The notes beneath the pieces are model-generated. The model worked only from the letters and a program-made list of their open reading frames with translations. It made no database searches and was not told the DNA's origin. 64,000 bases of DNA from contig JQKK01000011.1 in NCBI GenBank assembly GCA_000746015.1, positions 62,001 to 126,000 of the forward strand, written 5' to 3'. The stretch is from Lachnospiraceae bacterium MA2020. GTDB taxonomy: Bacteria > Bacillota > Clostridia > Lachnospirales > Lachnospiraceae. Below, one piece after another: positions 1 to 64,000 of this stretch; the first letter of the stretch is position 1, and every line of letters begins with the position of its first letter. The translations under genes were made by a program, and so were the position numbers.

Positions 1-1
1 C

Positions 2-346
2 GGTGCAAAGAAGCTCGACAATCTTTGCGTTATCGTAGACAACAATGGCCTTCAGATCGACGGACCTGTTGATGAGGTAAACACACCTTATCCTATCGAC
101 AAGAAATTTGAAGCATTTAATTTCCACGTAATAAATGTTGCAGACGGCAACGACTTCGCTCAGCTTCGCGCTGCTTTTGAAGAAGCAAAGGCAACAAAGG
201 GTGTTCCTACAGCTATTGTTATGAAAACTGTAAAGGGCAAGGGCGTATCATTCATGGAGAACCAGGTTGGCTGGCATGGAAAGGCTCCAAACGATGATGA
301 GTATGCTCAGGCTATGGAAGAATTGAATAAGAGAGGTGAAGCGTGA
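2..346 (+). CDS. Transketolase N-terminal subunit (5' truncated)
   Basis: This is the C-terminal end of the thiamine-diphosphate-binding half of a two-subunit transketolase of the non-oxidative pentose phosphate pathway. The window edge removes its start. The visible part carries the cofactor-pocket region (VIVDNNGLQIDGPVDEV) followed by the conserved MKTVKGKGVSFMENQ and WHGKAP stretch. The stop TGA at 344-346 overlaps the start of the second subunit, so the two are translationally coupled. A stop between the halves is the normal split arrangement seen in many Firmicutes and archaea, not a frameshift. Confidence 0.93.
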   Translation, partial: GAKKLDNLCVIVDNNGLQIDGPVDEVNTPYPIDKKFEAFNFHVINVADGNDFAQLRAAFEEAKATKGVPTAIVMKTVKGKGVSFMENQVGWHGKAPNDDEYAQAMEELNKRGEA

Positions 347-1287
347 TGCCAGAAGTAAAGAAAATTGCAACCAGAGACAGCTACGGCAATGCGCTCGTAG
401 AATTAGGTAAAGAACACGAGGACGTTATCGTACTTGATGCGGACCTCGCAGCAGCTACAAAAACAGGTGTATTTAAGAAGGCTTTCCCAGAGCGTCATAT
501 CGACTGCGGTATCGCTGAGTCAAACATGACAGGTATCGCTGCAGGTATCGCTGCAACAGGTAAGGTTCCATTCTGCTCATCATTTGCTATGTTCTCAGCA
601 GGCAGAGCATTTGAGCAGGTTAGAAACTCTATCGGATATCCACACCTCAACGTAAAGATCGGCGCAACACACGCTGGTATCTCTGTAGGTGAAGACGGTG
701 CTACACACCAGTGTAACGAGGATATTGCTCTTATGAGAACTATCCCTGGCATGACAATCATCAATCCTGCAGATGACGTAGAGGCAAGAGCTGCAGTTAA
801 GGCTGCATATGAGCTCGATGGTCCTGTTTATCTTAGATTTGGACGTCTCGCAGTACCTGTTATCAATGACGAGGCTACATATAAGTTTGAGATTGGCAAG
901 GGCATCGTGATGAAAGAGGGCACAGATGTTACTATCGTTGCTACAGGTCTTGAGGTAAATGAGTCACTTGAGGCTGCAAAGCTTCTTGAGGCAGATGGTA
1001 TCAATGCTGAAGTTATCAACATCCATACTATCAAGCCACTTGACGTAGACCTGATCGTTGCTTCTGCAAAGAAGACAGGCAAGGTTGTAACTGTTGAGGA
1101 GCACTCAATCATCGGTGGTCTTGGCGGAGCAGTTGCTGAGGCACTTTCAGAGAAGGCACCTACAAAGATGCTTCGCATCGGCGTAGAAGACACATTCGGA
1201 GAGTCAGGCCCTGCAGTAGCACTTCTTGAGAAGTATGGCCTTGATTCAAAGGGAATCTATGCAAAGGTAAAGGAGTTCATGAAGTGA
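346..1287 (+). CDS. Transketolase C-terminal subunit
   Basis: This 313-residue protein is the pyrimidine-binding plus C-terminal half of split transketolase, which moves two-carbon ketol units between sugar phosphates. Recognisable blocks are GIAESNMTGIAAGIAATGKVP (E of the ThDP site), GATHAGISVGEDGATHQ, and the C-terminal domain with TVEEHSIIGGLGGAVAE. I chose ATG 346 because GAGGTGAA at 333-340 sits about six bases upstream; a GTG at 343 in the same frame is an alternative that adds one residue. Its own end overlaps the rpe start, giving a three-gene pentose phosphate operon. Confidence 0.93.
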   Translation: MPEVKKIATRDSYGNALVELGKEHEDVIVLDADLAAATKTGVFKKAFPERHIDCGIAESNMTGIAAGIAATGKVPFCSSFAMFSAGRAFEQVRNSIGYPHLNVKIGATHAGISVGEDGATHQCNEDIALMRTIPGMTIINPADDVEARAAVKAAYELDGPVYLRFGRLAVPVINDEATYKFEIGKGIVMKEGTDVTIVATGLEVNESLEAAKLLEADGINAEVINIHTIKPLDVDLIVASAKKTGKVVTVEEHSIIGGLGGAVAEALSEKAPTKMLRIGVEDTFGESGPAVALLEKYGLDSKGIYAKVKEFMK

Positions 1288-1976
1288 AAACAATCTTTGC
1301 ACCATCAATCCTTTCAGCGGATTTTTCAAAATTAGGCGCATGTATGGCTCTTACAGAGAGAGCTGGAGCACAGTATGCCCATATAGATGTCATGGATGGT
1401 ATGTTTGTACCAAATATTTCTTTCGGAATGCCTGTGATAAAGAGCATCCGTAAAGAGTCTAATCTGGTATTTGACGTACACATGATGGTCGAGAGACCTG
1501 AGCGTTATATTGATGCTATAGCTGAGAGTGGAGCTGATATAATTACATTTCATCTTGAGGCAACTGAGCATGCGGCAGAGATAATAGACAGGATACATGA
1601 CCTTGGCAAAAAGGCAGGTATTTCTATCAAGCCAAATACCTCAGTTTATGATATCGAGCCATATATGTCAGATATTGACATGTTGCTCATCATGACAGTT
1701 GAGCCGGGACTTGGAGGGCAGAAGTACATCGAGTCTTCTACAGCCAAGATACGTGAGGCAAGACGTGCATTTGAGGAAGCCGGTATCGACATCGACATCG
1801 AAGTTGACGGTGGCATCAAGCGTGAAAATGTTGAAGTTGTGCTTAATGCGGGTGCAAATGTCATAGTAGCAGGCTCGGCAGTATACGACGGAAATATCTA
1901 TGACAATACGAGAAGCTTCATCGAGCTTTTTGAAGAAAGAGAAAAACTTAGAAAAGATACAATGAATCTTTTGTAA
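1284..1976 (+). CDS. rpe: Ribulose-phosphate 3-epimerase
   Basis: This 230-residue TIM-barrel enzyme interconverts ribulose 5-phosphate and xylulose 5-phosphate. The family signature is complete: APSILSADFSKLG at the N terminus, HIDVMDGMFVPNISFG with metal-site His and Asp, FDVHMMVERPERYI, MTVEPGLGGQKYI, EVDGGIKREN with the second catalytic Asp, and the phosphate-binding AGANVIVAGSAVY. The GTG start overlaps the transketolase stop by four bases (GTGA), so it is the last gene of the transketolase operon. A strong terminator follows at once. Confidence 0.96.
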   Translation: MKTIFAPSILSADFSKLGACMALTERAGAQYAHIDVMDGMFVPNISFGMPVIKSIRKESNLVFDVHMMVERPERYIDAIAESGADIITFHLEATEHAAEIIDRIHDLGKKAGISIKPNTSVYDIEPYMSDIDMLLIMTVEPGLGGQKYIESSTAKIREARRAFEEAGIDIDIEVDGGIKRENVEVVLNAGANVIVAGSAVYDGNIYDNTRSFIELFEEREKLRKDTMNLL

Positions 1977-1984
1977 ATTAAATG

Positions 1985-2023
1985 ATATCCGGAGGACTTT
2001 GGTTCTCCGGATATTGCTTTTTT
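1985..2023 (+). terminator. Intrinsic terminator of the transketolase-rpe operon
   Basis: A perfect 10-bp stem (1985-1994 with 2005-2014, ATATCCGGAG/CTCCGGATAT) with a 10-base loop is followed by a run of seven T. Confidence 0.9.
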
Positions 2024-2039
2024 AAATAAAAAAACTATA

Positions 2040-2078
2040 ATTATAATGATTGAAATAATATATTTCAATCATTATAAT
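2040..2078. repeat. Perfect 18-bp AT-rich inverted repeat before murC
   Basis: Arms 2040-2057 and 2061-2078 are perfectly complementary with a three-base spacer. It lies between the rpe terminator and murC. No T-run follows on the plus strand, so it is not a typical terminator for rpe. About 7 bases further on, GCACGGAT occurs twice (2085-2092, 2095-2102), spaced one helical turn. The whole could be an operator or leader structure for murC. Confidence 0.6.
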
Positions 2079-2135
2079 CGCTCCGCACGGATGTGCACGG
2101 ATTTGCGAAAAGTATAAAAGGAAGGTTTATATAAA

Positions 2136-3512
2136 ATGCAAAAGTTTGATTTTGGCAATAAGATGCATATTCATTTTATAGGTATCGGTGGTATCAGTAT
2201 GAGTGGTATTGCGGAGCTGCTTCTGTCTAAGGGATTTACTGTTTCAGGCTCTGACAGCAAGGAAAGCGATATCACAAAGAGACTTGAGAGTCTTGGGGCA
2301 AAGGTATCAGTGCCCCAGTCTGCTGACAATATCACTGATGATATCGATCTTGTGACATACACAGCGGCTATACATGAGGATAATCCGGAGCTGCAGGCAG
2401 TACGTGCCAAGGGTATCAAGGCTTTCTCAAGAGCTGATATTCTCGGTGAGATCATGCGTAACTATGATTTCCCTGTTTCTGTTGCAGGTACACATGGCAA
2501 GACTACTACAACATCAATGCTCTCAGAAGCACTTCTGCACGCTGAAAAGGACCCGACCATCTCTGTAGGCGGCATCCTGCCATCTATCGGCGGAAACTTC
2601 CGTGTGGGCGGTGATAGATTCTTTGTAACTGAGGCTTGTGAATATACAAACAGCTTTTTATCATTCTTCCAGAAGATAGGTATCATCCTTAATGTTGATG
2701 CAGATCACCTTGATTTCTTTAAGGATATTGATGATATAAGGCTTTCTTTCCACAAGTTTGCTTCATCTATTCCTGCAGATGGACATCTTATCATCAATGG
2801 TGAGGTGGAAAAGATCGAGAGCATCACAGACGGTCTTGCCTGCAAGGTCATCACTTATGGATGCAATGAGAAGTATGACTACTACGCTACTGATATCAAA
2901 TATGATGCTCTTGCACATGCATCATATGAGCTCCATCACGGAGATAAGGTACTTGGACGTCTCAAGCTTTCTGTACCTGGTGTACACAATGTTTACAATT
3001 CAATGGCAGCATTTATCGCGTGTGAGCTTTTGGGACTTGGATTTGATGAGACAGCAGCGGCATTTGAGGCATATCATGGCACAGACAGACGTTTCCAGAA
3101 GAAGGGCGAGCTCAACGGCACAGTGATCATCGATGACTATGCACATCATCCGACAGAGATAGAGGCTACTATCAATGCAGCAAAGCATTGTCCTCACCGC
3201 ACTATCTGGGTTGCTTTCCAGCCACACACATATACAAGGACAAAGGCGCTCTTTAAGGAATTTGCAGCAGCTCTTGCAAAAGCAGACAAGGTCGTGCTTG
3301 CAGACATATATGCGGCAAGAGAGACTGATACTCTTGGTGTAAGCTCGAAACTATTGGCAGATGAGATAAAGAAAAATGGTACTGACGCATACTATTTTGG
3401 TAGTTTTGCAGAAATTGAAAAATTTTTACAGCAAAATTGTATCAACGGTGATATGTTGATAACAATGGGCGCCGGAGATATATATAAAGTGGGCGAAAGC
3501 TTGCTTAGTTGA
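2136..3512 (+). CDS. murC: UDP-N-acetylmuramate--L-alanine ligase MurC
   Basis: This cytoplasmic ATP-dependent ligase adds L-alanine to UDP-MurNAc, the first amino acid of the peptidoglycan stem. It has 458 residues, normal for the family. It shows the Rossmann-like IHFIGIGGISMSGIAELL near residue 15, the Mur ATP loop GTHGKTTTTSML near residue 118, the ACEYTNSFL and NVDADHLDFF blocks of the central domain, and the C-terminal DDYAHHPTEIEATI. The ATG at 2136 follows AGGAAGG with suitable spacing. It stands alone between two terminators. Confidence 0.97.
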   Translation: MQKFDFGNKMHIHFIGIGGISMSGIAELLLSKGFTVSGSDSKESDITKRLESLGAKVSVPQSADNITDDIDLVTYTAAIHEDNPELQAVRAKGIKAFSRADILGEIMRNYDFPVSVAGTHGKTTTTSMLSEALLHAEKDPTISVGGILPSIGGNFRVGGDRFFVTEACEYTNSFLSFFQKIGIILNVDADHLDFFKDIDDIRLSFHKFASSIPADGHLIINGEVEKIESITDGLACKVITYGCNEKYDYYATDIKYDALAHASYELHHGDKVLGRLKLSVPGVHNVYNSMAAFIACELLGLGFDETAAAFEAYHGTDRRFQKKGELNGTVIIDDYAHHPTEIEATINAAKHCPHRTIWVAFQPHTYTRTKALFKEFAAALAKADKVVLADIYAARETDTLGVSSKLLADEIKKNGTDAYYFGSFAEIEKFLQQNCINGDMLITMGAGDIYKVGESLLS

Positions 3513-3516
3513 TAAC

Positions 3517-3534
3517 TTATCCACATTATCCACA
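3517..3534 (+). promoter_or_regulatory. Two abutting DnaA boxes (first pair)
   Basis: TTATCCACA occurs at 3517-3525 and again, directly adjoining, at 3526-3534. Both match the consensus DnaA 9-mer TTATNCACA exactly and point the same way. The second overlaps the left arm of the murC terminator. A second identical pair follows about 90 bp downstream. Confidence 0.75.
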
Positions 3535-3575
3535 TTTTGATGTGAAAAACTTTTAACATCAGAATGTGGATTTTT
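3529..3575 (+). terminator. murC intrinsic terminator
   Basis: A 15-bp stem with one mismatch (3529-3543 with 3556-3570) is followed by TTTTT at 3571-3575. The left arm shares bases with the second DnaA box. Confidence 0.8.
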
Positions 3576-3613
3576 CATGCCCTATAAATGTGCATCTGTG
3601 AGGATTATTAACA

Positions 3614-3631
3614 TTATCCACATTATCCACA
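3614..3631 (+). promoter_or_regulatory. Two abutting DnaA boxes (second pair)
   Basis: TTATCCACA at 3614-3622 and 3623-3631 repeats the head-to-tail arrangement of the first pair, same orientation. The pair ends 37 bp before the -35 element of the dnaD promoter, so DnaA bound here could influence transcription of the primosome operon. Confidence 0.75.
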
Positions 3632-3668
3632 AAAGCCCGAAAGTGCCTATTTTACGCGGTTTCGGACG

Positions 3669-3697
3669 TTGCGGATTATTTTTTTGAGTGTTATAAT
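3669..3697 (+). promoter_or_regulatory. Promoter of the dnaD-dnaI-PRPP synthetase operon
   Basis: TTGCGG at 3669-3674, a 17-bp spacer and TATAAT at 3692-3697, with TG plus one base directly before the -10 (extended -10). It lies 73 bp before the dnaD start and just downstream of four DnaA boxes. Confidence 0.7.
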
Positions 3698-3770
3698 CTG
3701 TGCGAAGGTAAACGGAATTGATCCGTTATGAAGTATTTTAGTTGTTTTATATATTATTAGGAGAAGACCA

Positions 3771-4871
3771 TTGAAGAACATTGCGCTTTACGAAAAAAGT
3801 AATCTGGGTACAACAGCAATAGCAAATGATTTTATTGATATATACTTAAAAGATGCCAATGAGGCGCAGATAAAGGTATATCTGTATCTTCTTAGATTTG
3901 CATCAGCAGCAAATCCGGTATCAGTGACTGCGATTGCGGATCTTTTTAATTATGCAGAGCGTGATATTATTCGTGCGTTGGAGTATTGGGACAGACAGGG
4001 ACTGCTTTCCCTTGATTATGATGAAAACCGCAATATCCGCGGAATATGTATGAACATACTCCCTCTTACCGGAAAGAATGAGGCAAAGAAAGAAAATGCA
4101 CAGCCGGTGCGTAAAGCTGAGCCTGTATCTGCTCCGGCTGCTTCTGAGATAACAGGAGAAGTAAAGAGCGAGGCTGAGGATGAGATTAAAGGAATTACTA
4201 AGCCTTTCTATGCAAAGGATAAGATAGAGGAGTTTAAGAATCGTGAGGATGTCAGCGAGCTGGTATATCTGGCTGAGCGTTATCTTGGCAGACTTCTAAA
4301 TTCATCTGACTTAAATACACTTCTATTTATATATGACAAGCTTGGCTTTAATGTTGAGCTTATTGAGTACCTTGTTGACTACTGTGTAAGTAATGACCAC
4401 AAGAACATGCACTATATCGAGTCTACTGCCATCAAGTGGCATGAGCAGGGCGTAACAGACATCGCATCTGCAAAGGCTCAGACCAGCGTGTTCAATAAGG
4501 ACTATTTTGCAGTTCTCAGATCTTTTGGTCTTTCGGGAAGAAATCCTGTAAAGAACGAAGTAGACTACATCCGTCGTTGGAAAGAGGACTTTGGTTTTGA
4601 TATGGAGATCATCATTGAGGCCGTGAACCGCACAATGAAGGCTATCGCAAGACCAAGTTTCAGATATGCGGACAAGATTCTTTCTGAGTGGAGAAAGAAG
4701 GGTGCAAAGAGCATGACTGATATCGAAAGGATCGATGCAGAGCACCTGAGAAGCCGTGACAAGGCAGCGAGCCACACAGCTGCAGCGCCAAGACCGGCTG
4801 ATAAGTTCCACAATTTTGAGGAAAGAACATACAATTACGACGAATTAGAAAAGAGATTTGTAAAGAACTGA
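3771..4871 (+). CDS. DnaD-domain replication initiation protein
   Basis: This 366-residue protein belongs to the DnaD/DnaB primosome family that helps load the replicative helicase in Firmicutes. An N-terminal winged-helix-like region (about residues 15-95, ending at the NIRGICMNILPL strand) is followed by a low-complexity linker rich in Ala, Glu and Lys, and then two DnaD-type helical repeats (about 150-225 and 240-305). The second contains FGLSGRNPVKNEVDYIRRW. The start is TTG at 3771, supported by TAGGAGAAG a few bases upstream. Ten bases separate it from the ATPase gene next door, which fits a loader pair. I cannot tell DnaB-like from DnaD-like function. Confidence 0.85.
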   Translation: MKNIALYEKSNLGTTAIANDFIDIYLKDANEAQIKVYLYLLRFASAANPVSVTAIADLFNYAERDIIRALEYWDRQGLLSLDYDENRNIRGICMNILPLTGKNEAKKENAQPVRKAEPVSAPAASEITGEVKSEAEDEIKGITKPFYAKDKIEEFKNREDVSELVYLAERYLGRLLNSSDLNTLLFIYDKLGFNVELIEYLVDYCVSNDHKNMHYIESTAIKWHEQGVTDIASAKAQTSVFNKDYFAVLRSFGLSGRNPVKNEVDYIRRWKEDFGFDMEIIIEAVNRTMKAIARPSFRYADKILSEWRKKGAKSMTDIERIDAEHLRSRDKAASHTAAAPRPADKFHNFEERTYNYDELEKRFVKN

Positions 4872-4881
4872 GGTAGATCAT

Positions 4882-5832
4882 ATGGCACTTACTGAAGGGC
4901 AGTACAAAGATATAATGGATGGCTATGAGCGCAGGCGCAATGAGAGTGAGGAATCTGCGCGCCACCGCAAGATGGAGATACATGCAAAGCTCCCGTACAG
5001 CAAGTCACTTGATGACAGGATCGCAGATATTTCGGCGGATGCGGCAAAGCGCTATATACAAGGCGACAGAGATGCTTTTGCGGGACTTAAAGAAGAGATA
5101 GCAAGTCTTGTGGAAGAAAAGAAAAAGCTTCTTAGCGACAATGGCTTTCCATCAGATTATCTGGAAGTAAAATATACCTGCCCAGATTGTAAGGACACCG
5201 GATATATCGGACCTGCCAAATGTCATTGCCTTAAACAGCGTATTATTAACGAGCTTTACCAACAATCGAGCATTATGGATGTGCTTAAAAAGGAAAATTT
5301 TAACAGTTTTAGACTTGATATTTATCCGAATTATGTGCAATCCGAAATGCAGACCGTTTATAATAATGCAAAAGACTTTGTTGACAAATTTGCAAATGTA
5401 TATCGCAATATGCTATTCTTAGGAAATGTGGGAAGCGGTAAGACTTTCTTGAGTAACTGCATCGCCAAAGCTGTCTTGGACAAAGGCTATTCTGTCGTTT
5501 ATTTTTCAGCATTCAGGCTGTTTGACACACTGGCGCAGCACGTTTTCAATAAAAATGGTGACGAGGACAGCGCATCTGAAGTTTATCAGAGCATTTTCAA
5601 CGCAGATCTTCTTATAATAGATGATCTTGGAACTGAAAATACAAATTCATTTACAAGGACGCAGCTGTTTTTGATCATAAATGAGAGAGATCTCCGCAGA
5701 CACTCGACGATCATATCTTCTAATCTGTCACTGCAAAGACTGCAGGATGAGTACACTGAGCGAGTCAGCTCACGTCTCATAAGCGGATATGATATCTTTA
5801 AGTTTAATAGTACAGACCTTAGACTAAAGTAA
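4882..5832 (+). CDS. DnaI/DnaC-like helicase-loader ATPase
   Basis: This 316-residue AAA+ protein resembles DnaI/DnaC helicase loaders. The N-terminal helical part carries a zinc-binding cluster CPDCKDTGYIGPAKCHC (about residues 95-112). The ATPase core has Walker A GNVGSGKTFLSNCIAK (about 180-190), Walker B LLIIDDLGTE and a sensor region TIISSNLSLQ, with arginine-finger candidate SSRLISGYD. In B. subtilis the equivalent loader works with DnaD and DnaB to place the helicase at oriC and at stalled forks. Its position directly after the DnaD-domain gene supports this role. Confidence 0.9.
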   Translation: MALTEGQYKDIMDGYERRRNESEESARHRKMEIHAKLPYSKSLDDRIADISADAAKRYIQGDRDAFAGLKEEIASLVEEKKKLLSDNGFPSDYLEVKYTCPDCKDTGYIGPAKCHCLKQRIINELYQQSSIMDVLKKENFNSFRLDIYPNYVQSEMQTVYNNAKDFVDKFANVYRNMLFLGNVGSGKTFLSNCIAKAVLDKGYSVVYFSAFRLFDTLAQHVFNKNGDEDSASEVYQSIFNADLLIIDDLGTENTNSFTRTQLFLIINERDLRRHSTIISSNLSLQRLQDEYTERVSSRLISGYDIFKFNSTDLRLK

Positions 5833-5871
5833 CAAATTCATGGTTCTTAATGAAAGGATGGCACGTTAGGC

Positions 5872-7056
5872 ATGGCAATTCATGAAGGAAAGCGTAAGCT
5901 TGAAAGCATACCTGTAGGAAAGCTCGGAGTAATTTCACTTGAGAGCTGCAAGTCTCTTGGTGAGAAGGTTGATAAGTACCTTGTTGACTGGAGGACAGAG
6001 AGGGAGAATGAGCACAAGAATACGCTTGCTTTTTCGGGTTATCAGAGGGATTCTTACCTTATAAACACCAAAATCTCAAGATTTGGTACAGGTGAAGCAA
6101 AGGGTGCTATCAAAGAGTCTATCAGAGGTATGGATCTTTTCCTTATGGTAGATGTCTGCAATTACAGTATGACATATAAGGTATGTGGCAAGGAGAACCA
6201 TATGTCTCCTGATGATCACTATGCTGACCTTAAGCGTATCATTGCAGCGCTTGGCGGTAAGGCCCGCAGGATCAGTGTTATCATGCCGTTCCTTTATGAA
6301 GGACGTCAGCACAAGAGGACTTCAAGAGAGTCACTTGACTGCGCTATCGCTCTTCAGGAGCTTGTAAAGATGGGTGTTGACAACATCATCACTTTTGATG
6401 CTCACGACGCACGTGTACAGAATGCTATTCCGCTTCGCGGTTTTGAGACAATTCAGCCTGCATATCAGTTCATGAAGGGTCTTCTTAACAGCGTAAAGGA
6501 TCTCAAGATTGATGCAAAGAACATGATGGTCATCAGCCCGGATGAAGGCGGAATGAACAGAGCTATCTATCTTGCAAACGTGCTCGGTCTTGATATGGGT
6601 ATGTTCTACAAGAGACGTGACTACACAAGAGTAGTAGACGGAAAGAACCCTATCGTTGCTCATGAGTTCCTCGGTGCAAACGTTGAGGGCAAGGACGTGC
6701 TAGTTATCGACGACATGATCTCATCAGGTGAGAGTATCCTCGATGTAGCTTCTGAGCTTAAGCAGCGCAAGGCAAAGCGTATCTTTGTAATGGCTACATT
6801 TGGTCTTTTCACAAATGGCTTAAAGGCATTTGATGAGGCATACGAAGGCGGTCTTATAGATAAAGTGCTTACAACAAACTGTGTATATCAGTCACCTGAG
6901 CTTCTTCAGAGAGACTGGTACGTATCATGTGACATGAGCAAGTACATTGCTTTCATCATCGATACACTTAACCATGATTCATCTATCAGCGATCTTCTCA
7001 ATCCTAATAACAGGATCCAGAGACTCGTTGCCAGATATAAGGAAGGGTTGCTTTAA
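5872..7056 (+). CDS. Divergent, long ribose-phosphate pyrophosphokinase
   Basis: This is probably a PRPP synthetase, making phosphoribosyl pyrophosphate from ribose 5-phosphate and ATP for nucleotide, His and Trp synthesis. Family blocks can be followed in order: IKESIRGMDLFLMVDV, VIMPFLYEGRQHKRTSRESL, TFDAHDARVQNAIP, VISPDEGGMNRAIYLA, FYKRRDY, and the PRPP loop VLVIDDMISSGESI. At 394 residues it is about 80 longer than usual. The usual LHA metal-site motif reads DAHDA and the DTAGT loop reads MISSGES. The extra length is mainly at the N terminus and around residues 100-120. It ends the dnaD operon and has its own terminator. Confidence 0.85.
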   Translation: MAIHEGKRKLESIPVGKLGVISLESCKSLGEKVDKYLVDWRTERENEHKNTLAFSGYQRDSYLINTKISRFGTGEAKGAIKESIRGMDLFLMVDVCNYSMTYKVCGKENHMSPDDHYADLKRIIAALGGKARRISVIMPFLYEGRQHKRTSRESLDCAIALQELVKMGVDNIITFDAHDARVQNAIPLRGFETIQPAYQFMKGLLNSVKDLKIDAKNMMVISPDEGGMNRAIYLANVLGLDMGMFYKRRDYTRVVDGKNPIVAHEFLGANVEGKDVLVIDDMISSGESILDVASELKQRKAKRIFVMATFGLFTNGLKAFDEAYEGGLIDKVLTTNCVYQSPELLQRDWYVSCDMSKYIAFIIDTLNHDSSISDLLNPNNRIQRLVARYKEGLL

Positions 7057-7062
7057 TATGAG

Positions 7063-7104
7063 AAAGGTGCAGGAAACCGTGTGAAGTTTCCTGCACCTTT
7101 TTTT
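7063..7104 (+). terminator. Terminator after the PRPP synthetase gene
   Basis: A perfect 15-bp stem (7063-7077 with 7086-7100) with an 8-base loop is followed by seven T. It marks the end of the housekeeping block and the left edge of the AT-rich island. Confidence 0.92.
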
Positions 7105-7132
7105 AGTTTTCTGCTTATCTCAATGTTATAAA

Positions 7133-7945
7133 TTAATTAACGAATAAATATTGATATTTCCTCATCTGTTCACATATACAATCATATACTCTCGCCTTTA
7201 TTTCATCGCTATAAATATTATCTTCCTCAAGTATTTTTCTAACATATGCTTTATCAAAATTGAATTTTAAGTTATATCCAAACACTTTCTCCGCGACATC
7301 CAGTTGCTTGTCAAAACTCATATCTATAGTCTTTGAATTTACGCTAGATATAAGCTCATATAGATCAACGCCAAGCGGATAATCCATTTTTAAATCTGAT
7401 AATAGCCCGGCGCCATTATCAAATATAGGACTATAACAAAAACTTCCATCTTTCTTCATTATTACTGCGATATTATGCATATGCCTGTCTTCATTCAAAA
7501 ATACGGCATCGATTGTCAGCAATATGCTCAAATACACACCAAAGTTCCTAATACCTGTAAGATGTTCTACCTGTTCTATCAGAAACAACATCCTATTCTC
7601 GGTATTTTGTATTGCAAATATATCTTTATATAAACTTTTACCCCTATGAATTTGGTAAAGTCTTTCAAGCGTAATTAGCTGACTACCCTCATCTAAGAAA
7701 TTAAAGCTATAGCATCCAGAAAATTCTTTATGTTTATATTTGATAATCTCTGTGTGGTACTCAACAAATTCATTTTCCTTCAGATTTGTCTTTTTTAGAA
7801 GCTGTGAAATTACATATTCACTAAGCCCCTCATAGCCTGTATTGTCAGCTTTATACCATACATCATCCCGTAGCCATTTTGTCTGGTTTCCCTTTGATGA
7901 TTTACGATTATCCATTCTGACATCTTTTTCAAATAATTCTATCAT
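7133..7945 (-). CDS. HipA/CtkA-like Ser/Thr kinase (probable toxin)
   Basis: This protein of about 270 residues has the C-terminal kinase core of HipA-fold kinases. Visible are NEDRHMHNIAVI (catalytic loop with NxDRHxxN) around residue 150 and YSPIFDNGAGLL (metal-binding FDNG, the DFG equivalent) around residue 172. Members of this fold phosphorylate translation factors or tRNA synthetases and cause growth arrest. It lacks the N-terminal HipA subdomain; a companion domain may sit on the partner protein encoded upstream. The ATG at 7945 overlaps the stop of that partner (translational coupling); a GTG at 7948 is an alternative start. The target is unknown. Base use is clearly more AT-rich than in the neighbouring housekeeping genes. 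Confidence 0.75.
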   Translation of the reverse strand: MIELFEKDVRMDNRKSSKGNQTKWLRDDVWYKADNTGYEGLSEYVISQLLKKTNLKENEFVEYHTEIIKYKHKEFSGCYSFNFLDEGSQLITLERLYQIHRGKSLYKDIFAIQNTENRMLFLIEQVEHLTGIRNFGVYLSILLTIDAVFLNEDRHMHNIAVIMKKDGSFCYSPIFDNGAGLLSDLKMDYPLGVDLYELISSVNSKTIDMSFDKQLDVAEKVFGYNLKFNFDKAYVRKILEEDNIYSDEIKARVYDCICEQMRKYQYLFVN

Positions 7946-8493
7946 CACCTATCAATCCTTATCCAAAAATCATCCTCATACATTCTTCCCTGCGTCTTTT
8001 CAATTATCAAAAAAGGATCGTAAAATGGTAAATCCAATTCTCTAAGTGCCAGCTTCATATTATCTCTTTCTCGCGGAAAGCACCTTGACTCAAGGAATTC
8101 CTGATAATCCTTATAGCTTGGATGTTCATTAGCTCCAAACGCCCTATACATTATATTTCTTTGATAATTCTTAATCTTTACGTCCTGAATAAGCTCATCA
8201 ACATCTATAAGTGTACAGACCATATCTTTATACATGTAAAACAGACGAATAGGATATATTTTCTCAGGAATAGAGAATTCTTCCACTATTTCAGGATGTC
8301 GCTGTAAAATCTCTACTAGTAGCGGTGTCATTCCTGCTATTTCCTTTTCAGAAACCTCCCACCTTTCAACAGTTGGCTTGGATACTCCTATCCATTTCGC
8401 AAATTCTTTCTGTGTCATTTTTAGCTTTTGCCTAACTGCCTTGATCTCATCTTTACTTACAGATTTCCGCACTATACTATCCAAATACACCAT
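7945..8493 (-). CDS. HTH regulator with C-terminal partner domain (probable antitoxin)
   Basis: This 182-residue protein has an XRE/MqsA-type helix-turn-helix at about residues 15-50 (KLKMTQKEFAKWIGVSKPTV followed by ERWE). A second domain at about 80-182 holds FGANEHPSYKDYQEFLESRC, FPRERDNMKLAL and DPFLIIEKTQGRMYEDD. I recognise the second domain only as a conserved partner of small HipA-like kinases. Its place directly upstream of, and overlapping with, the kinase gene suggests an antitoxin or repressor that controls its own promoter. The start ATG at 8493 is preceded by a G-rich stretch but no well-spaced Shine-Dalgarno. Confidence 0.75.
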   Translation of the reverse strand: MVYLDSIVRKSVSKDEIKAVRQKLKMTQKEFAKWIGVSKPTVERWEVSEKEIAGMTPLLVEILQRHPEIVEEFSIPEKIYPIRLFYMYKDMVCTLIDVDELIQDVKIKNYQRNIMYRAFGANEHPSYKDYQEFLESRCFPRERDNMKLALRELDLPFYDPFLIIEKTQGRMYEDDFWIRIDR

Positions 8494-8547
8494 CCCCCAT
8501 CAACCTTTAACCATTATTTTGAGTGTTATATTTAATATTTTACCATC

Positions 8548-8576
8548 ATAATAATTGTTTTTCTAGAAATTCTCAA
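8548..8576 (-). promoter_or_regulatory. Promoter of the HTH/kinase pair with internal palindrome
   Basis: Read on the minus strand: TTGAGA (8571-8576), 17-bp spacer, TATTAT (8548-8553). The spacer holds the perfect palindrome TTTCTAGAAA (8560-8569), well placed for binding by the HTH protein to block RNA polymerase. Confidence 0.6.
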
Positions 8577-8590
8577 AAATTTAAGAAATT

Positions 8591-8626
8591 AAAAACAGCG
8601 TAGGAATCCATTCCTGCGCTGTTTTT
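8591..8626 (-). terminator. Terminator of the BspA-like surface protein gene
   Basis: A 16-bp stem with one wobble (8591-8606 with 8611-8626) and four-base loop; on the minus strand it ends in TTTTT. It closely resembles the terminator at 11571-11603. Confidence 0.85.
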
Positions 8627-8631
8627 CAAGA

Positions 8632-11391
8632 TTAAGCAATATTCACTTTAAACTTGTATTTCTTTCTTGAACCACACTTATCCCTTAAATCAGTTCCATT
8701 GAATACAGCATAGATTTGAGCACTTCCCTTATCTCCCAATATCTTCATATCACCTGTTTTGGCATCAACATAAACAACACTCGGTTTCGATGATATCCAT
8801 GTAGGCTTAAGGCTATTGCATGTAATATATTTTGCCGCATTCAAGCTTACACTATTTACTGCCATAACGCCAACCTGCTTACTAACAATCTGCGGCATTT
8901 CGACATTTAGTGTTATGCTTCCAAGCTCTGTTTTTGTATCCTTATTTATTGCCGTAATTTTTACTTTTCCAGACGCCTTCTTAAATGTAACTTTTCCTCT
9001 TCCATTCACTTTAGCAATATGTTTATCACTACTTCTAAACTTTACTCTATTAGAAGTTATGTTAAGATAATTTCTGATATTTACAGATGCCCCTGGAACA
9101 AAACATCTACTTACACTTACATCTGTTTGTGCATTTTTGTTATCCTGATCCTCCGTCGGAACGTTCTTTCGGCTATCATCGCTTTCATTATTTGAAGGTG
9201 TATCTGTCGGATTATCATCATGCGAATTATTATCCTCTGGTTTCTTCTCCGCTCCGCCTTTAGGTAATATTACAAAACTAGTCTCAATGTCTCCCTCGTA
9301 TTTTTCGCCTAAGAAAGTCACCTTTATTTTTGCAGTACCCGGCTCAATGTTATCGCTGCATTCAACATCATAATTTGAATCATCTATCTCTTCACCATTA
9401 GAGTCAATAACTTTTATTTCCGGTACTATTTTCTTACCAGTATACTTATATTCTGCCGCTTCAAGTTCTATCTTTGAAGGACCATATATTTCTGTCTCTT
9501 CCTCTTTTCCGCATCTTTCACATCTATAATAAATAGTTCCATTCTTGTATGTAGAAGCCTTGTCTATCTTATACGGTGTTGCTTCCTTTTCACAGATTAT
9601 ATCTGTGTAACTATCAAAACCTATATTTGCCAGACTAATGTCAACCCTACTCTTAAGAATGCTATTAACAGATGACATAAATCCATCAATTGTATCATCT
9701 ATGATAAATCTGTAGTCTTCATTATAAGAGCCGTTGTATTGGAAATCTTTAGCACTAGTAAATATGTCTGAAGTAAATCCAACTGTTTTTGCATACTCAT
9801 ATCTCTTATGGAAATTCGTATAATAATATGTTATTTCCGTTTTATTTTTAATCTCTAAGGGATCATAATCAAAAGAAACCTTGATTGTTCCGGTTGATCC
9901 CATATCATGCAAATATATAAATTCTAAATTATTCTCATATTCACTATATCTTATTAAAATATCAGTTTTGCTGGTTGAATTTTGGGATGTACTAAAAATA
10001 CACAGTTTTCCTTTGGAATATATGCCATTTTCTCTAAAATACTCTATTAGCTTTTCTACATCTTCTGCTTTATACTTATAAGAATACGGGCTGTCTTTAT
10101 CAACTTCAACCATACAATGATCTGACTCAATATCCCCGCCTTTTACATAGATGTCAGCGATACCTTCACCTACACAACTTACAATTCCATCACTGACTGT
10201 CGCCACCGACTCATTGCTTGATTTCCATATAATTTCATCCGGTATATAATCTTCTGGAATACAGTTGTACTTTAATCTAAACTTTCTATTTACATTTGAT
10301 CTATGCTCTTTCTCACTTATATCAATTCGCTTCTTCTGCCTAATCGTGATGCGGCAAATATCGCTAGCATTTCCAAAGCTTGCATAAACTTTGAAAGTTT
10401 TACCAGAATACTCTTTAGCTTCAACCGTTCCGTCATCGGCTACTTCTATATGCTTATTTGATCCTTCACCATATGCACTATCATCTGTTGACCATCTTAT
10501 TTTTTCTCTTGGAATATTAGAGGAAACTTGAAGTGTGGTTTTTGAACCTTCTTCAACCTCGATTTCATCATTCTCAAAAGAAATATGTGGAACATAAAGC
10601 TTAGTGATTTCAGAAGGAAATATCCTATAAAGATTTTCATCCTCGTCATAGAATTCCGGGTTATCACTCCAATTAGGCGAAATTTCAATTGTATTGCGAA
10701 TATTTGAAGGTGTTTTTATCCATTCAAGACAATCACAACCAAAAAAAATATTATCTGCTTCTATAACATTTTCAAAATTAAGACCGCTTAAATCAACATT
10801 TTTGAGTTCTTTGCAGCCATTAAACATTTTGATTATATCGGTAACCTCTGAAGTATCAAGATCTCCGAAATCAACGCTTTTAAGCGAAGTGAAATCTTCA
10901 AAAATATTTCTCAAAGTATTAGTACTTATACCATTCTTAAATGTTACATTCTCTATTTCAGATTTATCTACACCAGAAGGAACTATATTACTTACCCACT
11001 TATAAGTGTAATAGTAATAATAATAACCAGTACGCTCTCTTTCCTCCTTAGATCCCTCCATTACGCCATTGCCACTTGGACTATAAATTGTAAGTGTCTT
11101 ATTATCATCATCATAGCTTGAGATAACAGAGCCATCCCCACTGACAGAAATATCCTTTTCCAAGTGGCTTTCATCATCAAATGTAGATTTTACAAGCGAC
11201 GCTTCAATCATACTCTTCTTAGAGTTTACGCTGTCACTATTCATAATCTCATCAATAGAATCATCTGCAATTTCAAAATCACTAATTGATTTTTCCTCTG
11301 CATAAGCATATGTTCCCACAAACATATTACTTACTGCCAGTGTCACTGTCAAAAATACAGCAACTCTGGACTTAAAATTTCTTTTTCTCAT
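8632..11391 (-). CDS. Secreted BspA-like protein with Ig-like domains
   Basis: This 919-residue protein starts with a signal peptide (RKRNFKSRVAVFLTVTLAVS and cleavage near AYAEE). Residues of about 150-220 contain DUF285/BspA-type leucine-rich repeats (LKSVDFGDLDTSEVTDIIKM, then MFNGCKELKNVDLSGLNF). Two or three BIG2-like Ig domains follow (for example WKSSNESVATVSDGIVSCVG). Near residue 640 is a CERCGKEEE pair motif, then a domain with YKYTGKKIVPEIKVIDSNGE, an acidic Asp/Asn/Ser linker at about 735-775, and further Ig-like modules. No LPXTG anchor, lipobox or C-terminal hydrophobic tail is seen, so attachment is unclear. Such proteins are usually adhesins or host/plant-surface binders. GGAG lies upstream of the ATG. 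Confidence 0.75.
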   Translation of the reverse strand: MRKRNFKSRVAVFLTVTLAVSNMFVGTYAYAEEKSISDFEIADDSIDEIMNSDSVNSKKSMIEASLVKSTFDDESHLEKDISVSGDGSVISSYDDDNKTLTIYSPSGNGVMEGSKEERERTGYYYYYYTYKWVSNIVPSGVDKSEIENVTFKNGISTNTLRNIFEDFTSLKSVDFGDLDTSEVTDIIKMFNGCKELKNVDLSGLNFENVIEADNIFFGCDCLEWIKTPSNIRNTIEISPNWSDNPEFYDEDENLYRIFPSEITKLYVPHISFENDEIEVEEGSKTTLQVSSNIPREKIRWSTDDSAYGEGSNKHIEVADDGTVEAKEYSGKTFKVYASFGNASDICRITIRQKKRIDISEKEHRSNVNRKFRLKYNCIPEDYIPDEIIWKSSNESVATVSDGIVSCVGEGIADIYVKGGDIESDHCMVEVDKDSPYSYKYKAEDVEKLIEYFRENGIYSKGKLCIFSTSQNSTSKTDILIRYSEYENNLEFIYLHDMGSTGTIKVSFDYDPLEIKNKTEITYYYTNFHKRYEYAKTVGFTSDIFTSAKDFQYNGSYNEDYRFIIDDTIDGFMSSVNSILKSRVDISLANIGFDSYTDIICEKEATPYKIDKASTYKNGTIYYRCERCGKEEETEIYGPSKIELEAAEYKYTGKKIVPEIKVIDSNGEEIDDSNYDVECSDNIEPGTAKIKVTFLGEKYEGDIETSFVILPKGGAEKKPEDNNSHDDNPTDTPSNNESDDSRKNVPTEDQDNKNAQTDVSVSRCFVPGASVNIRNYLNITSNRVKFRSSDKHIAKVNGRGKVTFKKASGKVKITAINKDTKTELGSITLNVEMPQIVSKQVGVMAVNSVSLNAAKYITCNSLKPTWISSKPSVVYVDAKTGDMKILGDKGSAQIYAVFNGTDLRDKCGSRKKYKFKVNIA

Positions 11392-11441
11392 TTCCCAACG
11401 CTCCTTTTTTCATAACCATGACTTATAAAGCCACATGTATT

Positions 11442-11470
11442 ATTGTATATCCCTACTTGTAAATTGTCCA
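11442..11470 (-). promoter_or_regulatory. Promoter of the BspA-like surface protein gene
   Basis: On the minus strand TGGACA (11465-11470), 17-bp spacer and TACAAT (11442-11447), ending about 50 bp before the start codon. Confidence 0.6.
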
Positions 11471-11570
11471 TATTTCAATACATTTCTTCATGCGCTATCG
11501 AAACTTTTAGTTTTGCATAAATGTGTTAAATATAGAAATGTCTGTAATAACCCTGCTATAAAAATAACCA

Positions 11571-11603
11571 AAAACAGCGCAAGAAACATTCTTACGCTGT
11601 TTT
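11571..11603 (-). terminator. Terminator of the GH127/ABC operon
   Basis: A 15-bp stem with one wobble (11571-11585 with 11589-11603); minus-strand transcripts end in TTTT. The arm sequence AAAACAGCGCAAGAA is nearly the same as that of the terminator at 8591-8626. Confidence 0.8.
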
Positions 11604-11621
11604 CAATCATATCTTATGTAA

Positions 11622-13574
11622 TTACAGTCTTTCTTTCATCCAGACTAACATTTCTTTATTTTTTTCACGATTTCCCCAATAGCAATAAGGTATAGCGGTC
11701 AGGCTGACAGGCACGAGCTGATTTTGTCTTTGGCCATATAGAGTGTGGATGTCCCAGTCATTTTCTGAAAGCTTATAGCCATTGAAAGAAAGCTTGCAGC
11801 TTCCGCCTAAAAGTGATGCATCGTAGTATTCTTTTATGCTCTGGCTGCTGTCGACAAATATGGCTGACAGATTATTTCCATTGTCAGTTTCCTCAAGGCA
11901 GTAGACCAGAGGTCCTTTTACGAGTGCAGTCTTACCGGAGTCAGCACGTACCTTTGGGTTGGAATGGACGAAAATTGCCGGCATATCAAAGGTGACAGAC
12001 AGCTCGGCAGCGGTATCTTCGATAGCGAGGATATAATAGCCGTCGACTATTTTGCCGGATGCTTCTTTACCGCCACACTTTATATCAAAGTTCTTTGCGT
12101 ATGCGGGTATCCTGAGGGCTATCTTATAGCCTGCCTCGTATTTGGCAGCCAAAGATATACGGGCTTTACCATTCCATGGAGCTTCGCTGTCTATTGTAAG
12201 TGTTGCATCATGACCATTAAGGCATAATGAAGTTTCGCTTGATACGTACATGTTTATATATACGGTATCTTCGTCGGCAGATAAGACATACTGTCCAAGG
12301 GAAGCTAAGGTTCTCGCGATATTTGGCGGACAGCATGCACAGCCAAACCACTTCTGACGCTCGCTTTTTACATGTCCTCTCGAGGTGTGATCTACGCAGG
12401 CATCAGGCCATGTTTCCAGTGGGTTTACATAAAAGAATGATTTGCCATCCATAGCGATGCCTGCGAGTACCGTATTGTAAAGCGCTCTTTCTACCTCATC
12501 GAAATATGCGGCATTGTGAGTCAGTTCGCCCATACGTTTGCCAAACATGGCAAGGGCTATAGATGCGCATGACTCAGAGTAATTACAGTCATTTGGAAGG
12601 TCATAGTCTGTAGTGAATCTTTCGAGCCAGCCGGAAGACCCGATTCCGCCAGTGATATACATGCGGCGGTGAACCATGTCATCCCATAGCGTCTCGCATG
12701 CTTCAAGGAGTTCTTTATCATTATATTCGGCAGCAATATCTGCCATTGCGCTGTAAAGATAAGCTGCGCGTACAGCGTGTCCTTCTGCGGTGGTCTGCTC
12801 ACGTACACTTTTGTGAGACTGGCTGTAGCTTGGATCATAGTCAGAAAACTCCGGGAATATACGGATATAGTCCTTTTGTTTTTCTTCCCAGAGGAAATAA
12901 TTATCACCGACACCCCTTATATCGATAAAGTACTTAGCGAGCTCGAGGTACTTTTTCTCACCGGTGGTTCGATAGAGCTTTACAAGACCTACCTCGACTT
13001 CCGGGTGCCCGGGATACCCATGGCACTGATCCTCTCCGGTACCAAAGGTCTTGCATAGAAGGTCTGCGAGGCGGCACGCAACATCAAGGATCTTTTTCTT
13101 GCCGGTAGCTTCATAGTAAGCGACAGCAGCTTCCATTAAGTGTCCTGCGGTGTATAGTTCGTGGCCTTCACAGAGGTTTTTCCATCTTTTATCCGGGCAG
13201 TTGATGATGAAATATGTATCGATATATCCATCGTCCTGTTGAGCCTTTGCAATAAGGTCAATAGCTTCATCTGCAATCTTTTCGATCATCTCATCATGCC
13301 CATACGCTGATATATAGAATCCTACAGACTCGAGCCACTTGGTGAGATCGGTATCCTGAAATACGGCTCCCTGAAACTTTCCAGTTGAAAGTCCGGCAGC
13401 TATCTTAAAGTTTTCTATGCAGTGACTTGTTTCTACATCCTCCAGGCGATCATTAAGCACATCCCACTGATAGGGAATTATGACTTTGCCTACCAGATCG
13501 CGATACTTATTCCAAAACTTATCATTGATCTTGATATCACTTATGGGTATTGATGAGTTAGCCTTGAATTTCAT
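11622..13574 (-). CDS. GH127 beta-L-arabinofuranosidase-type glycoside hydrolase
   Basis: This 650-residue enzyme belongs to glycoside hydrolase family 127 (formerly DUF1680), which releases terminal beta-L-arabinofuranose from arabinosides such as those on hydroxyproline-rich plant glycoproteins. The zinc/cysteine site of the characterised Bifidobacterium enzyme is intact: ESC at about residues 333-335 (metal Glu and Cys) and CACCPPN at about 411-417 (catalytic nucleophile and metal Cys). The (alpha/alpha)6 barrel spans about 25-430, with beta-sandwich domains after it. No signal peptide is present, so it acts on imported oligosaccharides. It is the last gene of the ABC importer operon, 21 bp after the permease. 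Exact specificity is inferred. Confidence 0.9.
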   Translation of the reverse strand: MKFKANSSIPISDIKINDKFWNKYRDLVGKVIIPYQWDVLNDRLEDVETSHCIENFKIAAGLSTGKFQGAVFQDTDLTKWLESVGFYISAYGHDEMIEKIADEAIDLIAKAQQDDGYIDTYFIINCPDKRWKNLCEGHELYTAGHLMEAAVAYYEATGKKKILDVACRLADLLCKTFGTGEDQCHGYPGHPEVEVGLVKLYRTTGEKKYLELAKYFIDIRGVGDNYFLWEEKQKDYIRIFPEFSDYDPSYSQSHKSVREQTTAEGHAVRAAYLYSAMADIAAEYNDKELLEACETLWDDMVHRRMYITGGIGSSGWLERFTTDYDLPNDCNYSESCASIALAMFGKRMGELTHNAAYFDEVERALYNTVLAGIAMDGKSFFYVNPLETWPDACVDHTSRGHVKSERQKWFGCACCPPNIARTLASLGQYVLSADEDTVYINMYVSSETSLCLNGHDATLTIDSEAPWNGKARISLAAKYEAGYKIALRIPAYAKNFDIKCGGKEASGKIVDGYYILAIEDTAAELSVTFDMPAIFVHSNPKVRADSGKTALVKGPLVYCLEETDNGNNLSAIFVDSSQSIKEYYDASLLGGSCKLSFNGYKLSENDWDIHTLYGQRQNQLVPVSLTAIPYCYWGNREKNKEMLVWMKERL

Positions 13575-13595
13575 TTTGCTCTCCTTGTGAATTTT

Positions 13596-14429
13596 TTATG
13601 CTTTTACAGCACCGTTTGTAAGTCCGCTGACTATGTAGCGCTGCATAAATATGAATATCAGTACTATAGGGAAGATTGCGACAATGCCAAATGCCATTGT
13701 TGCGTTCCAAAGTGTCTGATACTGTTGAACATAGTTATAGATATTTGAGGTGATAGGTCTTTTGTTTGGGTCTGTGATAAAGGTGATGCCATATATCAGG
13801 TCGCCCCATGCATATACAAAAGAGAAAACTGCTGCGACGATAACACCGGGCTTGGCAATCGGAAGCATTACCTTAAAGAATGAGGTAAATGGACTGCATC
13901 CGTCTATTGCGGCCGCCTCATCAAGCTCCTTCGGTATGGAAAGGAAATAAGTCCTTAGGATGATGATAGAGAAAGGAATGCCTAGCGTAGCATCTGCGAT
14001 TATAGGAGCAAGATAGCTGTTGAGCAGTCCAAGCTTTGAAAACATGATATAAAGAGGAGTTAGTATAAGTGTCGCCGGAAGCATCTGCATCATAAGGAAA
14101 AACAGTATAAGCAGCTTTTTCGAACCAAATCTGAATCTTGCAAGACCGTAGGATGCCGGTATGGAAAGTGCTGTGGATATGGCAGTAGCACTTGTAGCGA
14201 TTATAAAGCTGTTTTTAAATCCCTGCAATGTAGAACTTGAGCTGTTGAACTGACCTATGAAAGCCTCAAAGGTCAAGTTTCTCGGCCAAAGAGGGGTAGG
14301 CACTTCAAATATTTCTACCTGAGTTTTGAGTGCGGTTACTACCATCCAGTAAAGCGGAAACAGCAGGACGAGGAAGATAATGAGTCCAAAGAAAAAGCTT
14401 ATGGAATTTTCACGACGTTCTTTTTTCAT
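13596..14429 (-). CDS. Carbohydrate ABC transporter permease, MalG type
   Basis: This 277-residue membrane protein of the CUT1 importer class has about six transmembrane segments (the first is FFFGLIIFLVLLFPLYWMVV). The cytoplasmic EAA loop reads ELDEAAAIDGCSPFTSFFKV and docks a sugar ATPase. No ATPase gene lies in this locus; CUT1 importers in Firmicutes commonly share a distant MsmK/MalK-type ATPase. One base separates it from the partner permease gene, and GH127 follows. Confidence 0.92.
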   Translation of the reverse strand: MKKERRENSISFFFGLIIFLVLLFPLYWMVVTALKTQVEIFEVPTPLWPRNLTFEAFIGQFNSSSSTLQGFKNSFIIATSATAISTALSIPASYGLARFRFGSKKLLILFFLMMQMLPATLILTPLYIMFSKLGLLNSYLAPIIADATLGIPFSIIILRTYFLSIPKELDEAAAIDGCSPFTSFFKVMLPIAKPGVIVAAVFSFVYAWGDLIYGITFITDPNKRPITSNIYNYVQQYQTLWNATMAFGIVAIFPIVLIFIFMQRYIVSGLTNGAVKA

Positions 14430-14430
14430 C

Positions 14431-15402
14431 TCACATTACCTCCTCTTCGGCGTTGATAAGCTTAATATAGAACATGCCGACAATAAAAAGTATAAGGAAC
14501 AGGATATTGGCGGAGGCAGCACCTTTGCTAAATTCAAACTGCTCAAAGGAGAGCTTGTAGGCATAGGTGGAAGCCAGCTCTGTTGCATTTATAGGACCAC
14601 CCTTTGTCATAACCCATACGAGGTCAAACACCTTGAAGGTATAGACAAATCCGAGTGTAAGCACTGACATGATAGCAGGCTTTATGACAGGGATAGTTAT
14701 CTGAAATAGCGTCTGGATCTTGTTGGCTCCGTCTATCTTGGCGCTTTCGTATATGTCAGCAGGGACTGTAGTAAGTCCTGTGAGCAGGAGCATCATGTTG
14801 AAAGGGATGCCGATCCAGATATTTGCTACTACGATAGCAACCATTGCAGAGGGACCATTCAGGAGCCAGTCAATAGGAGCGTTGATGATATGCAGTGACA
14901 TGAGCAGCTGATTGGCGATACCTCCTGAGCTGGCAAAAATGAATTTAAATAATAATCCGGCAACGGTGACAGGCAGGAGCCAGGATATCATTGTGGCACC
15001 TCTAAAAAATGATGATCCATGAAACTTTTTGCTGAAAAGAAGAGCAAGAGCAAAGCCTATTAAAAATTGGAAAAATATGGATGCAACTGTAAAGGTGAGA
15101 GTATTGAGTATAGCCCTGACCATTACAGAGTTAGCATCAGTAAATAGCTCGACGTAATTTTGGATACCGATTATATCCTGTGCTTCGGGGCGGGAAAAAT
15201 TAAAAACATTAACGTTTTTGATACTTAGTATAAAGTTTGAAAGTGTCGGATACCCGACGAATATCATCATATATATAAGGGCAGGTACAGAGAAAAGAAA
15301 TCCCATCTTGCCTTGACTTGTGAGCTTTTTTTTATGAGATATATGAAACTTTTTGGGCTTGGCGTGTGCTGACGAGTTTTCCAAAGTTAATTCCTTTAAC
15401 AT
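14431..15402 (-). CDS. Carbohydrate ABC transporter permease, MalF type
   Basis: This 323-residue protein is the partner permease. It has a cytoplasmic basic N terminus, about six transmembrane segments starting at FLFSVPALIYMMIFVGYPTL, and the EAA loop DIYESAKIDGANKIQTLFQI. Together with the MalG-type protein it forms the channel for sugars delivered by the binding protein encoded just upstream. A terminator-like hairpin in the gap before it probably lowers its expression relative to the binding protein. Confidence 0.92.
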   Translation of the reverse strand: MLKELTLENSSAHAKPKKFHISHKKKLTSQGKMGFLFSVPALIYMMIFVGYPTLSNFILSIKNVNVFNFSRPEAQDIIGIQNYVELFTDANSVMVRAILNTLTFTVASIFFQFLIGFALALLFSKKFHGSSFFRGATMISWLLPVTVAGLLFKFIFASSGGIANQLLMSLHIINAPIDWLLNGPSAMVAIVVANIWIGIPFNMMLLLTGLTTVPADIYESAKIDGANKIQTLFQITIPVIKPAIMSVLTLGFVYTFKVFDLVWVMTKGGPINATELASTYAYKLSFEQFEFSKGAASANILFLILFIVGMFYIKLINAEEEVM

Positions 15403-15419
15403 ACGTAAATCACCTCTCT

Positions 15420-15448
15420 AAAAAAGGGGGAAGATGATCATCTTCCCC
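15420..15448 (-). terminator. Attenuating hairpin between binding protein and permeases
   Basis: A perfect 11+11 bp palindrome at 15427-15448 is followed on the minus strand by six T (15420-15425). It lies inside the operon and should let only part of the transcripts continue, keeping the binding protein in excess. Confidence 0.75.
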
Positions 15449-15461
15449 TATATGAAACAGA

Positions 15462-16763
15462 TTATTTAACTGCATCTACAGCTGCCTGTGTATCCTTTGC
15501 AGCCTGCTCAGGTGTCTTTGAAAGTGTGAGCACTTCCTGGAAGCCTGTCTGGATAGCATTTGAATATGATGGCCAGATTGCTGAAGGACCACGTGGGATA
15601 GAAGTATCAAGCTGTGTGATAAACTCAGACATGATAGGATCCTCTGTCCAGTAAGTATCCTTTGCAGCTTCTGTCTTTGGAGGGAATGAACCATACTGCT
15701 TCATTGCTGTAACCATAACATCTGTCTGGTTGTAGTACTCAAGGAATGCCTTTGCGCCATCCATATTGTCCTTCTTTACAGCACCCATGTTTTCACCGCC
15801 GAGGATGGAAGTAGCCTGTCCGCTTGAGGCATCTTTCTTTGGAAGGACGGTTACACCATAATTAAGATCTGCCGCATTTTCTGCGATACCAGGTACCTGC
15901 CAGGGACCATTCTGCATCATTGCGAGGTTTCCTGCCATCCAGTTGTAGCATACGTCAGACTGTGCCCAGTTTACGCACTCCTTAGACCATGAACCATCCT
16001 TTATCATATCCTGCATAAGCTCATAAGCTGCCTGACCATCGGTGATATCTGTGTATGAGCCGCCTGCTGTGTAGAGCCACTGCAAGCACTGGAAAGTTCC
16101 CTCATCTGTGCCGATCGCTGCGTTACCAAAGCCTGTAACACCGTAGTCGGTGAGCTTCTTTGCCTTCTCGTGGAATTCTTCCCAGGTTGTGTTTTCATCA
16201 GGGTACGAAACTCCTGCAGCGTCAAGGATATCCTTGTTATAGAAGAGTGCTGTACAGTTTGTAGCAAATGGAAGACCGTAGTGCTTGCCGTCCATCATTG
16301 TTGAATTCATAGGACCTTCGATATATTCTGACCAGTCAATATTGGCATCGGAGATATCTCCAAAGAGTCCCATTGCGATGAAAGAAGCCATATCACAGCC
16401 ATCGAGGATGACTACATCGGGGAGCTCGCCGGATGCGATACCGAGTGTGAGCTGCTTTTCATAGTCTGCAAAAGGAACATAAGAGTGAGTTGCAGTATAT
16501 TTATCCTGAGAGCTGTTGAAGCCGCTCAGAAGTGTGTCCATCATTTTCTTTTGGGCATCGGTTTCAAAATAATCCCAGATAACTACTTCCTGACGACCGG
16601 CAGGCACTGATTCCCCAAGCACTGCAGACGTAGAAGCTGCTTCAGAATTGTTTGCAGCAGGTGATGCACCTGCGGAAGCTGTGCTACCGGAACCGCATCC
16701 TGCGAGCAGAGATGTGGCAATAGCTAACGTTGTGAAAATTGACATAGCCTTTTTCAGTTTCAT
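15462..16763 (-). CDS. Sugar-binding lipoprotein of CUT1 ABC importer
   Basis: This 433-residue extracytoplasmic binding protein has a lipoprotein signal with lipobox LLAGCGSG (Cys about 23) and a Ser/Ala/Glu-rich linker to about residue 50. A family 1 solute-binding fold follows (VVIWDYFETDAQKKMMDTLL, then SGFNSSQDKY, and DGKHYGLPFATNCTALFYN). It delivers substrate to the MalF/MalG-type permeases. With a GH127 enzyme in the operon, a beta-L-arabinooligosaccharide is the likely ligand. It is a paralogue of the binding protein encoded upstream at 16884-18092. Confidence 0.92.
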   Translation of the reverse strand: MKLKKAMSIFTTLAIATSLLAGCGSGSTASAGASPAANNSEAASTSAVLGESVPAGRQEVVIWDYFETDAQKKMMDTLLSGFNSSQDKYTATHSYVPFADYEKQLTLGIASGELPDVVILDGCDMASFIAMGLFGDISDANIDWSEYIEGPMNSTMMDGKHYGLPFATNCTALFYNKDILDAAGVSYPDENTTWEEFHEKAKKLTDYGVTGFGNAAIGTDEGTFQCLQWLYTAGGSYTDITDGQAAYELMQDMIKDGSWSKECVNWAQSDVCYNWMAGNLAMMQNGPWQVPGIAENAADLNYGVTVLPKKDASSGQATSILGGENMGAVKKDNMDGAKAFLEYYNQTDVMVTAMKQYGSFPPKTEAAKDTYWTEDPIMSEFITQLDTSIPRGPSAIWPSYSNAIQTGFQEVLTLSKTPEQAAKDTQAAVDAVK

Positions 16764-16819
16764 TGAAATACCTCCCTAATAATACCGATTTGGGATAAAT
16801 CCCATTCCTTATATTAGGT

Positions 16820-16848
16820 ATTATAGGGAGAGTACGAATTAAAAAACA
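16820..16848 (-). promoter_or_regulatory. Likely promoter of the CUT1/GH127 operon
   Basis: A minus-strand TATAAT lies at 16820-16825, about 57 bp before the binding-protein start. The -35 region is poor (TGTTTT at 16843-16848), which fits an activator-dependent promoter, possibly driven by the AraC-type YesN protein. A small dyad GGGATAAATCCC lies between promoter and gene. Confidence 0.4.
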
Positions 16849-16883
16849 TTCCAAAGTATTTAAAAAGGTGTAAAAAACTCGAC

Positions 16884-18092
16884 TTACTTGTAGAGTATAT
16901 TTTCTGCAGCATTTTCGGGAGTGATGTCACCGGTTATTGTTGAATTAAAAAGGCTTGTGAGATGTGATGATATGCTTCCGTAATCTTTAATGCAGGGGCG
17001 GGCGACAGAATAATCCATCTGAGCTTTTATGACGGAAAGCTCTGGCATTTCGGCAGTAAGTTCTTCGGCGGCAGTGATGCGCCCCGGAAGAAGTGCGGAA
17101 TATTTACAGAATTTTTCAACTTCTCCGGTCTCCATACAGAATTTTATAAACTCGATAGCACCATCTACATTTTTCCCTTTTACGATACCGAGATTTTCTC
17201 CACCAAGTATGACTGCATTGCGTTTATAATATGGCATAGGCGCGAGAGCAAAGTCAATGCCGGAGCTATTGAGCAGCGGCAGTACCCAAGGACCATTTTC
17301 CATCATAGCGATATCGCCTTTTATAAATCGCCGTGCTACATCGTTTTGATTATAGTTCATGCAATCGACGCTCATACAGCCATCATTGGTTAGTTTGCAT
17401 AAAAGAGTGAATGTATCAGAAATTGCTGATGCGTCAACGCTCGTTTTGTTTTCTGATGCAGCCATTATCCATGACATAAGCTGAAATGCGCCCTGTTCTG
17501 AGTCTATAGTGCTCATTAAGAAACCATAATTGCCGTCTTTTGTAAGAGCGTGGGCAGCCTCGTCAAACTCATCCCAGGTCTCAGGCACTTCAACATTGTA
17601 TTTTGCAAGGAGATCCGGACGGTATATCAGGCATACGTTATTGCTGTTAAAAGGTACACCATAATATTTGCCATTATATCTGACAGTAGATACAGCGGAG
17701 CTGTAGTAGCTCTTTTCCAGATCAAGGCTTTGGGCATAGTCCGTTATATCCTCAAACATATCCATCTGAATAAATTTTTGCATATCCGGATTGTCGATTA
17801 TGACGATATCCGGGAGCTCCTGCTCAGTGTAGGCGCGGGCGATACGCTTGTCAAACTCGGACATGGGGACATATTCCCAGGACGCAGAGTACTTATCTTG
17901 AGATGCATTAAAGGCATCTATTATCTGATCAAGTCCGGTACTCTGAGCCTCGGTTTCGTAGTATGACCATATTAAAAGGTTTTCGCATTTTTCTTTTGCT
18001 GCCGTATCCTCAGTGTTATCAGTGGGAGTGCATGCTGCAAGGACCGGGATTATGATCAAAATCAATATTAGCATTCGTAGTAGTCGAAGCAT
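16884..18092 (-). CDS. Second sugar-binding lipoprotein, companion to YesM/YesN
   Basis: This 402-residue family 1 solute-binding protein has lipobox VLAAC near residue 20. The mature part aligns by eye with the downstream binding protein (LLIWSYYETEAQSTGLDQII, YNGKYYGVPFNSNNVCLIY). It starts three bases after the yesN stop (18095), so it is transcribed with the sensor genes rather than with the permeases. It may present ligand to the YesM sensor or be an alternative receptor for the same permeases. Which is correct cannot be decided from sequence. Confidence 0.88.
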   Translation of the reverse strand: MLRLLRMLILILIIIPVLAACTPTDNTEDTAAKEKCENLLIWSYYETEAQSTGLDQIIDAFNASQDKYSASWEYVPMSEFDKRIARAYTEQELPDIVIIDNPDMQKFIQMDMFEDITDYAQSLDLEKSYYSSAVSTVRYNGKYYGVPFNSNNVCLIYRPDLLAKYNVEVPETWDEFDEAAHALTKDGNYGFLMSTIDSEQGAFQLMSWIMAASENKTSVDASAISDTFTLLCKLTNDGCMSVDCMNYNQNDVARRFIKGDIAMMENGPWVLPLLNSSGIDFALAPMPYYKRNAVILGGENLGIVKGKNVDGAIEFIKFCMETGEVEKFCKYSALLPGRITAAEELTAEMPELSVIKAQMDYSVARPCIKDYGSISSHLTSLFNSTITGDITPENAAENILYK

Positions 18093-18094
18093 TT

Positions 18095-19588
18095 TTACCT
18101 CCCGCGGAATTCTTTAGGTGAAATTCCGACTATATCTTTAAATACCTTATTAAAATATTTAGGATCAGTGAAACCAACCTTTTCCGCTATTTCATATATC
18201 TTCAAATTAGTGCTGTTTAAGAGTCTTTTGGAGTGGCTTATCCTAAACTCATTTACAAAGGCAGCAAAATTTTTGTTCATTTCACGATTAAAGAGCGTAC
18301 TGAGATATTCGGGAGTGATGGAAAGGAAACTTGCTACTTCTTCCTGCGAGATTCTCTCAGCATAGTGCTCACGGATATATGTTATAGCTTTAAGTATAGT
18401 GTAGTTTTGTATGCTTTCACGCTGTGTTTCGTGAGAAAGCAGGATCTTTGCCTGTTGTGTGAGCGCATCAAACATTTCATCCAGCGTCTTGGCTTTTCCG
18501 ATATGGATAGCACTGTCAAGTTCACGGAGCTGGCGATTTTTCTCAGGCCACAACTTGGCAGAGAGCTGCAGGATATAGTTTGAGATATTGATAAAAGCAC
18601 CTCTTACGGAGTCGGGCTCGTAGTGACCTTTCAGGATTGCGTCTTTGGTAGAATTTATCCATTCAGACCACAGAGCTTCGGAAGATTCTACTAAAATATG
18701 CTCGATACGTTTTTCTATATCGGAAGATGGACTGTACTCATAAAGATTTGCAGTTGAAATATCATCTTTAGTGATTATAGTTTTTGTCGGAAAAGCAAGG
18801 CTGTAGAGCAGTTTTTTAGCGGAATTTTGAGCTGCTGTATGTAACTCGAAAAGACTGTTTAGCTCTTCGACGTACCAGATGCTTTCTGCATTTTTGCTCA
18901 TGATCTTAAGCCGGTTTCTGATCATGTCTGAAATATTAAAATCGTGGCTGTAGCTGCTGCTGTTCATGACAAAGAGAATATAACAGTCTTTGCCGTTTTC
19001 AGAGACATAGATTCCGCCATGTTTTTCAAGTATGCCTTCGTAATCTGAGACGTTAAATGCAGCGTCGCTGCGGTAGCCGTGTGCGAGACAGAGGATGGAG
19101 CTGTCATCAATTCCAAAGACCATAGAAGCCTTTTTTACATTTTCGTCAGTAATTTCTATCGTTCCGCTGATAAGTGCTCTGAGGTAGGAGCCGGGAGTAG
19201 CCTCAAGCTGTGCAGACTCGGTGCGGAGTTTACTGTCTATTGAAGTTATGACGTTTTCTATTGCTTCGACGGTTATGGGTTTTAAAAGATAATCATCTGC
19301 CCCACAGGATATGGCACGCTTGGCGAAGTCAAATTCAGCATAACCTGTAAGAAGGACGCAGTGACAGCGTATATCTTTGGCACGAAGACTTTCCAGCATT
19401 TCAAGTCCGTCCATCTCGGGCATTTTGATATCAGTAAATACAAGGTCGGGGCGCAGCTGTTCTATTAGAGACAGTCCCTCAGCTCCGTTTTTTGCCTTGC
19501 CGACGATATTTATATTTTCATAGCTCGAAAGCAGCCTATTGAGACCGTTTCGGATTTTGATCTCATCTTCTACTATAACGATTGTCAT
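18095..19588 (-). CDS. YesN-type response regulator with AraC output domain
   Basis: This 497-residue protein has a receiver domain at residues 1-120 (MTIVIVEDEIKIRNGLNRLL; phospho-acceptor Asp in LVFTDIKMPEMDG; Lys in YLLKPI). A variable middle region follows, and a C-terminal AraC-type double HTH at about 395-497 (REHYAERISQEEVASFLSIT; EIAEKVGFTDPKYFNKVFKD). I use ATG 19588 because AGGAG lies eight bases upstream; an in-frame GTG at 19609 would place that ribosome site inside the gene. It is probably phosphorylated by the adjacent YesM kinase and activates the GH127 transport operon. Confidence 0.93.
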   Translation of the reverse strand: MTIVIVEDEIKIRNGLNRLLSSYENINIVGKAKNGAEGLSLIEQLRPDLVFTDIKMPEMDGLEMLESLRAKDIRCHCVLLTGYAEFDFAKRAISCGADDYLLKPITVEAIENVITSIDSKLRTESAQLEATPGSYLRALISGTIEITDENVKKASMVFGIDDSSILCLAHGYRSDAAFNVSDYEGILEKHGGIYVSENGKDCYILFVMNSSSYSHDFNISDMIRNRLKIMSKNAESIWYVEELNSLFELHTAAQNSAKKLLYSLAFPTKTIITKDDISTANLYEYSPSSDIEKRIEHILVESSEALWSEWINSTKDAILKGHYEPDSVRGAFINISNYILQLSAKLWPEKNRQLRELDSAIHIGKAKTLDEMFDALTQQAKILLSHETQRESIQNYTILKAITYIREHYAERISQEEVASFLSITPEYLSTLFNREMNKNFAAFVNEFRISHSKRLLNSTNLKIYEIAEKVGFTDPKYFNKVFKDIVGISPKEFRGR

Positions 19589-19599
19589 AAAATAAACTC

Positions 19600-21387
19600 C
19601 TAAAGGCACAGTTTATAGGGAATATATAAGGTGATCTCGGTGCCTATTTCCGCTACACTGTTTATGTTCCAATGGGCGTCGTCGCCGTAGTAAATAGCGA
19701 GCCGCGAAAAGACATTATAAAGTCCGAGGCCTGATTTTTGCACGACTTCATCGCGGTTTTTAAGTGCAGTAAGCACTTCCGGCGGGATACCTTTTCCGTT
19801 GTCAGCAACACTTATCTGCAGATAGCTGGTATCTTCTGAAGTGTCGATATTTATGGTAAGTGAACCGCCATTTTCGATATCTTCAAAGCCATGAAGGATG
19901 GCGTTTTCTACAAGTGGCTGTATGAGAAGCTTATGCACATAGAGTTTTTCTGTCTCGGGTGCGACATTTATCTCATAGGAAAATGCGTCCTCGTAGCGAA
20001 GACTTTGAAGCTCAAGATATCTTATGAGAAAATCCCTTTCAACAGCTACGGTTACGAGAGCATCTACTTTGCTGACTGTATGACGCAGGATGAGACCGAG
20101 ATTGCTCAGAGCTTTACTTATGTCATTTTCGCCGTTTTCGATCGCCATCCAGTTGATCGAGTCGAGGGTGTTGTATAAGAAGTGTGGATTTATCTGTGCT
20201 TCGAGAGCTTTTAACTCTGCTTTACGCTGTCTGTCCTTGGCGGACGTGATCTCGGACAGAAGCTCTTTGACACGCTTTGTCATGAGATTAAAATTCTCTG
20301 CAATACTGCCAAATTCATCCCGGCTCCTGACCGGAATAATCTCTTCGAGATTTCCATCCTGCACAGTTTTCATGCCATCAAGTATGTTTTGCACGGAATG
20401 ACCAAAATGCTTGGTTGTATAAATAATTATGAGGAATACAAGTAAAAGCAATATATAGCTGATCGTAAGTATAAGGTGCTGGGTGTGTATGACGTCCTTT
20501 AGTACTTTTTCTCTGTCGTAGGCATTGACGAAGATCCAGCCAGTAGAACTGTCGGTATAGGTGTTGATACCAATGGTGTTAGAGTCTGCCAGAAAGCCGC
20601 TCTTTCGTACAAAGCTGTCTAACCCATCGGTAGTGTCTGACGCAATAAAGGTGTCATTAGGATAAGAGATGACTTTGCCGGATGGGGATATGATGAAGTT
20701 GATGCTGCTGTCCGGCTCATCTGATGAGTTGCAGAGATCATTAAGTACGTCAGCATCAATAGTCATTATCACGGTTGCGATGGAGCCCTTATCAAGGTGA
20801 TCAAAATCGTACATTCGCTTTGAAATATGAAAATAATATTTCATTTCGCCATTATCGCTGAACTTCATGGTAGGAGTGATGACCATGCGGGCAATCCCTT
20901 TACTGTCGAGATATGGCGGAGAAATGCGCATATCGGAAAACTTACTCCACAGATTCCAGACGGCAGAGTCAGTAGTAAAGTCATAGGCAACGGTCTCACC
21001 GTTACTGCAGACAAGGCTGATGCAGCGGATACCGTCAATTACACCGGCACTTTTGTGCAGGATATTGCGGATGCGGCTTTTGGCGGATGCGCGTCGCGAG
21101 GGAGTCCCGTTTCCAATAATGGAAATCTGGTCGATAATCTCTTCATCAACGTATATCTGATATAGGAGATTGGTGTAGTTTTCAAGGCTGAGGTTTGTGC
21201 GCTCAGAAATCTGTATGAGGTTATTGTATATCAATTCATCGGATTGTTTTATCATAGCCTGCCTGACGACAGCAAAATGAAAGCCCTGCAGCACTGTGAT
21301 GGGCACTATAGAAATAAGCAGAAAAATAAGAACAAGCTTATGGCCAATTTTCAGATCGTTGTACTTCCCCAAAATACCCTTAAACAT
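19600..21387 (-). CDS. YesM-type sensor histidine kinase
   Basis: This 595-residue membrane kinase has TM1 at about 17-37, a large extracellular sensor region (about 40-305), TM2 near 310 (ILTISYILLLLVFLIIIYTT), a HAMP domain, and a His_kinase/HATPase module with INPHFLYNTLDSINWMA (phospho-His), QPLVENAILHGF (N box), VADNGKGIPPEV (G1) and GLGLYNVFSRL (G2). This architecture is typical of carbohydrate-sensing kinases of Firmicutes. Eleven bases separate it from yesN. A divergent intergenic region separates it from the AraC-type gene at 21603. Confidence 0.94.
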   Translation of the reverse strand: MFKGILGKYNDLKIGHKLVLIFLLISIVPITVLQGFHFAVVRQAMIKQSDELIYNNLIQISERTNLSLENYTNLLYQIYVDEEIIDQISIIGNGTPSRRASAKSRIRNILHKSAGVIDGIRCISLVCSNGETVAYDFTTDSAVWNLWSKFSDMRISPPYLDSKGIARMVITPTMKFSDNGEMKYYFHISKRMYDFDHLDKGSIATVIMTIDADVLNDLCNSSDEPDSSINFIISPSGKVISYPNDTFIASDTTDGLDSFVRKSGFLADSNTIGINTYTDSSTGWIFVNAYDREKVLKDVIHTQHLILTISYILLLLVFLIIIYTTKHFGHSVQNILDGMKTVQDGNLEEIIPVRSRDEFGSIAENFNLMTKRVKELLSEITSAKDRQRKAELKALEAQINPHFLYNTLDSINWMAIENGENDISKALSNLGLILRHTVSKVDALVTVAVERDFLIRYLELQSLRYEDAFSYEINVAPETEKLYVHKLLIQPLVENAILHGFEDIENGGSLTINIDTSEDTSYLQISVADNGKGIPPEVLTALKNRDEVVQKSGLGLYNVFSRLAIYYGDDAHWNINSVAEIGTEITLYIPYKLCL

Positions 21388-21509
21388 TTTTCACCCCTGA
21401 AAAAAGTTTTATAGGGAATATAATACCACGATTTGCAATCCTTATGTTTAGTGATTTTGCTGGAGTTATAATTGATTCAAAAAGTTATAATATGTCATCC
21501 CCTTGTCAT

Positions 21510-21539
21510 ATTGCATTTTATAGCAAAAAAATGCTACAA
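21510..21539 (+). promoter_or_regulatory. Probable promoter of the AraC-type regulator
   Basis: TTGCAT (21510-21515), 18-bp spacer, TACAAT (21534-21539), directly followed by the dyad at 21540-21556. Confidence 0.5.
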
Positions 21540-21556
21540 TTACTTTTGTAAAGTAA
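21540..21556. promoter_or_regulatory. Dyad TTACTTT-N3-AAAGTAA, candidate operator
   Basis: A perfect 7+3+7 inverted repeat begins one base after the -10 of the predicted promoter and would cover the transcription start. It is well placed for repression or autoregulation of the AraC-type gene. Confidence 0.5.
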
Positions 21557-21602
21557 CTATACGAAAGTTTTCGGGGATGTATGATATTAAAGAGGGTTTG
21601 TT

Positions 21603-22859
21603 ATGGGGAATAATCTGTTTGCAGCAGACAGTGGAAGCAGCATTGATTCCATCAGATCCACGATGGAGAAGGTGTATGAAAAGCTTGAAACTGTCGTACC
21701 TATCATAGAGAATGGTCTGATCCAGGACCTGCTTTTCAGGGAATATTTCAAAGAGGACATAGATAATTACAAAACGCTCCTTGGTATCAAGGCGGAATAT
21801 GGCTATATGGCATGCCTTGTCTTTGGGCGGGAGCAGATAGGCAACTACATGACGAGTGCGGTTGCTGCATCCATTCAGGCACAGAAGTCGTACCGCGAGA
21901 TACATAAGCTGTCAGAAGGGTATATAGACGGGATAATGGGCTCTGTAATGTCCAATAAAATACCGATACTTATACCATGCACGAAAAAAACATTGTCGTA
22001 CAATGCCAGGAATGCGGCAATAGAAAAAGGCAGAGAGCTCTGCAAGACACTGTCAGAAAAGTTTGACATGAATTTTAGGATAGGCTTTGGATCGGTGAAG
22101 CACCTCGAGCGAATGGCGGAATCATATGAGGAGGCTAATGCTGTGCTGATAGCGACAACCTGTCAGGTGGCACACGCTGACGATATGCCGAAATCCCGCG
22201 CAGAGTCTGAGGACTATTCAAAAGAAATAGAAAAAAAGTTGCTTAATGAAGTTTTGCTTGGAAATATGACCGAGGCAACGGCGCTGGCGCAGAAATTTTT
22301 TGACTGGCTTAAAGATAACTATCTTGATGACAAAGACAGCATTCGTCTGAAGTGTTTAGAACTGGTTTTTCTTGCTGAGCATGCGGTATATGAAAAGATA
22401 GGAAAGATAAAGGATCTGAAAACAAGGTCAGGTTATTTTATGGAGCTTATGGAATACAGCAGTGTATCTGAGATGCGACTTTGGTTTATCGGTGAGATAA
22501 AGAAAACCGCATACAGTATTTCTCATAAGAAAGAGGAAAATACCAAGAGTGCTGTTATAAAGGCAAAGGCGTTTATAAATGAGAACTATATGAAGGAACT
22601 GTCTCTCGATGAGGTATCAAAAGAAGTTAACATAAGTTCGTATTATTTCTCAAAGGTATTTAAGGAAGAAACAGGAGAAAACTTTATCGACTACCTTACA
22701 AAGAGAAGAATAGAGGCAGCAAAAAAGTTCTTGAAAACAACAAATAAATCCATGAAGGAGATATCGCTGATAGTGGGATACTCTGACCCTAATTATTTTT
22801 CTCGAAACTTTAAGAAAATTACAGGGAAGACTCCAACGGACTATGCAGCTCTCAGATGA
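21603..22859 (+). CDS. AraC-family regulator lacking a receiver domain
   Basis: This 418-residue protein carries a C-terminal AraC double HTH at about residues 318-415 (NYMKELSLDEVSKEVNISSY; EISLIVGYSDPNYFSRNFKK). The middle part contains RIGFGSVKHLERMAESYEEA, the degenerate GGDEF-like segment that usually sits between receiver and HTH in YesN-like regulators. There is no receiver domain. The N-terminal 100 residues are not recognised and may sense a ligand directly. It is followed by a terminator and then the ChvE-like importer, which is the likely target. Confidence 0.85.
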   Translation: MGNNLFAADSGSSIDSIRSTMEKVYEKLETVVPIIENGLIQDLLFREYFKEDIDNYKTLLGIKAEYGYMACLVFGREQIGNYMTSAVAASIQAQKSYREIHKLSEGYIDGIMGSVMSNKIPILIPCTKKTLSYNARNAAIEKGRELCKTLSEKFDMNFRIGFGSVKHLERMAESYEEANAVLIATTCQVAHADDMPKSRAESEDYSKEIEKKLLNEVLLGNMTEATALAQKFFDWLKDNYLDDKDSIRLKCLELVFLAEHAVYEKIGKIKDLKTRSGYFMELMEYSSVSEMRLWFIGEIKKTAYSISHKKEENTKSAVIKAKAFINENYMKELSLDEVSKEVNISSYYFSKVFKEETGENFIDYLTKRRIEAAKKFLKTTNKSMKEISLIVGYSDPNYFSRNFKKITGKTPTDYAALR

Positions 22860-22870
22860 TATTTTGGATA

Positions 22871-22903
22871 AGGATTAGTACAATATTGTGCTAATCCTTT
22901 TTT
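22871..22903 (+). terminator. Terminator after the AraC-type regulator
   Basis: A 12-bp stem with one wobble (22871-22882 with 22887-22898), four-base loop, then a run of T. Confidence 0.88.
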
Positions 22904-22990
22904 ATTTATGTGAAATCTGAACAAAAAAGTGAAGAAGTTGACAATCATTTATAGGTAAAAAAGTGGTAATGTATAGACAGAAGAACAAGT

Positions 22991-23008
22991 ACCACTTTTC
23001 GAAAAGTG
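22991..23008. promoter_or_regulatory. Perfect 18-bp palindrome upstream of the ChvE-like operon
   Basis: CCACTTTTCGAAAAGTGG is fully self-complementary and lies 43 bp before the binding-protein start. A matching half-site AAAAGTGG occurs about 30 bp upstream (22957-22964). This is the expected form of a dimeric regulator site, but it could also be a leader hairpin. Confidence 0.6.
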
Positions 23009-23051
23009 GACTTGATAACGTACTAAATTTTTTATAGGGAGGGTTACATTA

Positions 23052-24221
23052 ATGAAAAGAAAGTTAATAAGCGCACTTTTGACAGTCACTATGGCTGCAT
23101 CATTGCTCGCAGGCTGTGGTACAAGCACTGAGACAGCAGACTCAGGCGCAAAGCCAGCTACAGCTGAGCAGGCTCCTGCAGCAGCTTCTGAAGCAGCAGG
23201 CTCTGAGGCAGCAGCTCCTGCAGCAGACGCAAAACCAGCAGGCGACATAAAGGTCGGCGTAGCAATGCCTACAAAGGATCTTCAGAGATGGAATCAGGAC
23301 GGCGCAAACATGCAGTCAGAGCTTGAAGCAGCAGGATATCAGGTAGATCTTCAGTACGCTTCAAACGATACACAGACACAGATCTCACAGATCGAGAACA
23401 TGATAAGCTCAGGATGTAACGTAATCGTAGTTGCAGCTATCGAGGCTTCTTCACTTGGTGAGGCTATGGATATGGCTGCAGAGCAGAACATTCCTGTTAT
23501 CGCATATGACCGTCTTATCATGAACACAAGCGCAGTTTCATACTACGCAACATTTGATAACTACAAGGTTGGTACTGTTCAGGGCGAGTATATCAAGGAG
23601 CAGCTTGATCTCGACAACACAACTGAGAAGTACACAATGGAAATTACAGCCGGTGATCCTGGCGACAACAATGCAGGTTTCTTCTACAATGGCGCAATGG
23701 ATGTTCTTAAGCCATATATCGAGGAAGGCAAGATCGAAGTTAAGTCTGGTCAGACAGAGTTCTCAGATGTTGCTACAGCTCAGTGGGCAACAGAGACAGC
23801 TCAGTCACGTATGGAGAATATCCTTTCTTCTTACTATGCAGATGGTACAAACCTTGATATCTGCCTCTGCTCAAATGACTCAACAGCTCTTGGTGTAGAG
23901 AATGCTCTTGCAGCTAACTACAACGGCAAATATCCTATCGTAACAGGTCAGGACTGTGATATTGAGAACGTAAAGAACATGATCGCAGGCAAGCAGTCAA
24001 TGTCAGTATTTAAGGATACTCGTACACTTGCATCACAGGTTGTAAAGATGGTTGGTCAGATTCTTAATGGTGAAACAGTTGATGTTAACGATGAAAAGAC
24101 TTATGACAACGGCAAGGGCATCGTTCCTTCATACCTCTGCGACCCTGTATTTGCAGATGTAAACAACTATGAGAAACTTCTCATTGATTCAGGTTACTAC
24201 ACAGCAGATCAGCTTCAGTAA
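23052..24221 (+). CDS. ChvE-like monosaccharide-binding lipoprotein
   Basis: This 389-residue periplasmic-binding-fold lipoprotein has lipobox LLAGCGTS (Cys about 22) and an Ala/Glu/Pro linker to about residue 60. The mature domain resembles ChvE, the binding protein of multiple-sugar importers (KVGVAMPTKDLQRWNQDG, NVIVVAAIEASSLGEAMDMA, IPVIAYDRLI, ICLCSNDSTALGVENAL). Ligands of this family include glucose, galactose, xylose and arabinose. It is the first and probably most abundant product of a four-gene import operon. Confidence 0.93.
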   Translation: MKRKLISALLTVTMAASLLAGCGTSTETADSGAKPATAEQAPAAASEAAGSEAAAPAADAKPAGDIKVGVAMPTKDLQRWNQDGANMQSELEAAGYQVDLQYASNDTQTQISQIENMISSGCNVIVVAAIEASSLGEAMDMAAEQNIPVIAYDRLIMNTSAVSYYATFDNYKVGTVQGEYIKEQLDLDNTTEKYTMEITAGDPGDNNAGFFYNGAMDVLKPYIEEGKIEVKSGQTEFSDVATAQWATETAQSRMENILSSYYADGTNLDICLCSNDSTALGVENALAANYNGKYPIVTGQDCDIENVKNMIAGKQSMSVFKDTRTLASQVVKMVGQILNGETVDVNDEKTYDNGKGIVPSYLCDPVFADVNNYEKLLIDSGYYTADQLQ

Positions 24222-24242
24222 AATTCATTTAGTATGTTATTT

Positions 24243-24268
24243 GGGGCAGGGTTAACCTGCCCTATTTT
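24243..24268 (+). terminator. Attenuating hairpin after the ChvE-like gene
   Basis: A 7-bp GC-rich stem (GGGCAGG 24244-24250 with CCTGCCC 24256-24262) followed by TATTTT, inside the operon. It probably reduces read-through to the ATPase and permease genes. Confidence 0.6.
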
Positions 24269-24308
24269 AAGATACCCGATTATTAAAACTAAAATGGAGG
24301 ATAGCTAA

Positions 24309-25835
24309 GTGGGAAAAATATTACTTGAAATGAAAAATATCACTAAAGAATTCCCTGGAGTAAAGGCTTTGGATAACGTTAATCTGAAGGTGGAAGAAGG
24401 CGAGATACACGCTCTGGTAGGCGAGAACGGTGCCGGAAAATCCACACTTATGAACGTTTTGAGCGGCATTTATCCGTATGGAACTTATACCGGGGATATA
24501 GTTTACAATGGTGATATATGTAAATTCCAGAAAATTAAGGATTCTGAGGAGAAGGGAATCGTTATAATCCATCAGGAACTTGCACTTATACCATATATGT
24601 CGATCGGTGAGAATATGTTCCTTGGAAACGAAAAGGGAACTAAGTCAGCAATTGACTGGAACATGACTTTTGCTGAGGCGGATAAATATCTGAGAATAGT
24701 AGGTCTTTCTGAGAGCAGCCGAACTCTTGTAAAAGATATCGGTGTAGGTAAGCAGCAGCTTGTTGAGATTGCAAAGGCGCTTGCGAAGAACGCAAAGCTT
24801 CTTATCTTAGATGAGCCGACATCGTCTCTTAATGAGACAGATTCAAAAGCTCTTTTGGACCTGCTCCTTAAATTTAAGAAAGATGGCATGACTTCCATCA
24901 TTATTTCACATAAGCTTAATGAGGTTTCGTATGTAGCAGACAAGATCACGGTTATCCGAGACGGCTCCACTATCGAGACTTTGGATAAGAAGACTGATGA
25001 TATTTCGGAAGACAGGATCATCAAGGGAATGGTTGGTCGTGAAATGACAGACAGATTCCCGAAGCGTAAAAATGTAAAGATCGGCGAAGTAGCTATGGAG
25101 GTAAAGGACTGGACAGTATGCCATCCACAGTTTACTGAGCGCAAGGTAGTAGATAAGGTATCCATGTATGTCAGAAAGGGCGAAGTAGTCGGAATCGCAG
25201 GACTTATGGGTGCCGGAAGAACAGAGCTTGCTATGAGTATTTTTGGAAAGGCTTATGGTACAAATATTTCCGGAGAGCTAAAGCTTGATGGTAAAGAGGT
25301 GAAACTTAAAAATATCAAAGATGCGATCAAACATAAGATTGCATATGTAACTGAGGATAGAAAGGGGAATGGTCTCGTACTGAGCAATTCCATTAAGATA
25401 AACACGACACTGGCTAATCTTCCTGAGCTTTGCACAAATCACGTCATTGATCAGGATGCAGAATACCAGGTAGCTGAGAAGTATAGAGACAGGCTTAAGA
25501 CTAAGTGCCCGACTGTTGAGCAGAATGTCGGAAATCTGTCCGGAGGAAACCAGCAGAAGGTACTTTTGGCAAAGTGGATGTATGCAAATCCTGACGTGCT
25601 CATCCTCGATGAGCCTACAAGAGGAATTGATGTCGGCGCGAAGTATGAAATATACTGCGTTATCAACGACCTTGTAGCTGCTGGAAAATCAGTAGTTATG
25701 ATATCATCTGAGCTTCCGGAAGTACTCGGAATGTCGGACAGGATCTATGTAATGAACGAGGGCAGAATGGTGGGTGAGCTGAGCGCTGCTGAGGCATCTC
25801 AGGCAAGCATCATGTCCTGCATATTAAAATCATAA
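24309..25835 (+). CDS. Sugar ABC transporter ATPase (GguA/MmsA/XylG type)
   Basis: This 508-residue protein contains two fused nucleotide-binding domains, as in CUT2 importers. The first has Walker [17 protein letters not shown] and [13 protein letters not shown]; the second has the degenerate loop [16 protein letters not shown], signature [15 protein letters not shown] and [13 protein letters not shown]. It drives uptake through the two permeases encoded next. The start is GTG 24309, preceded by a GGAGG site. Confidence 0.95.
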
Positions 25836-25852
25836 AAAAGGGGAATGAATAC

Positions 25853-27022
25853 ATGGTTTCGTTTAATCTTGGAGAGGCTATTAAAAAATACACCATGGTA
25901 ATCGCCCTGGTGGTAATAATCGGAATATTTTATGTAGGAACACATGGAACGATACTTCTTCCGCAGAATATCAATAACCTTCTGTCACAGAATGCATATG
26001 TGTTTATCCTGGCAACAGGTATGCTCATGTGTATACTGACAGGCGGTAATATCGATCTTTCTGTTGGATCAGTTGTATGTTTTGTGGGCGGTGTCGGAGC
26101 TGTAATGATGAGCAAGGGACTCAATGTATGGGTTACAGTCATATCTATGCTTATCGTAGGAACACTGGTAGGAGCATGGCAGGCATTCTGGGTAGCATAT
26201 ATCAATGTGCCTCCATTTATCGCAACACTTGCAGGTATGTATGCCTTCCGTGGACTTTCAAACGTAGTGCTTAACGGCTACGCAGTTTCGATCTCAAATA
26301 AGACATACTTAAATGTATTTGGCGGCGGTGCTGACTGCTATGTGCCGGATTTCTTTGGCGGCAACGGGATCAATATAACATGTATGGCTGCCGGAATCGC
26401 GGCTGTTGCGATCTATGTTATTAATTCACTGCGTCTTAGAATGTCAGCAGCAAAAAAAGGCTATGAGACAACAAGCGCTGCAGCATTTTATGTAAAGCTT
26501 GTGCTGATCTCAGGCGTGATACTGTTTCTTTCATATAAGCTTGCCGGCTACAAAGGTATCCCTTCATCACTTATATGGATTGTCATTGTAGTTTTGTCAT
26601 ATCACTACTTTACGACCAAGACCAGGATGGGAAGATATCTCTACGCTGTAGGTGGAAATGAAAAAGCCACACAGCTTTCCGGTATCAATGTAAAGCATGT
26701 TTACTTCTTTGCATATACTAACATGGGATTTTTGACAGCTCTGGCCGGCATACTTACAGTAGCCCGTGCGGCAAGTGCTCAGCCAACATACGGACAGTTC
26801 TATGAGATGGATGCGATCGGTGCATGCTTCATTGGTGGTGCCAGCGCATACGGTGGAACCGGATCTGTATTTGGCGCAATCATAGGAGCGCTTCTCATGG
26901 GTGTCATCAACCAGGGTATGTCTATCATGGGTGTCGATGCCAACTACCAGAGAGTTGTAAAAGGTCTCGTTTTGCTCGTTGCTGTAATATTTGACGTAGT
27001 TTCTAAGAGAGAGAAGAAGTGA
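25853..27022 (+). CDS. Sugar ABC permease (GguB/MmsB type), copy 1
   Basis: This 389-residue CUT2 permease has about ten transmembrane segments. Characteristic stretches are LATGMLMCILTGGNIDLSVG, YINVPPFIATLAGMYAFRGL, and near the C terminus MDAIGACFIGGASAYGGTGS. It is 18 bp after the ATPase gene and 18 bp before a paralogous permease gene with nearly the same order of motifs. Such importers usually have one permease acting as homodimer; here the pair may form a heterodimer. Confidence 0.93.
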   Translation: MVSFNLGEAIKKYTMVIALVVIIGIFYVGTHGTILLPQNINNLLSQNAYVFILATGMLMCILTGGNIDLSVGSVVCFVGGVGAVMMSKGLNVWVTVISMLIVGTLVGAWQAFWVAYINVPPFIATLAGMYAFRGLSNVVLNGYAVSISNKTYLNVFGGGADCYVPDFFGGNGINITCMAAGIAAVAIYVINSLRLRMSAAKKGYETTSAAAFYVKLVLISGVILFLSYKLAGYKGIPSSLIWIVIVVLSYHYFTTKTRMGRYLYAVGGNEKATQLSGINVKHVYFFAYTNMGFLTALAGILTVARAASAQPTYGQFYEMDAIGACFIGGASAYGGTGSVFGAIIGALLMGVINQGMSIMGVDANYQRVVKGLVLLVAVIFDVVSKREKK

Positions 27023-27040
27023 GAAAGGGGGATAAGTAAC

Positions 27041-28213
27041 GTGAAAGATAAATTACTTGGAATATTAAAAGAACATACAATGCTTATAGTACTTGTACTT
27101 GTTGTCCTCTTTTTCAACTTTACGACAAAAGGTACGATGCTTCTGCCGAGCCAGTTTAATGCGCTCATTACGCAGAATGCATATGTATATGTGCTTGCAA
27201 CCGGTATGCTGATGTGCATGCTCACAGGTGGAAATATCGATCTCTCCTGCGGTTCATTTGTATGTTTTGTAGGTATAATCGGTGCTAAGGTAATGGTAGA
27301 GATGGGTAAGCCGACTCCTGTAGGTATCCTTGTGATGCTTGCATGCGGCGTGATCTACGGCTGTGTACTCGGCTACGTTATCGCATATATCTGCATCCCA
27401 CCGTGGATCGCAACACTTGCAGGTTTCCTTGGACTCAGAGGATGGGGCGTAGCTCTCATGAAGGGCGCATCAAATATCAGCCCGCTTCCTACAACTTTCT
27501 GCGGTCTGTTTACCGGTAAACTGAATGATATTTTCGGCGGACCGAGATTTGGCGGTGTGCAGTACAACATGACGAGTATTGCTATAGGACTCGTTGCTTC
27601 AGCAATTGTCGTAATCTCGCTCGTAAAGGGCAGAGCAAATAAGGTAAAGAAAGGCTATGCGGCTGATACTATGACAGCAGTTATCACAAAGTCAGTACTT
27701 ATCTGCTTCGTAATCATGCTCTTTGCATATAAGTTTTCGCTTGCAGGCGGTGTGCCGTTTGCACTTATCTGGGTTTCTGTTATCGTGCTTGCATATAGCT
27801 TCATCACTTCCAAAACTGATGTAGGAAGATATTTCTACACCATCGGTGGAAGCTCTGAGGCAACAAGACTTTCAGGTATCGATACAAAGAAGATCATGTT
27901 CATCGCATACTTAAATATGGCAGTGCTTACTGTAATCTCAGCATTTCTCACAATGTCAAGATTCCAGGCAGCAAACTCTACAGCCGGTACAAACTATGAG
28001 ATGGATGCAATCTCTGCCTGCGTAGTCGGCGGCGTCAGCGCATACGGCGGCAGCGGAAGTGTATTTGGAATGATAGTCGGTGCTACACTTATCGGTGTCA
28101 TCAACCTTGGAATGTCACTTATGGGTATCGATGCAAACTGGCAGAAAGTAGTAAAGGGAGGCGTTTTGCTCGGAGCTGTAGTATTTGAGATACTTAATAA
28201 TAAGAAGAAATAA
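27041..28213 (+). CDS. Sugar ABC permease (GguB/MmsB type), copy 2
   Basis: This 390-residue protein is a paralogue of the preceding gene product, with matching blocks LATGMLMCMLTGGNIDLSCG, YICIPPWIATLAGFLGLRGW and MDAISACVVGGVSAYGGSGS. The start codon is GTG at 27041 with AAAGGGGG upstream. The two copies have clearly drifted apart (for example PLPTTFCGLFTGKLNDIFGG here against GGADCYVPDFFGGNG), so the duplication is not recent and both copies are kept. Confidence 0.92.
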   Translation: MKDKLLGILKEHTMLIVLVLVVLFFNFTTKGTMLLPSQFNALITQNAYVYVLATGMLMCMLTGGNIDLSCGSFVCFVGIIGAKVMVEMGKPTPVGILVMLACGVIYGCVLGYVIAYICIPPWIATLAGFLGLRGWGVALMKGASNISPLPTTFCGLFTGKLNDIFGGPRFGGVQYNMTSIAIGLVASAIVVISLVKGRANKVKKGYAADTMTAVITKSVLICFVIMLFAYKFSLAGGVPFALIWVSVIVLAYSFITSKTDVGRYFYTIGGSSEATRLSGIDTKKIMFIAYLNMAVLTVISAFLTMSRFQAANSTAGTNYEMDAISACVVGGVSAYGGSGSVFGMIVGATLIGVINLGMSLMGIDANWQKVVKGGVLLGAVVFEILNNKKK

Positions 28214-28238
28214 GAGTCAGAAAGTATAAATACCATTG

Positions 28239-28265
28239 AAAGCCACTCAGCAATGGGTGGCTTTT
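28239..28265 (+). terminator. Terminator of the ChvE-like operon
   Basis: Stem AAAGCCAC (28239-28246) with GTGGCTTT (28257-28264), 10-base loop, ending in TTTT. Confidence 0.75.
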
Positions 28266-28397
28266 GACATTTCGAAACACTTTTTGTTTTGTGCAATATA
28301 CTTGCTAAAAATAAAAAATGAATAGATACATTTTACGTTAGGTATACATTTTGATGAATAATCTGTAATTTTTTTAGTGAAAAGTTGTAAAATATGT

Positions 28398-28426
28398 TCA
28401 CAATTTAGTACGAGAGTGTTATAATC
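28398..28426 (+). promoter_or_regulatory. glgCD promoter
   Basis: TTCACA (28398-28403), 17-bp spacer ending in TGT, and TATAAT (28421-28426): a near-consensus sigma-A promoter with extended -10. It fires about 170 bases before the glgC start. Confidence 0.75.
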
Positions 28427-28599
28427 GTAGAATAGCAGGGGTTTGCAGATTACTATGCACGTTTTGAAGGACTTTTTGTGCATACAATAGTTTTCTGCGC
28501 GCGGAAGCGCATTGGGGGTTCAATTCCATATAGAGCATCAGTGTGCACCGCGATTACGGCTTAACTTACTATATAACACAACTTTATGAGGTGATGCGA
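28427..28599 (+). other. Long untranslated leader of glgCD
   Basis: About 165 bases separate the promoter from the glgC start. They contain TATGCAC...GTGCATA pairing around 28453-28484, a GCGC-GGAA-GCGC hairpin near 28498-28509 and an 11-codon ORF (ATG at 28455). No known riboswitch class was recognised. The gap 28266-28397 upstream is AT-rich and shows nothing further. Confidence 0.4.
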
Positions 28600-29874
28600 A
28601 TGATTAAGAAAGAGATGATCGCCATGCTTCTAGCTGGAGGGCAGGGAAGCAGACTTGGCGTTCTGACGACCCGAATGGCAAAACCGGCCGTATCGTTTGG
28701 AGGGAAGTATAGAATAATCGACTTTCCGCTGAGCAACTGTATCAATTCAGGTGTTGATACAGTAGGCGTATTGACGCAGTACCAGCCACTTAAGCTTAAT
28801 TCTCACATCGGAATAGGTATACCGTGGGATCTCGACAGAAATGTCGGAGGTGTATCGGTACTTCCACCATATGAGAAGAGCACAGACAGTGAGTGGTATA
28901 CTGGCACGGCTAATGCTATCTTACAGAACTTAGAGTACATGGAGAGCTACAATCCTGATTATGTACTCATTCTTTCTGGAGACCACATTTACAAAATGGA
29001 TTATGAGGTTATGCTCGATTTCCACAAGGCGAACGGAGCTGCAGTTACTATTGCTGCAATGCCGGTGCCTATGGAGGAGGCAAGCCGCTTTGGTATCGTT
29101 ATCACAGACGAAAACCGAAGGATTCAGGAATTTGAAGAGAAGCCTGCGAAGCCAAGGAGCAACCTTGCTTCAATGGGTATTTACATCTTCTCCTGGAAGG
29201 TGCTTAAAGAAGCGCTGCTTGCAAACTCTGATCAGGAAGGACTTGACTTTGGTAAGCATGTAATTCCGTATCTTCACGAAAGAGGCGAGAAGATGTATGC
29301 CTTTGAGTTTAACGGATACTGGAAGGATGTTGGAACACTCAATTCATATTGGGAAGCCAACATGGAGCTTATCGATATCATTCCGGAGTTTAATCTTTAC
29401 GAAGAATATTGGAGAATCTTTACCAAGAGTGAGAATCTTCCGCCACAGTACATCGCAGACAGCTCTGCTATCGAGAAGAGTATCATCGGAGAGGGCTCTG
29501 AAGTTTATGGCGAGGTCAAAAGCTCAGTACTTGGCTGCGGCGTGACCATAGGCAAGGGCAGCGTTATCAGAGACTCTATAATTATGAATAATGCCGTCAT
29601 CGGAAATGATTGTGTAATAGACAAGGCGATCATTGCTGAGGGCGCTCGTATAGGAAATAAAGTTACACTTGGCGCCGGTGAAGAGGTTGAAAATGACACA
29701 AAGCCTCAGATCTACAATCATGGTATAGTTACCATCGGTGAGAATTCTGACATTCCATCAGGTCTTACCGTAGGCAAGAATACGGTTCTTGCAGGGGAAT
29801 TTGAGCTCGGAGAGTTTGAGGGCGCAACAGTTCCTTCCGGAAAATCTTTGATCAAGGCAGGTGGCAGACCATGA
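28600..29874 (+). CDS. glgC: Glucose-1-phosphate adenylyltransferase, catalytic subunit
   Basis: This 424-residue enzyme makes ADP-glucose from glucose 1-phosphate and ATP, the committed step of glycogen synthesis. It has the nucleotide-binding [49 protein letters not shown] (metal Asp), [10 protein letters not shown] (sugar-phosphate Lys) and a C-terminal left-handed beta-helix with hexapeptide repeats from about residue 290. I start at ATG 28600 because GAGGTGATG lies just upstream; the frame extends 19 codons further without a ribosome site. Its stop overlaps glgD by four bases. Confidence 0.95.
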
Positions 29875-30989
29875 GGGCTATAGGAATAATACTGGCAGGT
29901 GGTAACAATCACCGAATGAAAGAACTTTCCAGAAAGCGTGCTATTGCGGCTATGCCGATCGCCGGCAGCTATAGAAGCATCGACTTTGCACTGAGCAACA
30001 TGACAAACTCACATATTCAGAAGGTTGCTGTTTTCACTCAGTACAATGCAAGAAGCTTAAATCAGCACTTAAGTTCATCAAAATGGTGGGACTTTGGACG
30101 TAAGCAGGGCGGACTTTATGTATTTACACCGTCCATTACTCAGGACAATAACCTTTGGTACCGCGGTACCGCAGATGCTATATATCAGAATCTTTCATAT
30201 CTTAAGGACAGTCATGAGCCTTATGTAATCATCACATCAGGTGACGGCGTATATAAGCTCGACTACAATAAAGTCCTTGAGTATCACATCAAGAAAAAGG
30301 CTGATATCACAGTTGTCTGCAAGGAGATGGGACAGGAAGAAAACGTTGATCGTTTCGGAGTTGTCCGCATGAATGAGGAGTCAAGGATCATAGACTTTGA
30401 AGAAAAGCCTATCCTTGCAAAGACAAACATTGTATCCTGCGGAATCTACATTATCCGCCGTCGACAGCTCATCGAGCTTATCGAGAAGTGCGCAGAAGAA
30501 GACAGACATGACTTTGTAAGCGACATCATCATAAGATACAGAAGCCAAAAGAGGATTTACGGCTACAAGATGACTGACTACTGGAGAAATGTGGCAACCG
30601 TTGATGATTATTTCAAGACAAATATGGATTTCCTCAAACCGGAAGTGAGAAATTACTTCTTTAAGGAATATCCGGATGTGTATTCAAAGGTTGATGATAT
30701 GCCGCCGGCTAAGTATAACGTTGGCGCAAATCTTTCAAACAGCCTTGTATCTTCGGGAAGTATCATAAACGGTACAGTTCAGGACTCAGTATTATTTAAG
30801 AAAGTATTCGTAGGCAACAATTGCTTTATCAAGAATTCAATCATCTTAAATGATGTATATATTGGGGATAATACACATATTGAGAATTGTATTGTTGAAA
30901 GCCACGGTACTATCAGAGCAAATTCCTACTACAAAGGTGAGGATGGCATCCAGATTGTAGTGGAAAAAAATGATAGATACGTGTTGTGA
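29871..30989 (+). CDS. glgD: Glycogen biosynthesis protein GlgD
   Basis: This 372-residue homologue of GlgC acts as its regulatory partner in Firmicutes. It keeps the fold ([52 protein letters not shown], beta-helix at the C terminus). The pyrophosphorylase GxGxRL loop is replaced by [10 protein letters not shown], and the metal-site SGDHIY reads [11 protein letters not shown]. In studied Bacillus/Geobacillus pairs GlgD alone has little activity but raises that of GlgC. The gene ends inside the left arm of the foldable element at 30983-31159. Confidence 0.95.
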
Positions 30990-31159
30990 TACTAGTGCCG
31001 AAAGTCAAGCCGCGGTTGTGCTTGCACATATAGCGGATTGACCTTATGGCACGAACAGTCATGAGGAAGAAGCAATTTGCGAAGCAAATTAGCGGAATCC
31101 GAATGACTGTAGGATTGCGGGAGCTGCGCAGCAGCGAAGCAATCCGTAAGTATCACAAC
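30983..31159 (+). other. 177-bp branched foldable element at the end of glgD
   Basis: An 11-bp perfect outer stem (30983-30993 with 31149-31159) encloses three further hairpins. The first is 30995-30999/31048-31052 with inner 31004-31008/31038-31042, 31010-31013/31033-31036 and 31017-31021/31024-31028. The second is 31055-31062/31103-31110 with inner AATTTGC-GAA-GCAAATT at 31074-31090. The third is 31112-31118/31139-31145 with inner GCTGCGCAGC at 31123-31132. The element could be a structured RNA (3' UTR or small RNA), or a mobile palindromic element that landed at the glgD stop. No known family is recognised. Confidence 0.6.
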
Positions 31160-31175
31160 AACATAAATAAGGTCA

Positions 31176-31193
31176 AAAGAGCTCACGCTCTTT
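31176..31193 (+). other. Short hairpin before spoVG
   Basis: AAAGAGC (31176-31182) pairs with GCTCTTT (31187-31193) around TCAC. The T-run is only three bases, so it is at best a weak terminator for the foldable element or glgCD. Confidence 0.4.
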
Positions 31194-31242
31194 AGATAAA
31201 CTAATATAACACTATAACACTAATCCATAGGGGGATGGGGAC

Positions 31243-31557
31243 ATGATGGAAATTACTGACGTAAGAGTAAGAAGACTTACAAACACAGGCAAGATGAGAG
31301 CACTTGTATCGGTTACACTTGATGATGTTTTTGTTGTACACGATATCAAGATCATCGAGGGAGAGAAGGGACTCTTTATTGCAATGCCAAGCCGCAAGGC
31401 ATCTGACGGAGTGTTTAGGGATATTGCACATCCTATCAACACTGAGACAAGGACAAAGATGCAGAATCTTATCCTTGAGCGTTATCAGCAGTCACTTACC
31501 GAGCCGATCGAGGAGGTAACTGCTACTGAGGCTGCTCCGGAAGCCGCATTGGTATAA
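31243..31557 (+). CDS. spoVG: SpoVG family regulator
   Basis: This 104-residue protein is a SpoVG homologue, a small nucleic-acid-binding regulator found in sporulating and non-sporulating Firmicutes. In them it affects septation, capsule and virulence genes. The family block is complete: [60 protein letters not shown] and [15 protein letters not shown]. Two ATG codons (31243, 31246) follow a GGGATGGGG ribosome site. It stands alone, with a terminator 18 bases after its stop. Confidence 0.95.
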
Positions 31558-31574
31558 TCTGTTATCATGTAATG

Positions 31575-31612
31575 AAACCCCCGCAGACTTTAATGGTCTG
31601 TGGGGGTTTACT
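31575..31612 (+). terminator. spoVG terminator
   Basis: A 14-bp stem with one wobble (31575-31588 with 31596-31609) holding five G-C pairs next to AAA/TTT; the trailing T-run is short. Confidence 0.75.
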
Positions 31613-31650
31613 GTTGCACAAAATCATTATATAGTAAACGAAAAAGGGAG

Positions 31651-31750
31651 AGCCGCCCGGATGACCGGACGGCTGGAAGTATGAAAAAAGGGATTTATTT
31701 ATCAAAAATTGAATGGAGGCTGTGTGCACCTTCATAAGATTTTTGATAAA
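31651..31750 (+). other. Structured leader region of proC
   Basis: Two hairpins lie here. The first pairs AGCCGCCCGG (31651-31660) with CCGGACGGCT (31665-31674), one wobble. The second has a perfect 12-bp outer stem (31698-31709 with 31739-31750) and an inner 7-bp stem (31713-31719 with 31729-31735). An 18-codon ORF (31681-31737, MKKGIYLSKIEWRLCAPS) overlaps the second hairpin. Neither ends in a T-run. They look like leader regulation of proC, but no known class was recognised. Confidence 0.45.
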
Positions 31751-31822
31751 CTAATCATAGCAACCTGTTGTGAAGAAACAAAGTAGTGATTGTGGCTAAT
31801 ATGTGAAAAGGAGCTTAATTTT

Positions 31823-32617
31823 ATGCGGATTGGATTCATTGGAACAGGTAACATGGCAAGTGCTATCATAGGAGGTATCCTTGAAAAAGGGATAGTGAGC
31901 GCTGATAATATCATCAGTTCTGACAAGAATGAACCACAGAGAAAAGCAGTAGAGGAAAAGTATCATATCCATACTACCGGCGATAACTGCGAAGCTGTGA
32001 GAGAAAGTGATATTTTGTTTTTATGTGTAAAGCCTCAGATGATCGCTGATGTAGTAAATGAGATAAGCGGTGAAGTAAAAGATGACCAGCTTTTGATCTC
32101 TATAGTTGCCGGCAAATCTCTTGACTGGTACTATGAAGCTTTTGGCAGAAATATAAGACTTATCAGGACTATGCCAAATACTCCGGCACTTGTTGGTGAA
32201 GCTATGATCGCGGCAGTTATCGGTAAGGGAGTAAGTGATGCGCAAAAAGATGATGCACTTAAGCTCCTTGCTGCATGCGGACAGGTTGAAGTAGTGGGTG
32301 AAAACCTGATGGATGCTGTAGTTGCGGTAAGCGGAAGCTCACCTGCTTATGTATTCATGCTCATAGAGGCAATGGCAGATGCCGCGGTCAGCGAAGGCAT
32401 GCCAAGGGCACAGGCATATAAGTTTGCTTCACAGGCAGTACTCGGAAGTGCAAAGATGGCACTTACACTCGGTAAACATCCGGGAGAGCTTAAAGATATG
32501 GTATGCTCACCTGCCGGAACAACTATCGAGGCAGTAAGGGTACTTGAGAATCTTGGCTTCAGAAGCAGCATCATAGAAGCAATGAAAGCATGTGCTGAAG
32601 TCAACAGAAATTTATAA
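31823..32617 (+). CDS. proC: Pyrroline-5-carboxylate reductase
   Basis: This 264-residue enzyme reduces 1-pyrroline-5-carboxylate to proline with NAD(P)H. It has the N-terminal Rossmann motif MRIGFIGTGNMASAIIGG, IRTMPNTPALVGEAM, and the C-terminal signature with SGSSPAYVFMLIEAMADAAV and MVCSPAGTTIEAVRVLEN. ATG 31823 is preceded by AAGGAG at a good distance; an in-frame ATG 33 bases upstream lacks one. No other proline gene is nearby. Confidence 0.96.
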   Translation: MRIGFIGTGNMASAIIGGILEKGIVSADNIISSDKNEPQRKAVEEKYHIHTTGDNCEAVRESDILFLCVKPQMIADVVNEISGEVKDDQLLISIVAGKSLDWYYEAFGRNIRLIRTMPNTPALVGEAMIAAVIGKGVSDAQKDDALKLLAACGQVEVVGENLMDAVVAVSGSSPAYVFMLIEAMADAAVSEGMPRAQAYKFASQAVLGSAKMALTLGKHPGELKDMVCSPAGTTIEAVRVLENLGFRSSIIEAMKACAEVNRNL

Positions 32618-32641
32618 TAGATTTATAAGATGCTTGAATTC

Positions 32642-32670
32642 TTGGACTTTCGGGGCATTTATGATATAAT
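32642..32670 (+). promoter_or_regulatory. Phosphoglucomutase promoter
   Basis: TTGGAC (32642-32647), 17-bp spacer ending in TGA, TATAAT (32665-32670): a strong extended -10 promoter 43 bp before the start codon. Confidence 0.75.
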
Positions 32671-32712
32671 GTAGGTTGCATTATAATTGATACATATCGA
32701 GGAGGTTATGTA

Positions 32713-34443
32713 ATGGAAGATTTTCAGAAGAAATATGAGTATTGGCTCGCCGATCCTTATTTTGATGACGAGACAAAAGCCGAGCTCAAGGCTATTGAAG
32801 GAAACAAGACAGAGATAGAGGATCGTTTCTATAAGGATCTTGAGTTTGGTACAGGCGGACTTAGAGGCGTTATTGGCGCTGGTTCTAACCGCATGAACAT
32901 TTATACAGTAAGAAAGGCAACACAGGGACTTGCAAACTATATCCTTAAAGAGGGTACACAGGATAAGGGCGTTGCGATCGCTTATGACTGCCGTAGAATG
33001 TCACCAGAGTTCGCTGATATCGCAGCACTCTGCCTTAATGCAAACGGTATCAAGGCTTATGTCTTTGATGCACTCAGACCTACACCGGAGCTTTCATTTG
33101 CACTTAGAGAGCTTCACTGCACAGCAGGTATTGTAGTTACAGCAAGCCACAATCCGCCTGAGTACAATGGCTACAAGGTATATTGGGAGGATGGCGCACA
33201 GATTACATCTCCTCGTGATACAGATATCATTAATGAAGTTGCAGCTGTAAAAGAGTACAGCGATGCAAAGACAATGGACAAGGATGAGGCTATTAAGGCT
33301 GGTCTTTACAATGTTATCGGTAAAGAGATCGATGACAAGTACATGGCTGAGCTTAAGAAGCAGATCATCCATCCTGAAGTCATCAAGGAAGTTGCAGACG
33401 ATATCAAGATCGTTTACACACCATTCCACGGCACAGGTAACGTACCTGTAAGAAGGATCCTTTCTGAGCTTGGATTCAAGAATGTATATATCGTTCCTGA
33501 GCAGGAGCTTCCGGATCCTGACTTTACAACTCTTGAGTATCCTAACCCAGAGGATCCTAAGGCATTTGAGCTTGCACTCAAGCTTGCCAAGGAAAAGGAT
33601 GCAGACATCGTTCTTGCTACAGATCCTGATGCAGACCGTCTTGGAATTTATGCTAAGGATACAGCTACAGGCGAGTACATGAGCTTCACAGGCAACATGT
33701 CTGGTATGCTTATCGCTGAGTACCGTATCAGAGAGCTCGCTGCTATGGGCAAGCTTCCTGCAAACGGAGCACTTATCAAGACTATCGTATCTTCAAACCT
33801 TGCAGATCCTATCGCTGAGGAGTACAAGCTTAAGCTTATCGAAGTTCTTACAGGCTTCAAGTACATCGGTGAGCAGATCAAGTGGTTCGAGGAGAATCAT
33901 ACAAACGAGTACGTATTCGGCTATGAGGAGTCATATGGCTGTCTCGTAGGTACACATGCTCGTGATAAGGACGCTGTAGTTGCTGTTATGTGTCTTGCAG
34001 AAGTTGCTGCATGGTGCAAGAAGAACGGCATCACAGTATGGGATCAGATGCTCAACATCTACAAGAAGTATGGCTACTACAGAGAAGGTATCCACACAGT
34101 TACACTTAAGGGTGTTGACGGTGCTGCCCAGATCAAGGGTATCATGGACAGGATCAGACAGAATCCTCCAAAGGAGTTTGCCGGACTTAAGGTTAAGGAG
34201 TATCGTGATTACAAGGCTGATAAGGCTGTTGATCTTGAGAGCGGAGCAGAGAAGAAGACAGGTCTTCCTGAGTCAAACGTTCTTTACTTCGATCTTGAGA
34301 ACAATTCATGGTGCTGTGTTCGTCCTTCAGGTACAGAGCCAAAGATCAAGTTCTACATGGGCGTAAAGGGCACAAGCCTTGAGGATTCAGCTGCTAAGCT
34401 TGAAGAGCTCAGAGACGATGTAGTTAAGAAGTTAGCTGAATAA
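32713..34443 (+). CDS. Phosphoglucomutase/phosphomannomutase
   Basis: This 576-residue alpha-D-phosphohexomutase interconverts glucose 6-phosphate and glucose 1-phosphate (possibly the mannose forms too). It has the phosphoserine loop TASHNPPEYNGYKVYWEDGA, the metal loop ATDPDADRLGIYAKD, the sugar loop VFGYEESYGCLVG and the C-terminal phosphate-binding RPSGTEPKIKFYMG. It supplies glucose 1-phosphate to GlgC upstream and to sugar-nucleotide synthesis for the polysaccharide cluster downstream. GGAGG precedes the ATG. Confidence 0.95.
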   Translation: MEDFQKKYEYWLADPYFDDETKAELKAIEGNKTEIEDRFYKDLEFGTGGLRGVIGAGSNRMNIYTVRKATQGLANYILKEGTQDKGVAIAYDCRRMSPEFADIAALCLNANGIKAYVFDALRPTPELSFALRELHCTAGIVVTASHNPPEYNGYKVYWEDGAQITSPRDTDIINEVAAVKEYSDAKTMDKDEAIKAGLYNVIGKEIDDKYMAELKKQIIHPEVIKEVADDIKIVYTPFHGTGNVPVRRILSELGFKNVYIVPEQELPDPDFTTLEYPNPEDPKAFELALKLAKEKDADIVLATDPDADRLGIYAKDTATGEYMSFTGNMSGMLIAEYRIRELAAMGKLPANGALIKTIVSSNLADPIAEEYKLKLIEVLTGFKYIGEQIKWFEENHTNEYVFGYEESYGCLVGTHARDKDAVVAVMCLAEVAAWCKKNGITVWDQMLNIYKKYGYYREGIHTVTLKGVDGAAQIKGIMDRIRQNPPKEFAGLKVKEYRDYKADKAVDLESGAEKKTGLPESNVLYFDLENNSWCCVRPSGTEPKIKFYMGVKGTSLEDSAAKLEELRDDVVKKLAE

Positions 34444-34446
34444 GCG

Positions 34447-35634
34447 GTGATAGAAATGACATTAGATGCCACCAAAAAGAAAATACTATATTGTGTGCTG
34501 CTTTTGGCGGCATTGATATCTATAGCGGCGGGCGCAAAAAACGCCCTCCGCTTTAGTCAGGATTTTCAGTGGGATGCGGCGAAGTGCCTCATGCTTAGGA
34601 TCAATCCTTATGAGGTTAGCCTTTCTCCCACTGCACAGCCTGACCATCCTGCATTAGCAGAGTTTTTTGATTATTTTAATTCAATTGATGCAAAACAGAA
34701 AGTGGAGGCTAATCAGTTTCCGAGCCTTCTCTTTTTATTGTCTATATTTACTTTGATGCCGTATAGAGTGGCAGTCGTTTTATGGCTTGTTCTCAATTTA
34801 CTTTTTACGGCAGGGATCGTTTATTTACTTAGAAAAACCTTTATGAAGCAGCTTTCAAAAGATGTTTACATAATTTTGTCGCTTTTGATGGTTGCGGGTA
34901 CGCCCTGGAGGAACCAGATAGGTGTCGGGCAGCATACGCTGTTTTCACTTTTCTTTTTCCTTTTGGCAGTTTACCTTTCTGAGAGCGGAAAATGGATTCC
35001 GTCTTCTCTTGCACTGGCTGTTTCATATTTCAAATATACGCTTACGGCTCCGCTTGCGCTGTACTTTATATATAAGAAGAAATGGCGTGAGTTTGCAGTC
35101 TCTGTAGCCTTGCATATTGCAGGGACAGCATTTGGAGCATGGTGGCTGGGCACCTCATTCATCGACATGATAAAGCAGCCGCTTGCTGTGTCATCAGTGC
35201 TTGCAAGTGAGGGAAGCATCGATATAAGCGCTTTGAGCGGAGGTGCATCTTGGGCGATGATAGCAGCGCTTGCAGTCATGATACTGCTTTTTGTAGTCTG
35301 CATCAGGCTTCCGTCAGGGTATGACAGTGAGCTGATCTCATTGCTTACGCTTATAAGCCTTATAATCACTTATCATAGAAGTTACGATTTTTTTGTTATG
35401 CCTATTGCATATGTTGGAGTTTGTGCTATCATCAGCAAGGGTGTCAGGCTTGAAGGAATTTTATTCAGAGCTTATTATTTAATAGTTTTATTGTACATGT
35501 TTTTTGGACTGAGAGTATTTAATGAGAGTGCTGCTTCGCTTTCGGTACTTGCGCTTCTCTACTATACATTTCTTGCGGACTTTGTCCTGATGTTCAGTCG
35601 GAATGTTAAAAACAGTAGTAATGGGAGGAATTGA
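34447..35634 (+). CDS. GT87-like polyprenyl-phosphate-dependent membrane glycosyltransferase
   Basis: This 395-residue integral membrane protein has about ten transmembrane segments and GT-C type features. An acidic first loop with DFQWDAAKCLMLRINPYEVS, a QFPSLLFLLSIFTLMPYR block, and the IGVGQHTLFSLFFFLLAVYL segment together match the DUF2029/GT87 pattern. Such enzymes transfer sugars from polyprenyl-phosphate donors on the outer membrane face. The next gene encodes a polyprenyl-phosphate-sugar synthase-like GT2, which would make the donor. The start is GTG 34447 or ATG 34456; neither is decisive. Confidence 0.75.
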   Translation: MIEMTLDATKKKILYCVLLLAALISIAAGAKNALRFSQDFQWDAAKCLMLRINPYEVSLSPTAQPDHPALAEFFDYFNSIDAKQKVEANQFPSLLFLLSIFTLMPYRVAVVLWLVLNLLFTAGIVYLLRKTFMKQLSKDVYIILSLLMVAGTPWRNQIGVGQHTLFSLFFFLLAVYLSESGKWIPSSLALAVSYFKYTLTAPLALYFIYKKKWREFAVSVALHIAGTAFGAWWLGTSFIDMIKQPLAVSSVLASEGSIDISALSGGASWAMIAALAVMILLFVVCIRLPSGYDSELISLLTLISLIITYHRSYDFFVMPIAYVGVCAIISKGVRLEGILFRAYYLIVLLYMFFGLRVFNESAASLSVLALLYYTFLADFVLMFSRNVKNSSNGRN

Positions 35635-36338
35635 TGGATAAGTTGTACATGGTCATACCTGCATATAATGAGCAGGATACTATCAGAGAAGTGATCGATG
35701 AGTGGTATCCTATGGTCGTTATGACAGGTGCTGACAGCAGACTTGTTATAATAGATGATGGCTCAAAGGATGCTACACATGAAGTTTTGAAGAGTGAAGC
35801 AAAATCAAGGCCACAGCTCATTGTAAAGCATAAAGAAAATTCCGGACATGGTCCGACAATACTTGCAGGATATAAGTATGCACTTGAAGAAGGTGCAGAC
35901 TATATATTCCAGACAGACTCTGACGGGCAGACAAGACCTGAGGAGTTTCCAGCATTTTGGAGATGCCGTCGCCACTATGATATGATAGTGGGCTACCGCA
36001 ATCACCGCCAGGACGGTTTCAGCCGTGTGTTTGTTACAAAGGTACTTAAAGCAGTCATATTTATGTGCTTTCACTGCCTTGTTACAGATGCAAATACACC
36101 TTTCAGACTTATGAAGGCTGAGACACTTAAAAAGGAAATACATCTTGTTCCACGCAACTATTTCCTTACAAATGTACTTTTGACAGTTATCTATACAAAG
36201 CACCGCCGTCAGCTTAAGTTTGTGCCTATCACATTCAGACCGCGTCAGGGCGGAGTGAACTCTATAAATATGAAGCGTATCTTCAACATTGGTAAGAATG
36301 CGCTGAGGGATTTTGTACGTCTTAACAGGACTATATAA
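35634..36338 (+). CDS. GT2 glycosyltransferase, polyprenyl-phosphate-sugar synthase-like
   Basis: This 234-residue GT-A enzyme resembles dolichol/undecaprenyl-phosphate sugar synthases. It has IPAYNEQDTIREVIDEWYPM, LVIIDDGSKDATHEVLK, ENSGHGPTILAGYKYALEEG and the DXD-type YIFQTDSDGQT, then RPRQGGVNSINMKRIF. It lacks C-terminal membrane helices. ATG 35634 overlaps the previous stop and follows GGGAGG. With the GT87-like and GtrA-like neighbours it forms a likely outside-face glycosylation module. Confidence 0.87.
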   Translation: MDKLYMVIPAYNEQDTIREVIDEWYPMVVMTGADSRLVIIDDGSKDATHEVLKSEAKSRPQLIVKHKENSGHGPTILAGYKYALEEGADYIFQTDSDGQTRPEEFPAFWRCRRHYDMIVGYRNHRQDGFSRVFVTKVLKAVIFMCFHCLVTDANTPFRLMKAETLKKEIHLVPRNYFLTNVLLTVIYTKHRRQLKFVPITFRPRQGGVNSINMKRIFNIGKNALRDFVRLNRTI

Positions 36339-36352
36339 GAAAGGATTATATC

Positions 36353-36805
36353 TTGGAAACAACATTGCAGAAACAGACACTTATGCAGCAGATAGTAAAG
36401 TTTGGAGTAGTCGGAGGATTATCATTTGTAATCGATTTTGCTGTATATTCGCTTATAATCAAGATATTCGGAAATGCTAAGACTACTGTAATGGTAGCAG
36501 CATTTTTTGGCTTTGTGATTTCTGTTATTTTTAATTACATTGTCAGCATGAAATTTGTTTTTGAACATGACGAAAATATGGACAAAAAGAAGGAATTTAC
36601 AATATTTGTAATTCTTTCTGCAATTGGTCTTTTGCTTAACGAAGGTATCATTATGGGAGTACTTGCAGTTTATGATGCCGTTGCTTTCTTGCAGAGAGGT
36701 ATCCTTTGGGATTTCAAGGAGCAGATCGGCAAGATCATTGCTACCGGTCTGGTAATGATATACAACTTTGTCACGAGGAAGATTTTCATTGAAAAGAAAA
36801 ACTAA
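36353..36805 (+). CDS. GtrA-family membrane protein
   Basis: This 150-residue protein has four transmembrane helices and the GtrA motif KFGVVGGLSFVIDFAVYSLI. GtrA-like proteins are proposed to flip or organise polyprenyl-phosphate-linked sugars. It sits directly after a polyprenyl-phosphate-sugar synthase-like gene, the usual arrangement. The start is TTG 36353 after AGAAAGGA. Its end overlaps the start of the next gene by 17 bases. Confidence 0.85.
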   Translation: METTLQKQTLMQQIVKFGVVGGLSFVIDFAVYSLIIKIFGNAKTTVMVAAFFGFVISVIFNYIVSMKFVFEHDENMDKKKEFTIFVILSAIGLLLNEGIIMGVLAVYDAVAFLQRGILWDFKEQIGKIIATGLVMIYNFVTRKIFIEKKN

Positions 36806-37862
36806 TAAAAAAGATATTGCCGGATTTTTAATAATCGTACTGGTATTGATCGCTTTGGCAGGTCTTACATTTGCAGTGTGTCAGAAGTACTTCATGGATA
36901 AAAACAAAAGTATTCTCCGCAATGTATCGGATCATGCTGATGTATCTGATGAAAGACCGGAGCCGCTTCTTGACGAAGATGTGATAGATGCCGAGATCAA
37001 AGAGCAGCTTGATAAGGCTACTGAGGAAAAGTCTCTTGAGGATAAAAAAGAGAGTGTGTCAGTAGATCTGATAGTCTTTGCCGGGCAGAGCAATATGGCA
37101 GGTTGGGGCGGAGATGCTACAAAGGCACCACTCTTAAAAGAAGGAGCCGGAGCTGAGTTTAGAGCAGTATCTGATCCGACCAAGCTTTATACGATCACAG
37201 AGCCATTTGGCTTTTATGAAAACACTATCACGATGAACGACATGTTCCTTAAAAGGGGAAGCCTTGTTACTTCATTTGTGAATGCATACTATGAGGAAAC
37301 TGGTGTGCCGGTAGTTGCAGTAAGTGCATCAAAGGGCGGTACACCTTCTACATATTGGGCGACAGAGGTTGTGGCAGAGGATGTCATCACAAGATATTTA
37401 AACGCTAAAGAATGGCTGAAAGCCAACGGATATACTGTAAGAAATCAGTTTTTGGTATTTTTGCAGGGCGAAAATGATGTGCTGGAAAATGTTTCAACCG
37501 ACCAGTATCTCATGGATATAAATACTTTTGCATCAAAAGTGATGTATCGCGGCATAGATAAATTTATGATGATACGTGTCGGACGCACTATCAAAAATGC
37601 TGATGAATACGAAAGGATAATCAATCTCCAGACAGAGCTTTGCCGCACTGATCCGAGATTTATACTCATATCTACCATGCTTTCAAAGTTTGGCACTGAG
37701 TATATGGTCGATGATTATCACTATGGACAGGAAGCGCTTAATGAGCTCGGCGAAGATGCCGGAAGAAATGCGGCGTATTTTGCGATCACAAGACATGATC
37801 CGGTATTGACAGATTACCGCACAGGTACGACTTATGAACCTATAGAATATGATGGTTTATGA
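36789..37862 (+). CDS. Membrane-anchored SGNH/sialate O-acetylesterase-like hydrolase
   Basis: This 357-residue protein has an N-terminal membrane anchor (IAGFLIIVLVLIALAGLTFA), an acidic stalk to about residue 95 and an extracellular hydrolase of the SASA/SGNH type. The nucleophile block is IVFAGQSNMAGWGGD, the glycine block VSASKGGTPSTYW, and the oxyanion Asn block FLQGENDV; a late DDYHYGQEALNELG gives Asp/His. It probably removes acetyl groups from the surface polysaccharide made by this cluster. I start at TTG 36789 because GAGGAAG lies eight bases upstream; another TTG at 36768 is in frame. Confidence 0.75.
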   Translation: MKRKTNKKDIAGFLIIVLVLIALAGLTFAVCQKYFMDKNKSILRNVSDHADVSDERPEPLLDEDVIDAEIKEQLDKATEEKSLEDKKESVSVDLIVFAGQSNMAGWGGDATKAPLLKEGAGAEFRAVSDPTKLYTITEPFGFYENTITMNDMFLKRGSLVTSFVNAYYEETGVPVVAVSASKGGTPSTYWATEVVAEDVITRYLNAKEWLKANGYTVRNQFLVFLQGENDVLENVSTDQYLMDINTFASKVMYRGIDKFMMIRVGRTIKNADEYERIINLQTELCRTDPRFILISTMLSKFGTEYMVDDYHYGQEALNELGEDAGRNAAYFAITRHDPVLTDYRTGTTYEPIEYDGL

Positions 37863-37878
37863 TTTTTAAGGAGCAAGG

Positions 37879-38658
37879 ATGAGTAAGATTTTATTGTTTA
37901 TACCTGCATATAATTGCGAAAAGCAGATAGTGAGAGTGCTTGATCAGCTTGATAAAAGGATCATGCGCTACATCACTGAAGTACTCGTAATAAACAACAG
38001 AAGTACTGATAATACAGAGCAGGCTGCGCTTGACTATAAAAATGCCCATCCTGACCTTCCTTTGAAGGTGCTCAGAAATACAGAAAACTACGGCCTTGGA
38101 GGCTCTCATAAGGTTGCATTTGAATATGCGATCAAAAATGGCTTTGACTACGCTATGGTGCTTCACGGGGATGACCAGGGAAACATCGCAGACTTCCTGC
38201 CGGTGCTTAAAAGAGGCATTCACAGATACTATGACTGTGTGCTTGGGGCAAGATTCATGCGGGGATCAAAGCTTGAGGGATATTCGGGCTTCAGGACGTT
38301 TGGAAATGTAGTTTATAATTTCCTTTTTGCAGCAGTTGTACAGCAGAGGATATTTGATCTTGGTTCCGGTCTTAATCTCTATAGCGTAGACATGCTCAAG
38401 AGCAGATTTTACTACAGATTTCCGGACAATCTGACTTTTAACTACTGCATGGTAATGGCACTGAGATACTACAATCAGACATGCCGATTTGTGCCGATAT
38501 CATGGCGTGAGGACGACCAGGTATCAAATGTAAAGATGGGTAAACAGGCGGTGAACGTGCTTAAGATGCTTTGGGAATTTTTTGATAACCCATCTTCAAT
38601 AAGGGGAGAATACAGGGAAAAGCAGATAGAGGATTATACTGCAGAAGAAATAAACTGA
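37879..38658 (+). CDS. GT2 glycosyltransferase
   Basis: This 259-residue enzyme of the GT2/DPM-like group has LFIPAYNCEKQIVRVLDQLD, VINNRSTDNTEQAAL, ENYGLGGSHKVAFEYAIKNG and the catalytic MVLHGDDQGNIADF. It lacks transmembrane helices. It transfers an undefined sugar to a lipid or glycan acceptor on the cytoplasmic side. AAGGAG precedes the ATG, and 16 bp separate it from the esterase gene. Confidence 0.87.
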   Translation: MSKILLFIPAYNCEKQIVRVLDQLDKRIMRYITEVLVINNRSTDNTEQAALDYKNAHPDLPLKVLRNTENYGLGGSHKVAFEYAIKNGFDYAMVLHGDDQGNIADFLPVLKRGIHRYYDCVLGARFMRGSKLEGYSGFRTFGNVVYNFLFAAVVQQRIFDLGSGLNLYSVDMLKSRFYYRFPDNLTFNYCMVMALRYYNQTCRFVPISWREDDQVSNVKMGKQAVNVLKMLWEFFDNPSSIRGEYREKQIEDYTAEEIN

Positions 38659-38672
38659 AGGGAAAACCTTTT

Positions 38673-40034
38673 ATGAATCTTAGGACTATTGAGAATATTT
38701 ATCACAGGACAAGATCATATTTAGAGAGAAATGGTGTTAAAGAGGCAGCTGTGCGCTCAATTGAGGGAATAGGTGACAGTGTCAGGGATTTAAGCTACTC
38801 ACGTGAAGCACATAGACAGGAGCAGGTGACAACTGCATCATCTATACCTATCGAAAAGTTTTATAAGATAAGTCTTTTGGTGCCTACATATAACACTGAT
38901 CCAAAGTATCTTATGGAGCTTCTTGAATCATTTCAGAGACAGACGTATAGGGATTTTGAGGTAATAGTTGCAGATGCAAGCGATACCGATGTAGTTAAGG
39001 ATACAGTCGATGCCTTTATATCAGGTGACGTGACAGATACTGAGATACATTACTTTAAGCTTGATGAAAACAAGGGTATCGCTGAAAACACTAACGAGGC
39101 ACTCAAACACGCATCAGGTGATTTTGTGGCAGCGGTAGACCATGACGATTTTCTTCACTATGAGGCACTTTCTGAGGTCTTGCAGGCACTGCAGGCGGAT
39201 GTTGATATAGTCTATACTGACGAAGACAAGTACTATGATGGCACGGATAAATTCTTTTCGCCAAACAGAAAGCCTGATTTTAATTTAGATCTTTTGCTGA
39301 GCAACAATTATATATGTCATTTGTTTGTTGTAAAGCGTGAGATAGCTGAAGCTGTTGGCTTCAGGAGTGAATTTGACGGTGCTCAGGACTATGATTTCAT
39401 TTTGAGATGTATAGAGAAGGCAGGAAGTGACAGAGTAGCACATATAGATAAGATTCTTTATCACTGGAGAGCATCGGACGGCTCTACTGCGGACAATCCG
39501 GACAGTAAGAGCTATGCCTATGAGAGCGGCAAAAAGGTTGTGGAAGCTTATCTTGAAAGACATGGTATTAAAGGTGAGGTAGTCCACACAAAGCACAGAG
39601 GCTTTTACAGGATCAACTATGACACCGAGGTTGTAGGAAAAGATGAGTATAAGCTTCTCGTCGATAAAAAACTGGTTCCTATGAGAGAGGACTATGAAGA
39701 GGTACTTGCGTCATACTTTGTCAGAGATGAAGTGGGTGCAGTCGGAGGCAGAGTCGTAGGCTCTCTCGGAAATATCATCTGCAACGGTTATACTGCTGAT
39801 GCTTACGGCAGACGCATGTCGCTGTATGGCAAGATGAATACTAACTTCTCGGGATATATGCATCGAGCTTCGATGCAGCAGGATGTAGAGGCTGTTTCAC
39901 AGCATGCCTGTGTTGTAAGAAGTGAGCTTATGCAGTATTATGATGCAGATGTAATGAAAATGTTTGAAAATATCAGACGTGCCGGATATCTGGTAGTAAT
40001 GGATCCGGAAGTCGTCTTTACATATATGAGATAA
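38673..40034 (+). CDS. GT2 glycosyltransferase with N-terminal extension
   Basis: This 453-residue protein has about 60 residues of basic/helical N terminus and then a GT-A domain (KISLLVPTYNTDPKYLMELL, ENKGIAENTNEALKHASGDF, AAVDHDDFLHYEAL with a DHDD metal site, VDIVYTDEDKYYD). The C-terminal 150 residues carry a second, incomplete GT-like region (VRDEVGAVGGRVVGSLGNII). Rhamnan- or O-antigen-type transferases have this shape. The next gene continues with another rhamnosyltransferase-like GT2. Confidence 0.85.
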   Translation: MNLRTIENIYHRTRSYLERNGVKEAAVRSIEGIGDSVRDLSYSREAHRQEQVTTASSIPIEKFYKISLLVPTYNTDPKYLMELLESFQRQTYRDFEVIVADASDTDVVKDTVDAFISGDVTDTEIHYFKLDENKGIAENTNEALKHASGDFVAAVDHDDFLHYEALSEVLQALQADVDIVYTDEDKYYDGTDKFFSPNRKPDFNLDLLLSNNYICHLFVVKREIAEAVGFRSEFDGAQDYDFILRCIEKAGSDRVAHIDKILYHWRASDGSTADNPDSKSYAYESGKKVVEAYLERHGIKGEVVHTKHRGFYRINYDTEVVGKDEYKLLVDKKLVPMREDYEEVLASYFVRDEVGAVGGRVVGSLGNIICNGYTADAYGRRMSLYGKMNTNFSGYMHRASMQQDVEAVSQHACVVRSELMQYYDADVMKMFENIRRAGYLVVMDPEVVFTYMR

Positions 40035-40051
40035 GATGAGGGAGATGCAAA

Positions 40052-41017
40052 ATGGCTGAGATAACGGTCATAATACCAAACTACAAAGGGCTTGATGTGA
40101 TAAGAGATTGCATGGATTCCCTCATGCAGCAGACCTTTAGTGACTTTGACACGATCGTAGTGGACAATCATTCACTTGATGGAAGTGCTGAGATAGTTGA
40201 GCTGGAGTACACCTGGGCAAAGCTCATAAAGCTTGCGGATAATTTTGGATTTTCCAGGGCTGTAAATGAGGGCTTGAAAGCATGTAAGACACCTTATGTC
40301 ATACTCCTCAACAATGATACAAGATCAGATAAAGATTTTGTCAGAGCTTTATATGAAGCGATAAAAGAAGATAAAAATATTTTTTCGGTATCGTCGAAGA
40401 TGCTTCAGATGGACAACCCGAGTAGGATAGACGGTGCCGGAGATTACTACAGTGCGTGGGGATGGGCATTTGCGCGAGGCAAGGACAAAAGCAGTAGCCG
40501 CTACAATGAAAAGGCAGATGTTTTTTCGGCCTGCGCAGGTGCCGCCATTTACAGGCGCAGTATCTTAGATGAGATAGGCTGGTTTGACGAGTTCCACTTT
40601 GCATATCTTGAAGATGTGGATGTGGGATACAGGGCACGCATCATGGGATACAGGAATGTCTATGAGCCGGCAGCGATAGTCTATCACAAGGGTTCCGGAG
40701 CTACGGGCTCAAGACACAATGACTTTAAGGTAAGGATCTCTGCAAGAAACAACATGTATATTATTATGAAAAACATGCCGATCCTGCAGATAATAATAAA
40801 TTTGCCGTTTCTTTTATTTGGATTTGGAATCAAGGCTATGTTCTTTATTTTTAAAGGATATGGCAGGGCATATCTGTCGGGCATAAAACGAGGATATCTT
40901 TTATGCCGACAGGGCAGGAAATTCCCGTATTCATCAAGGAATTTCAATAATTATGTAAAAATACAGCTTGAGCTTTGGCTGAATGCTATACGGAGATTTA
41001 CGGAGGTAATCTTTTGA
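40052..41017 (+). CDS. GT2 glycosyltransferase, rhamnosyltransferase-like
   Basis: This 321-residue enzyme resembles WbbL-type rhamnosyltransferases. It has VIIPNYKGLDVIRDCMDSLM, VVDNHSLDGSAEIVEL, NFGFSRAVNEGLKACKTPYV, ILLNNDTRSDKDF (NDD-type metal site), and GWFDEFHFAYLEDVDVGYRA with the ED motif, plus a C-terminal hydrophobic patch. The donor is probably dTDP-rhamnose, but no rml genes are in the window. GGGAG precedes the ATG. Confidence 0.87.
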   Translation: MAEITVIIPNYKGLDVIRDCMDSLMQQTFSDFDTIVVDNHSLDGSAEIVELEYTWAKLIKLADNFGFSRAVNEGLKACKTPYVILLNNDTRSDKDFVRALYEAIKEDKNIFSVSSKMLQMDNPSRIDGAGDYYSAWGWAFARGKDKSSSRYNEKADVFSACAGAAIYRRSILDEIGWFDEFHFAYLEDVDVGYRARIMGYRNVYEPAAIVYHKGSGATGSRHNDFKVRISARNNMYIIMKNMPILQIIINLPFLLFGFGIKAMFFIFKGYGRAYLSGIKRGYLLCRQGRKFPYSSRNFNNYVKIQLELWLNAIRRFTEVIF

Positions 41018-42417
41018 TAAAGGACAATCAAAGGCTGTTTAACCGGCTTCACGTTGTTCTGGATGCCCTTGTCATGATCGGCACATATTTTTTATCCTAT
41101 TGGATAAAGTTTTTGTCGCCATTGGCTAATAAAAAGGTGCTTCACTATCCGGCAGATTATTATTTCTTCTTTCTGCCATTTATAGTAGTGGGCTACCTGC
41201 TGATGTATTATGAGTTTGACCTTTACAATTCGAAAAGGGCATCAGGCAGAAAACGTGAGTTTTTTAATTTAATAAGAGCCAACACTATTGGAATGATCAC
41301 ATTCATGGTTGTTCTTTATGCTACAAAGCAGGAGCATTATTCGCGTGCTATAGTAGGTTACTTTTGCGTTATAAATATAGTGTTGTCCACAATAGTTAGA
41401 AACCTGCTTAGATATGCGCTTCGTTACTTTAGGCGTAAAGGCTATAATCGTCACTTTATACTTCTTATAGGATACTCAAAGGCCGCTGAAGGATATATTG
41501 ATAAGATCATACAAAATCCTCAGTGGGGTTATGTTATCCGAGGTATCCTTGACGATCGTGTCGAGCGAGGTACAGTTTACAGAGGCGTAAAAGTGCTCGG
41601 TACCATAGGAAATCTTGAGTATATACTTCCGGAAAATAAGCTGGATGAGATTGCTATCACACTGGCGCTTGATGATTATGGAAAGCTTGAAAAGATTGTA
41701 GGGATGTGCGAGAAGTCCGGTATACATACTCAGTTTATACCGGATTATAATCGTGTAATTCCATCAAGGCCTTACATGGAGGATATTGACGGACTTCCGG
41801 TCATCAATATCAGACATGTTCCGCTTACAAATACGCTTAACATGCTTGCAAAGCGTGTTGTGGATATTATTGGTTCAATCTTCTTGATCATATTTTTCTC
41901 TCCGGTGATGCTTATTTCTACTATAGCTATAAAGCTGACTTCACCGGGACCGGTTATCTTTACGCAGGAGAGAGTTGGCCTTAGAAACAGGACATTTAAG
42001 ATGTATAAGTTCCGCTCAATGGAGATGCAGAAGCCGTCTGCAGAGGCTAAGGGTTGGACGAAACCAAATGATCCGAGAGTCACAGGTATCGGTAAGATAC
42101 TCAGGCATACAAGCATGGATGAGCTTCCACAGCTTTTCAATATATTAAAGGGTGACATGAGTATAGTAGGACCGCGTCCGGAGCGCCCTCAGTTTGTTGA
42201 GAAGTTTAAAGAAGAGATACCACGCTACATGATAAAGCATCAGGTAAGGCCGGGACTCACCGGATGGGCACAGGTAAACGGGCTTAGAGGAGATACTTCT
42301 ATTACAAAAAGAGTAGAATATGATCTCTTTTATATAGAAAACTGGAGCATGTCTTTCGATATAAAGATAATGCTTCTGACGGTATTCAAGGGGCTTATAA
42401 ATAAGAACGCATATTGA
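41014..42417 (+). CDS. Undecaprenyl-phosphate sugar phosphotransferase (priming enzyme)
   Basis: This 467-residue membrane protein starts polysaccharide repeat-unit assembly by moving a sugar 1-phosphate from a nucleotide sugar to undecaprenyl phosphate. Four to five N-terminal transmembrane helices are followed by a CoA-binding-like domain (LIGYSKAAEGYIDKI). The C-terminal sugar transferase domain begins at KRVVDIIGSIFLIIFFSPVM and contains GPVIFTQERVGLRNRTFKMY, KFRSMEM, DELPQLFNILKGDMSIVGPR and PRPERPQFV. The start is TTG 41014, overlapping the previous stop, with GGAGGT six bases upstream. It resembles WcaJ/CpsE-type enzymes. Confidence 0.93.
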   Translation: MIKDNQRLFNRLHVVLDALVMIGTYFLSYWIKFLSPLANKKVLHYPADYYFFFLPFIVVGYLLMYYEFDLYNSKRASGRKREFFNLIRANTIGMITFMVVLYATKQEHYSRAIVGYFCVINIVLSTIVRNLLRYALRYFRRKGYNRHFILLIGYSKAAEGYIDKIIQNPQWGYVIRGILDDRVERGTVYRGVKVLGTIGNLEYILPENKLDEIAITLALDDYGKLEKIVGMCEKSGIHTQFIPDYNRVIPSRPYMEDIDGLPVINIRHVPLTNTLNMLAKRVVDIIGSIFLIIFFSPVMLISTIAIKLTSPGPVIFTQERVGLRNRTFKMYKFRSMEMQKPSAEAKGWTKPNDPRVTGIGKILRHTSMDELPQLFNILKGDMSIVGPRPERPQFVEKFKEEIPRYMIKHQVRPGLTGWAQVNGLRGDTSITKRVEYDLFYIENWSMSFDIKIMLLTVFKGLINKNAY

Positions 42418-42492
42418 CAATGTTACATACAGTGGTGTAAACTTTCAGAGTTAATGCTTATACAGATGATATCATATTGAGGGTTATAAGAA

Positions 42493-43641
42493 ATGGCTAC
42501 TAGGAATTATAGAGAAGTGCCGACCAGAAGTCGCAGAGAAATGTCCGGAAGGGACATACCTAATAGAAACAGACGTAAAAAGCGTAAGAAAAAGGCAAAT
42601 ATGAAAGCGCTTTTTGCTTTAGAAGTTTTCGTAATGGTCGCACTTGTTGTTGTACTTTTTGCAGTATATAAGCTTGATCTTGCAGATACAAACAACAAGA
42701 CAAGTGTTATAGAAGCTACAGTAAATGATGAAGTAAAAGATCAGATCAATGCTGATGACAATACGTGGGGCATGAACGGTTATACAAATGTAGCGCTGTT
42801 CGGTGTAGACTCCAGAGATGGAAATCTTGATAAGGGTGCAAGGACAGATACCATCATGGTCGCATCACTCAATGAAGCTACCGGGGATATCAAGCTTTGC
42901 TCAGTATTTAGAGATACCTACATGAATATAGGTAATGATACCTATTCAAAGGCAAACTCAGCTTATTCTCATGGCGGACCTACACAGGCTATACAGATGC
43001 TCAATGATAACCTTGATCTTGAGATAAATCAGTACATCACAGTTGATTTCAGTGCACTTATTGATGTAATAAATGCTCTTGGCGGAGTTGAGATCGATGT
43101 CACAGAGGAGGAGATCCACTTCCTTAATGACTATCAGATCGGTACTGCTGAGGCTTCAGGTATAGCAAAGAAGGATATTAAGAACGTCACAAAGGCGGGA
43201 CGTCAAACTCTTAATGGACTTCAGGCGACATCTTACTGCCGTATCCGTTACACAAAGGGAGACGACTTTAAGAGAGCTGAGAGACAGAGAACTGTTCTTA
43301 CTCAGATCGCCGACAAGCTCAAGACAGCAGATATTTCAGAGCTTAATAACATTATTGATGAAGTATTTCCTAAGATAAAGACAAGTTTTGATAAAGCAGA
43401 GCTTACCGCGTATGCCGCTAAGGCAGTGGGATACAAGATTGCGGGACAGGCTGGATTCCCGGCTGATAACTCTACAGGTACTATGGGAGATGCCGGAAGC
43501 TGCGTAGTTGCAAATGATTTTGCTGCAAATGTAGAGGCTTTCCACCAGTTCCTTTATGGTGACAGCGAATATACACCATCTTCTACAGTTCAGAAGATAA
43601 GTGAGAAAGTTGCAGCGGATAAGACAAAACATGGTGTCTGA
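42493..43641 (+). CDS. LytR-CpsA-Psr family glycopolymer ligase
   Basis: This 382-residue type II membrane protein attaches polyprenyl-linked glycopolymers to peptidoglycan. A very basic N terminus is followed by one membrane helix (LFALEVFVMVALVVVLFAVY). The extracellular LCP domain has NVALFGVDSRDGNLDKGART, DTIMVASLNEATGDIKLCSV, FRDTYMNIGN and RIRYTKGDDFKRAERQRTVL with the conserved Arg residues. It is the natural last step for the polysaccharide built by this cluster. A possible promoter (TTGACA at 42414-42419, weak TGTAAA 16 bases on) lies in the gap before it. Confidence 0.93.
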   Translation: MATRNYREVPTRSRREMSGRDIPNRNRRKKRKKKANMKALFALEVFVMVALVVVLFAVYKLDLADTNNKTSVIEATVNDEVKDQINADDNTWGMNGYTNVALFGVDSRDGNLDKGARTDTIMVASLNEATGDIKLCSVFRDTYMNIGNDTYSKANSAYSHGGPTQAIQMLNDNLDLEINQYITVDFSALIDVINALGGVEIDVTEEEIHFLNDYQIGTAEASGIAKKDIKNVTKAGRQTLNGLQATSYCRIRYTKGDDFKRAERQRTVLTQIADKLKTADISELNNIIDEVFPKIKTSFDKAELTAYAAKAVGYKIAGQAGFPADNSTGTMGDAGSCVVANDFAANVEAFHQFLYGDSEYTPSSTVQKISEKVAADKTKHGV

Positions 43642-43664
43642 CAAATAACATATCACGAAGAGTG

Positions 43665-43697
43665 CGCCGGTGCATGTAGTATATGTATCGGCGTTTT
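43665..43697 (+). terminator. Terminator after the LCP gene
   Basis: CGCCG (43665-43669) pairs with CGGCG (43689-43693), extended inward by six more pairs including two wobbles, and is followed by TTTT. Confidence 0.65.
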
Positions 43698-43714
43698 AAA
43701 ATGTGGAGGGAAGT

Positions 43715-44710
43715 ATGCAGACAATTGATGTCGCGATATTGACTTATAAGCCGGACAAGAGTTTTTTTAGACAGATTGATCTGTTAAAGTCACAGTCCGT
43801 AAAGCTAAATAGGATCATTATCATGAATACCGAGGAGAAGTATATTACAAACCTTCTTTTTGGTAAAAGTCTTGGAAAAAGTGGATGCCCGGTAGATATT
43901 TACAATCTATCACAAAAAGAGTTTAATCATGGCAGGACAAGAAATGCAGCAGCAGGACGATCAGATGCAGATTTTCTTATATTCATGACACAGGATGCGA
44001 TGCCGGAAGATGAGTATCTTGTTGAAAATCTCTTAAGACCATTTGAGGACGAGAAAGTTGCCGTGAGCTATGCGCGTCAGCTTCCTGCAGCCAATGCAGG
44101 CCCGATCGAGCGCTTCAACAGACAGTTTAATTATCCGGATGGCGATAGGGTACAGTCCTACAGTGATATTCCTACACTGGGGATTAAGACATATTTTTGC
44201 TCTGATGTATGCGCCTGCTACAGGATGTCATACTTTAGGGAACTTGGCGGATTTATAGATAATGCTATCTTTAATGAAGATATGATATATGCACACAAGG
44301 CAATTTTTGAAGATTACAGTATTTACTATGCTTCGGGAGCCAGAGTAATCCACTCACATAATTATTCGATGAAGCAGCAGTTTAAACGTAATTTTGATCT
44401 TGGAGTTTCTCAGGCTGATCACCCGGAAGTTTTTGCGGGTGTTTCAAGTGAAAATGAGGGCAAGAAGCTTGTGAGCGGCTGTATAGAATATCTTTCAGCT
44501 GAGAAAAAGAGTTATCTCGTGCCTAAGTTTATAGCGCACTGTGGTGCAAGATATATAGGATATAAGCTTGGATTTAATTATAAAAAGCTCAGCAAAAAGA
44601 TCATATGGCGCTGCACTTCCAATAGAGCGTACTGGAGACATCATTGGGATATGACCAATATTCCGGCTGATGTGCATGCCGGCTACGGCAAAAATGCAGA
44701 GGGACTTTGA
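43715..44710 (+). CDS. GT2 glycosyltransferase, rhamnosyltransferase-like
   Basis: This 331-residue enzyme has DVAILTYKPDKSFFRQIDLL, FNHGRTRNAAAGRSDADFLI, FMTQDAMPEDEYLVENLL (catalytic QDA/Asp block) and a late HSHNYSMKQQFKRNFDLGVS. This pattern is common in rhamnosyltransferases of capsule and wall polysaccharide clusters. ATG 43715 follows GGAGGGAAGT; a GTG at 43703 is in frame but sits in the ribosome site. It closes the polysaccharide cluster. Confidence 0.85.
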   Translation: MQTIDVAILTYKPDKSFFRQIDLLKSQSVKLNRIIIMNTEEKYITNLLFGKSLGKSGCPVDIYNLSQKEFNHGRTRNAAAGRSDADFLIFMTQDAMPEDEYLVENLLRPFEDEKVAVSYARQLPAANAGPIERFNRQFNYPDGDRVQSYSDIPTLGIKTYFCSDVCACYRMSYFRELGGFIDNAIFNEDMIYAHKAIFEDYSIYYASGARVIHSHNYSMKQQFKRNFDLGVSQADHPEVFAGVSSENEGKKLVSGCIEYLSAEKKSYLVPKFIAHCGARYIGYKLGFNYKKLSKKIIWRCTSNRAYWRHHWDMTNIPADVHAGYGKNAEGL

Positions 44711-44819
44711 ACGGAAAACTTAAGTTGAGTCCAATATGGTAGGACACAGAATAATCGCAATTGCTTTAGTCTTTGTTTATTACACAAACACAATTAAATC
44801 ACAATTCTAGAATACAATA

Positions 44820-44870
44820 AAGCCTGTAAACGAAAAGTAACTGAAACTTTTCTTTACAGGCTTCTTATTT
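44820..44870 (+). terminator. Terminator of the polysaccharide cluster
   Basis: A long stem (AAGCCTGTAAA from 44820 with TTTACAGGCTT ending 44863, extended by AAAAGT/ACTTTT) followed by CTTATTTTAT. The gap from 44711 to 44819 holds nothing I recognise. Confidence 0.85.
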
Positions 44871-44894
44871 TATAGATGATGGAGGGATTAGATT

Positions 44895-46448
44895 ATGTAT
44901 AACGATTACAATAATGGTAGGAACGATAACAGTCGTTTTACTTCAGATAGTACAGGCAGCTATAACAACAGCTCAACTAATGTTGGAAGCTCCGGAAATG
45001 ATAATGCAAACAGATATGACGAATACCGTTTTAATGCATCTGATATGAACAGAGGCGGCAGTTCACCAAGAAGAAACAGGAAAGGCGGCTTTGGAAAGAA
45101 GGTTCTTGGAGCCATAGCACTTGGTCTTATCTTTGGCGCATGTGCAGGCGCAGGACTTTATGCGACAAATCTTTTTACTCAGTCAAAGAGTGTTTCGAAG
45201 CTTGAACAGCCGGCCATTACTGATAATGATGGTAATTCTAATGCGGTGGTCGCAACTACTTCAGGGAACACAGCTAAAAGTGTTGCAACTACAAGCGCTG
45301 TTACAAGCAATACTACTGTAGGTGATGTAGCGGCAGTTGCGGAGAGTGTTATGCCTTCGATAGTTGCTATTACAAATGATTTCACACAGACAACTACTAC
45401 ACAGGATTTCTTCGGCAGACAGTATCAGGTACAGCAGGAAAATTCATCAGCTGGCTCAGGTATCATCATTGGTGAGAATGGCTCAGAGCTCCTGGTTGCA
45501 ACTAACCAGCATGTTGTATCATCAGCAGATAAGCTCAATGTACAGTTTATAGATGGAGCTACAGTCGAGGCATCTCTCAAAGGTGCAGACGAGGAAGCAG
45601 ATCTTGCTGTAATTGCAGTATCACTTGACAGCATCTCTGATAACACAATTAAAAATATAAAGATTGCTACTCTTGGAGACTCTGACAGCCTCAAGGTTGG
45701 CCAGCAGGTAGTAGCTATAGGTAATGCACTTGGCTATGGTCAGTCAGTTACTCAGGGTGTTGTAAGTGCAGTTAACAGAGAGCTCAAGCTCGACAATGGC
45801 ACACATAAGCTCATTCAGACAGATGCAGCCATCAATCCTGGTAATTCCGGTGGAGCGCTTCTTGATATGAATGGAAATGTCATTGGTATCAACGAAGCAA
45901 AGCTTGCAGAGACAGGTGTTGAAGGAATGGGCTATTCTATCCCTATTTCAAGCGCAAGACCTATTATCGAGGAGCTCATGAACCAGTCAACAAAGTCAAA
46001 GGCCGCAAATGAGGAAAGAGGCTATCTCGGTGTAAGTATCGCTGATGTAACAAGCGATGTTGCTGAGCAGTACAACATGCCTCAGGGTATTTATATCGCA
46101 AAGGCTACAGAAGGACTTGCAGCAGCGAATGCAGGAATCAAGAAGGGCGATATCATAACATCTTTCGATGGTCAGAAGGTACAGACAGCTGAGCAGCTCA
46201 AGGACATCATGGAGTATTACAAGGTAGGCCAGCAGGTTGAGGTCGTAGCGATGGTTCCTCGTGAGAATGAATACGGATATGAGGAAAAGACATTTACTGT
46301 AACACTTACAAATAGCGAGGAAGCTGCCCAGGCAGAGCAGAATCAGCAGTCTGCCCAGCAGGGAAATGATCAGGAAACAGAAGGAAATTCATACGACAGT
46401 GGCTATTCTGAAGAAGATATTTTGAGAAGATTTTTCGGAATGAGATAA
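44895..46448 (+). CDS. HtrA/DegP-like membrane serine protease
   Basis: This 517-residue envelope protease has an Asn/Ser-rich cytoplasmic N terminus, one membrane helix at about 75-95 (KKVLGAIALGLIFGACAGAG), and a trypsin-like domain. The catalytic triad is visible: His in LVATNQHVVSS, Asp in EEADLAVIAV and Ser in AAINPGNSGGALLDM. A single PDZ domain follows (GYLGVSIADVTSDVAEQY, IKKGDIITSFDGQKVQTAEQ). The C-terminal tail is Gln/Glu-rich. It degrades misfolded or surplus exported proteins. Confidence 0.95.
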   Translation: MYNDYNNGRNDNSRFTSDSTGSYNNSSTNVGSSGNDNANRYDEYRFNASDMNRGGSSPRRNRKGGFGKKVLGAIALGLIFGACAGAGLYATNLFTQSKSVSKLEQPAITDNDGNSNAVVATTSGNTAKSVATTSAVTSNTTVGDVAAVAESVMPSIVAITNDFTQTTTTQDFFGRQYQVQQENSSAGSGIIIGENGSELLVATNQHVVSSADKLNVQFIDGATVEASLKGADEEADLAVIAVSLDSISDNTIKNIKIATLGDSDSLKVGQQVVAIGNALGYGQSVTQGVVSAVNRELKLDNGTHKLIQTDAAINPGNSGGALLDMNGNVIGINEAKLAETGVEGMGYSIPISSARPIIEELMNQSTKSKAANEERGYLGVSIADVTSDVAEQYNMPQGIYIAKATEGLAAANAGIKKGDIITSFDGQKVQTAEQLKDIMEYYKVGQQVEVVAMVPRENEYGYEEKTFTVTLTNSEEAAQAEQNQQSAQQGNDQETEGNSYDSGYSEEDILRRFFGMR

Positions 46449-46488
46449 AGCTATTCTGATTAATGGAATTAAATGCAGTAAGGTTGAT

Positions 46489-46521
46489 CAAGCGGGGCTG
46501 TGTGACAAACGGCCTCGCTTG
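46489..46521 (+). other. Hairpin between htrA-like and clpX-like genes
   Basis: CAAGCGGGGC (46489-46498) pairs with GCCTCGCTTG (46512-46521) with one mismatch. The following bases GTGTTACACT are not a T-run, so terminator function is uncertain. Confidence 0.4.
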
Positions 46522-46587
46522 TGTTACACTTAAGAAGTATGGAAATGTGTTGTCGACAGACAGGTTTTGAAAGGATTTATTTGCAAT

Positions 46588-48165
46588 ATGAGTGATGACA
46601 ATAAGGAATACAAAGATGTGTGTTATATATGCCATAGAAGCGAGGATCATGCTGGAAAGATGTTTTCGCTGCCTAATGGTGTGACAGTTTGCAGTGACTG
46701 CCTTAGGACTACTATGGATAAGATGAGCCACATGGATCTCGGAGCACTTTATCAGGAAGCTCTCAGCTCCATGCCGGGCATGATGCCGCAGCCTATGCAG
46801 CCCGAAAACTCTACAGAGGCTGTTTCAGAGAAAAAGGATGAAGAGACATCAAAAGAAACAAAGAATTTTGAAGGTGATGAACCTTCCAAAGAAGAGACAA
46901 AAGAAGAAAAGAAGGCTCAGGGACCAAAGACTCCTTTTGGTATCCCCGGATTTCCAAATATCCAGTTTGTAAACTGGTCTGATATCAATGGTGATATGTC
47001 TAAGCGCAAGCGCGTGAAGAAGTCATCAAAAGAGGAAGTTAAGAAAGAATTTGACTTCAAGAGCATACCACAGCCACACAAGCTTAAGGAAAAGCTCGAC
47101 GAATATGTAGTAGGACAGGATTATGCAAAGAAGGTAGTTTCTGTTGCTGTTTACAATCATTACAAGAGAGTACAGGCAGAGCTTGAGGGAAATGATAATG
47201 TCGAGATAGACAAGTCAAATATTCTCCTTCTCGGACCTACAGGATGCGGTAAGACTTATCTTGTAAAGACACTTGCAAAGCTCCTTGATGTGCCGCTTGC
47301 TATCGCAGATGCGACAAGCCTTACAGAGGCCGGATATATCGGTGACGATATCGAGTCTGTCATCACAAAGCTTTTGGCAGCAGCCGGCAATGATGTCGAG
47401 AGAGCCCAGAGGGGAATCGTCTTTATCGATGAGATAGACAAGATCGCCAAGAAAAAGAACACAACAAGCCGTGATGTAAGCGGAGAGAGCGTACAGCAGG
47501 GCATGCTTAAGCTTCTTGAGGGCGCAGAGGTTGAAGTTCCGGTAGGAGCTAATTCCAAAAATGCAATGGTTCCGCTCGAGACGGTTAATACTAAGAATAT
47601 CCTCTTTATATGCGGAGGCGCGTTCCCGGATCTTGATGAGGTCATCCGTCAGAGGCTCACAAAGGAGACTTCTATCGGATTTAATGCCGAACTCAAAGAC
47701 AGATGGGATAAAGAAAAAGATATACTTAAGAAGGTTACATCAGAGGATATCAAGAAGTTTGGTATGATTCCGGAGTTCATCGGTAGATTGCCGATCCTCT
47801 GTCCTATGGAGGGACTTTCTGAAGATATGCTCGTTAAGATACTTCGCGAGCCTAAGAATGCTATCATCAGACAGTATGAAAAGCTTCTTGAGATGGATGA
47901 AGTACAGCTCAAGTTTACTGATGATGCACTTCATGCTATCGCAGCAAGAGCACTTCAGAAGGATACCGGTGCGAGAGCGCTCAGATCTATCATTGAGGAG
48001 TTCATGCTCGATATCATGTATGAGGTTCCTCGTGACCCTAACATTGGCAGAGTCACAATTACAAAAGAATATATTGACAAGACTGGCGGACCGGTCATCG
48101 ATCTCAGGGGTGTTGTACAGCTTGAGGACGAGACCACACCTAAACTGACGGATAACGAAGAATGA
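46588..48165 (+). CDS. Divergent ClpX-like AAA+ unfoldase with long acidic linker
   Basis: This 525-residue protein is a ClpX homologue. It has an N-terminal zinc-binding domain (C12, C15, C35, C38), then about 120 residues of Glu/Lys/Ser-rich linker where usual ClpX has some 20. The AAA+ core follows: DEYVVGQDYAKKVV near 162, Walker A GPTGCGKT at 216-223, pore loop AGYIGDD, Walker B IVFIDEIDK, and sensor 2 TGARALRSIIEE. The ClpP-docking IGF tripeptide is present (SIGFNAE, about 361-364). The RKH pore loop of typical ClpX is not: the site reads VGANSKNAMVPLE. No clpP lies nearby. ATG 46588 is used because AAAGGA lies upstream; a TTG at 46567 is in frame. Confidence 0.88.
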   Translation: MSDDNKEYKDVCYICHRSEDHAGKMFSLPNGVTVCSDCLRTTMDKMSHMDLGALYQEALSSMPGMMPQPMQPENSTEAVSEKKDEETSKETKNFEGDEPSKEETKEEKKAQGPKTPFGIPGFPNIQFVNWSDINGDMSKRKRVKKSSKEEVKKEFDFKSIPQPHKLKEKLDEYVVGQDYAKKVVSVAVYNHYKRVQAELEGNDNVEIDKSNILLLGPTGCGKTYLVKTLAKLLDVPLAIADATSLTEAGYIGDDIESVITKLLAAAGNDVERAQRGIVFIDEIDKIAKKKNTTSRDVSGESVQQGMLKLLEGAEVEVPVGANSKNAMVPLETVNTKNILFICGGAFPDLDEVIRQRLTKETSIGFNAELKDRWDKEKDILKKVTSEDIKKFGMIPEFIGRLPILCPMEGLSEDMLVKILREPKNAIIRQYEKLLEMDEVQLKFTDDALHAIAARALQKDTGARALRSIIEEFMLDIMYEVPRDPNIGRVTITKEYIDKTGGPVIDLRGVVQLEDETTPKLTDNEE

Positions 48166-48575
48166 AAAAAGGCGGATATTTTTTAATCTCGGCTATACTT
48201 GCGGGTGTAGACCTCGGAGTGAAAGAGTATGTTGAGCGTCATAAGGAAAAGTTTAGTGTCCATCACAACAAAGGCTTTTCTAAGAATCGCCTTGATGACC
48301 GGCGTGAGATCGTATCGGCTGTTTCGGCAGGTATGACGACAGCGATAGCGCTTGGGATAGGTATGTCGGAGGATAAAAAGAGTATTGATCTTGAGAAGCT
48401 TGGCTGGGCAGTAGTGCTTGGCGGCGCTCTGAGCAATACTTTTGACCGGCTGAAGCGAAAGTTTGTTGTGGATTACATACCGTTAGGCAGGTACATTTAC
48501 AATCTCGGAGATTTCTTTATTTATTTGGGCGCGATAATTGCAGCAGCGGTAAACTTTTTCGGCAAAGACGATTAA
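48162..48575 (+). CDS. Small LspA-like (signal peptidase II-like) membrane protein
   Basis: This 137-residue protein resembles lipoprotein signal peptidase II. The two catalytic-aspartate blocks are recognisable: GGALSNTFDRLKRKFVVDYI (Asp in VVD) and IYNLGDFFIYLGAIIAAAVN (Asp in NLGD). It is shorter than normal LspA (about 150-170). Hydrophobic segments lie at about 5-20, 50-65, 80-95 and 110-130, and the middle is unusually charged (ERHKEKFSVHHNKGFSKNRL). Its ATG overlaps the clpX-like stop by four bases, so the two are coupled. It may be an LspA paralogue with altered substrate. Confidence 0.7.
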   Translation: MKKGGYFLISAILAGVDLGVKEYVERHKEKFSVHHNKGFSKNRLDDRREIVSAVSAGMTTAIALGIGMSEDKKSIDLEKLGWAVVLGGALSNTFDRLKRKFVVDYIPLGRYIYNLGDFFIYLGAIIAAAVNFFGKDD

Positions 48576-48628
48576 TATATGGTATGATTTATACAAAATA
48601 AAAACTTGCTGTATTAGAGGAGGATATT

Positions 48629-49564
48629 ATGGCAAACAGAAGGGCAGTAGTATCTTTAGGACACAAGGCACTGGGATATACTACAGACGAGCAGTTAAAC
48701 GCAGTAAGGCACACGGCAAAAGCACTTGCAGACTTGGTTGAGGGAGGCTACGACCTTGCTATTACCCACTCTAATGGTCCGCAGGTTTCCATGATCCACA
48801 AGGCTATGACAGAGCTCAGGCGTCTCTATCCTGATTATTCGCCGGCAGCTATGTGCGTATGCTCGGCTATGAGCCAGGGTTATGTAGGCTATGATATCCA
48901 GAATTCTCTTAAGTCAGAGCTTCTCAGCAGAGGCGTTAACAGAACTGTTGCTACGATTCTTACACAGGTTACTGTTGATCCTTACGATGAGGCTTTCTAT
49001 AATCCGACAAAGGTTATCGGAAGACACATGACTGCTGAGGAAGCAGCTATGGAGGAGAGAAAGGGAAACTATACAAAAGAGGATCCGGGCAAAGGATACC
49101 TTAGAGTTGTCGCTACTCCGCAGCCAATACAGATCGTTGAACTTGAGGCTATCAGGACACTTTTTGATGCAGGACAGATCGTTATCGCAGCAGGCGGCGG
49201 CGGTATCCCTGTGATCGAGCAGCAGAGCAACCTCAAGGGCGCAAGCGCAGTTATAGAGAAGGACGATATCGCATCTTTACTTGCATGTAAGCTTGATGCA
49301 GATGAACTTATCATCCTTACCGGTGTTGACTGTGTTATGAAGAATTTTGGCAAGCCAAATGAGACACCTATCCGCAATATGACAACTGCGGAGGCAATCG
49401 CATTGAAGGAAGCCGGCGAGTTTGCACCAGGCTCAATGCTTCCAAAGATCGAGGCAGCTCTTGACTTCCTTGAGACAAAGCCAGAGGGCAGAGTACTTAT
49501 CACATCACTCGATGCTGTATCATATGCAATATCAGGCAAGAATGGAACAGTGATCACAAAGTAA
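48629..49564 (+). CDS. Carbamate kinase-like protein
   Basis: This 311-residue protein of the amino-acid kinase fold should interconvert carbamoyl phosphate plus ADP and carbamate plus ATP. It has HSNGPQVSMIHKAM, AMSQGYVGYDIQNSL, GYLRVVATPQPIQIVE, VIAAGGGGIPVIEQQ, KGASAVIEKDDIASLLACKL, LIILTGVDCVMKNFGKPNE and GSMLPKIEA. The first phosphate-binding motif, usually GGNAL, reads LGHKALGY here. No arcA or arcB genes are next to it, so its pathway (arginine, allantoin/oxamate or purine fermentation) is open. GGAGG precedes the ATG. Confidence 0.88.
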   Translation: MANRRAVVSLGHKALGYTTDEQLNAVRHTAKALADLVEGGYDLAITHSNGPQVSMIHKAMTELRRLYPDYSPAAMCVCSAMSQGYVGYDIQNSLKSELLSRGVNRTVATILTQVTVDPYDEAFYNPTKVIGRHMTAEEAAMEERKGNYTKEDPGKGYLRVVATPQPIQIVELEAIRTLFDAGQIVIAAGGGGIPVIEQQSNLKGASAVIEKDDIASLLACKLDADELIILTGVDCVMKNFGKPNETPIRNMTTAEAIALKEAGEFAPGSMLPKIEAALDFLETKPEGRVLITSLDAVSYAISGKNGTVITK

Positions 49565-49636
49565 AGATATTTGCTAGTTGGCTATTTTGTGGGATTTTCT
49601 CTAATTGAAATAAGCAAAAGAAAATAAGTATATAAA

Positions 49637-49675
49637 AAGCGACATTCATCAATGATTAGATGAGTGTCGCTTATT
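49637..49675 (+). terminator. Terminator of the carbamate kinase gene
   Basis: A 14-bp stem with one wobble (49637-49650 with 49659-49672) and eight-base loop, followed by ATTCATTAT rather than a clean T-run. Confidence 0.75.
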
Positions 49676-49808
49676 CATTATCTGGTACAAATCGTACAAC
49701 GTCTTCAATTGAACAATATATTATTTGCGACAAAAAAGCACACTTTACAAATCTAAATTATTCTTGTATACTTAAAAAATCTTTTGCAAAAGATAAATCA
49801 TATCTGAA

Positions 49809-49867
49809 ACGTTGCAGACACTCTGTCTGGTGCTAACGTATTCCACTTATGGTAATTATGATATAAT
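49809..49867 (+). promoter_or_regulatory. Nested dyad and extended -10 before the 98-residue gene
   Basis: CAGACA-CTC-TGTCTG (49815-49829) sits inside a wider ACGTT...AACGT pairing (49809-49813 with 49835-49839). A TGATATAAT extended -10 lies at 49859-49867; no good -35 is present. The rest of the gap 49673-49808 is AT-rich and shows nothing I recognise. Confidence 0.45.
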
Positions 49868-49893
49868 AGAATTTATAAGAAAGGTTATTTTTG

Positions 49894-50190
49894 ATGTCTG
49901 AAAATAGCATAGTTTACCAAAACAAGGATGTTATAAGTAAGGTATTTGCAGGTATATTGGTCTTTACGGATAAGGTAATAGATGAGGAATTGGGAAATAA
50001 GGTAAAGGAGTGGCTTATGATGACGAAAGTAGCTAGGTTATTTGAGGAAGAAAAAGAAATAGCACTTGCGGAGAAAGATGCTGTTATTGCCAAGATGGCA
50101 GAGGATGGTGTCAAGAAGGATGCAAAAATTAAAGAAAACGAGTTGCGCATAAAGGAACTTGAGGAAAGACTCAAGAAGTTAGAATGTTAA
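49894..50190 (+). CDS. Small coiled-coil protein, possible remnant of an Rpn-type nuclease/transposase
   Basis: This 98-residue protein begins SENSIVYQNKDVISKVFAGI and ends in a long Lys/Glu coiled coil (from about residue 50). From memory, many Lachnospiraceae Rpn/PD-(D/E)XK-type putative transposases begin with a similar VYQNKDITSKVF stretch and end with a DEELGxxxKEWLxMTKVARLFEEEK tail; the nuclease core that normally lies between is missing. It therefore looks like an internally deleted derivative, but with an intact reading frame, promoter and ribosome site. Not confirmed by search. A TTG at 49891 is an alternative start. Confidence 0.55.
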   Translation: MSENSIVYQNKDVISKVFAGILVFTDKVIDEELGNKVKEWLMMTKVARLFEEEKEIALAEKDAVIAKMAEDGVKKDAKIKENELRIKELEERLKKLEC

Positions 50191-50215
50191 GGAAGTCTAT
50201 TCCTTTTATCTAAAA

Positions 50216-50254
50216 TTGAATATATAGTCAAATGTTGATATAATATGACTATAT
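50216..50254 (+). promoter_or_regulatory. Promoter and operator dyad of the Phd/RelE pair
   Basis: TTGAAT (50216-50221), 17-bp spacer ending TGA, TATAAT (50239-50244). ATATAGTCA (50222-50230) and TGACTATAT (50246-50254) form a perfect 9-bp inverted repeat that brackets the -10, as expected for autorepression by the antitoxin. Confidence 0.7.
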
Positions 50255-50268
50255 CGGAGGTGATTTTT

Positions 50269-50559
50269 ATGTATTCCTTTCAAGAAACTATAAGACCATC
50301 AGCGGATTTAAGAAATCATTATAATGAAATATCAAAACAGTGTCGTGAAGGACGAGAGGCTGTTATTATTACTGTAAATGGTAGAGGTGATACGGTATCT
50401 CTTAGCTATGAAGAATATAAAAGAATGAAAGCCAGGATAGAACTTTTGGAAGTATTAGCAGAATCAGACGAAGATGTAAAATATGGAAGAGTTGCTCCTA
50501 TAAAGGATACTTTCGATGATTTAAGAAGTATGCTTGGAGAGGAGAAATGTGAAGTATAA
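50269..50559 (+). CDS. Phd/YefM-family antitoxin
   Basis: This 96-residue protein has the Phd/YefM N-terminal DNA-binding fold (IRPSADLRNHYNEISKQCRE, EAVIITVNGRGDTVSLSYEE) and a C-terminal tail (about 60-96) that would wrap the toxin. It neutralises the RelE/ParE-like protein encoded next and probably represses the promoter with the dyad at 50222-50254. ATG 50269 follows GGAGGTG; an upstream in-frame codon lacks support. It overlaps the toxin gene by 11 bases. Confidence 0.9.
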   Translation: MYSFQETIRPSADLRNHYNEISKQCREGREAVIITVNGRGDTVSLSYEEYKRMKARIELLEVLAESDEDVKYGRVAPIKDTFDDLRSMLGEEKCEV

Positions 50560-50866
50560 GGTAGTACGAACAGATACCGCGGATGCTTTAATTAGAAAGA
50601 TTATTCTTTTTGTGGCTGAAAACTTCGGCAATGATGTTGCTCTTAGAGAGTTGGATTATTTGGAAAAGTCGATATTATGTCTTGAAGATAATCCATATCT
50701 TGGAGTAGAGCCGAAGTATACTATATTAAAAAGACAAGGGTATTTAGTTCTTATATTAGAAAAAGATCTTGTTTTCTACAAGATCGATGAAGAAAGAAAA
50801 ATTGTTACAGTGTATGCTGTGGTCGATCAGAGGCAGGATTATTTAAGTATTATCCGAGGCTTGTGA
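50549..50866 (+). CDS. RelE/ParE-family toxin
   Basis: This 105-residue protein fits the RelE/ParE fold: KYKVVRTDTADALIRKIILF helix-strand start, an ALRELDYLEKSILCLEDNPY helical hairpin with NPYLG turn, then strands YTILKRQGYLVLILEKDLVF, YKIDEERKIVTVYAVVDQRQ and DYLSIIRGL. RelE-type members cleave mRNA on the ribosome and ParE-type members poison gyrase; sequence alone does not separate them. The start is GTG 50549 after GGAGAGGAG. It pairs with the Phd-like antitoxin. Confidence 0.88.
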   Translation: MKYKVVRTDTADALIRKIILFVAENFGNDVALRELDYLEKSILCLEDNPYLGVEPKYTILKRQGYLVLILEKDLVFYKIDEERKIVTVYAVVDQRQDYLSIIRGL

Positions 50867-50888
50867 TATAAGTTAATGGGTATATTAA

Positions 50889-50930
50889 AAAAGATATAAT
50901 CTAGAATATTTAATCTAGATTATATCTTTT
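50889..50930. terminator. Bidirectional terminator between relE-like and rrf2 genes
   Basis: A perfect 17-bp stem (50889-50905 with 50914-50930) with AAAA/TTTT at its base serves the two convergent genes. Confidence 0.9.
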
Positions 50931-50934
50931 GGTT

Positions 50935-51369
50935 TTAAATCACATAATCATACACATTCGCATTATGTTTTTCAACCAGGTCGGCGATAGTCACATTATC
51001 AACGACATTGTTGATGGCTTCTGACAGCTTTTTCCATACTTCGAGGGTATCACAGCTGTCGCTTCGCTCACAGCTTTCCGGGCCTTCGTCAAGACAGGCA
51101 ACTGGAGCAAGCGATCCCTCGGTAAGACGCAATATCATGCCTACAGTGTAGTCGGCGGGATTGCTGGAAATCTGGTAGCCGCCCTGGGCTCCGCGCACAC
51201 TTCTTACATAGCCTGCTTTATTTAATGTAGAGATGATCTGCTCAAGGTATTTTTCTGAAACTCCCTGTCTTTTTGCGATATCTTTAACTTTTATATATTC
51301 GCCTGTGTTGTTGAGTGCCAGATCTAGCATCACACGTACAGCATAGCGTCCTCTTGTAGATATTTTCAT
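50935..51369 (-). CDS. Rrf2-family transcriptional regulator
   Basis: This 144-residue winged-helix regulator belongs to the Rrf2/IscR/CymR/NsrR group. It has MKISTRGRYAVRVMLDLALN, AKRQGVSEKYLEQIISTLNK (recognition helix) and AGYVRSVRGAQGGYQIS wing. Three cysteines in CLDEGPESCERSDSC (about residues 92-106) are spaced like iron-sulfur ligands of IscR/NsrR-type members. It may sense Fe-S, nitric oxide or cysteine status. No isc/suf genes are adjacent. Confidence 0.92.
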   Translation of the reverse strand: MKISTRGRYAVRVMLDLALNNTGEYIKVKDIAKRQGVSEKYLEQIISTLNKAGYVRSVRGAQGGYQISSNPADYTVGMILRLTEGSLAPVACLDEGPESCERSDSCDTLEVWKKLSEAINNVVDNVTIADLVEKHNANVYDYVI

Positions 51370-51398
51370 ATCGATTCCTTTCTGATATAATGGTGCTT

Positions 51399-51462
51399 GG
51401 ATTGCGTAAATCCGTGTAATAAAGGTTAATAATATTGTAGATAATAATTCATACTATGTCAA
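51399..51462 (-). promoter_or_regulatory. rrf2 promoter and leader dyad
   Basis: On the minus strand TTGACA (51457-51462), 17-bp spacer, TACAAT (51434-51439), a near-consensus promoter. Between it and the gene is the dyad GGATT-N5-AATCC (51399-51413), a possible autoregulatory site. Confidence 0.7.
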
Positions 51463-51485
51463 TAGGAAAATAGGTGTAATGCATT

Positions 51486-52955
51486 ATGTTATTTAATTCA
51501 TTGAGTTTTTTATTCTTTTTGCCAATTGTATTTTTGCTGTATTGGGCGTGCCCACAGAAAGTAAGATGGATACTGCTGCTTTTGATAAGCTGGTATTTTT
51601 ATATTTCATGCAGCCCGCAGTATTTTCCATTGCTCATTTTTACCACTTTTATATCATGGGCAGCGGGACTGGCTATGGGAAAGAGCAACGATACCCGGGA
51701 CAAAAAGAAATATCTGGCAGCTGCATGTGTGATCGTGCTTGGATTTTTGGGATTTTATAAATATTTCAATTTCCTCACAACATCAGCGTGCTCCTTTGCG
51801 AATTTATTTGGATTTTCCATGCAGCCATTTACACTTAAACTTGTTCAGCCTGCAGGAATTTCCTTCTATACATTCATGACAGTGAGCTATCTTGCCGATA
51901 TATATAAGGGAAAGATAGCGCCGGAGCTTAATTTTGCAAAGTATGCGCTTCATATATCGTTTTTCCCGCAGGTTATGTCCGGTCCTATCGGCAGGGCCGG
52001 GGATCTCATGTATCAGTTTTTTGAAGAGCGTGAGTTTGATGCGGCTGAGGCAGAGAGCGGTCTGCGCATGATGCTTTGGGGATACTTTAAAAAGATGATA
52101 GTTGCGGATTCCCTTTCGGGATACGTTGATATGGTTTATGGAAATGTGACATATTATTTTGGCATGACCTTTATAATTACTTCTATTATGTACACTTTCC
52201 AGATATACTGCGACTTTTCCGGTTATTCTGACATAGCTATAGGTGTGGCAAGATTATTTAATATCCAGCTTATGGACAATTTCAAGAGTCCATACTGGTC
52301 AAGATCTATAAGAGAATTCTGGTCAAGATGGCATATTTCGCTGTCTACATGGTTTAGGGATTATGTATATATCCCGCTTGGAGGCAGCAGAGTGAGTCCG
52401 GCAAAGAAGAACCGCAATCAGATGGTAACAATGCTCGTTAGCGGACTTTGGCATGGAGCAAACTGGACATTTGTCGTGTGGGGCGCGCTTCATGGCATAT
52501 ACCAGGTTATAGAGGGCTTCTGCAAGAAGCATTTTGTAAAAGAAGATGCAAAGCCAAAGAGCAAGGGTGCCAAGATCGCAAGCAATATTTTCCATGGACT
52601 TCTTACTTTTGCAATGGTAGATATAGCATGGATCTTCTTCAGAGCTGACAGCATCTCTGATGCGCTTTTCATTGTGACTCACATGCACAATGGTGTGATA
52701 CTTCACTTTGCAAATGCATGGGAAAAGATGATGGTTGACATGAACCTGACAGTATTTGCATTATTAAAAGTTGCAGCAGCGATTCTAGCACTTATGGCAT
52801 ATGATTTTGTTGCACTTAAGCATGATATATCCCGTGAATTTGCATTATGTAAACTGCCTGTTAGATGGATAGCCTATACAGCAGTCACAACATTGATAAT
52901 CGTATCGCAGCTTCATGGCGGTACAGCACAGTCATTTATTTATTTCAGTTTCTGA
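51486..52955 (+). CDS. MBOAT-family O-acyltransferase (AlgI/DltB-like)
   Basis: This 489-residue protein has about eleven transmembrane segments and the MBOAT signature, with the catalytic His in MLVSGLWHGANWTFVVWGAL and the conserved SIREFWSRWHISLSTWFRDY, VYIPLGGSR block. Such enzymes move acyl (often acetyl or D-alanyl) groups across the membrane to surface glycans with help from an extracellular partner. The partner here is the SGNH-like protein encoded 14 bases downstream. It lies next to peptidoglycan-modifying genes. Confidence 0.92.
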   Translation: MLFNSLSFLFFLPIVFLLYWACPQKVRWILLLLISWYFYISCSPQYFPLLIFTTFISWAAGLAMGKSNDTRDKKKYLAAACVIVLGFLGFYKYFNFLTTSACSFANLFGFSMQPFTLKLVQPAGISFYTFMTVSYLADIYKGKIAPELNFAKYALHISFFPQVMSGPIGRAGDLMYQFFEEREFDAAEAESGLRMMLWGYFKKMIVADSLSGYVDMVYGNVTYYFGMTFIITSIMYTFQIYCDFSGYSDIAIGVARLFNIQLMDNFKSPYWSRSIREFWSRWHISLSTWFRDYVYIPLGGSRVSPAKKNRNQMVTMLVSGLWHGANWTFVVWGALHGIYQVIEGFCKKHFVKEDAKPKSKGAKIASNIFHGLLTFAMVDIAWIFFRADSISDALFIVTHMHNGVILHFANAWEKMMVDMNLTVFALLKVAAAILALMAYDFVALKHDISREFALCKLPVRWIAYTAVTTLIIVSQLHGGTAQSFIYFSF

Positions 52956-52969
52956 GGGGTTTGGCACAG

Positions 52970-54034
52970 ATGAAGAAGTTTCTAATTAAGTGTTTAGCAT
53001 TTGCGATAATTTTGGGAGTGATCTTCATTCCCTTTGCGGTGATTGTAGACCCGTATAATATTTTTCATCCGGATACTATAGTAAATAACGGAGTAGAGCC
53101 TAATAAAAGCTATGTTAAGATGCGAAATGTGCTTAAGCATCCGGATAAGTATGATTCTTTTTTGTTTGGATCATCAAGAGTGGGATTTTTTGATGTGTCC
53201 AAAATGAAAGACGGCAATTATTATGATATGTCATATTCGGAAGGAACGCCTGCAGAGCATCTTGAGGATTTAAAGATACTTATAAGCAGGGGGATCGTTC
53301 CTAAAAATGTGACGATCGGAATTGATGATATTTCTTATTTTGTAGATCCTTCATTCCATGATCAGCAGCTTTACAGACGCTCATTTCCATGGAATGGGAC
53401 TTTCCTTGAAAAGTTGGATTTTTATCTTGGATATTTTGATCTGATCACATTGTCAGATTCACTCGATGTAATCGCTAATCATAAAAATACCGATCCGGAT
53501 TATGGTAAGAGGCTTTTAGAGACTGGTACGGAAAACCTGTCCATTCCGACGGGATTTAATTATGAAAAAACAGAAGCTACATGGTCTGACTATTATTCTC
53601 CGAGAGAGGAAAGCCTTAATGAGATTAAGGCGATAGTTGATCTTTGCAGAGAAAATAATATCAAGCTCAGGATATTTACAAATCCGATAAATGGTTATAC
53701 TTATCAGAAGGATATAGCAAACGGATACATCGTTTTCCTTAAGGAACTGGCAGAAGTTACGGATTACTATAATTTCAGTGGATTTAATACCATCACACTC
53801 GACATGACAAACTATTATGAGACAAGCCATTTTTCACCGGAGATAGGAGATATGATCATTGATACGGTTTACAATGGCAAGACGGATAAAGAACTGCTGG
53901 CGCAGGGCTTTGGAATGCATGTCACTGTCGAAAATGTTGATGAGCTTACAGATATACTTTATGCACAGGCAGTTAATTTTGATCTGCCTACAGATACTTA
54001 TCCGGACACATTAAACAAAAAAGATGACGAGTAA
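52970..54034 (+). CDS. Exported SGNH-like partner of the MBOAT acyltransferase
   Basis: This 354-residue protein has one N-terminal membrane helix (LIKCLAFAIILGVIFIPFAV) followed by VDPYNIFHPD, the usual beginning of DltD/AlgJ-like partners. The SGNH-like core shows FLFGSSRVGFFDV (nucleophile Ser) and a late LDMTNYYETSHFSPEIGDMI (Asp/His pair). It probably completes the acyl transfer outside the cell. ATG 52970 is used; the open frame runs about 35 codons further upstream inside the MBOAT gene but lacks a ribosome site there. Confidence 0.8.
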   Translation: MKKFLIKCLAFAIILGVIFIPFAVIVDPYNIFHPDTIVNNGVEPNKSYVKMRNVLKHPDKYDSFLFGSSRVGFFDVSKMKDGNYYDMSYSEGTPAEHLEDLKILISRGIVPKNVTIGIDDISYFVDPSFHDQQLYRRSFPWNGTFLEKLDFYLGYFDLITLSDSLDVIANHKNTDPDYGKRLLETGTENLSIPTGFNYEKTEATWSDYYSPREESLNEIKAIVDLCRENNIKLRIFTNPINGYTYQKDIANGYIVFLKELAEVTDYYNFSGFNTITLDMTNYYETSHFSPEIGDMIIDTVYNGKTDKELLAQGFGMHVTVENVDELTDILYAQAVNFDLPTDTYPDTLNKKDDE

Positions 54035-54098
54035 GGTGAAAAAGTGTGGGTTTTTCCTTTACCAATTCTTAAACTTTTATGTTTTTTATAAAATTTCA

Positions 54099-54127
54099 AT
54101 GACATGTATTTGGTTTAGTGCTATATT
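54099..54127 (+). promoter_or_regulatory. Promoter of the amidase operon
   Basis: ATGACA (54099-54104), 17-bp spacer ending TGC, TATATT (54122-54127). A leader of about 115 bases follows, with CTCATC...GATGAG pairing near 54186-54210. Confidence 0.6.
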
Positions 54128-54250
54128 GTAAAAGTAGTTTTGTGTATAAAAAATCACATTATAAAGGGGTTTTTTATATTGGTGGCTCATCACAGTGTGG
54201 TATCGATGAGTTACTGCAGTTTTTTGTTTTATTTTTTATGGAGGCTTTTA

Positions 54251-57200
54251 ATGAAGAAGAGGTTCAAGACAGCAATGGCTCTGCTTCTGTCTGCATCTAT
54301 GCTCTTTGGAGGCAATGTGCAGACTGCGTTAGCAGCAGGACCGAGTATGAGTGCAAACAGCCAGTCGGCTAACGCATCATCCACAACAAGCGATGACAAT
54401 TTAAGTGACAATCATCTGAGACTGACAAGTGAAGGAAGTACAGTCAGTGAGGATGAAAAGTATCCTTCACGTTCTTATAATGAGAAGCTTACACCAGAGG
54501 AGTATTTTGGAATTACAAATGTTTCAAAAGAAGTCACTTATAATGGCCTTGAGCAGAAACCTGCTATTTCTGAGACAAAGGCAAGTGAAGATGGATACAA
54601 TGTATTTTATAACTATAAATATGAGGGAAAGAATACATCATCTGTAAATCGCGCAGGTAAGTATGAAGTTACAGTTTCTGCCTGCACAACAAGTGGAAAT
54701 ATCGTTAAGACAACAAGCTTTAACTATGTAATTGATAAGTATGTACTCGATATTACTTCAGGCAGCGCTGAGAAGAACGTTACTGACGGAACAGGTAAGC
54801 TTTCTGAGCCCCTTAAAAATACTGAGTATACGATTAAAGATGCAAGCGGAAACACTATTGAGTATCTTCCTGGTGAAGATGGTGCTGAAAAGAAGGTAAA
54901 GAAGTACAAGATCAATTGTACAAACAGTGTCAGCTCACAGGGGGTATCAGATAACACATTTGATGTCGAGTTTATTGATGGTGCGGTTTCTGACAACTAC
55001 GCTGTAGCAAAGACTTACGGAAAACTTTCTGTTACTTCAAGCTTTGATGAGAATATCAATGGAATGGGCGAAGTTCCAAAGATGAAGGCTGTTCTTGACA
55101 AGAAGGGCCGAGTAAAAGTTACATGGGGTAAGCCAAGCAGCGCTAAAAAGACTATAAAGTACAGCGTTTACCGCATGAACAGAGACAATTCATGGACACT
55201 TCTCAGCGAGAAACAGAAGAAAAAGTCATACATTGATTCTGAGGTAAGAACTGCTGATAATACAACATTTGTCTATAAGGTTGTAGCATATGGTAAGGAC
55301 AGCGATGGTGTTTACGGCGTGAGTGACACACCTGGATATGCACAGTGTACACCAAAGCTTATATCACTTGCCAGCGGTCCAAGCTACAAGTATATAGCTA
55401 TTCAGTTCCTTGATACAGGAGCAAAGAATTATCTTGTACAGCACGCTTACAAGACTAAGGGCAACAATGAAACTATCACAGTTTCTTCTGCAGGAATGTC
55501 TATCAGCAAGTATTCAGGCAAGATGTCTAAGAAGACTATTCCTACACGTACATACAACGATGTAGGTGGCAGTAACATAACTATTGCAAACCAGAAGAAC
55601 GCTAAGTTCCTTTTCAGAGTTGCATCACCTGAGTTTGAGATCCTTGACTACGGCAGAACAAGGACAGTTCCAAAGAGTGCATATTCAACATGGACTACAT
55701 GTAAGCTTACAACAGGATCAACACCTGAGGTTAAGGCTGAAGTAGACAGTATGACAGCTATTCACTTTACTTATACAAAGGTAAAGAAGGCTACAGGATA
55801 TTTGATCGAGTATTCAACAAGCCCATTGTTCTCTGAGTCAGCAAATGCAACAACAGTTAAGAAATTCGTTACAAAGAAGACAACAGGAGAGTACAGAAGC
55901 TGGTTTACAGAAAGAAAGATCAAGCTTACAGACCTTTCTGCCGGCAAAATGTATTACTTTAGGGTTACACCATATTTCAAGGGAACAGCTATAAGAGATG
56001 TTGATTCTACAAGCGGTATACCAGGTATTACTTCAGAAGTAGTATCTCAGTGTGGAAGACCTGGCAAAGTTTCAGATCTTAAGGCTGAGTTCTATGAGGA
56101 TGGAAATGCAAGAGCTGATGCCAAGCTTACATGGAGCTATGATTCAGGTAAGTATGGCAGCAGATTCAAGGGATATGTTGTTTCAAGACAGCTTTATAAG
56201 TACAAAGATGACAAGGATGCCAAGTCTATCGATGATGTAAAGGGAGATAAGGATGGCGAGGAAGTATTCCTTGTGTCAATGAATGCGTTTAGTACTAAGA
56301 CAAAGTATGTAAACACCAATGGAGACATGATCCCTAATGGTGAGATCGTCGAGTACAGAGTAGCAAGTATATATTATAACGAGTCAGATAAGAGCTTTGG
56401 AGATAATGGATATCTTCTTGGCGAGACCGAGACAGTATATTATATCAATCCTACAGATGTAGATTTTAAGAAGAGCACTTATGAGGTAAAGACTGGATCA
56501 ACTACAAGTACAGAGATCGAGTTTGAGCCTAAATTAACAACAAATAAAGAAGTAGAATATGAGATCTATTCTGATGACGTAAGCAATCCTGAAAAGTACG
56601 TTAAGGTCAATGAAAAGGGTGTGCTTACAGGCGTTAAGACTTTGGATTCTTCAAAAGAAGTTTATGTAAAGGTAAAATCAAAGTCTGATCCTACAAAGGT
56701 ATATGAAACAGCAAGAGTTAAGGTAACAGCAGGAAGTGGAGAGTCAAATTCCGGTAAGGATGACGATGATGATGACGACAAGGCTGATACATCAGACCTT
56801 GTAGTATGTATAGATCCTGGTCATGGCGGAACAGATGCTGGTGCGATCTATGGCGGTATCAATGAGAAAGATATCAATCTTACACTTGCAACTAAGGTAA
56901 AGGATCAGCTTGAGTCTGAGGGTGTAAAAGTCTATATGACAAGAACTTCAGATAAATATGTATCACTTACAGATAGAACAGACTATGCTAAGGATAAGGG
57001 ATGTAACCTTTTCGTAAGTATCCACAACAACTCAAGTTCCAATACTTCAACAAAGGGTACAGAAGTATACTATTCTATCACAAGCTATGGAAGAAAGAAT
57101 CTTGCATCACATATAGCAAGTGCTGTATCTGATGCTCTTGGAACTAAAGACAGAGGTGCAAAGACTAAGACTGGTGATAACGGAGATTATTACTCAGTTA

Positions 57201-57355
57201 TCAGAACATCTGCTGCAAAGGGCATACCTGGACTTATAGTAGAGCATGCTTACATGTCAAATAGTGATGACCTTGCTGCACTTAAAGATGATTCATTACT
57301 TGAGAAGGCTGCAAAGAAAGAGGCAGCAGCTATCATAAAGTACTGGAAGTCTTGA
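54251..57355 (+). CDS. Large secreted N-acetylmuramoyl-L-alanine amidase with Ig/FN3-like repeats
   Basis: This 1034-residue exported protein has a signal peptide (FKTAMALLLSASMLFGGNVQ, cleavage near ALAAG). A Ser/Thr-rich stretch follows, then several Ig/FN3-like modules from about 80 to 830 (one clear FN3 starts VPKMKAVLDKKGRVKVTWGK), then a linker with seven consecutive Asp. The C-terminal Amidase_3 domain is at about 852-1034, with zinc ligands in IDPGHGGTDAG, GINEKDINLTLA and FVSIHNNSS, and catalytic Glu in GLIVEHAYMSN. It cuts the bond between MurNAc and the stem peptide, probably in cell separation. GGAG precedes ATG 54251. Confidence 0.92.
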   Translation: MKKRFKTAMALLLSASMLFGGNVQTALAAGPSMSANSQSANASSTTSDDNLSDNHLRLTSEGSTVSEDEKYPSRSYNEKLTPEEYFGITNVSKEVTYNGLEQKPAISETKASEDGYNVFYNYKYEGKNTSSVNRAGKYEVTVSACTTSGNIVKTTSFNYVIDKYVLDITSGSAEKNVTDGTGKLSEPLKNTEYTIKDASGNTIEYLPGEDGAEKKVKKYKINCTNSVSSQGVSDNTFDVEFIDGAVSDNYAVAKTYGKLSVTSSFDENINGMGEVPKMKAVLDKKGRVKVTWGKPSSAKKTIKYSVYRMNRDNSWTLLSEKQKKKSYIDSEVRTADNTTFVYKVVAYGKDSDGVYGVSDTPGYAQCTPKLISLASGPSYKYIAIQFLDTGAKNYLVQHAYKTKGNNETITVSSAGMSISKYSGKMSKKTIPTRTYNDVGGSNITIANQKNAKFLFRVASPEFEILDYGRTRTVPKSAYSTWTTCKLTTGSTPEVKAEVDSMTAIHFTYTKVKKATGYLIEYSTSPLFSESANATTVKKFVTKKTTGEYRSWFTERKIKLTDLSAGKMYYFRVTPYFKGTAIRDVDSTSGIPGITSEVVSQCGRPGKVSDLKAEFYEDGNARADAKLTWSYDSGKYGSRFKGYVVSRQLYKYKDDKDAKSIDDVKGDKDGEEVFLVSMNAFSTKTKYVNTNGDMIPNGEIVEYRVASIYYNESDKSFGDNGYLLGETETVYYINPTDVDFKKSTYEVKTGSTTSTEIEFEPKLTTNKEVEYEIYSDDVSNPEKYVKVNEKGVLTGVKTLDSSKEVYVKVKSKSDPTKVYETARVKVTAGSGESNSGKDDDDDDDKADTSDLVVCIDPGHGGTDAGAIYGGINEKDINLTLATKVKDQLESEGVKVYMTRTSDKYVSLTDRTDYAKDKGCNLFVSIHNNSSSNTSTKGTEVYYSITSYGRKNLASHIASAVSDALGTKDRGAKTKTGDNGDYYSVIRTSAAKGIPGLIVEHAYMSNSDDLAALKDDSLLEKAAKKEAAAIIKYWKS

Positions 57356-57371
57356 TGTTGGAGGTTTTATA

Positions 57372-58037
57372 TTGAAAAGAATTATACTGGCGGCGGTGCT
57401 TTGCACCGCTTGCCTTACATTAGGGGCTTGTTCAGGGAAGAAAGGCAATGACGCAAAGGAGAGCACAGCAGCTACAGAGACAACTGAAGCAGTGACAGAA
57501 GAAAGTGTTGAGCCGGCAAAGATCTCTCAGGATGATGCGGATCAGCTAATTTCTGAAAAACTTGATGGCACTAATGCAAATGCTATTTACAATAACATGG
57601 ATTATGCAGATGGCATGGATATCTATACTTATACCGTTGTAGACGCTGATGGAAATGAACTTGATCAGATGCTGGCAGTTGACTCGGTTTCAGGAGAAGT
57701 ATATGTTTATGACTATGATAATGAAGTATTATCTGATTTTTCTGAGTTTGAGCTTTATGATCCTGACAGTCATGCAAACATATCCTGGAGTGGTACATTC
57801 ACGTTGGATAAGATGACAGTTACACTTGATCCTGCTGATGACAACTCTTTTGAATTTTCTTTTGCAAACGATGGAGAAACTGAGTTTCAGGGTGTTGCAC
57901 AGATTGACGGGAATAAGGCTTCTTACGAAGATGATGATGTAAAGCTTACTTTTGAGTTTGATAAGGATGGTTCTTTAAAAGTTGTAAATAATGGCAATAT
58001 AAACAGCTATGCTGGCATATATGCCAAGGGGGAATGA
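57372..58037 (+). CDS. Putative lipoprotein of unknown function
   Basis: This 221-residue protein has a lipoprotein signal with lipobox LTLGACSG (Cys about 20), a Thr/Glu-rich linker, and an acidic mature part. The first segment (about 50-125) has a PepSY-like alternation (DAYNNMD... DGMDIYTYTVVDADGN... VDSVSGEVYVYDYD). The second (about 135-220) is a small beta-rich domain (WSGTFTLDKMTVTLDPADDN). No enzyme motif is visible. The start is TTG 57372 after GGAGG, 16 bases after the amidase stop. It is probably co-transcribed with the amidase and GHL10 genes. Confidence 0.8.
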   Translation: MKRIILAAVLCTACLTLGACSGKKGNDAKESTAATETTEAVTEESVEPAKISQDDADQLISEKLDGTNANAIYNNMDYADGMDIYTYTVVDADGNELDQMLAVDSVSGEVYVYDYDNEVLSDFSEFELYDPDSHANISWSGTFTLDKMTVTLDPADDNSFEFSFANDGETEFQGVAQIDGNKASYEDDDVKLTFEFDKDGSLKVVNNGNINSYAGIYAKGE

Positions 58038-58038
58038 G

Positions 58039-59025
58039 ATGAAATACATTAAGAAGTTTATGGCAGCGCTCATGTGTGCCATTACTATTGTAACTGTAGC
58101 AATGCCGCTTACAGCTAACGCGGCTGCTCAGAGTGGGTTTAAGGGAGTTTGGATATCTTTTCTTGATATTCAGTCATACTTAAAGGGTAAGGATCAGGCA
58201 TCTTTTGATGCAACATTCAGCAGTATGTGTGATACTGTTGCTGCTCAGGGATGCAATGCTGTGATAGTTCATGTTCGTTCACACAACGATGCAATCTATC
58301 CTTCAGCAATTTATCCATGGAGCACAGAGATGCTCGGTGGTAATCCTGGATTTGATCCACTTGCAGACATGGTTTCTATCGCACACAGCAAGGGACTTAC
58401 TTTCCATGCATGGATCAATCCTTACGGCTATAGAAATGGTGTGATCTGCGGAAATGCCGCACTGGCTACAAATGCAAACATTGTTGCCGGCGTACAGGAA
58501 ATCGTTTCTAACTATGCAGTAGATGGTATCCACTTTGATGATTATTTTGCACCTGTAGGTGCTGCAAATATCAACTCAATGGTTGCAAGCGTGCACTCAG
58601 TTTGTGCAGCAGCAGGCAGGGTATTTGGTATCGCGCCTCAGGGAAACATCCAAAATTGCATGGCAGCCGGCGCTGATGTTGCTACATGGCTTTCAACACC
58701 TGGATATGTTGATTATCTCTGCCCACAGATCTACTGGACAGACCAGTACGGAGTTGCAGCTAAGACACCAATGTTCTCAAACAGACTGGCAGCATGGAAG
58801 GCTCTCGACAAGGCAGGTATCCCACTTTATGTAGGACTTGCAGGATACAGAGCAGGACAGCCATTGTCTTACGATCCAGGCTGGGCTCTCAGCAATACAA
58901 ACCTTGCAACACAGGTTGATAAGGCTCGTGCAGCAGGATACACAGGATATGCATTATATAGATACAGTACACTGGTTTCACCTGCAGCAGCTACAGAGCT
59001 TACAAATCTTCGTACAAGAGGATAA
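58039..59025 (+). CDS. Secreted GHL10-family (DUF187/YngK-like) glycoside hydrolase
   Basis: This 328-residue protein has a signal peptide (IKKFMAALMCAITIVTVAMP, cleavage near ANAAA) and a TIM-barrel of the glycosyl hydrolase-like 10 family: FKGVWISFLDIQSYL, VIVHVRSHNDAIYPSAIYPW, LTFHAWINPYGYRNG, VDGIHFDDYFAP (Asp pair) and DYLCPQIYWTD. Family members act on cell-wall or related glycans; the exact bond is not certain. ATG 58039 follows AGGGGGAATGAG and lies one base after the lipoprotein stop. It ends the amidase operon. The 283-bp gap after it is AT-rich and holds a dyad at 59231-59250. Confidence 0.87.
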   Translation: MKYIKKFMAALMCAITIVTVAMPLTANAAAQSGFKGVWISFLDIQSYLKGKDQASFDATFSSMCDTVAAQGCNAVIVHVRSHNDAIYPSAIYPWSTEMLGGNPGFDPLADMVSIAHSKGLTFHAWINPYGYRNGVICGNAALATNANIVAGVQEIVSNYAVDGIHFDDYFAPVGAANINSMVASVHSVCAAAGRVFGIAPQGNIQNCMAAGADVATWLSTPGYVDYLCPQIYWTDQYGVAAKTPMFSNRLAAWKALDKAGIPLYVGLAGYRAGQPLSYDPGWALSNTNLATQVDKARAAGYTGYALYRYSTLVSPAAATELTNLRTRG

Positions 59026-59230
59026 TGTTTATAGATTGATTTCGAAAAGATCTATAAGATTGATAAAAACATAACAATCAATGTTTAAAACTAACAAAAA
59101 TCATAGCGGTAATATATGTAATTTGTATATTATGTAGAAATAATGAATGAAATATGAACACAAATCTTAAATGTTCATAAATTCCTCAAAAACTGTTTAC
59201 AAATCCAAATGGATGATTTATACTCATCAT

Positions 59231-59250
59231 TGTCACAAGGAATTGTGACA
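59231..59250. promoter_or_regulatory. 20-bp dyad TGTCACAAGGAATTGTGACA
   Basis: TGTCACAA (59231-59238) and TTGTGACA (59243-59250) form a perfect 8-bp inverted repeat with four-base spacer, 58 bp before the repeat-lipoprotein start. It could be an operator or a leader hairpin. Its centre spacing does not fit a CRP/FNR or GlnR/TnrA consensus. Confidence 0.5.
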
Positions 59251-59308
59251 GAGGATTATGAAAAATATATGTCATTAGGACATATCAGTATTTTAGGAGG
59301 AAATTATT

Positions 59309-59668
59309 ATGAGAAACAAAATCGCTATGGTTATGGTATCAGCTATGGTTGCAGCTACACTTATGATGGGTTGTGGTTCTTCATCTTCAGCAGCTTCTAC
59401 AGAGGCAGCTTCAACAGAGGCAGTTTCTACAGAGGCTACAGAGGCAGCTTCAACAGAGGCAGCTTCAACAGAGGCTACAGAGGCAGCTTCAACTGAGGCA
59501 GCTTCAACAGAGGCTACAGAGGCAGCTTCAACAGAGGCAGCTTCTACAGAGGCTACAGAGGAGGCTTCAACAGAGGCAGCTTCAACAGAGGCTACAGAGG
59601 AGGCTTCAACAGAGGCAGCTTCTACAGAGGCAGCTTCAACAGAAGCAGCATCAACAGAGGCTGAATAA
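59309..59668 (+). CDS. Repeat-only lipoprotein (Ala/Ser/Thr/Glu repeats)
   Basis: This 119-residue protein is a lipoprotein signal peptide (MRNKIAMVMVSAMVAATLMM, then GCGSSSS with the lipobox Cys at 22) followed only by repeats of TEA, AASTEA and ATEAASTEA. No folded domain is present. Five copies of a 13-residue unit are encoded by a 39-bp tandem repeat (59432-59626), and four shorter repeats flank them. The gene is complete: GGAGG before the ATG, stop, and a terminator shortly after. The composition matches the linkers of other binding lipoproteins in this window. It may be a surface spacer, a decoy, or a remnant linker. Confidence 0.85.
   Translation: MRNKIAMVMVSAMVAATLMMGCGSSSSAASTEAASTEAVSTEATEAASTEAASTEATEAASTEAASTEATEAASTEAASTEATEEASTEAASTEATEEASTEAASTEAASTEAASTEAE
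59432..59626 (+). repeat. Five tandem 39-bp repeats in the lipoprotein gene
   Basis: Each unit encodes 13 residues (EATEAASTEAAST or with EEA for EAA). Copies differ by a few bases, for example tca/tct and the change of GCA to GAG in units four and five. Since the unit is in phase, copy-number change would not shift the frame. Confidence 0.9.
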
Positions 59669-59693
59669 TTTATACTCTAATATAGTAGATATG

Positions 59694-59725
59694 AGCCCTT
59701 GGGATTATTCCCAGGGGCTTTTTTC
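59694..59725 (+). terminator. Terminator of the repeat-lipoprotein gene
   Basis: An 11-bp stem with one wobble (59694-59704 with 59709-59719), four-base loop, then a T-run. Confidence 0.9.
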
Positions 59726-59767
59726 TGTTATAATTCGGTTATCATTATATTGAAAGGACACTTACAA

Positions 59768-60355
59768 ATGGACGAAAAGATCATACTTGCGTCTGCATCT
59801 CCAAGACGCAGGGAGCTTCTTGAGAGGGCGGATATTTTATTTGACGTCATTGTCAGCAATTCTGATGAAAAATATACGGCAGTTAAACCGGAGAAGATAG
59901 TTGAAGAAATATCTTGTGGCAAGGCAGAAGATGTTGCTAAGAGTTGTGACAGGGATGATGTCATTATTCTTGCTGCAGATACGGTAGTCTGCTTTGAAGA
60001 TGTGATATATGGAAAGCCATCTGATACGGATGATGCTTTCAATATGCTCAAAAAACTTCAGGGAAACACACATAAAGTTGTTACAGGAGTTACTTTTGCC
60101 ATAAAGAAGGACGAAAAGATAGATTACAGGACATTTCATGAAGCTACAGAGGTTTCTGTATATGAAATGACCGATGATGAGATCCGTGAGTATATTGCGA
60201 CGGGTGAGCCGATGGACAAAGCAGGTTCTTATGCAATACAGGGTAAATATGCAAAATACATAAAAAGTATAAAAGGTGATTACAGCAATGTCGTTGGATT
60301 ACCTATAAGCCGCGTATATCATGAGCTAAAAGCTATAAGAACGGAACTTGACTGA
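59768..60355 (+). CDS. Maf-family nucleoside triphosphate pyrophosphatase
   Basis: This 195-residue protein is a Maf homologue, which hydrolyses dTTP/UTP or modified nucleotides to monophosphates and in Bacillus affects septum formation. It has the N-terminal ILASASPRRRELLERADI, IILAADTVVCFEDVIYGKPS, HKVVTGVTFA and the late GEPMDKAGSYAIQGKYAKYI. ATG 59768 follows GAAAGGA; the open frame upstream runs into the terminator of the previous gene. Confidence 0.93.
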   Translation: MDEKIILASASPRRRELLERADILFDVIVSNSDEKYTAVKPEKIVEEISCGKAEDVAKSCDRDDVIILAADTVVCFEDVIYGKPSDTDDAFNMLKKLQGNTHKVVTGVTFAIKKDEKIDYRTFHEATEVSVYEMTDDEIREYIATGEPMDKAGSYAIQGKYAKYIKSIKGDYSNVVGLPISRVYHELKAIRTELD

Positions 60356-60504
60356 TTTTTAATTTGTACTTGAACTATTTTGTCATTGCTGTTATATTAT
60401 TCATAAGATACGTATATTTATGCATGTGTTTTTAAACATTATACAAAACACATTTTGGGATATGCATAGATATAATAGGATGATAATTTAGGGAGGATGT
60501 TATT

Positions 60505-61356
60505 ATGAAAAAGAAAATATTTGCAGTAACAGTAGCAATGGCTATGGCTACAATGATGCTTTCAGGATGCGGAAGCTCTTCACAGAGTAAGGCAAGCGAG
60601 GCAGTTCCTTCAGAGGCACCTGCTTCAGAAGCAGCATCAACAGAGGCTGCTGCACCTGATGCGGGCGAGGCAACAGGAGAAACACTTATCGTTGGTACAA
60701 ACGCAGCATTCCCTCCATTTGAATATGTTGGTGATGATGGACAGCCAGATGGCTTTGATGTAGCACTTATCAAGGCAATTGGTGAAAAGATCGGCGCAAA
60801 CGTTGAGGTTCAGGATATGGAGTTTGATTCACTCGTATCTTCTATCGGAAATAAGATCGATATGGCTATCGCAGGTATGACAGTTACTGAAGAGAGAAAG
60901 AACATGGTTGATTTCTCTGAGCCTTACTATGAGGCAGTTCAGTCTGTGATCATACCAAAGGATGCAGCAATTTCATCAGCTGAGGATCTTAAAGGAGCAG
61001 CAATAGGCACTCAGCTTGGAACAACAGGAAACTTCCTTGCAGAGGATATCGAGGGAGCATCTGTTTCAACATATAATAAGGGTGTGGATGCAGTAAATGA
61101 TCTTATCAATGGACGTGTTGACTGTGTTATCATCGACAAAAACCCTGCTGAAGTATTTGGCGCACAGTTTGCAGATAAACTTACTGTACTTCCAGGAAGC
61201 CAGTTCGATTTCGAAGTAGAGAACTATGCAATCGCACTTCCTAAGGGAAACACAGAGCTTGCTGATAAGGTTAATGCAGCACTTGCAGACCTCAAGGCAG
61301 ACGGCACATATGACAAATTGGTATCAGAGTATATTGACGGAGCAACAGAGAAATAA
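60505..61356 (+). CDS. Polar amino-acid ABC transporter binding lipoprotein
   Basis: This 283-residue family 3 solute-binding protein has lipobox MLSGCGSS (Cys about 22) and an Ala/Ser/Glu/Pro-rich linker to about residue 55. The mature part shows LIVGTNAAFPPFEYVGDDGQ, DGFDVALIKAIGEKIG, SIGNKIDMAIAGMTVTEERK, VDFSEPYYEAVQSVI and DLKGAAIGTQLGTTGNF. It binds a polar or acidic amino acid for the membrane proteins encoded next. GGGAGG precedes the ATG. Confidence 0.94.
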   Translation: MKKKIFAVTVAMAMATMMLSGCGSSSQSKASEAVPSEAPASEAASTEAAAPDAGEATGETLIVGTNAAFPPFEYVGDDGQPDGFDVALIKAIGEKIGANVEVQDMEFDSLVSSIGNKIDMAIAGMTVTEERKNMVDFSEPYYEAVQSVIIPKDAAISSAEDLKGAAIGTQLGTTGNFLAEDIEGASVSTYNKGVDAVNDLINGRVDCVIIDKNPAEVFGAQFADKLTVLPGSQFDFEVENYAIALPKGNTELADKVNAALADLKADGTYDKLVSEYIDGATEK

Positions 61357-62043
61357 ATGACAATCACTGAACGTTTTAATGCGGCATTTGTAGCAGGTGA
61401 TCGCTACAAGCTGTACATATCGGGACTTGGGATCACACTTGAAATAGCATTATTTGCAGCAATACTAGGTGTTGTAATCGGTACTATCCTTGCGCTTATG
61501 AAATTATCTACAAAAGAAGATGGCAAACCTACGGTATTTTATTATATAGCTACAGTCTATGTTGACATCATCAGAGGAACACCTAGTGTTCTTCAGTTGT
61601 TGATCATGTGGTTTATAGTTATGGCATCATCAAACAACGGAATACTCGTTGCGTCACTGTCATTTGGACTTAACTCAGCTGCATACGTATCTGAGATAGT
61701 TCGTGGCGGTATACTTGCCGTAGATAAAGGCCAGATGGAGGCAGGTCGCTCTTTGGGACTTTCAAAGGCGCAGACTATGCAGTATATCGTTCTTCCACAG
61801 GCTATGAAAAATGTAATCCCGCCTCTTGGCAATGAGTTCATCACACTCATCAAAGAGACAGCTATAGTAGGATATGTAAGTCTTGCAGACCTCACACGTG
61901 TTGCAAACCAGGTTGCATCAAGGACATATGATGCATTCATGCCGTTGATTGGTGCTGCGGTTATCTATTTTGTAGTGATAAAGATACTTACGTTGATCCT
62001 TGGAAATATTGAAAGGAGGATGCGCAAGAGTGATAACCGTTAA
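61357..62043 (+). CDS. Amino-acid ABC transporter permease
   Basis: This 228-residue His/Glu/Gln-type permease has about five transmembrane helices, the conserved [20 protein letters not shown] entry, [20 protein letters not shown] and [20 protein letters not shown] (EAA loop), and [20 protein letters not shown]. Its start directly abuts the binding-protein stop. The 3' end overlaps the ATPase gene by 14 bases. Confidence 0.94.
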
Positions 62044-62767
62044 AGACTTATGTAAAGAGTTTAAGAACAATGACGGAGAAGTAGTAAAAGTTCTCAGAGG
62101 CATCAATTATGAGATCAATAAGGGAGAGAAGATAGTTATCGTAGGTCCTTCCGGATCTGGAAAGAGTACTTTCCTCAGATGTATCAATCTTCTTGAGAGA
62201 CCGACTTCAGGACACATTATATTTGATGGAGAGGACATTACTTCACCTAAGGTTGACATAAATAAGGTTCGTGAGAGAATGGGTATGGTTTTCCAGACTT
62301 TCAATCTTTTCAACAACCTTACTGTCATGGAGAATATCATACTTGCACCGGTCAAGCTCAAGGTGATGAGCGAAGCTGACGCTAAGGCAAAGGCGCTTGA
62401 GCTTTTGAAGCGTGTAAATCTTGTGGATAAGGCAGATGTATATCCTGCAGCACTTTCCGGCGGACAGAAGCAGAGAATAGCTATTGTGCGTTCACTTTGC
62501 ATGAACCCGGAGGTCATGCTTTTTGACGAGCCTACATCAGCACTTGATCCGGAAATGGTAGGAGAAGTACTTGATGTTATGAAGCAGCTCGCGGATGAAG
62601 GTATGACAATGGTTGTTGTAACTCATGAGATGGGCTTTGCAAGAGAAGTTGCTACTAAGGTGCTTTTCGTAGATGAAGGTGTCATTATGGAAGAGAATAC
62701 TCCACAGGAGTTCTTTGCAAATCCAAAGAGCAAGAGATTGCAGGATTTCCTTTCAAAGGTGCTTTAA
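62030..62767 (+). CDS. Amino-acid ABC transporter ATPase
   Basis: This 245-residue GlnQ-type ATPase has Walker [39 protein letters not shown] (Q loop), [20 protein letters not shown] (signature), [19 protein letters not shown] (Walker B) and [17 protein letters not shown] (switch His). GTG 62030 is chosen because AAAGGAGG lies nine bases before it; the open frame extends ten codons upstream. It ends the three-gene amino-acid import operon. Confidence 0.95.
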
Positions 62768-62782
62768 AACGTACAGAAACAA

Positions 62783-62822
62783 AAAGGGCAAAGAGTCATT
62801 ATTTCAACTCTTTGCCCTTTGT
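62783..62822. terminator. Bidirectional terminator between the two convergent operons
   Basis: A perfect 14-bp stem (62783-62796 with 62807-62820) with A-run on the left and T-rich right side serves the ABC operon and the minus-strand SGNH gene. Confidence 0.9.
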
Positions 62823-63803
62823 TTATTTCCTCAATTCCAATAGATAATTCGATATGAACTCCTGTGTGAATTTATCTGCACCGGCGTGGTTCATGTGATT
62901 GTTGTCTCCAAAGTAAATATTGTCATAGACAGGCACCTCGGTTTCTATTATGAAGCTTGGATGCTTTTCCTGTACTTCTGAGAGAAACTCCTTATATCCG
63001 TTCCAAAATTCATCTGTAATAACTTTTGAAGAGGCTTCATTTATAGGAGCCTGAGCAATTATCACTCTTATTCCGCTAGACTCACAAAGATCCAATAGAC
63101 GATAGTAATAAGAAAGGACAAGCGGGGAATAATCAAATTCTTCATGATGTGTCTCGTAGTTTAGATCAGAATTACCAGCATCTGTGCCGAACTCAGTGTA
63201 TCCCTGGTGCTCTCTGACAGTGGCATATTTTTCTTTATTTGCCTCGCGATTACCTGTAAACTTTGCCTGATACATTGCATCCAGATATTTATTTGGCAGG
63301 CGAAGATTAAAGGATACAAGATCACTGAGCCAGCCAGAATAATGTATAGTCTCGTCGGAGTATTTGAAAGCTTCTGCCTCAACCTCTGCAAGTTCAAATG
63401 GAGTAAGGTAATTATAGTATAGTGTCTGCTGCCAGTTGTCGATGCTGCAGAAGTGATATGGCGCAAAGGTCACAATTACCGATTGAGGTGCGATATGATT
63501 TTTCAAGTAATTTTTCAATGCATAATACATCTCGATAGAGGTGGAGCCTCCGATCGCCATATTGTAGGTATCCGGTCCAAACTGCGCCGGAAGGTAGCTA
63601 GACTTTGCACGAGAGTCACCAAGTATAAGTATACGCTTGGATTGTTCTGATGACGATCTTACAAAATCAGACTCTTCCTGCCACATGGTATATTCTACAG
63701 CCATGTAGTCGAGCGGCATCAGATATGCCACAAATGACAGTATCAATAATGGTATAGAAAGAACTATTAAATTTCGTAAAAGCTTAACTATGTTTTTATT
63801 CAT
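62823..63803 (-). CDS. Exported SGNH-like partner of a second MBOAT protein
   Basis: This 326-residue protein has one membrane helix (LIVLSIPLLILSFVAYLMPL) and an SGNH-hydrolase-like exported domain: RILILGDSRAKSSYLPAQF (nucleophile in GDSR), NMAIGGSTSIEMYYAL, SVIVTFAPYHFCS and the late FGDNNHMNHAGADKF with Asp/His. It follows an MBOAT gene on the minus strand by 21 bp, the same arrangement as at 51486-54034. The sequence is only distantly similar to that first partner. Confidence 0.82.
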   Translation of the reverse strand: MNKNIVKLLRNLIVLSIPLLILSFVAYLMPLDYMAVEYTMWQEESDFVRSSSEQSKRILILGDSRAKSSYLPAQFGPDTYNMAIGGSTSIEMYYALKNYLKNHIAPQSVIVTFAPYHFCSIDNWQQTLYYNYLTPFELAEVEAEAFKYSDETIHYSGWLSDLVSFNLRLPNKYLDAMYQAKFTGNREANKEKYATVREHQGYTEFGTDAGNSDLNYETHHEEFDYSPLVLSYYYRLLDLCESSGIRVIIAQAPINEASSKVITDEFWNGYKEFLSEVQEKHPSFIIETEVPVYDNIYFGDNNHMNHAGADKFTQEFISNYLLELRK

Positions 63804-63824
63804 TAATAAATTCCTGGTCTAATC

Positions 63825-64000
63825 TTAAAATTTGAAGTAAATAAACTGAGCAGCGCCAATATTTGCACTGAGGAGAATCATGATAGTAAGCAGATAATAT
63901 ACAGCCCAACGTACAGGGATATTCTTTGAAAGAATTACTGCGGGAGCATCTCCGGTTTTTTCGTTGAGTATATCATAAGCTAAGAGTATCAACAGTGAAA
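63825..64000 (-). CDS. MBOAT-family O-acyltransferase, C-terminal end (partial)
   Basis: Only the last 57 or so codons lie in the window. The reading frame ends KNIPVRWAVYYLLTIMILLS, then ANIGAAQFIYFKF and stop. This matches the end of the other MBOAT protein (KLPVRWIAYTAVTTLIIVSQ ... TAQSFIYFSF). The identification rests on this resemblance and on the SGNH partner gene that follows. Confidence 0.75.
   Translation of the reverse strand, partial: SLLILLAYDILNEKTGDAPAVILSKNIPVRWAVYYLLTIMILLSANIGAAQFIYFKF

Follow-up and report, generated by a model that had tools for sequence, protein, structure and literature searches.

The window, a 64,000-nucleotide stretch of the Lachnospiraceae bacterium MA2020 genome, carried at the end of glgD a folded element that was not a new RNA family but a copy of a known motif, Clostridiales-1, which we reinterpret as MITE-like, with a form that is locked to a stop codon and fitted to its host gene. 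In the explanation that we favour, with a confidence somewhat better than even, the window copy is a tail-less derivative of a MITE that now provides a putative structure of the glgD-spoVG mRNA, with a closing helix that probably arose by template switching. The family would be a small non-autonomous mobile element of the Lachnospiraceae that has been catalogued as an RNA. A full-length member consists of a structured core and a short 3' tail, and its insertion duplicates 7 bp of the form ATNNNAT. Tail-less copies, that of the window included, are probably immobile, and those located at stop codons are presumably co-transcribed with the gene as a part of its mRNA. Such a copy is expected to fold into a closed four-way structure, the basal helix of which often takes in the stop codon and most likely comes from a template switch during replication. 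In the window this would yield a 3'-end or intercistronic structure of glgD and spoVG that putatively protects or processes the glgD message. At the sequence level, the analysis established the identity of the family, its dispersal, its ends, the 7-bp duplications, the stop-codon position of the tail-less copies and, at two sites, closing arms derived from the host gene.

The element between glgD and spoVG

The order of features was glgD (29871-30989), the element and spoVG (31243-31557), all on the + strand. Both gene names given in the preliminary description held, since GlgD matched TIGR02092 with 300.3 bits (cut-off 236.6) and SpoVG matched PF04026 as well as NF009749, the latter with 139.2 bits (cut-off 108). 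The core of the element, in its tail-less form, occupied positions 30987-31155 (+). As had been described, an uninterrupted helix of 11 bp closed it around three hairpins; the 5' arm was located at 30983-30993 and the 3' arm, its perfect complement, at 31149-31159. The glgD gene ended inside the element. Namely, the 5' arm began with four bases of glgD codons followed by the TGA stop codon (30987-30989), which had correctly been placed in the left arm, and the four outermost closing pairs (GTTG/CAAC) involved the glgD codons. Hairpin 1 (30995-31052) had the tip loop GCTTGC, and hairpin 2 (31055-31110) had conserved letters in its internal loop and, in the window copy, the tip GCGAAGC. Hairpin 3 (31112-31145), with the triloop GCA in the window copy, was the part that survived in decayed copies at other glgD genes (G744, L156 and L160). 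The remaining gap before spoVG spanned 31160-31242.

The MFE fold of 30983-31159 (+) was the branched 177-nt structure claimed earlier, with 64 pairs and -83.6 kcal/mol. Among 200 dinucleotide shuffles (-46.2 +/- 4.0) none was as stable, corresponding to a z of -9.44. The minus strand was nearly equal to the + strand (-78.4 kcal/mol, z -9.32), and folding with DNA parameters gave -48.0 for the + strand and -43.6 for the minus strand. The fold is thus real on both strands and far above chance. The statement that nearly every base was paired was too strong, as 128 of the 177 bases (72%) were paired in the MFE fold. Unconserved stems and an energy like that of shuffled sequence had been named as the outcome that would speak against the element, and neither was found.

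When the entire window was searched against Rfam, a single match exceeded the threshold, RF01699 (Clostridiales-1), at 30987-31155. With a score of 125.1 bits (gathering score 48 bits), this was a full-length match (model positions 1-166 of 166) with an identical fold. It corrected the initial impression that no known family applied and ruled out an unknown RNA family. RF01699 is a motif of unknown function that Rfam classes as type 'Gene; sRNA'. It was first described by Weinberg et al. in 2010 (PMC2864571), where it was graded as probably an RNA and probably not cis-regulatory, with occurrence in Clostridiales and the human gut. In its accessible part, this description does not include a mobile repeat, a tail, a target duplication or a stop-codon helix (PMC2864571). 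Our literature search found no later studies of Clostridiales-1 and, in a literature covered mostly without subscription papers and supplements, no description of the family as mobile.

The Rfam type would imply an independent trans-acting small RNA with its own promoter, and the conserved loops and internal-loop letters would suit such a molecule. We consider this improbable. On the + strand, neither a promoter-like site at the element or immediately upstream of it nor, in 30700-31800, a terminator-like site was present; moreover, about half of the tail-less copies had their 5' end at the stop codon of the preceding gene, and the family was dispersed with target duplications. The lack of a + strand terminator-like site in that region, that is, a GC-rich hairpin with a run of T, also ruled out the element as an intrinsic terminator. 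The sole terminator-like site there was on the minus strand (31674-31651).

Family spread, tails and target duplications

In its own genome the motif had 23 matches at E<=10, nine of them above the cut-off; at this limit 4 of the 14 control genomes also matched, none above the cut-off. Above the cut-off, the motif was present in 32 of the 61 relatives, in 130 of the 299 family genomes (where at most nine candidates per genome were scored) and in 13 of the 391 class genomes; these sets overlap, and each counts the own genome. None of the 14 controls of these three surveys had such a match. In the sister genome G014 the 20 fetched copies were all at different places, and 19 of them were within one base of the commonest sequence over 157 nt (the outlier was L070); recent spread is the natural reading of this near-identity. 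The family, with its copies in G014, thus showed the dispersed near-identical copies by which bacterial MITEs are recognised.

Two readings had been left open at the outset, a structured RNA and a small palindromic mobile element, and each found partial support, the first in the known Rfam motif and the second in a dispersed, MITE-like family with target duplications. The homology search proposed to separate them, by multiple copies with the same 11-bp ends on the one hand and single copies with compensatory changes on the other, found many copies and compensatory changes. The 11-bp ends were not common to the family, as the closing stems differed among copies. Since copies were many, ends differed and pairing was kept, this test did not discriminate between the readings.

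For the analysis of ends, 182 copies were oriented by hand, and removal of five near-duplicates recognised by their flanks left 177; two further copies without 20 nt of flank were left out of the closing-stem swap, which used 175. The set excluded 14 sub-threshold matches from the own genome (L010-L023), short or contig-end loci (L048-L052), loci of irregular length (L229, L232, L238, L251 and L277) and a tandem copy (L274). Because the copy lists were ordered best first, high-scoring mobile families are over-represented in it.

In many copies the Rfam core was followed by a tail of about 16-34 nt (in the printed examples), the terminus of which repeated the left end of the element, imperfectly and in inverted orientation. 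A tailed element started with GATnnnAGGGTCAAAAG and finished with CTTTTGACCCnnnATC, forming imperfect terminal inverted repeats of about 18 bp. Tailed copies made up 85 of the 177 and tail-less copies 92, the latter including two in G000 (L001 and L006) that seem to have a decayed tail missed by the pattern. Direct repeats of 5-8 bp flanked 59 of the 85 tailed copies, measured at the tail end, versus 5 of the 92 tail-less copies, measured at the core end. In a fixed frame, an exact 7-bp repeat was present in 40 of the 85 tailed copies (shuffled pairings gave a mean of 1.7 and a maximum of 6), and 51 of 85 had the repeat with at most one mismatch (shuffled mean 9.8). The consensus of the 40 exact repeats was ATNNNAT. 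Terminal inverted repeats together with a target duplication of fixed length, as used to define MITEs, were therefore present in the family, and the tailed form is, judged from its ends, built like a MITE that is mobilised by a cut-and-join transposase. Derivatives of about 38 bp, hardly more than the two ends, also appeared by eye to be bounded by such repeats (L291 and L118).

In the window copy (L005), neither a right terminal repeat nor a target duplication was found in 31160-31242, which counts against the explanation that we favour; without tail or repeat, this copy was called a tail-less derivative.

The target duplication also bears on whether the element belongs to the REP or IS200/IS605 sort, with its hairpins recognised as single-stranded DNA. 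A 7-bp target duplication is not expected of such mechanisms, and it was exact in 40 of 85 tailed copies. This reading would fit the almost purely Watson-Crick pairing of two helices (97.8% and 98.1%) and the GNA triloops of 81 of 152 copies, and we regard it as very improbable.

No convincing autonomous partner was found among the end pairs of G014, nor in the 20 stretches read around ends in eight genomes. An insertion sequence of G014 (L306) was rejected as partner because its ends were unrelated. Matches to PF01609 and PF00872 (six genomes) and to PF00665 (eight genomes), checked for ends and inverted repeats, gave no matching transposase, and a pattern scan of viral contigs yielded 12 stretches with one match each, among which the pair check gave no partner. 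A plasmid search with a G014 copy (L032) as the query had no match. Four unannotated phage records of human faecal origin (MT839604.1, MT835932.1, MT837213.1 and MT839563.1) had partial matches covering 25-56% of the element, reflecting either carriage by phages or mislabelled bacterial contigs.

Several other arrangements were seen. In the 4.1-Mb genome G014 a 17-base end pattern (at most one mismatch) occurred 99 times in forward and 104 times in reverse orientation, with no occurrence of the reversed-pattern control, and some of the ends were solitary or in mini-pairs of 38 bp. Two loci (L258 and L045) contained two near-identical elements head to tail; in L258 the core of the second followed the 3' arm of the first without a gap. 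Additionally, L257, L265 and L253 had, 3' of the core, repeats of hairpin 3 alone plus a closing stem of its own, which look as if hairpin 3 could be copied by itself.

Stop codons and closing helices

Among the tail-less copies, 48 of 92 started -15 to +6 nt from a co-oriented upstream stop codon, compared with 7 in the mirror orientation (p 1e-8); for tailed copies the numbers were 17 of 85 and 9 (p 0.17). The p-values are only a guide as the copies are not independent, and gene ends were set by the boundaries of the Rfam model and an open-frame rule (at least 55 codons) rather than by annotation. When copies were grouped by increasing divergence, i.e. the distance to the nearest other copy, which is a crude proxy for age that depends on sampling, the fraction at sense stops was 14/66, 21/53, 6/24 and 24/32 (mirror 5, 6, 4 and 1). 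The rise reflected how many copies in each group were tail-less: among tail-less copies, sense stops were occupied by 19 of the 37 young ones and 29 of the 53 old ones. It therefore gives no separate indication of long-term retention, and the notion that stop-locked copies have been retained for long was unsupported. In the copies compared, the stop-codon position goes with tail-lessness and not with age.

The main competing explanation is that of a passive remnant, that is, a MITE preferring AT-rich sites behind genes, with other insertions purged, tail-less copies simply broken and no role at glgD. ATNNNAT targets would suit TAA-rich gene ends, and of the 82 young tailed copies, 16 had already taken sense-stop positions (mirror 8). 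On the other hand, the marked one-sidedness of the tail-less copies (48 versus 7) is not what it predicts, and neither are site-specific closing stems that extend into codons: stems no shorter than 9 bp that included five or more pairs in coding sequence occurred in 11 of the 48 stop-locked copies versus 40 of 2256 swapped combinations. We judge a passive remnant to be unlikely, though still a serious candidate.

Further comparisons with swapped 3' ends favoured a helix fitted to its site. The mean longest closing stem was 9.3 bp in stop-locked copies versus 5.8 bp when swapped, 9.1 versus 5.9 in the other tail-less copies and 8.0 versus 6.4 in tailed copies. At least one base of the stop codon was in the stem in 35 of the 48 stop-locked copies, with a swapped fraction of 0.40. 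A cruder swap test, of the mean number of coding-sequence pairs in the best stem, gave no excess (2.02 actual versus 2.15 swapped).

Filled and empty sites were compared at the junction of two genes that we take to be purF and purB, where 30 loci were surveyed and 24 were readable. In G533 the end of purF including the stop codon, TTTGAGCAATA, paired with TATTGCTCAAA, and the corresponding sequence in element-free relatives was GAATTTGAGCAATAA (G763) and GAATTTGAGCGATAA (G760). The comparison of filled and empty sites implies that the 5' arm is host sequence and that the 3' arm is complementary to the host. An orthologous copy in G267 had a shorter stem, G770 had an element at that same stop codon (Rfam score 88.6 bits), and G758 had a half-decayed copy (12.9 bits, E 0.02 with our own model). 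By eye, 18 of the 24 readable junctions were without an element, and L402, L404 and L418 were also without a model match. L417 had a different palindrome there with no model match, and L407 was cut by the contig end.

The glgD gene was present in 44 of 48 genomes of the genus, with 41 readable junctions, 38 of which showed no element by eye. In five of the six nearest orthologues of GlgD (88-91%) the gene ended in TAA, with no element and no model match. The sixth (G744) had a remnant at glgD (16.8 bits, E 0.0016), in the stem of which TAAAAACG paired with CGTTTTTA; the element-less G743 read TAAAAACGGGG. A copy above the cut-off was present at the glgD stop codon of G021 (120.9 bits), where the next gene differed. 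Among 80 named glgD loci, a model match at the end of glgD was found in three: L148 was intact and was part of the model's own input, and L156 and L160 were decayed with hairpin 3 kept. A fourth match, in L161, was away from the glgD end. The decayed copies at glgD (G744, L156 and L160) and at purF (G758), as well as the five nearest relatives with no element at glgD, are what a passive remnant would be expected to leave.

With regard to the fitted helix that we prefer, the match of the closing helix to its site, with a 3' arm complementing the end of the host gene, was directly visible in the sequences at purF and at the glgD remnant, and it was supported statistically at other sites. In the window itself the 3' arm complemented four bases of glgD codons, for which chance could suffice. 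A broader proposal, which we hold tentatively and think rather doubtful, is that a mobile element becomes a custom-fitted part of an mRNA: after insertion at a gene end, reverse-complement copying of the last codons and the stop would add a closing helix, with the stop codon locked at the foot of a conserved four-way junction, and fitted copies would act as regulators at gene ends across the Lachnospiraceae.

The pairing itself was conserved. In 45 chosen copies, 27 of the 28 consensus pairs had double changes with pairing kept, which template switching could also yield. In 152 unique copies, Watson-Crick pairs accounted for 97.8% of the hairpin 1 tip and 98.1% of the outer hairpin 3 helix, and wobbles for no more than 1%; their rarity suggests that the stems are renewed by template switching. 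Strand-symmetric DNA processes alone should produce GU and AC in equal numbers. In helices fixed beforehand as well aligned, GU exceeded AC by 72 to 46 (p 0.02), and without the outer helix of hairpin 2, a four-helix subset picked afterwards, the ratio was 29 to 8 (p 0.0008). The counts were 261 to 90 in the lower part of hairpin 1, which aligned poorly, 46 to 30 in the tip of hairpin 2 and 22 to 32 in the closing stem. The excess of GU makes some selection on the + strand likely in the hairpins, the closing stem not included, and it is weak evidence for RNA. The loop types do not decide between RNA and DNA. The hairpin 1 loop was GCTTGC in 116 of the 152 unique copies, and 81 of them had GNA triloops; both loop types are stable in RNA or DNA, and GNA triloops are very stable in DNA.

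Related systems and neighbouring elements

The closest published analogue that we encountered, as likened by its published description rather than by sequence, is the YPAL/RU-2 element of Yersinia (PMC2229807). It is similarly a dispersed, intergenic and folded element of about 168 bp with target duplications, and it might affect the stability of upstream transcripts (PMC2229807). According to the accessible part of that source, however, YPAL has internal inverted repeats and duplications of 3 to 26 bp, in contrast to the 7-bp ATNNNAT duplications and terminal repeats of Clostridiales-1. ERIC/IRU/RU-1, Correia/NEMIS and RUP are likewise MITE-like, about 100-200 bp long and folded as transcripts, and cleavage of NEMIS RNA by RNase III has been proposed (PMC2229807). 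As described there (PMC2229807), these elements end with 5'-TA-3', whereas Clostridiales-1 has the ends GAT...ATC and a closing helix that is partly host gene sequence. Template switching is known to create RNA hairpins (Monttinen and Loytynoja 2022, PMC8794818). In that process, as is proposed for the fitted copies, a single event gives a reverse-complement arm and can restore pairing; the accessible part of the account mentions neither mobile elements nor stop codons (PMC8794818).

A motif that has been listed since 2010 as an RNA without a known function gains a likely MITE-like origin and the stop codon as its putative site of action. For RNA discovery the family also suggests caution, as strong covariation in multi-copy motifs can come from mobile copies and template switching besides selection on RNA. 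The natural series at glgD and purF, with no element, fitted and decayed copies, would provide a view of a transposon turning into an mRNA element.

Other conserved or repeated sequences were observed around glgD and spoVG. A strongly conserved leader of about 90 nt, CAAGCTACGTGGCTTGATG...GGTATCATATGATAAGGAGG, was located upstream of spoVG in L125, L136, L138-L140, L142, L143, L145 and L146; scans of L125 and L139 gave no Rfam match above threshold. The same was true of L384, one of three loci (with L130 and L382) that had a second conserved spoVG leader, ATCAGCCGGACAT...CATAGTCTGGACGGGTA. In L366 (G741) the glgD stop codon was directly followed by a different intergenic repeat, GTCATTCTGAGCGAAGCGAAGAATC together with short direct repeats, which had no Rfam match above threshold. 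Finally, a different palindromic element, also with no Rfam match above threshold, was found soon after the glgD stop codon in two species (L141:3634-3779 and L144:2624-2764), and its arms of 26-29 nt were 90-96% complementary and 88-89 nt apart.
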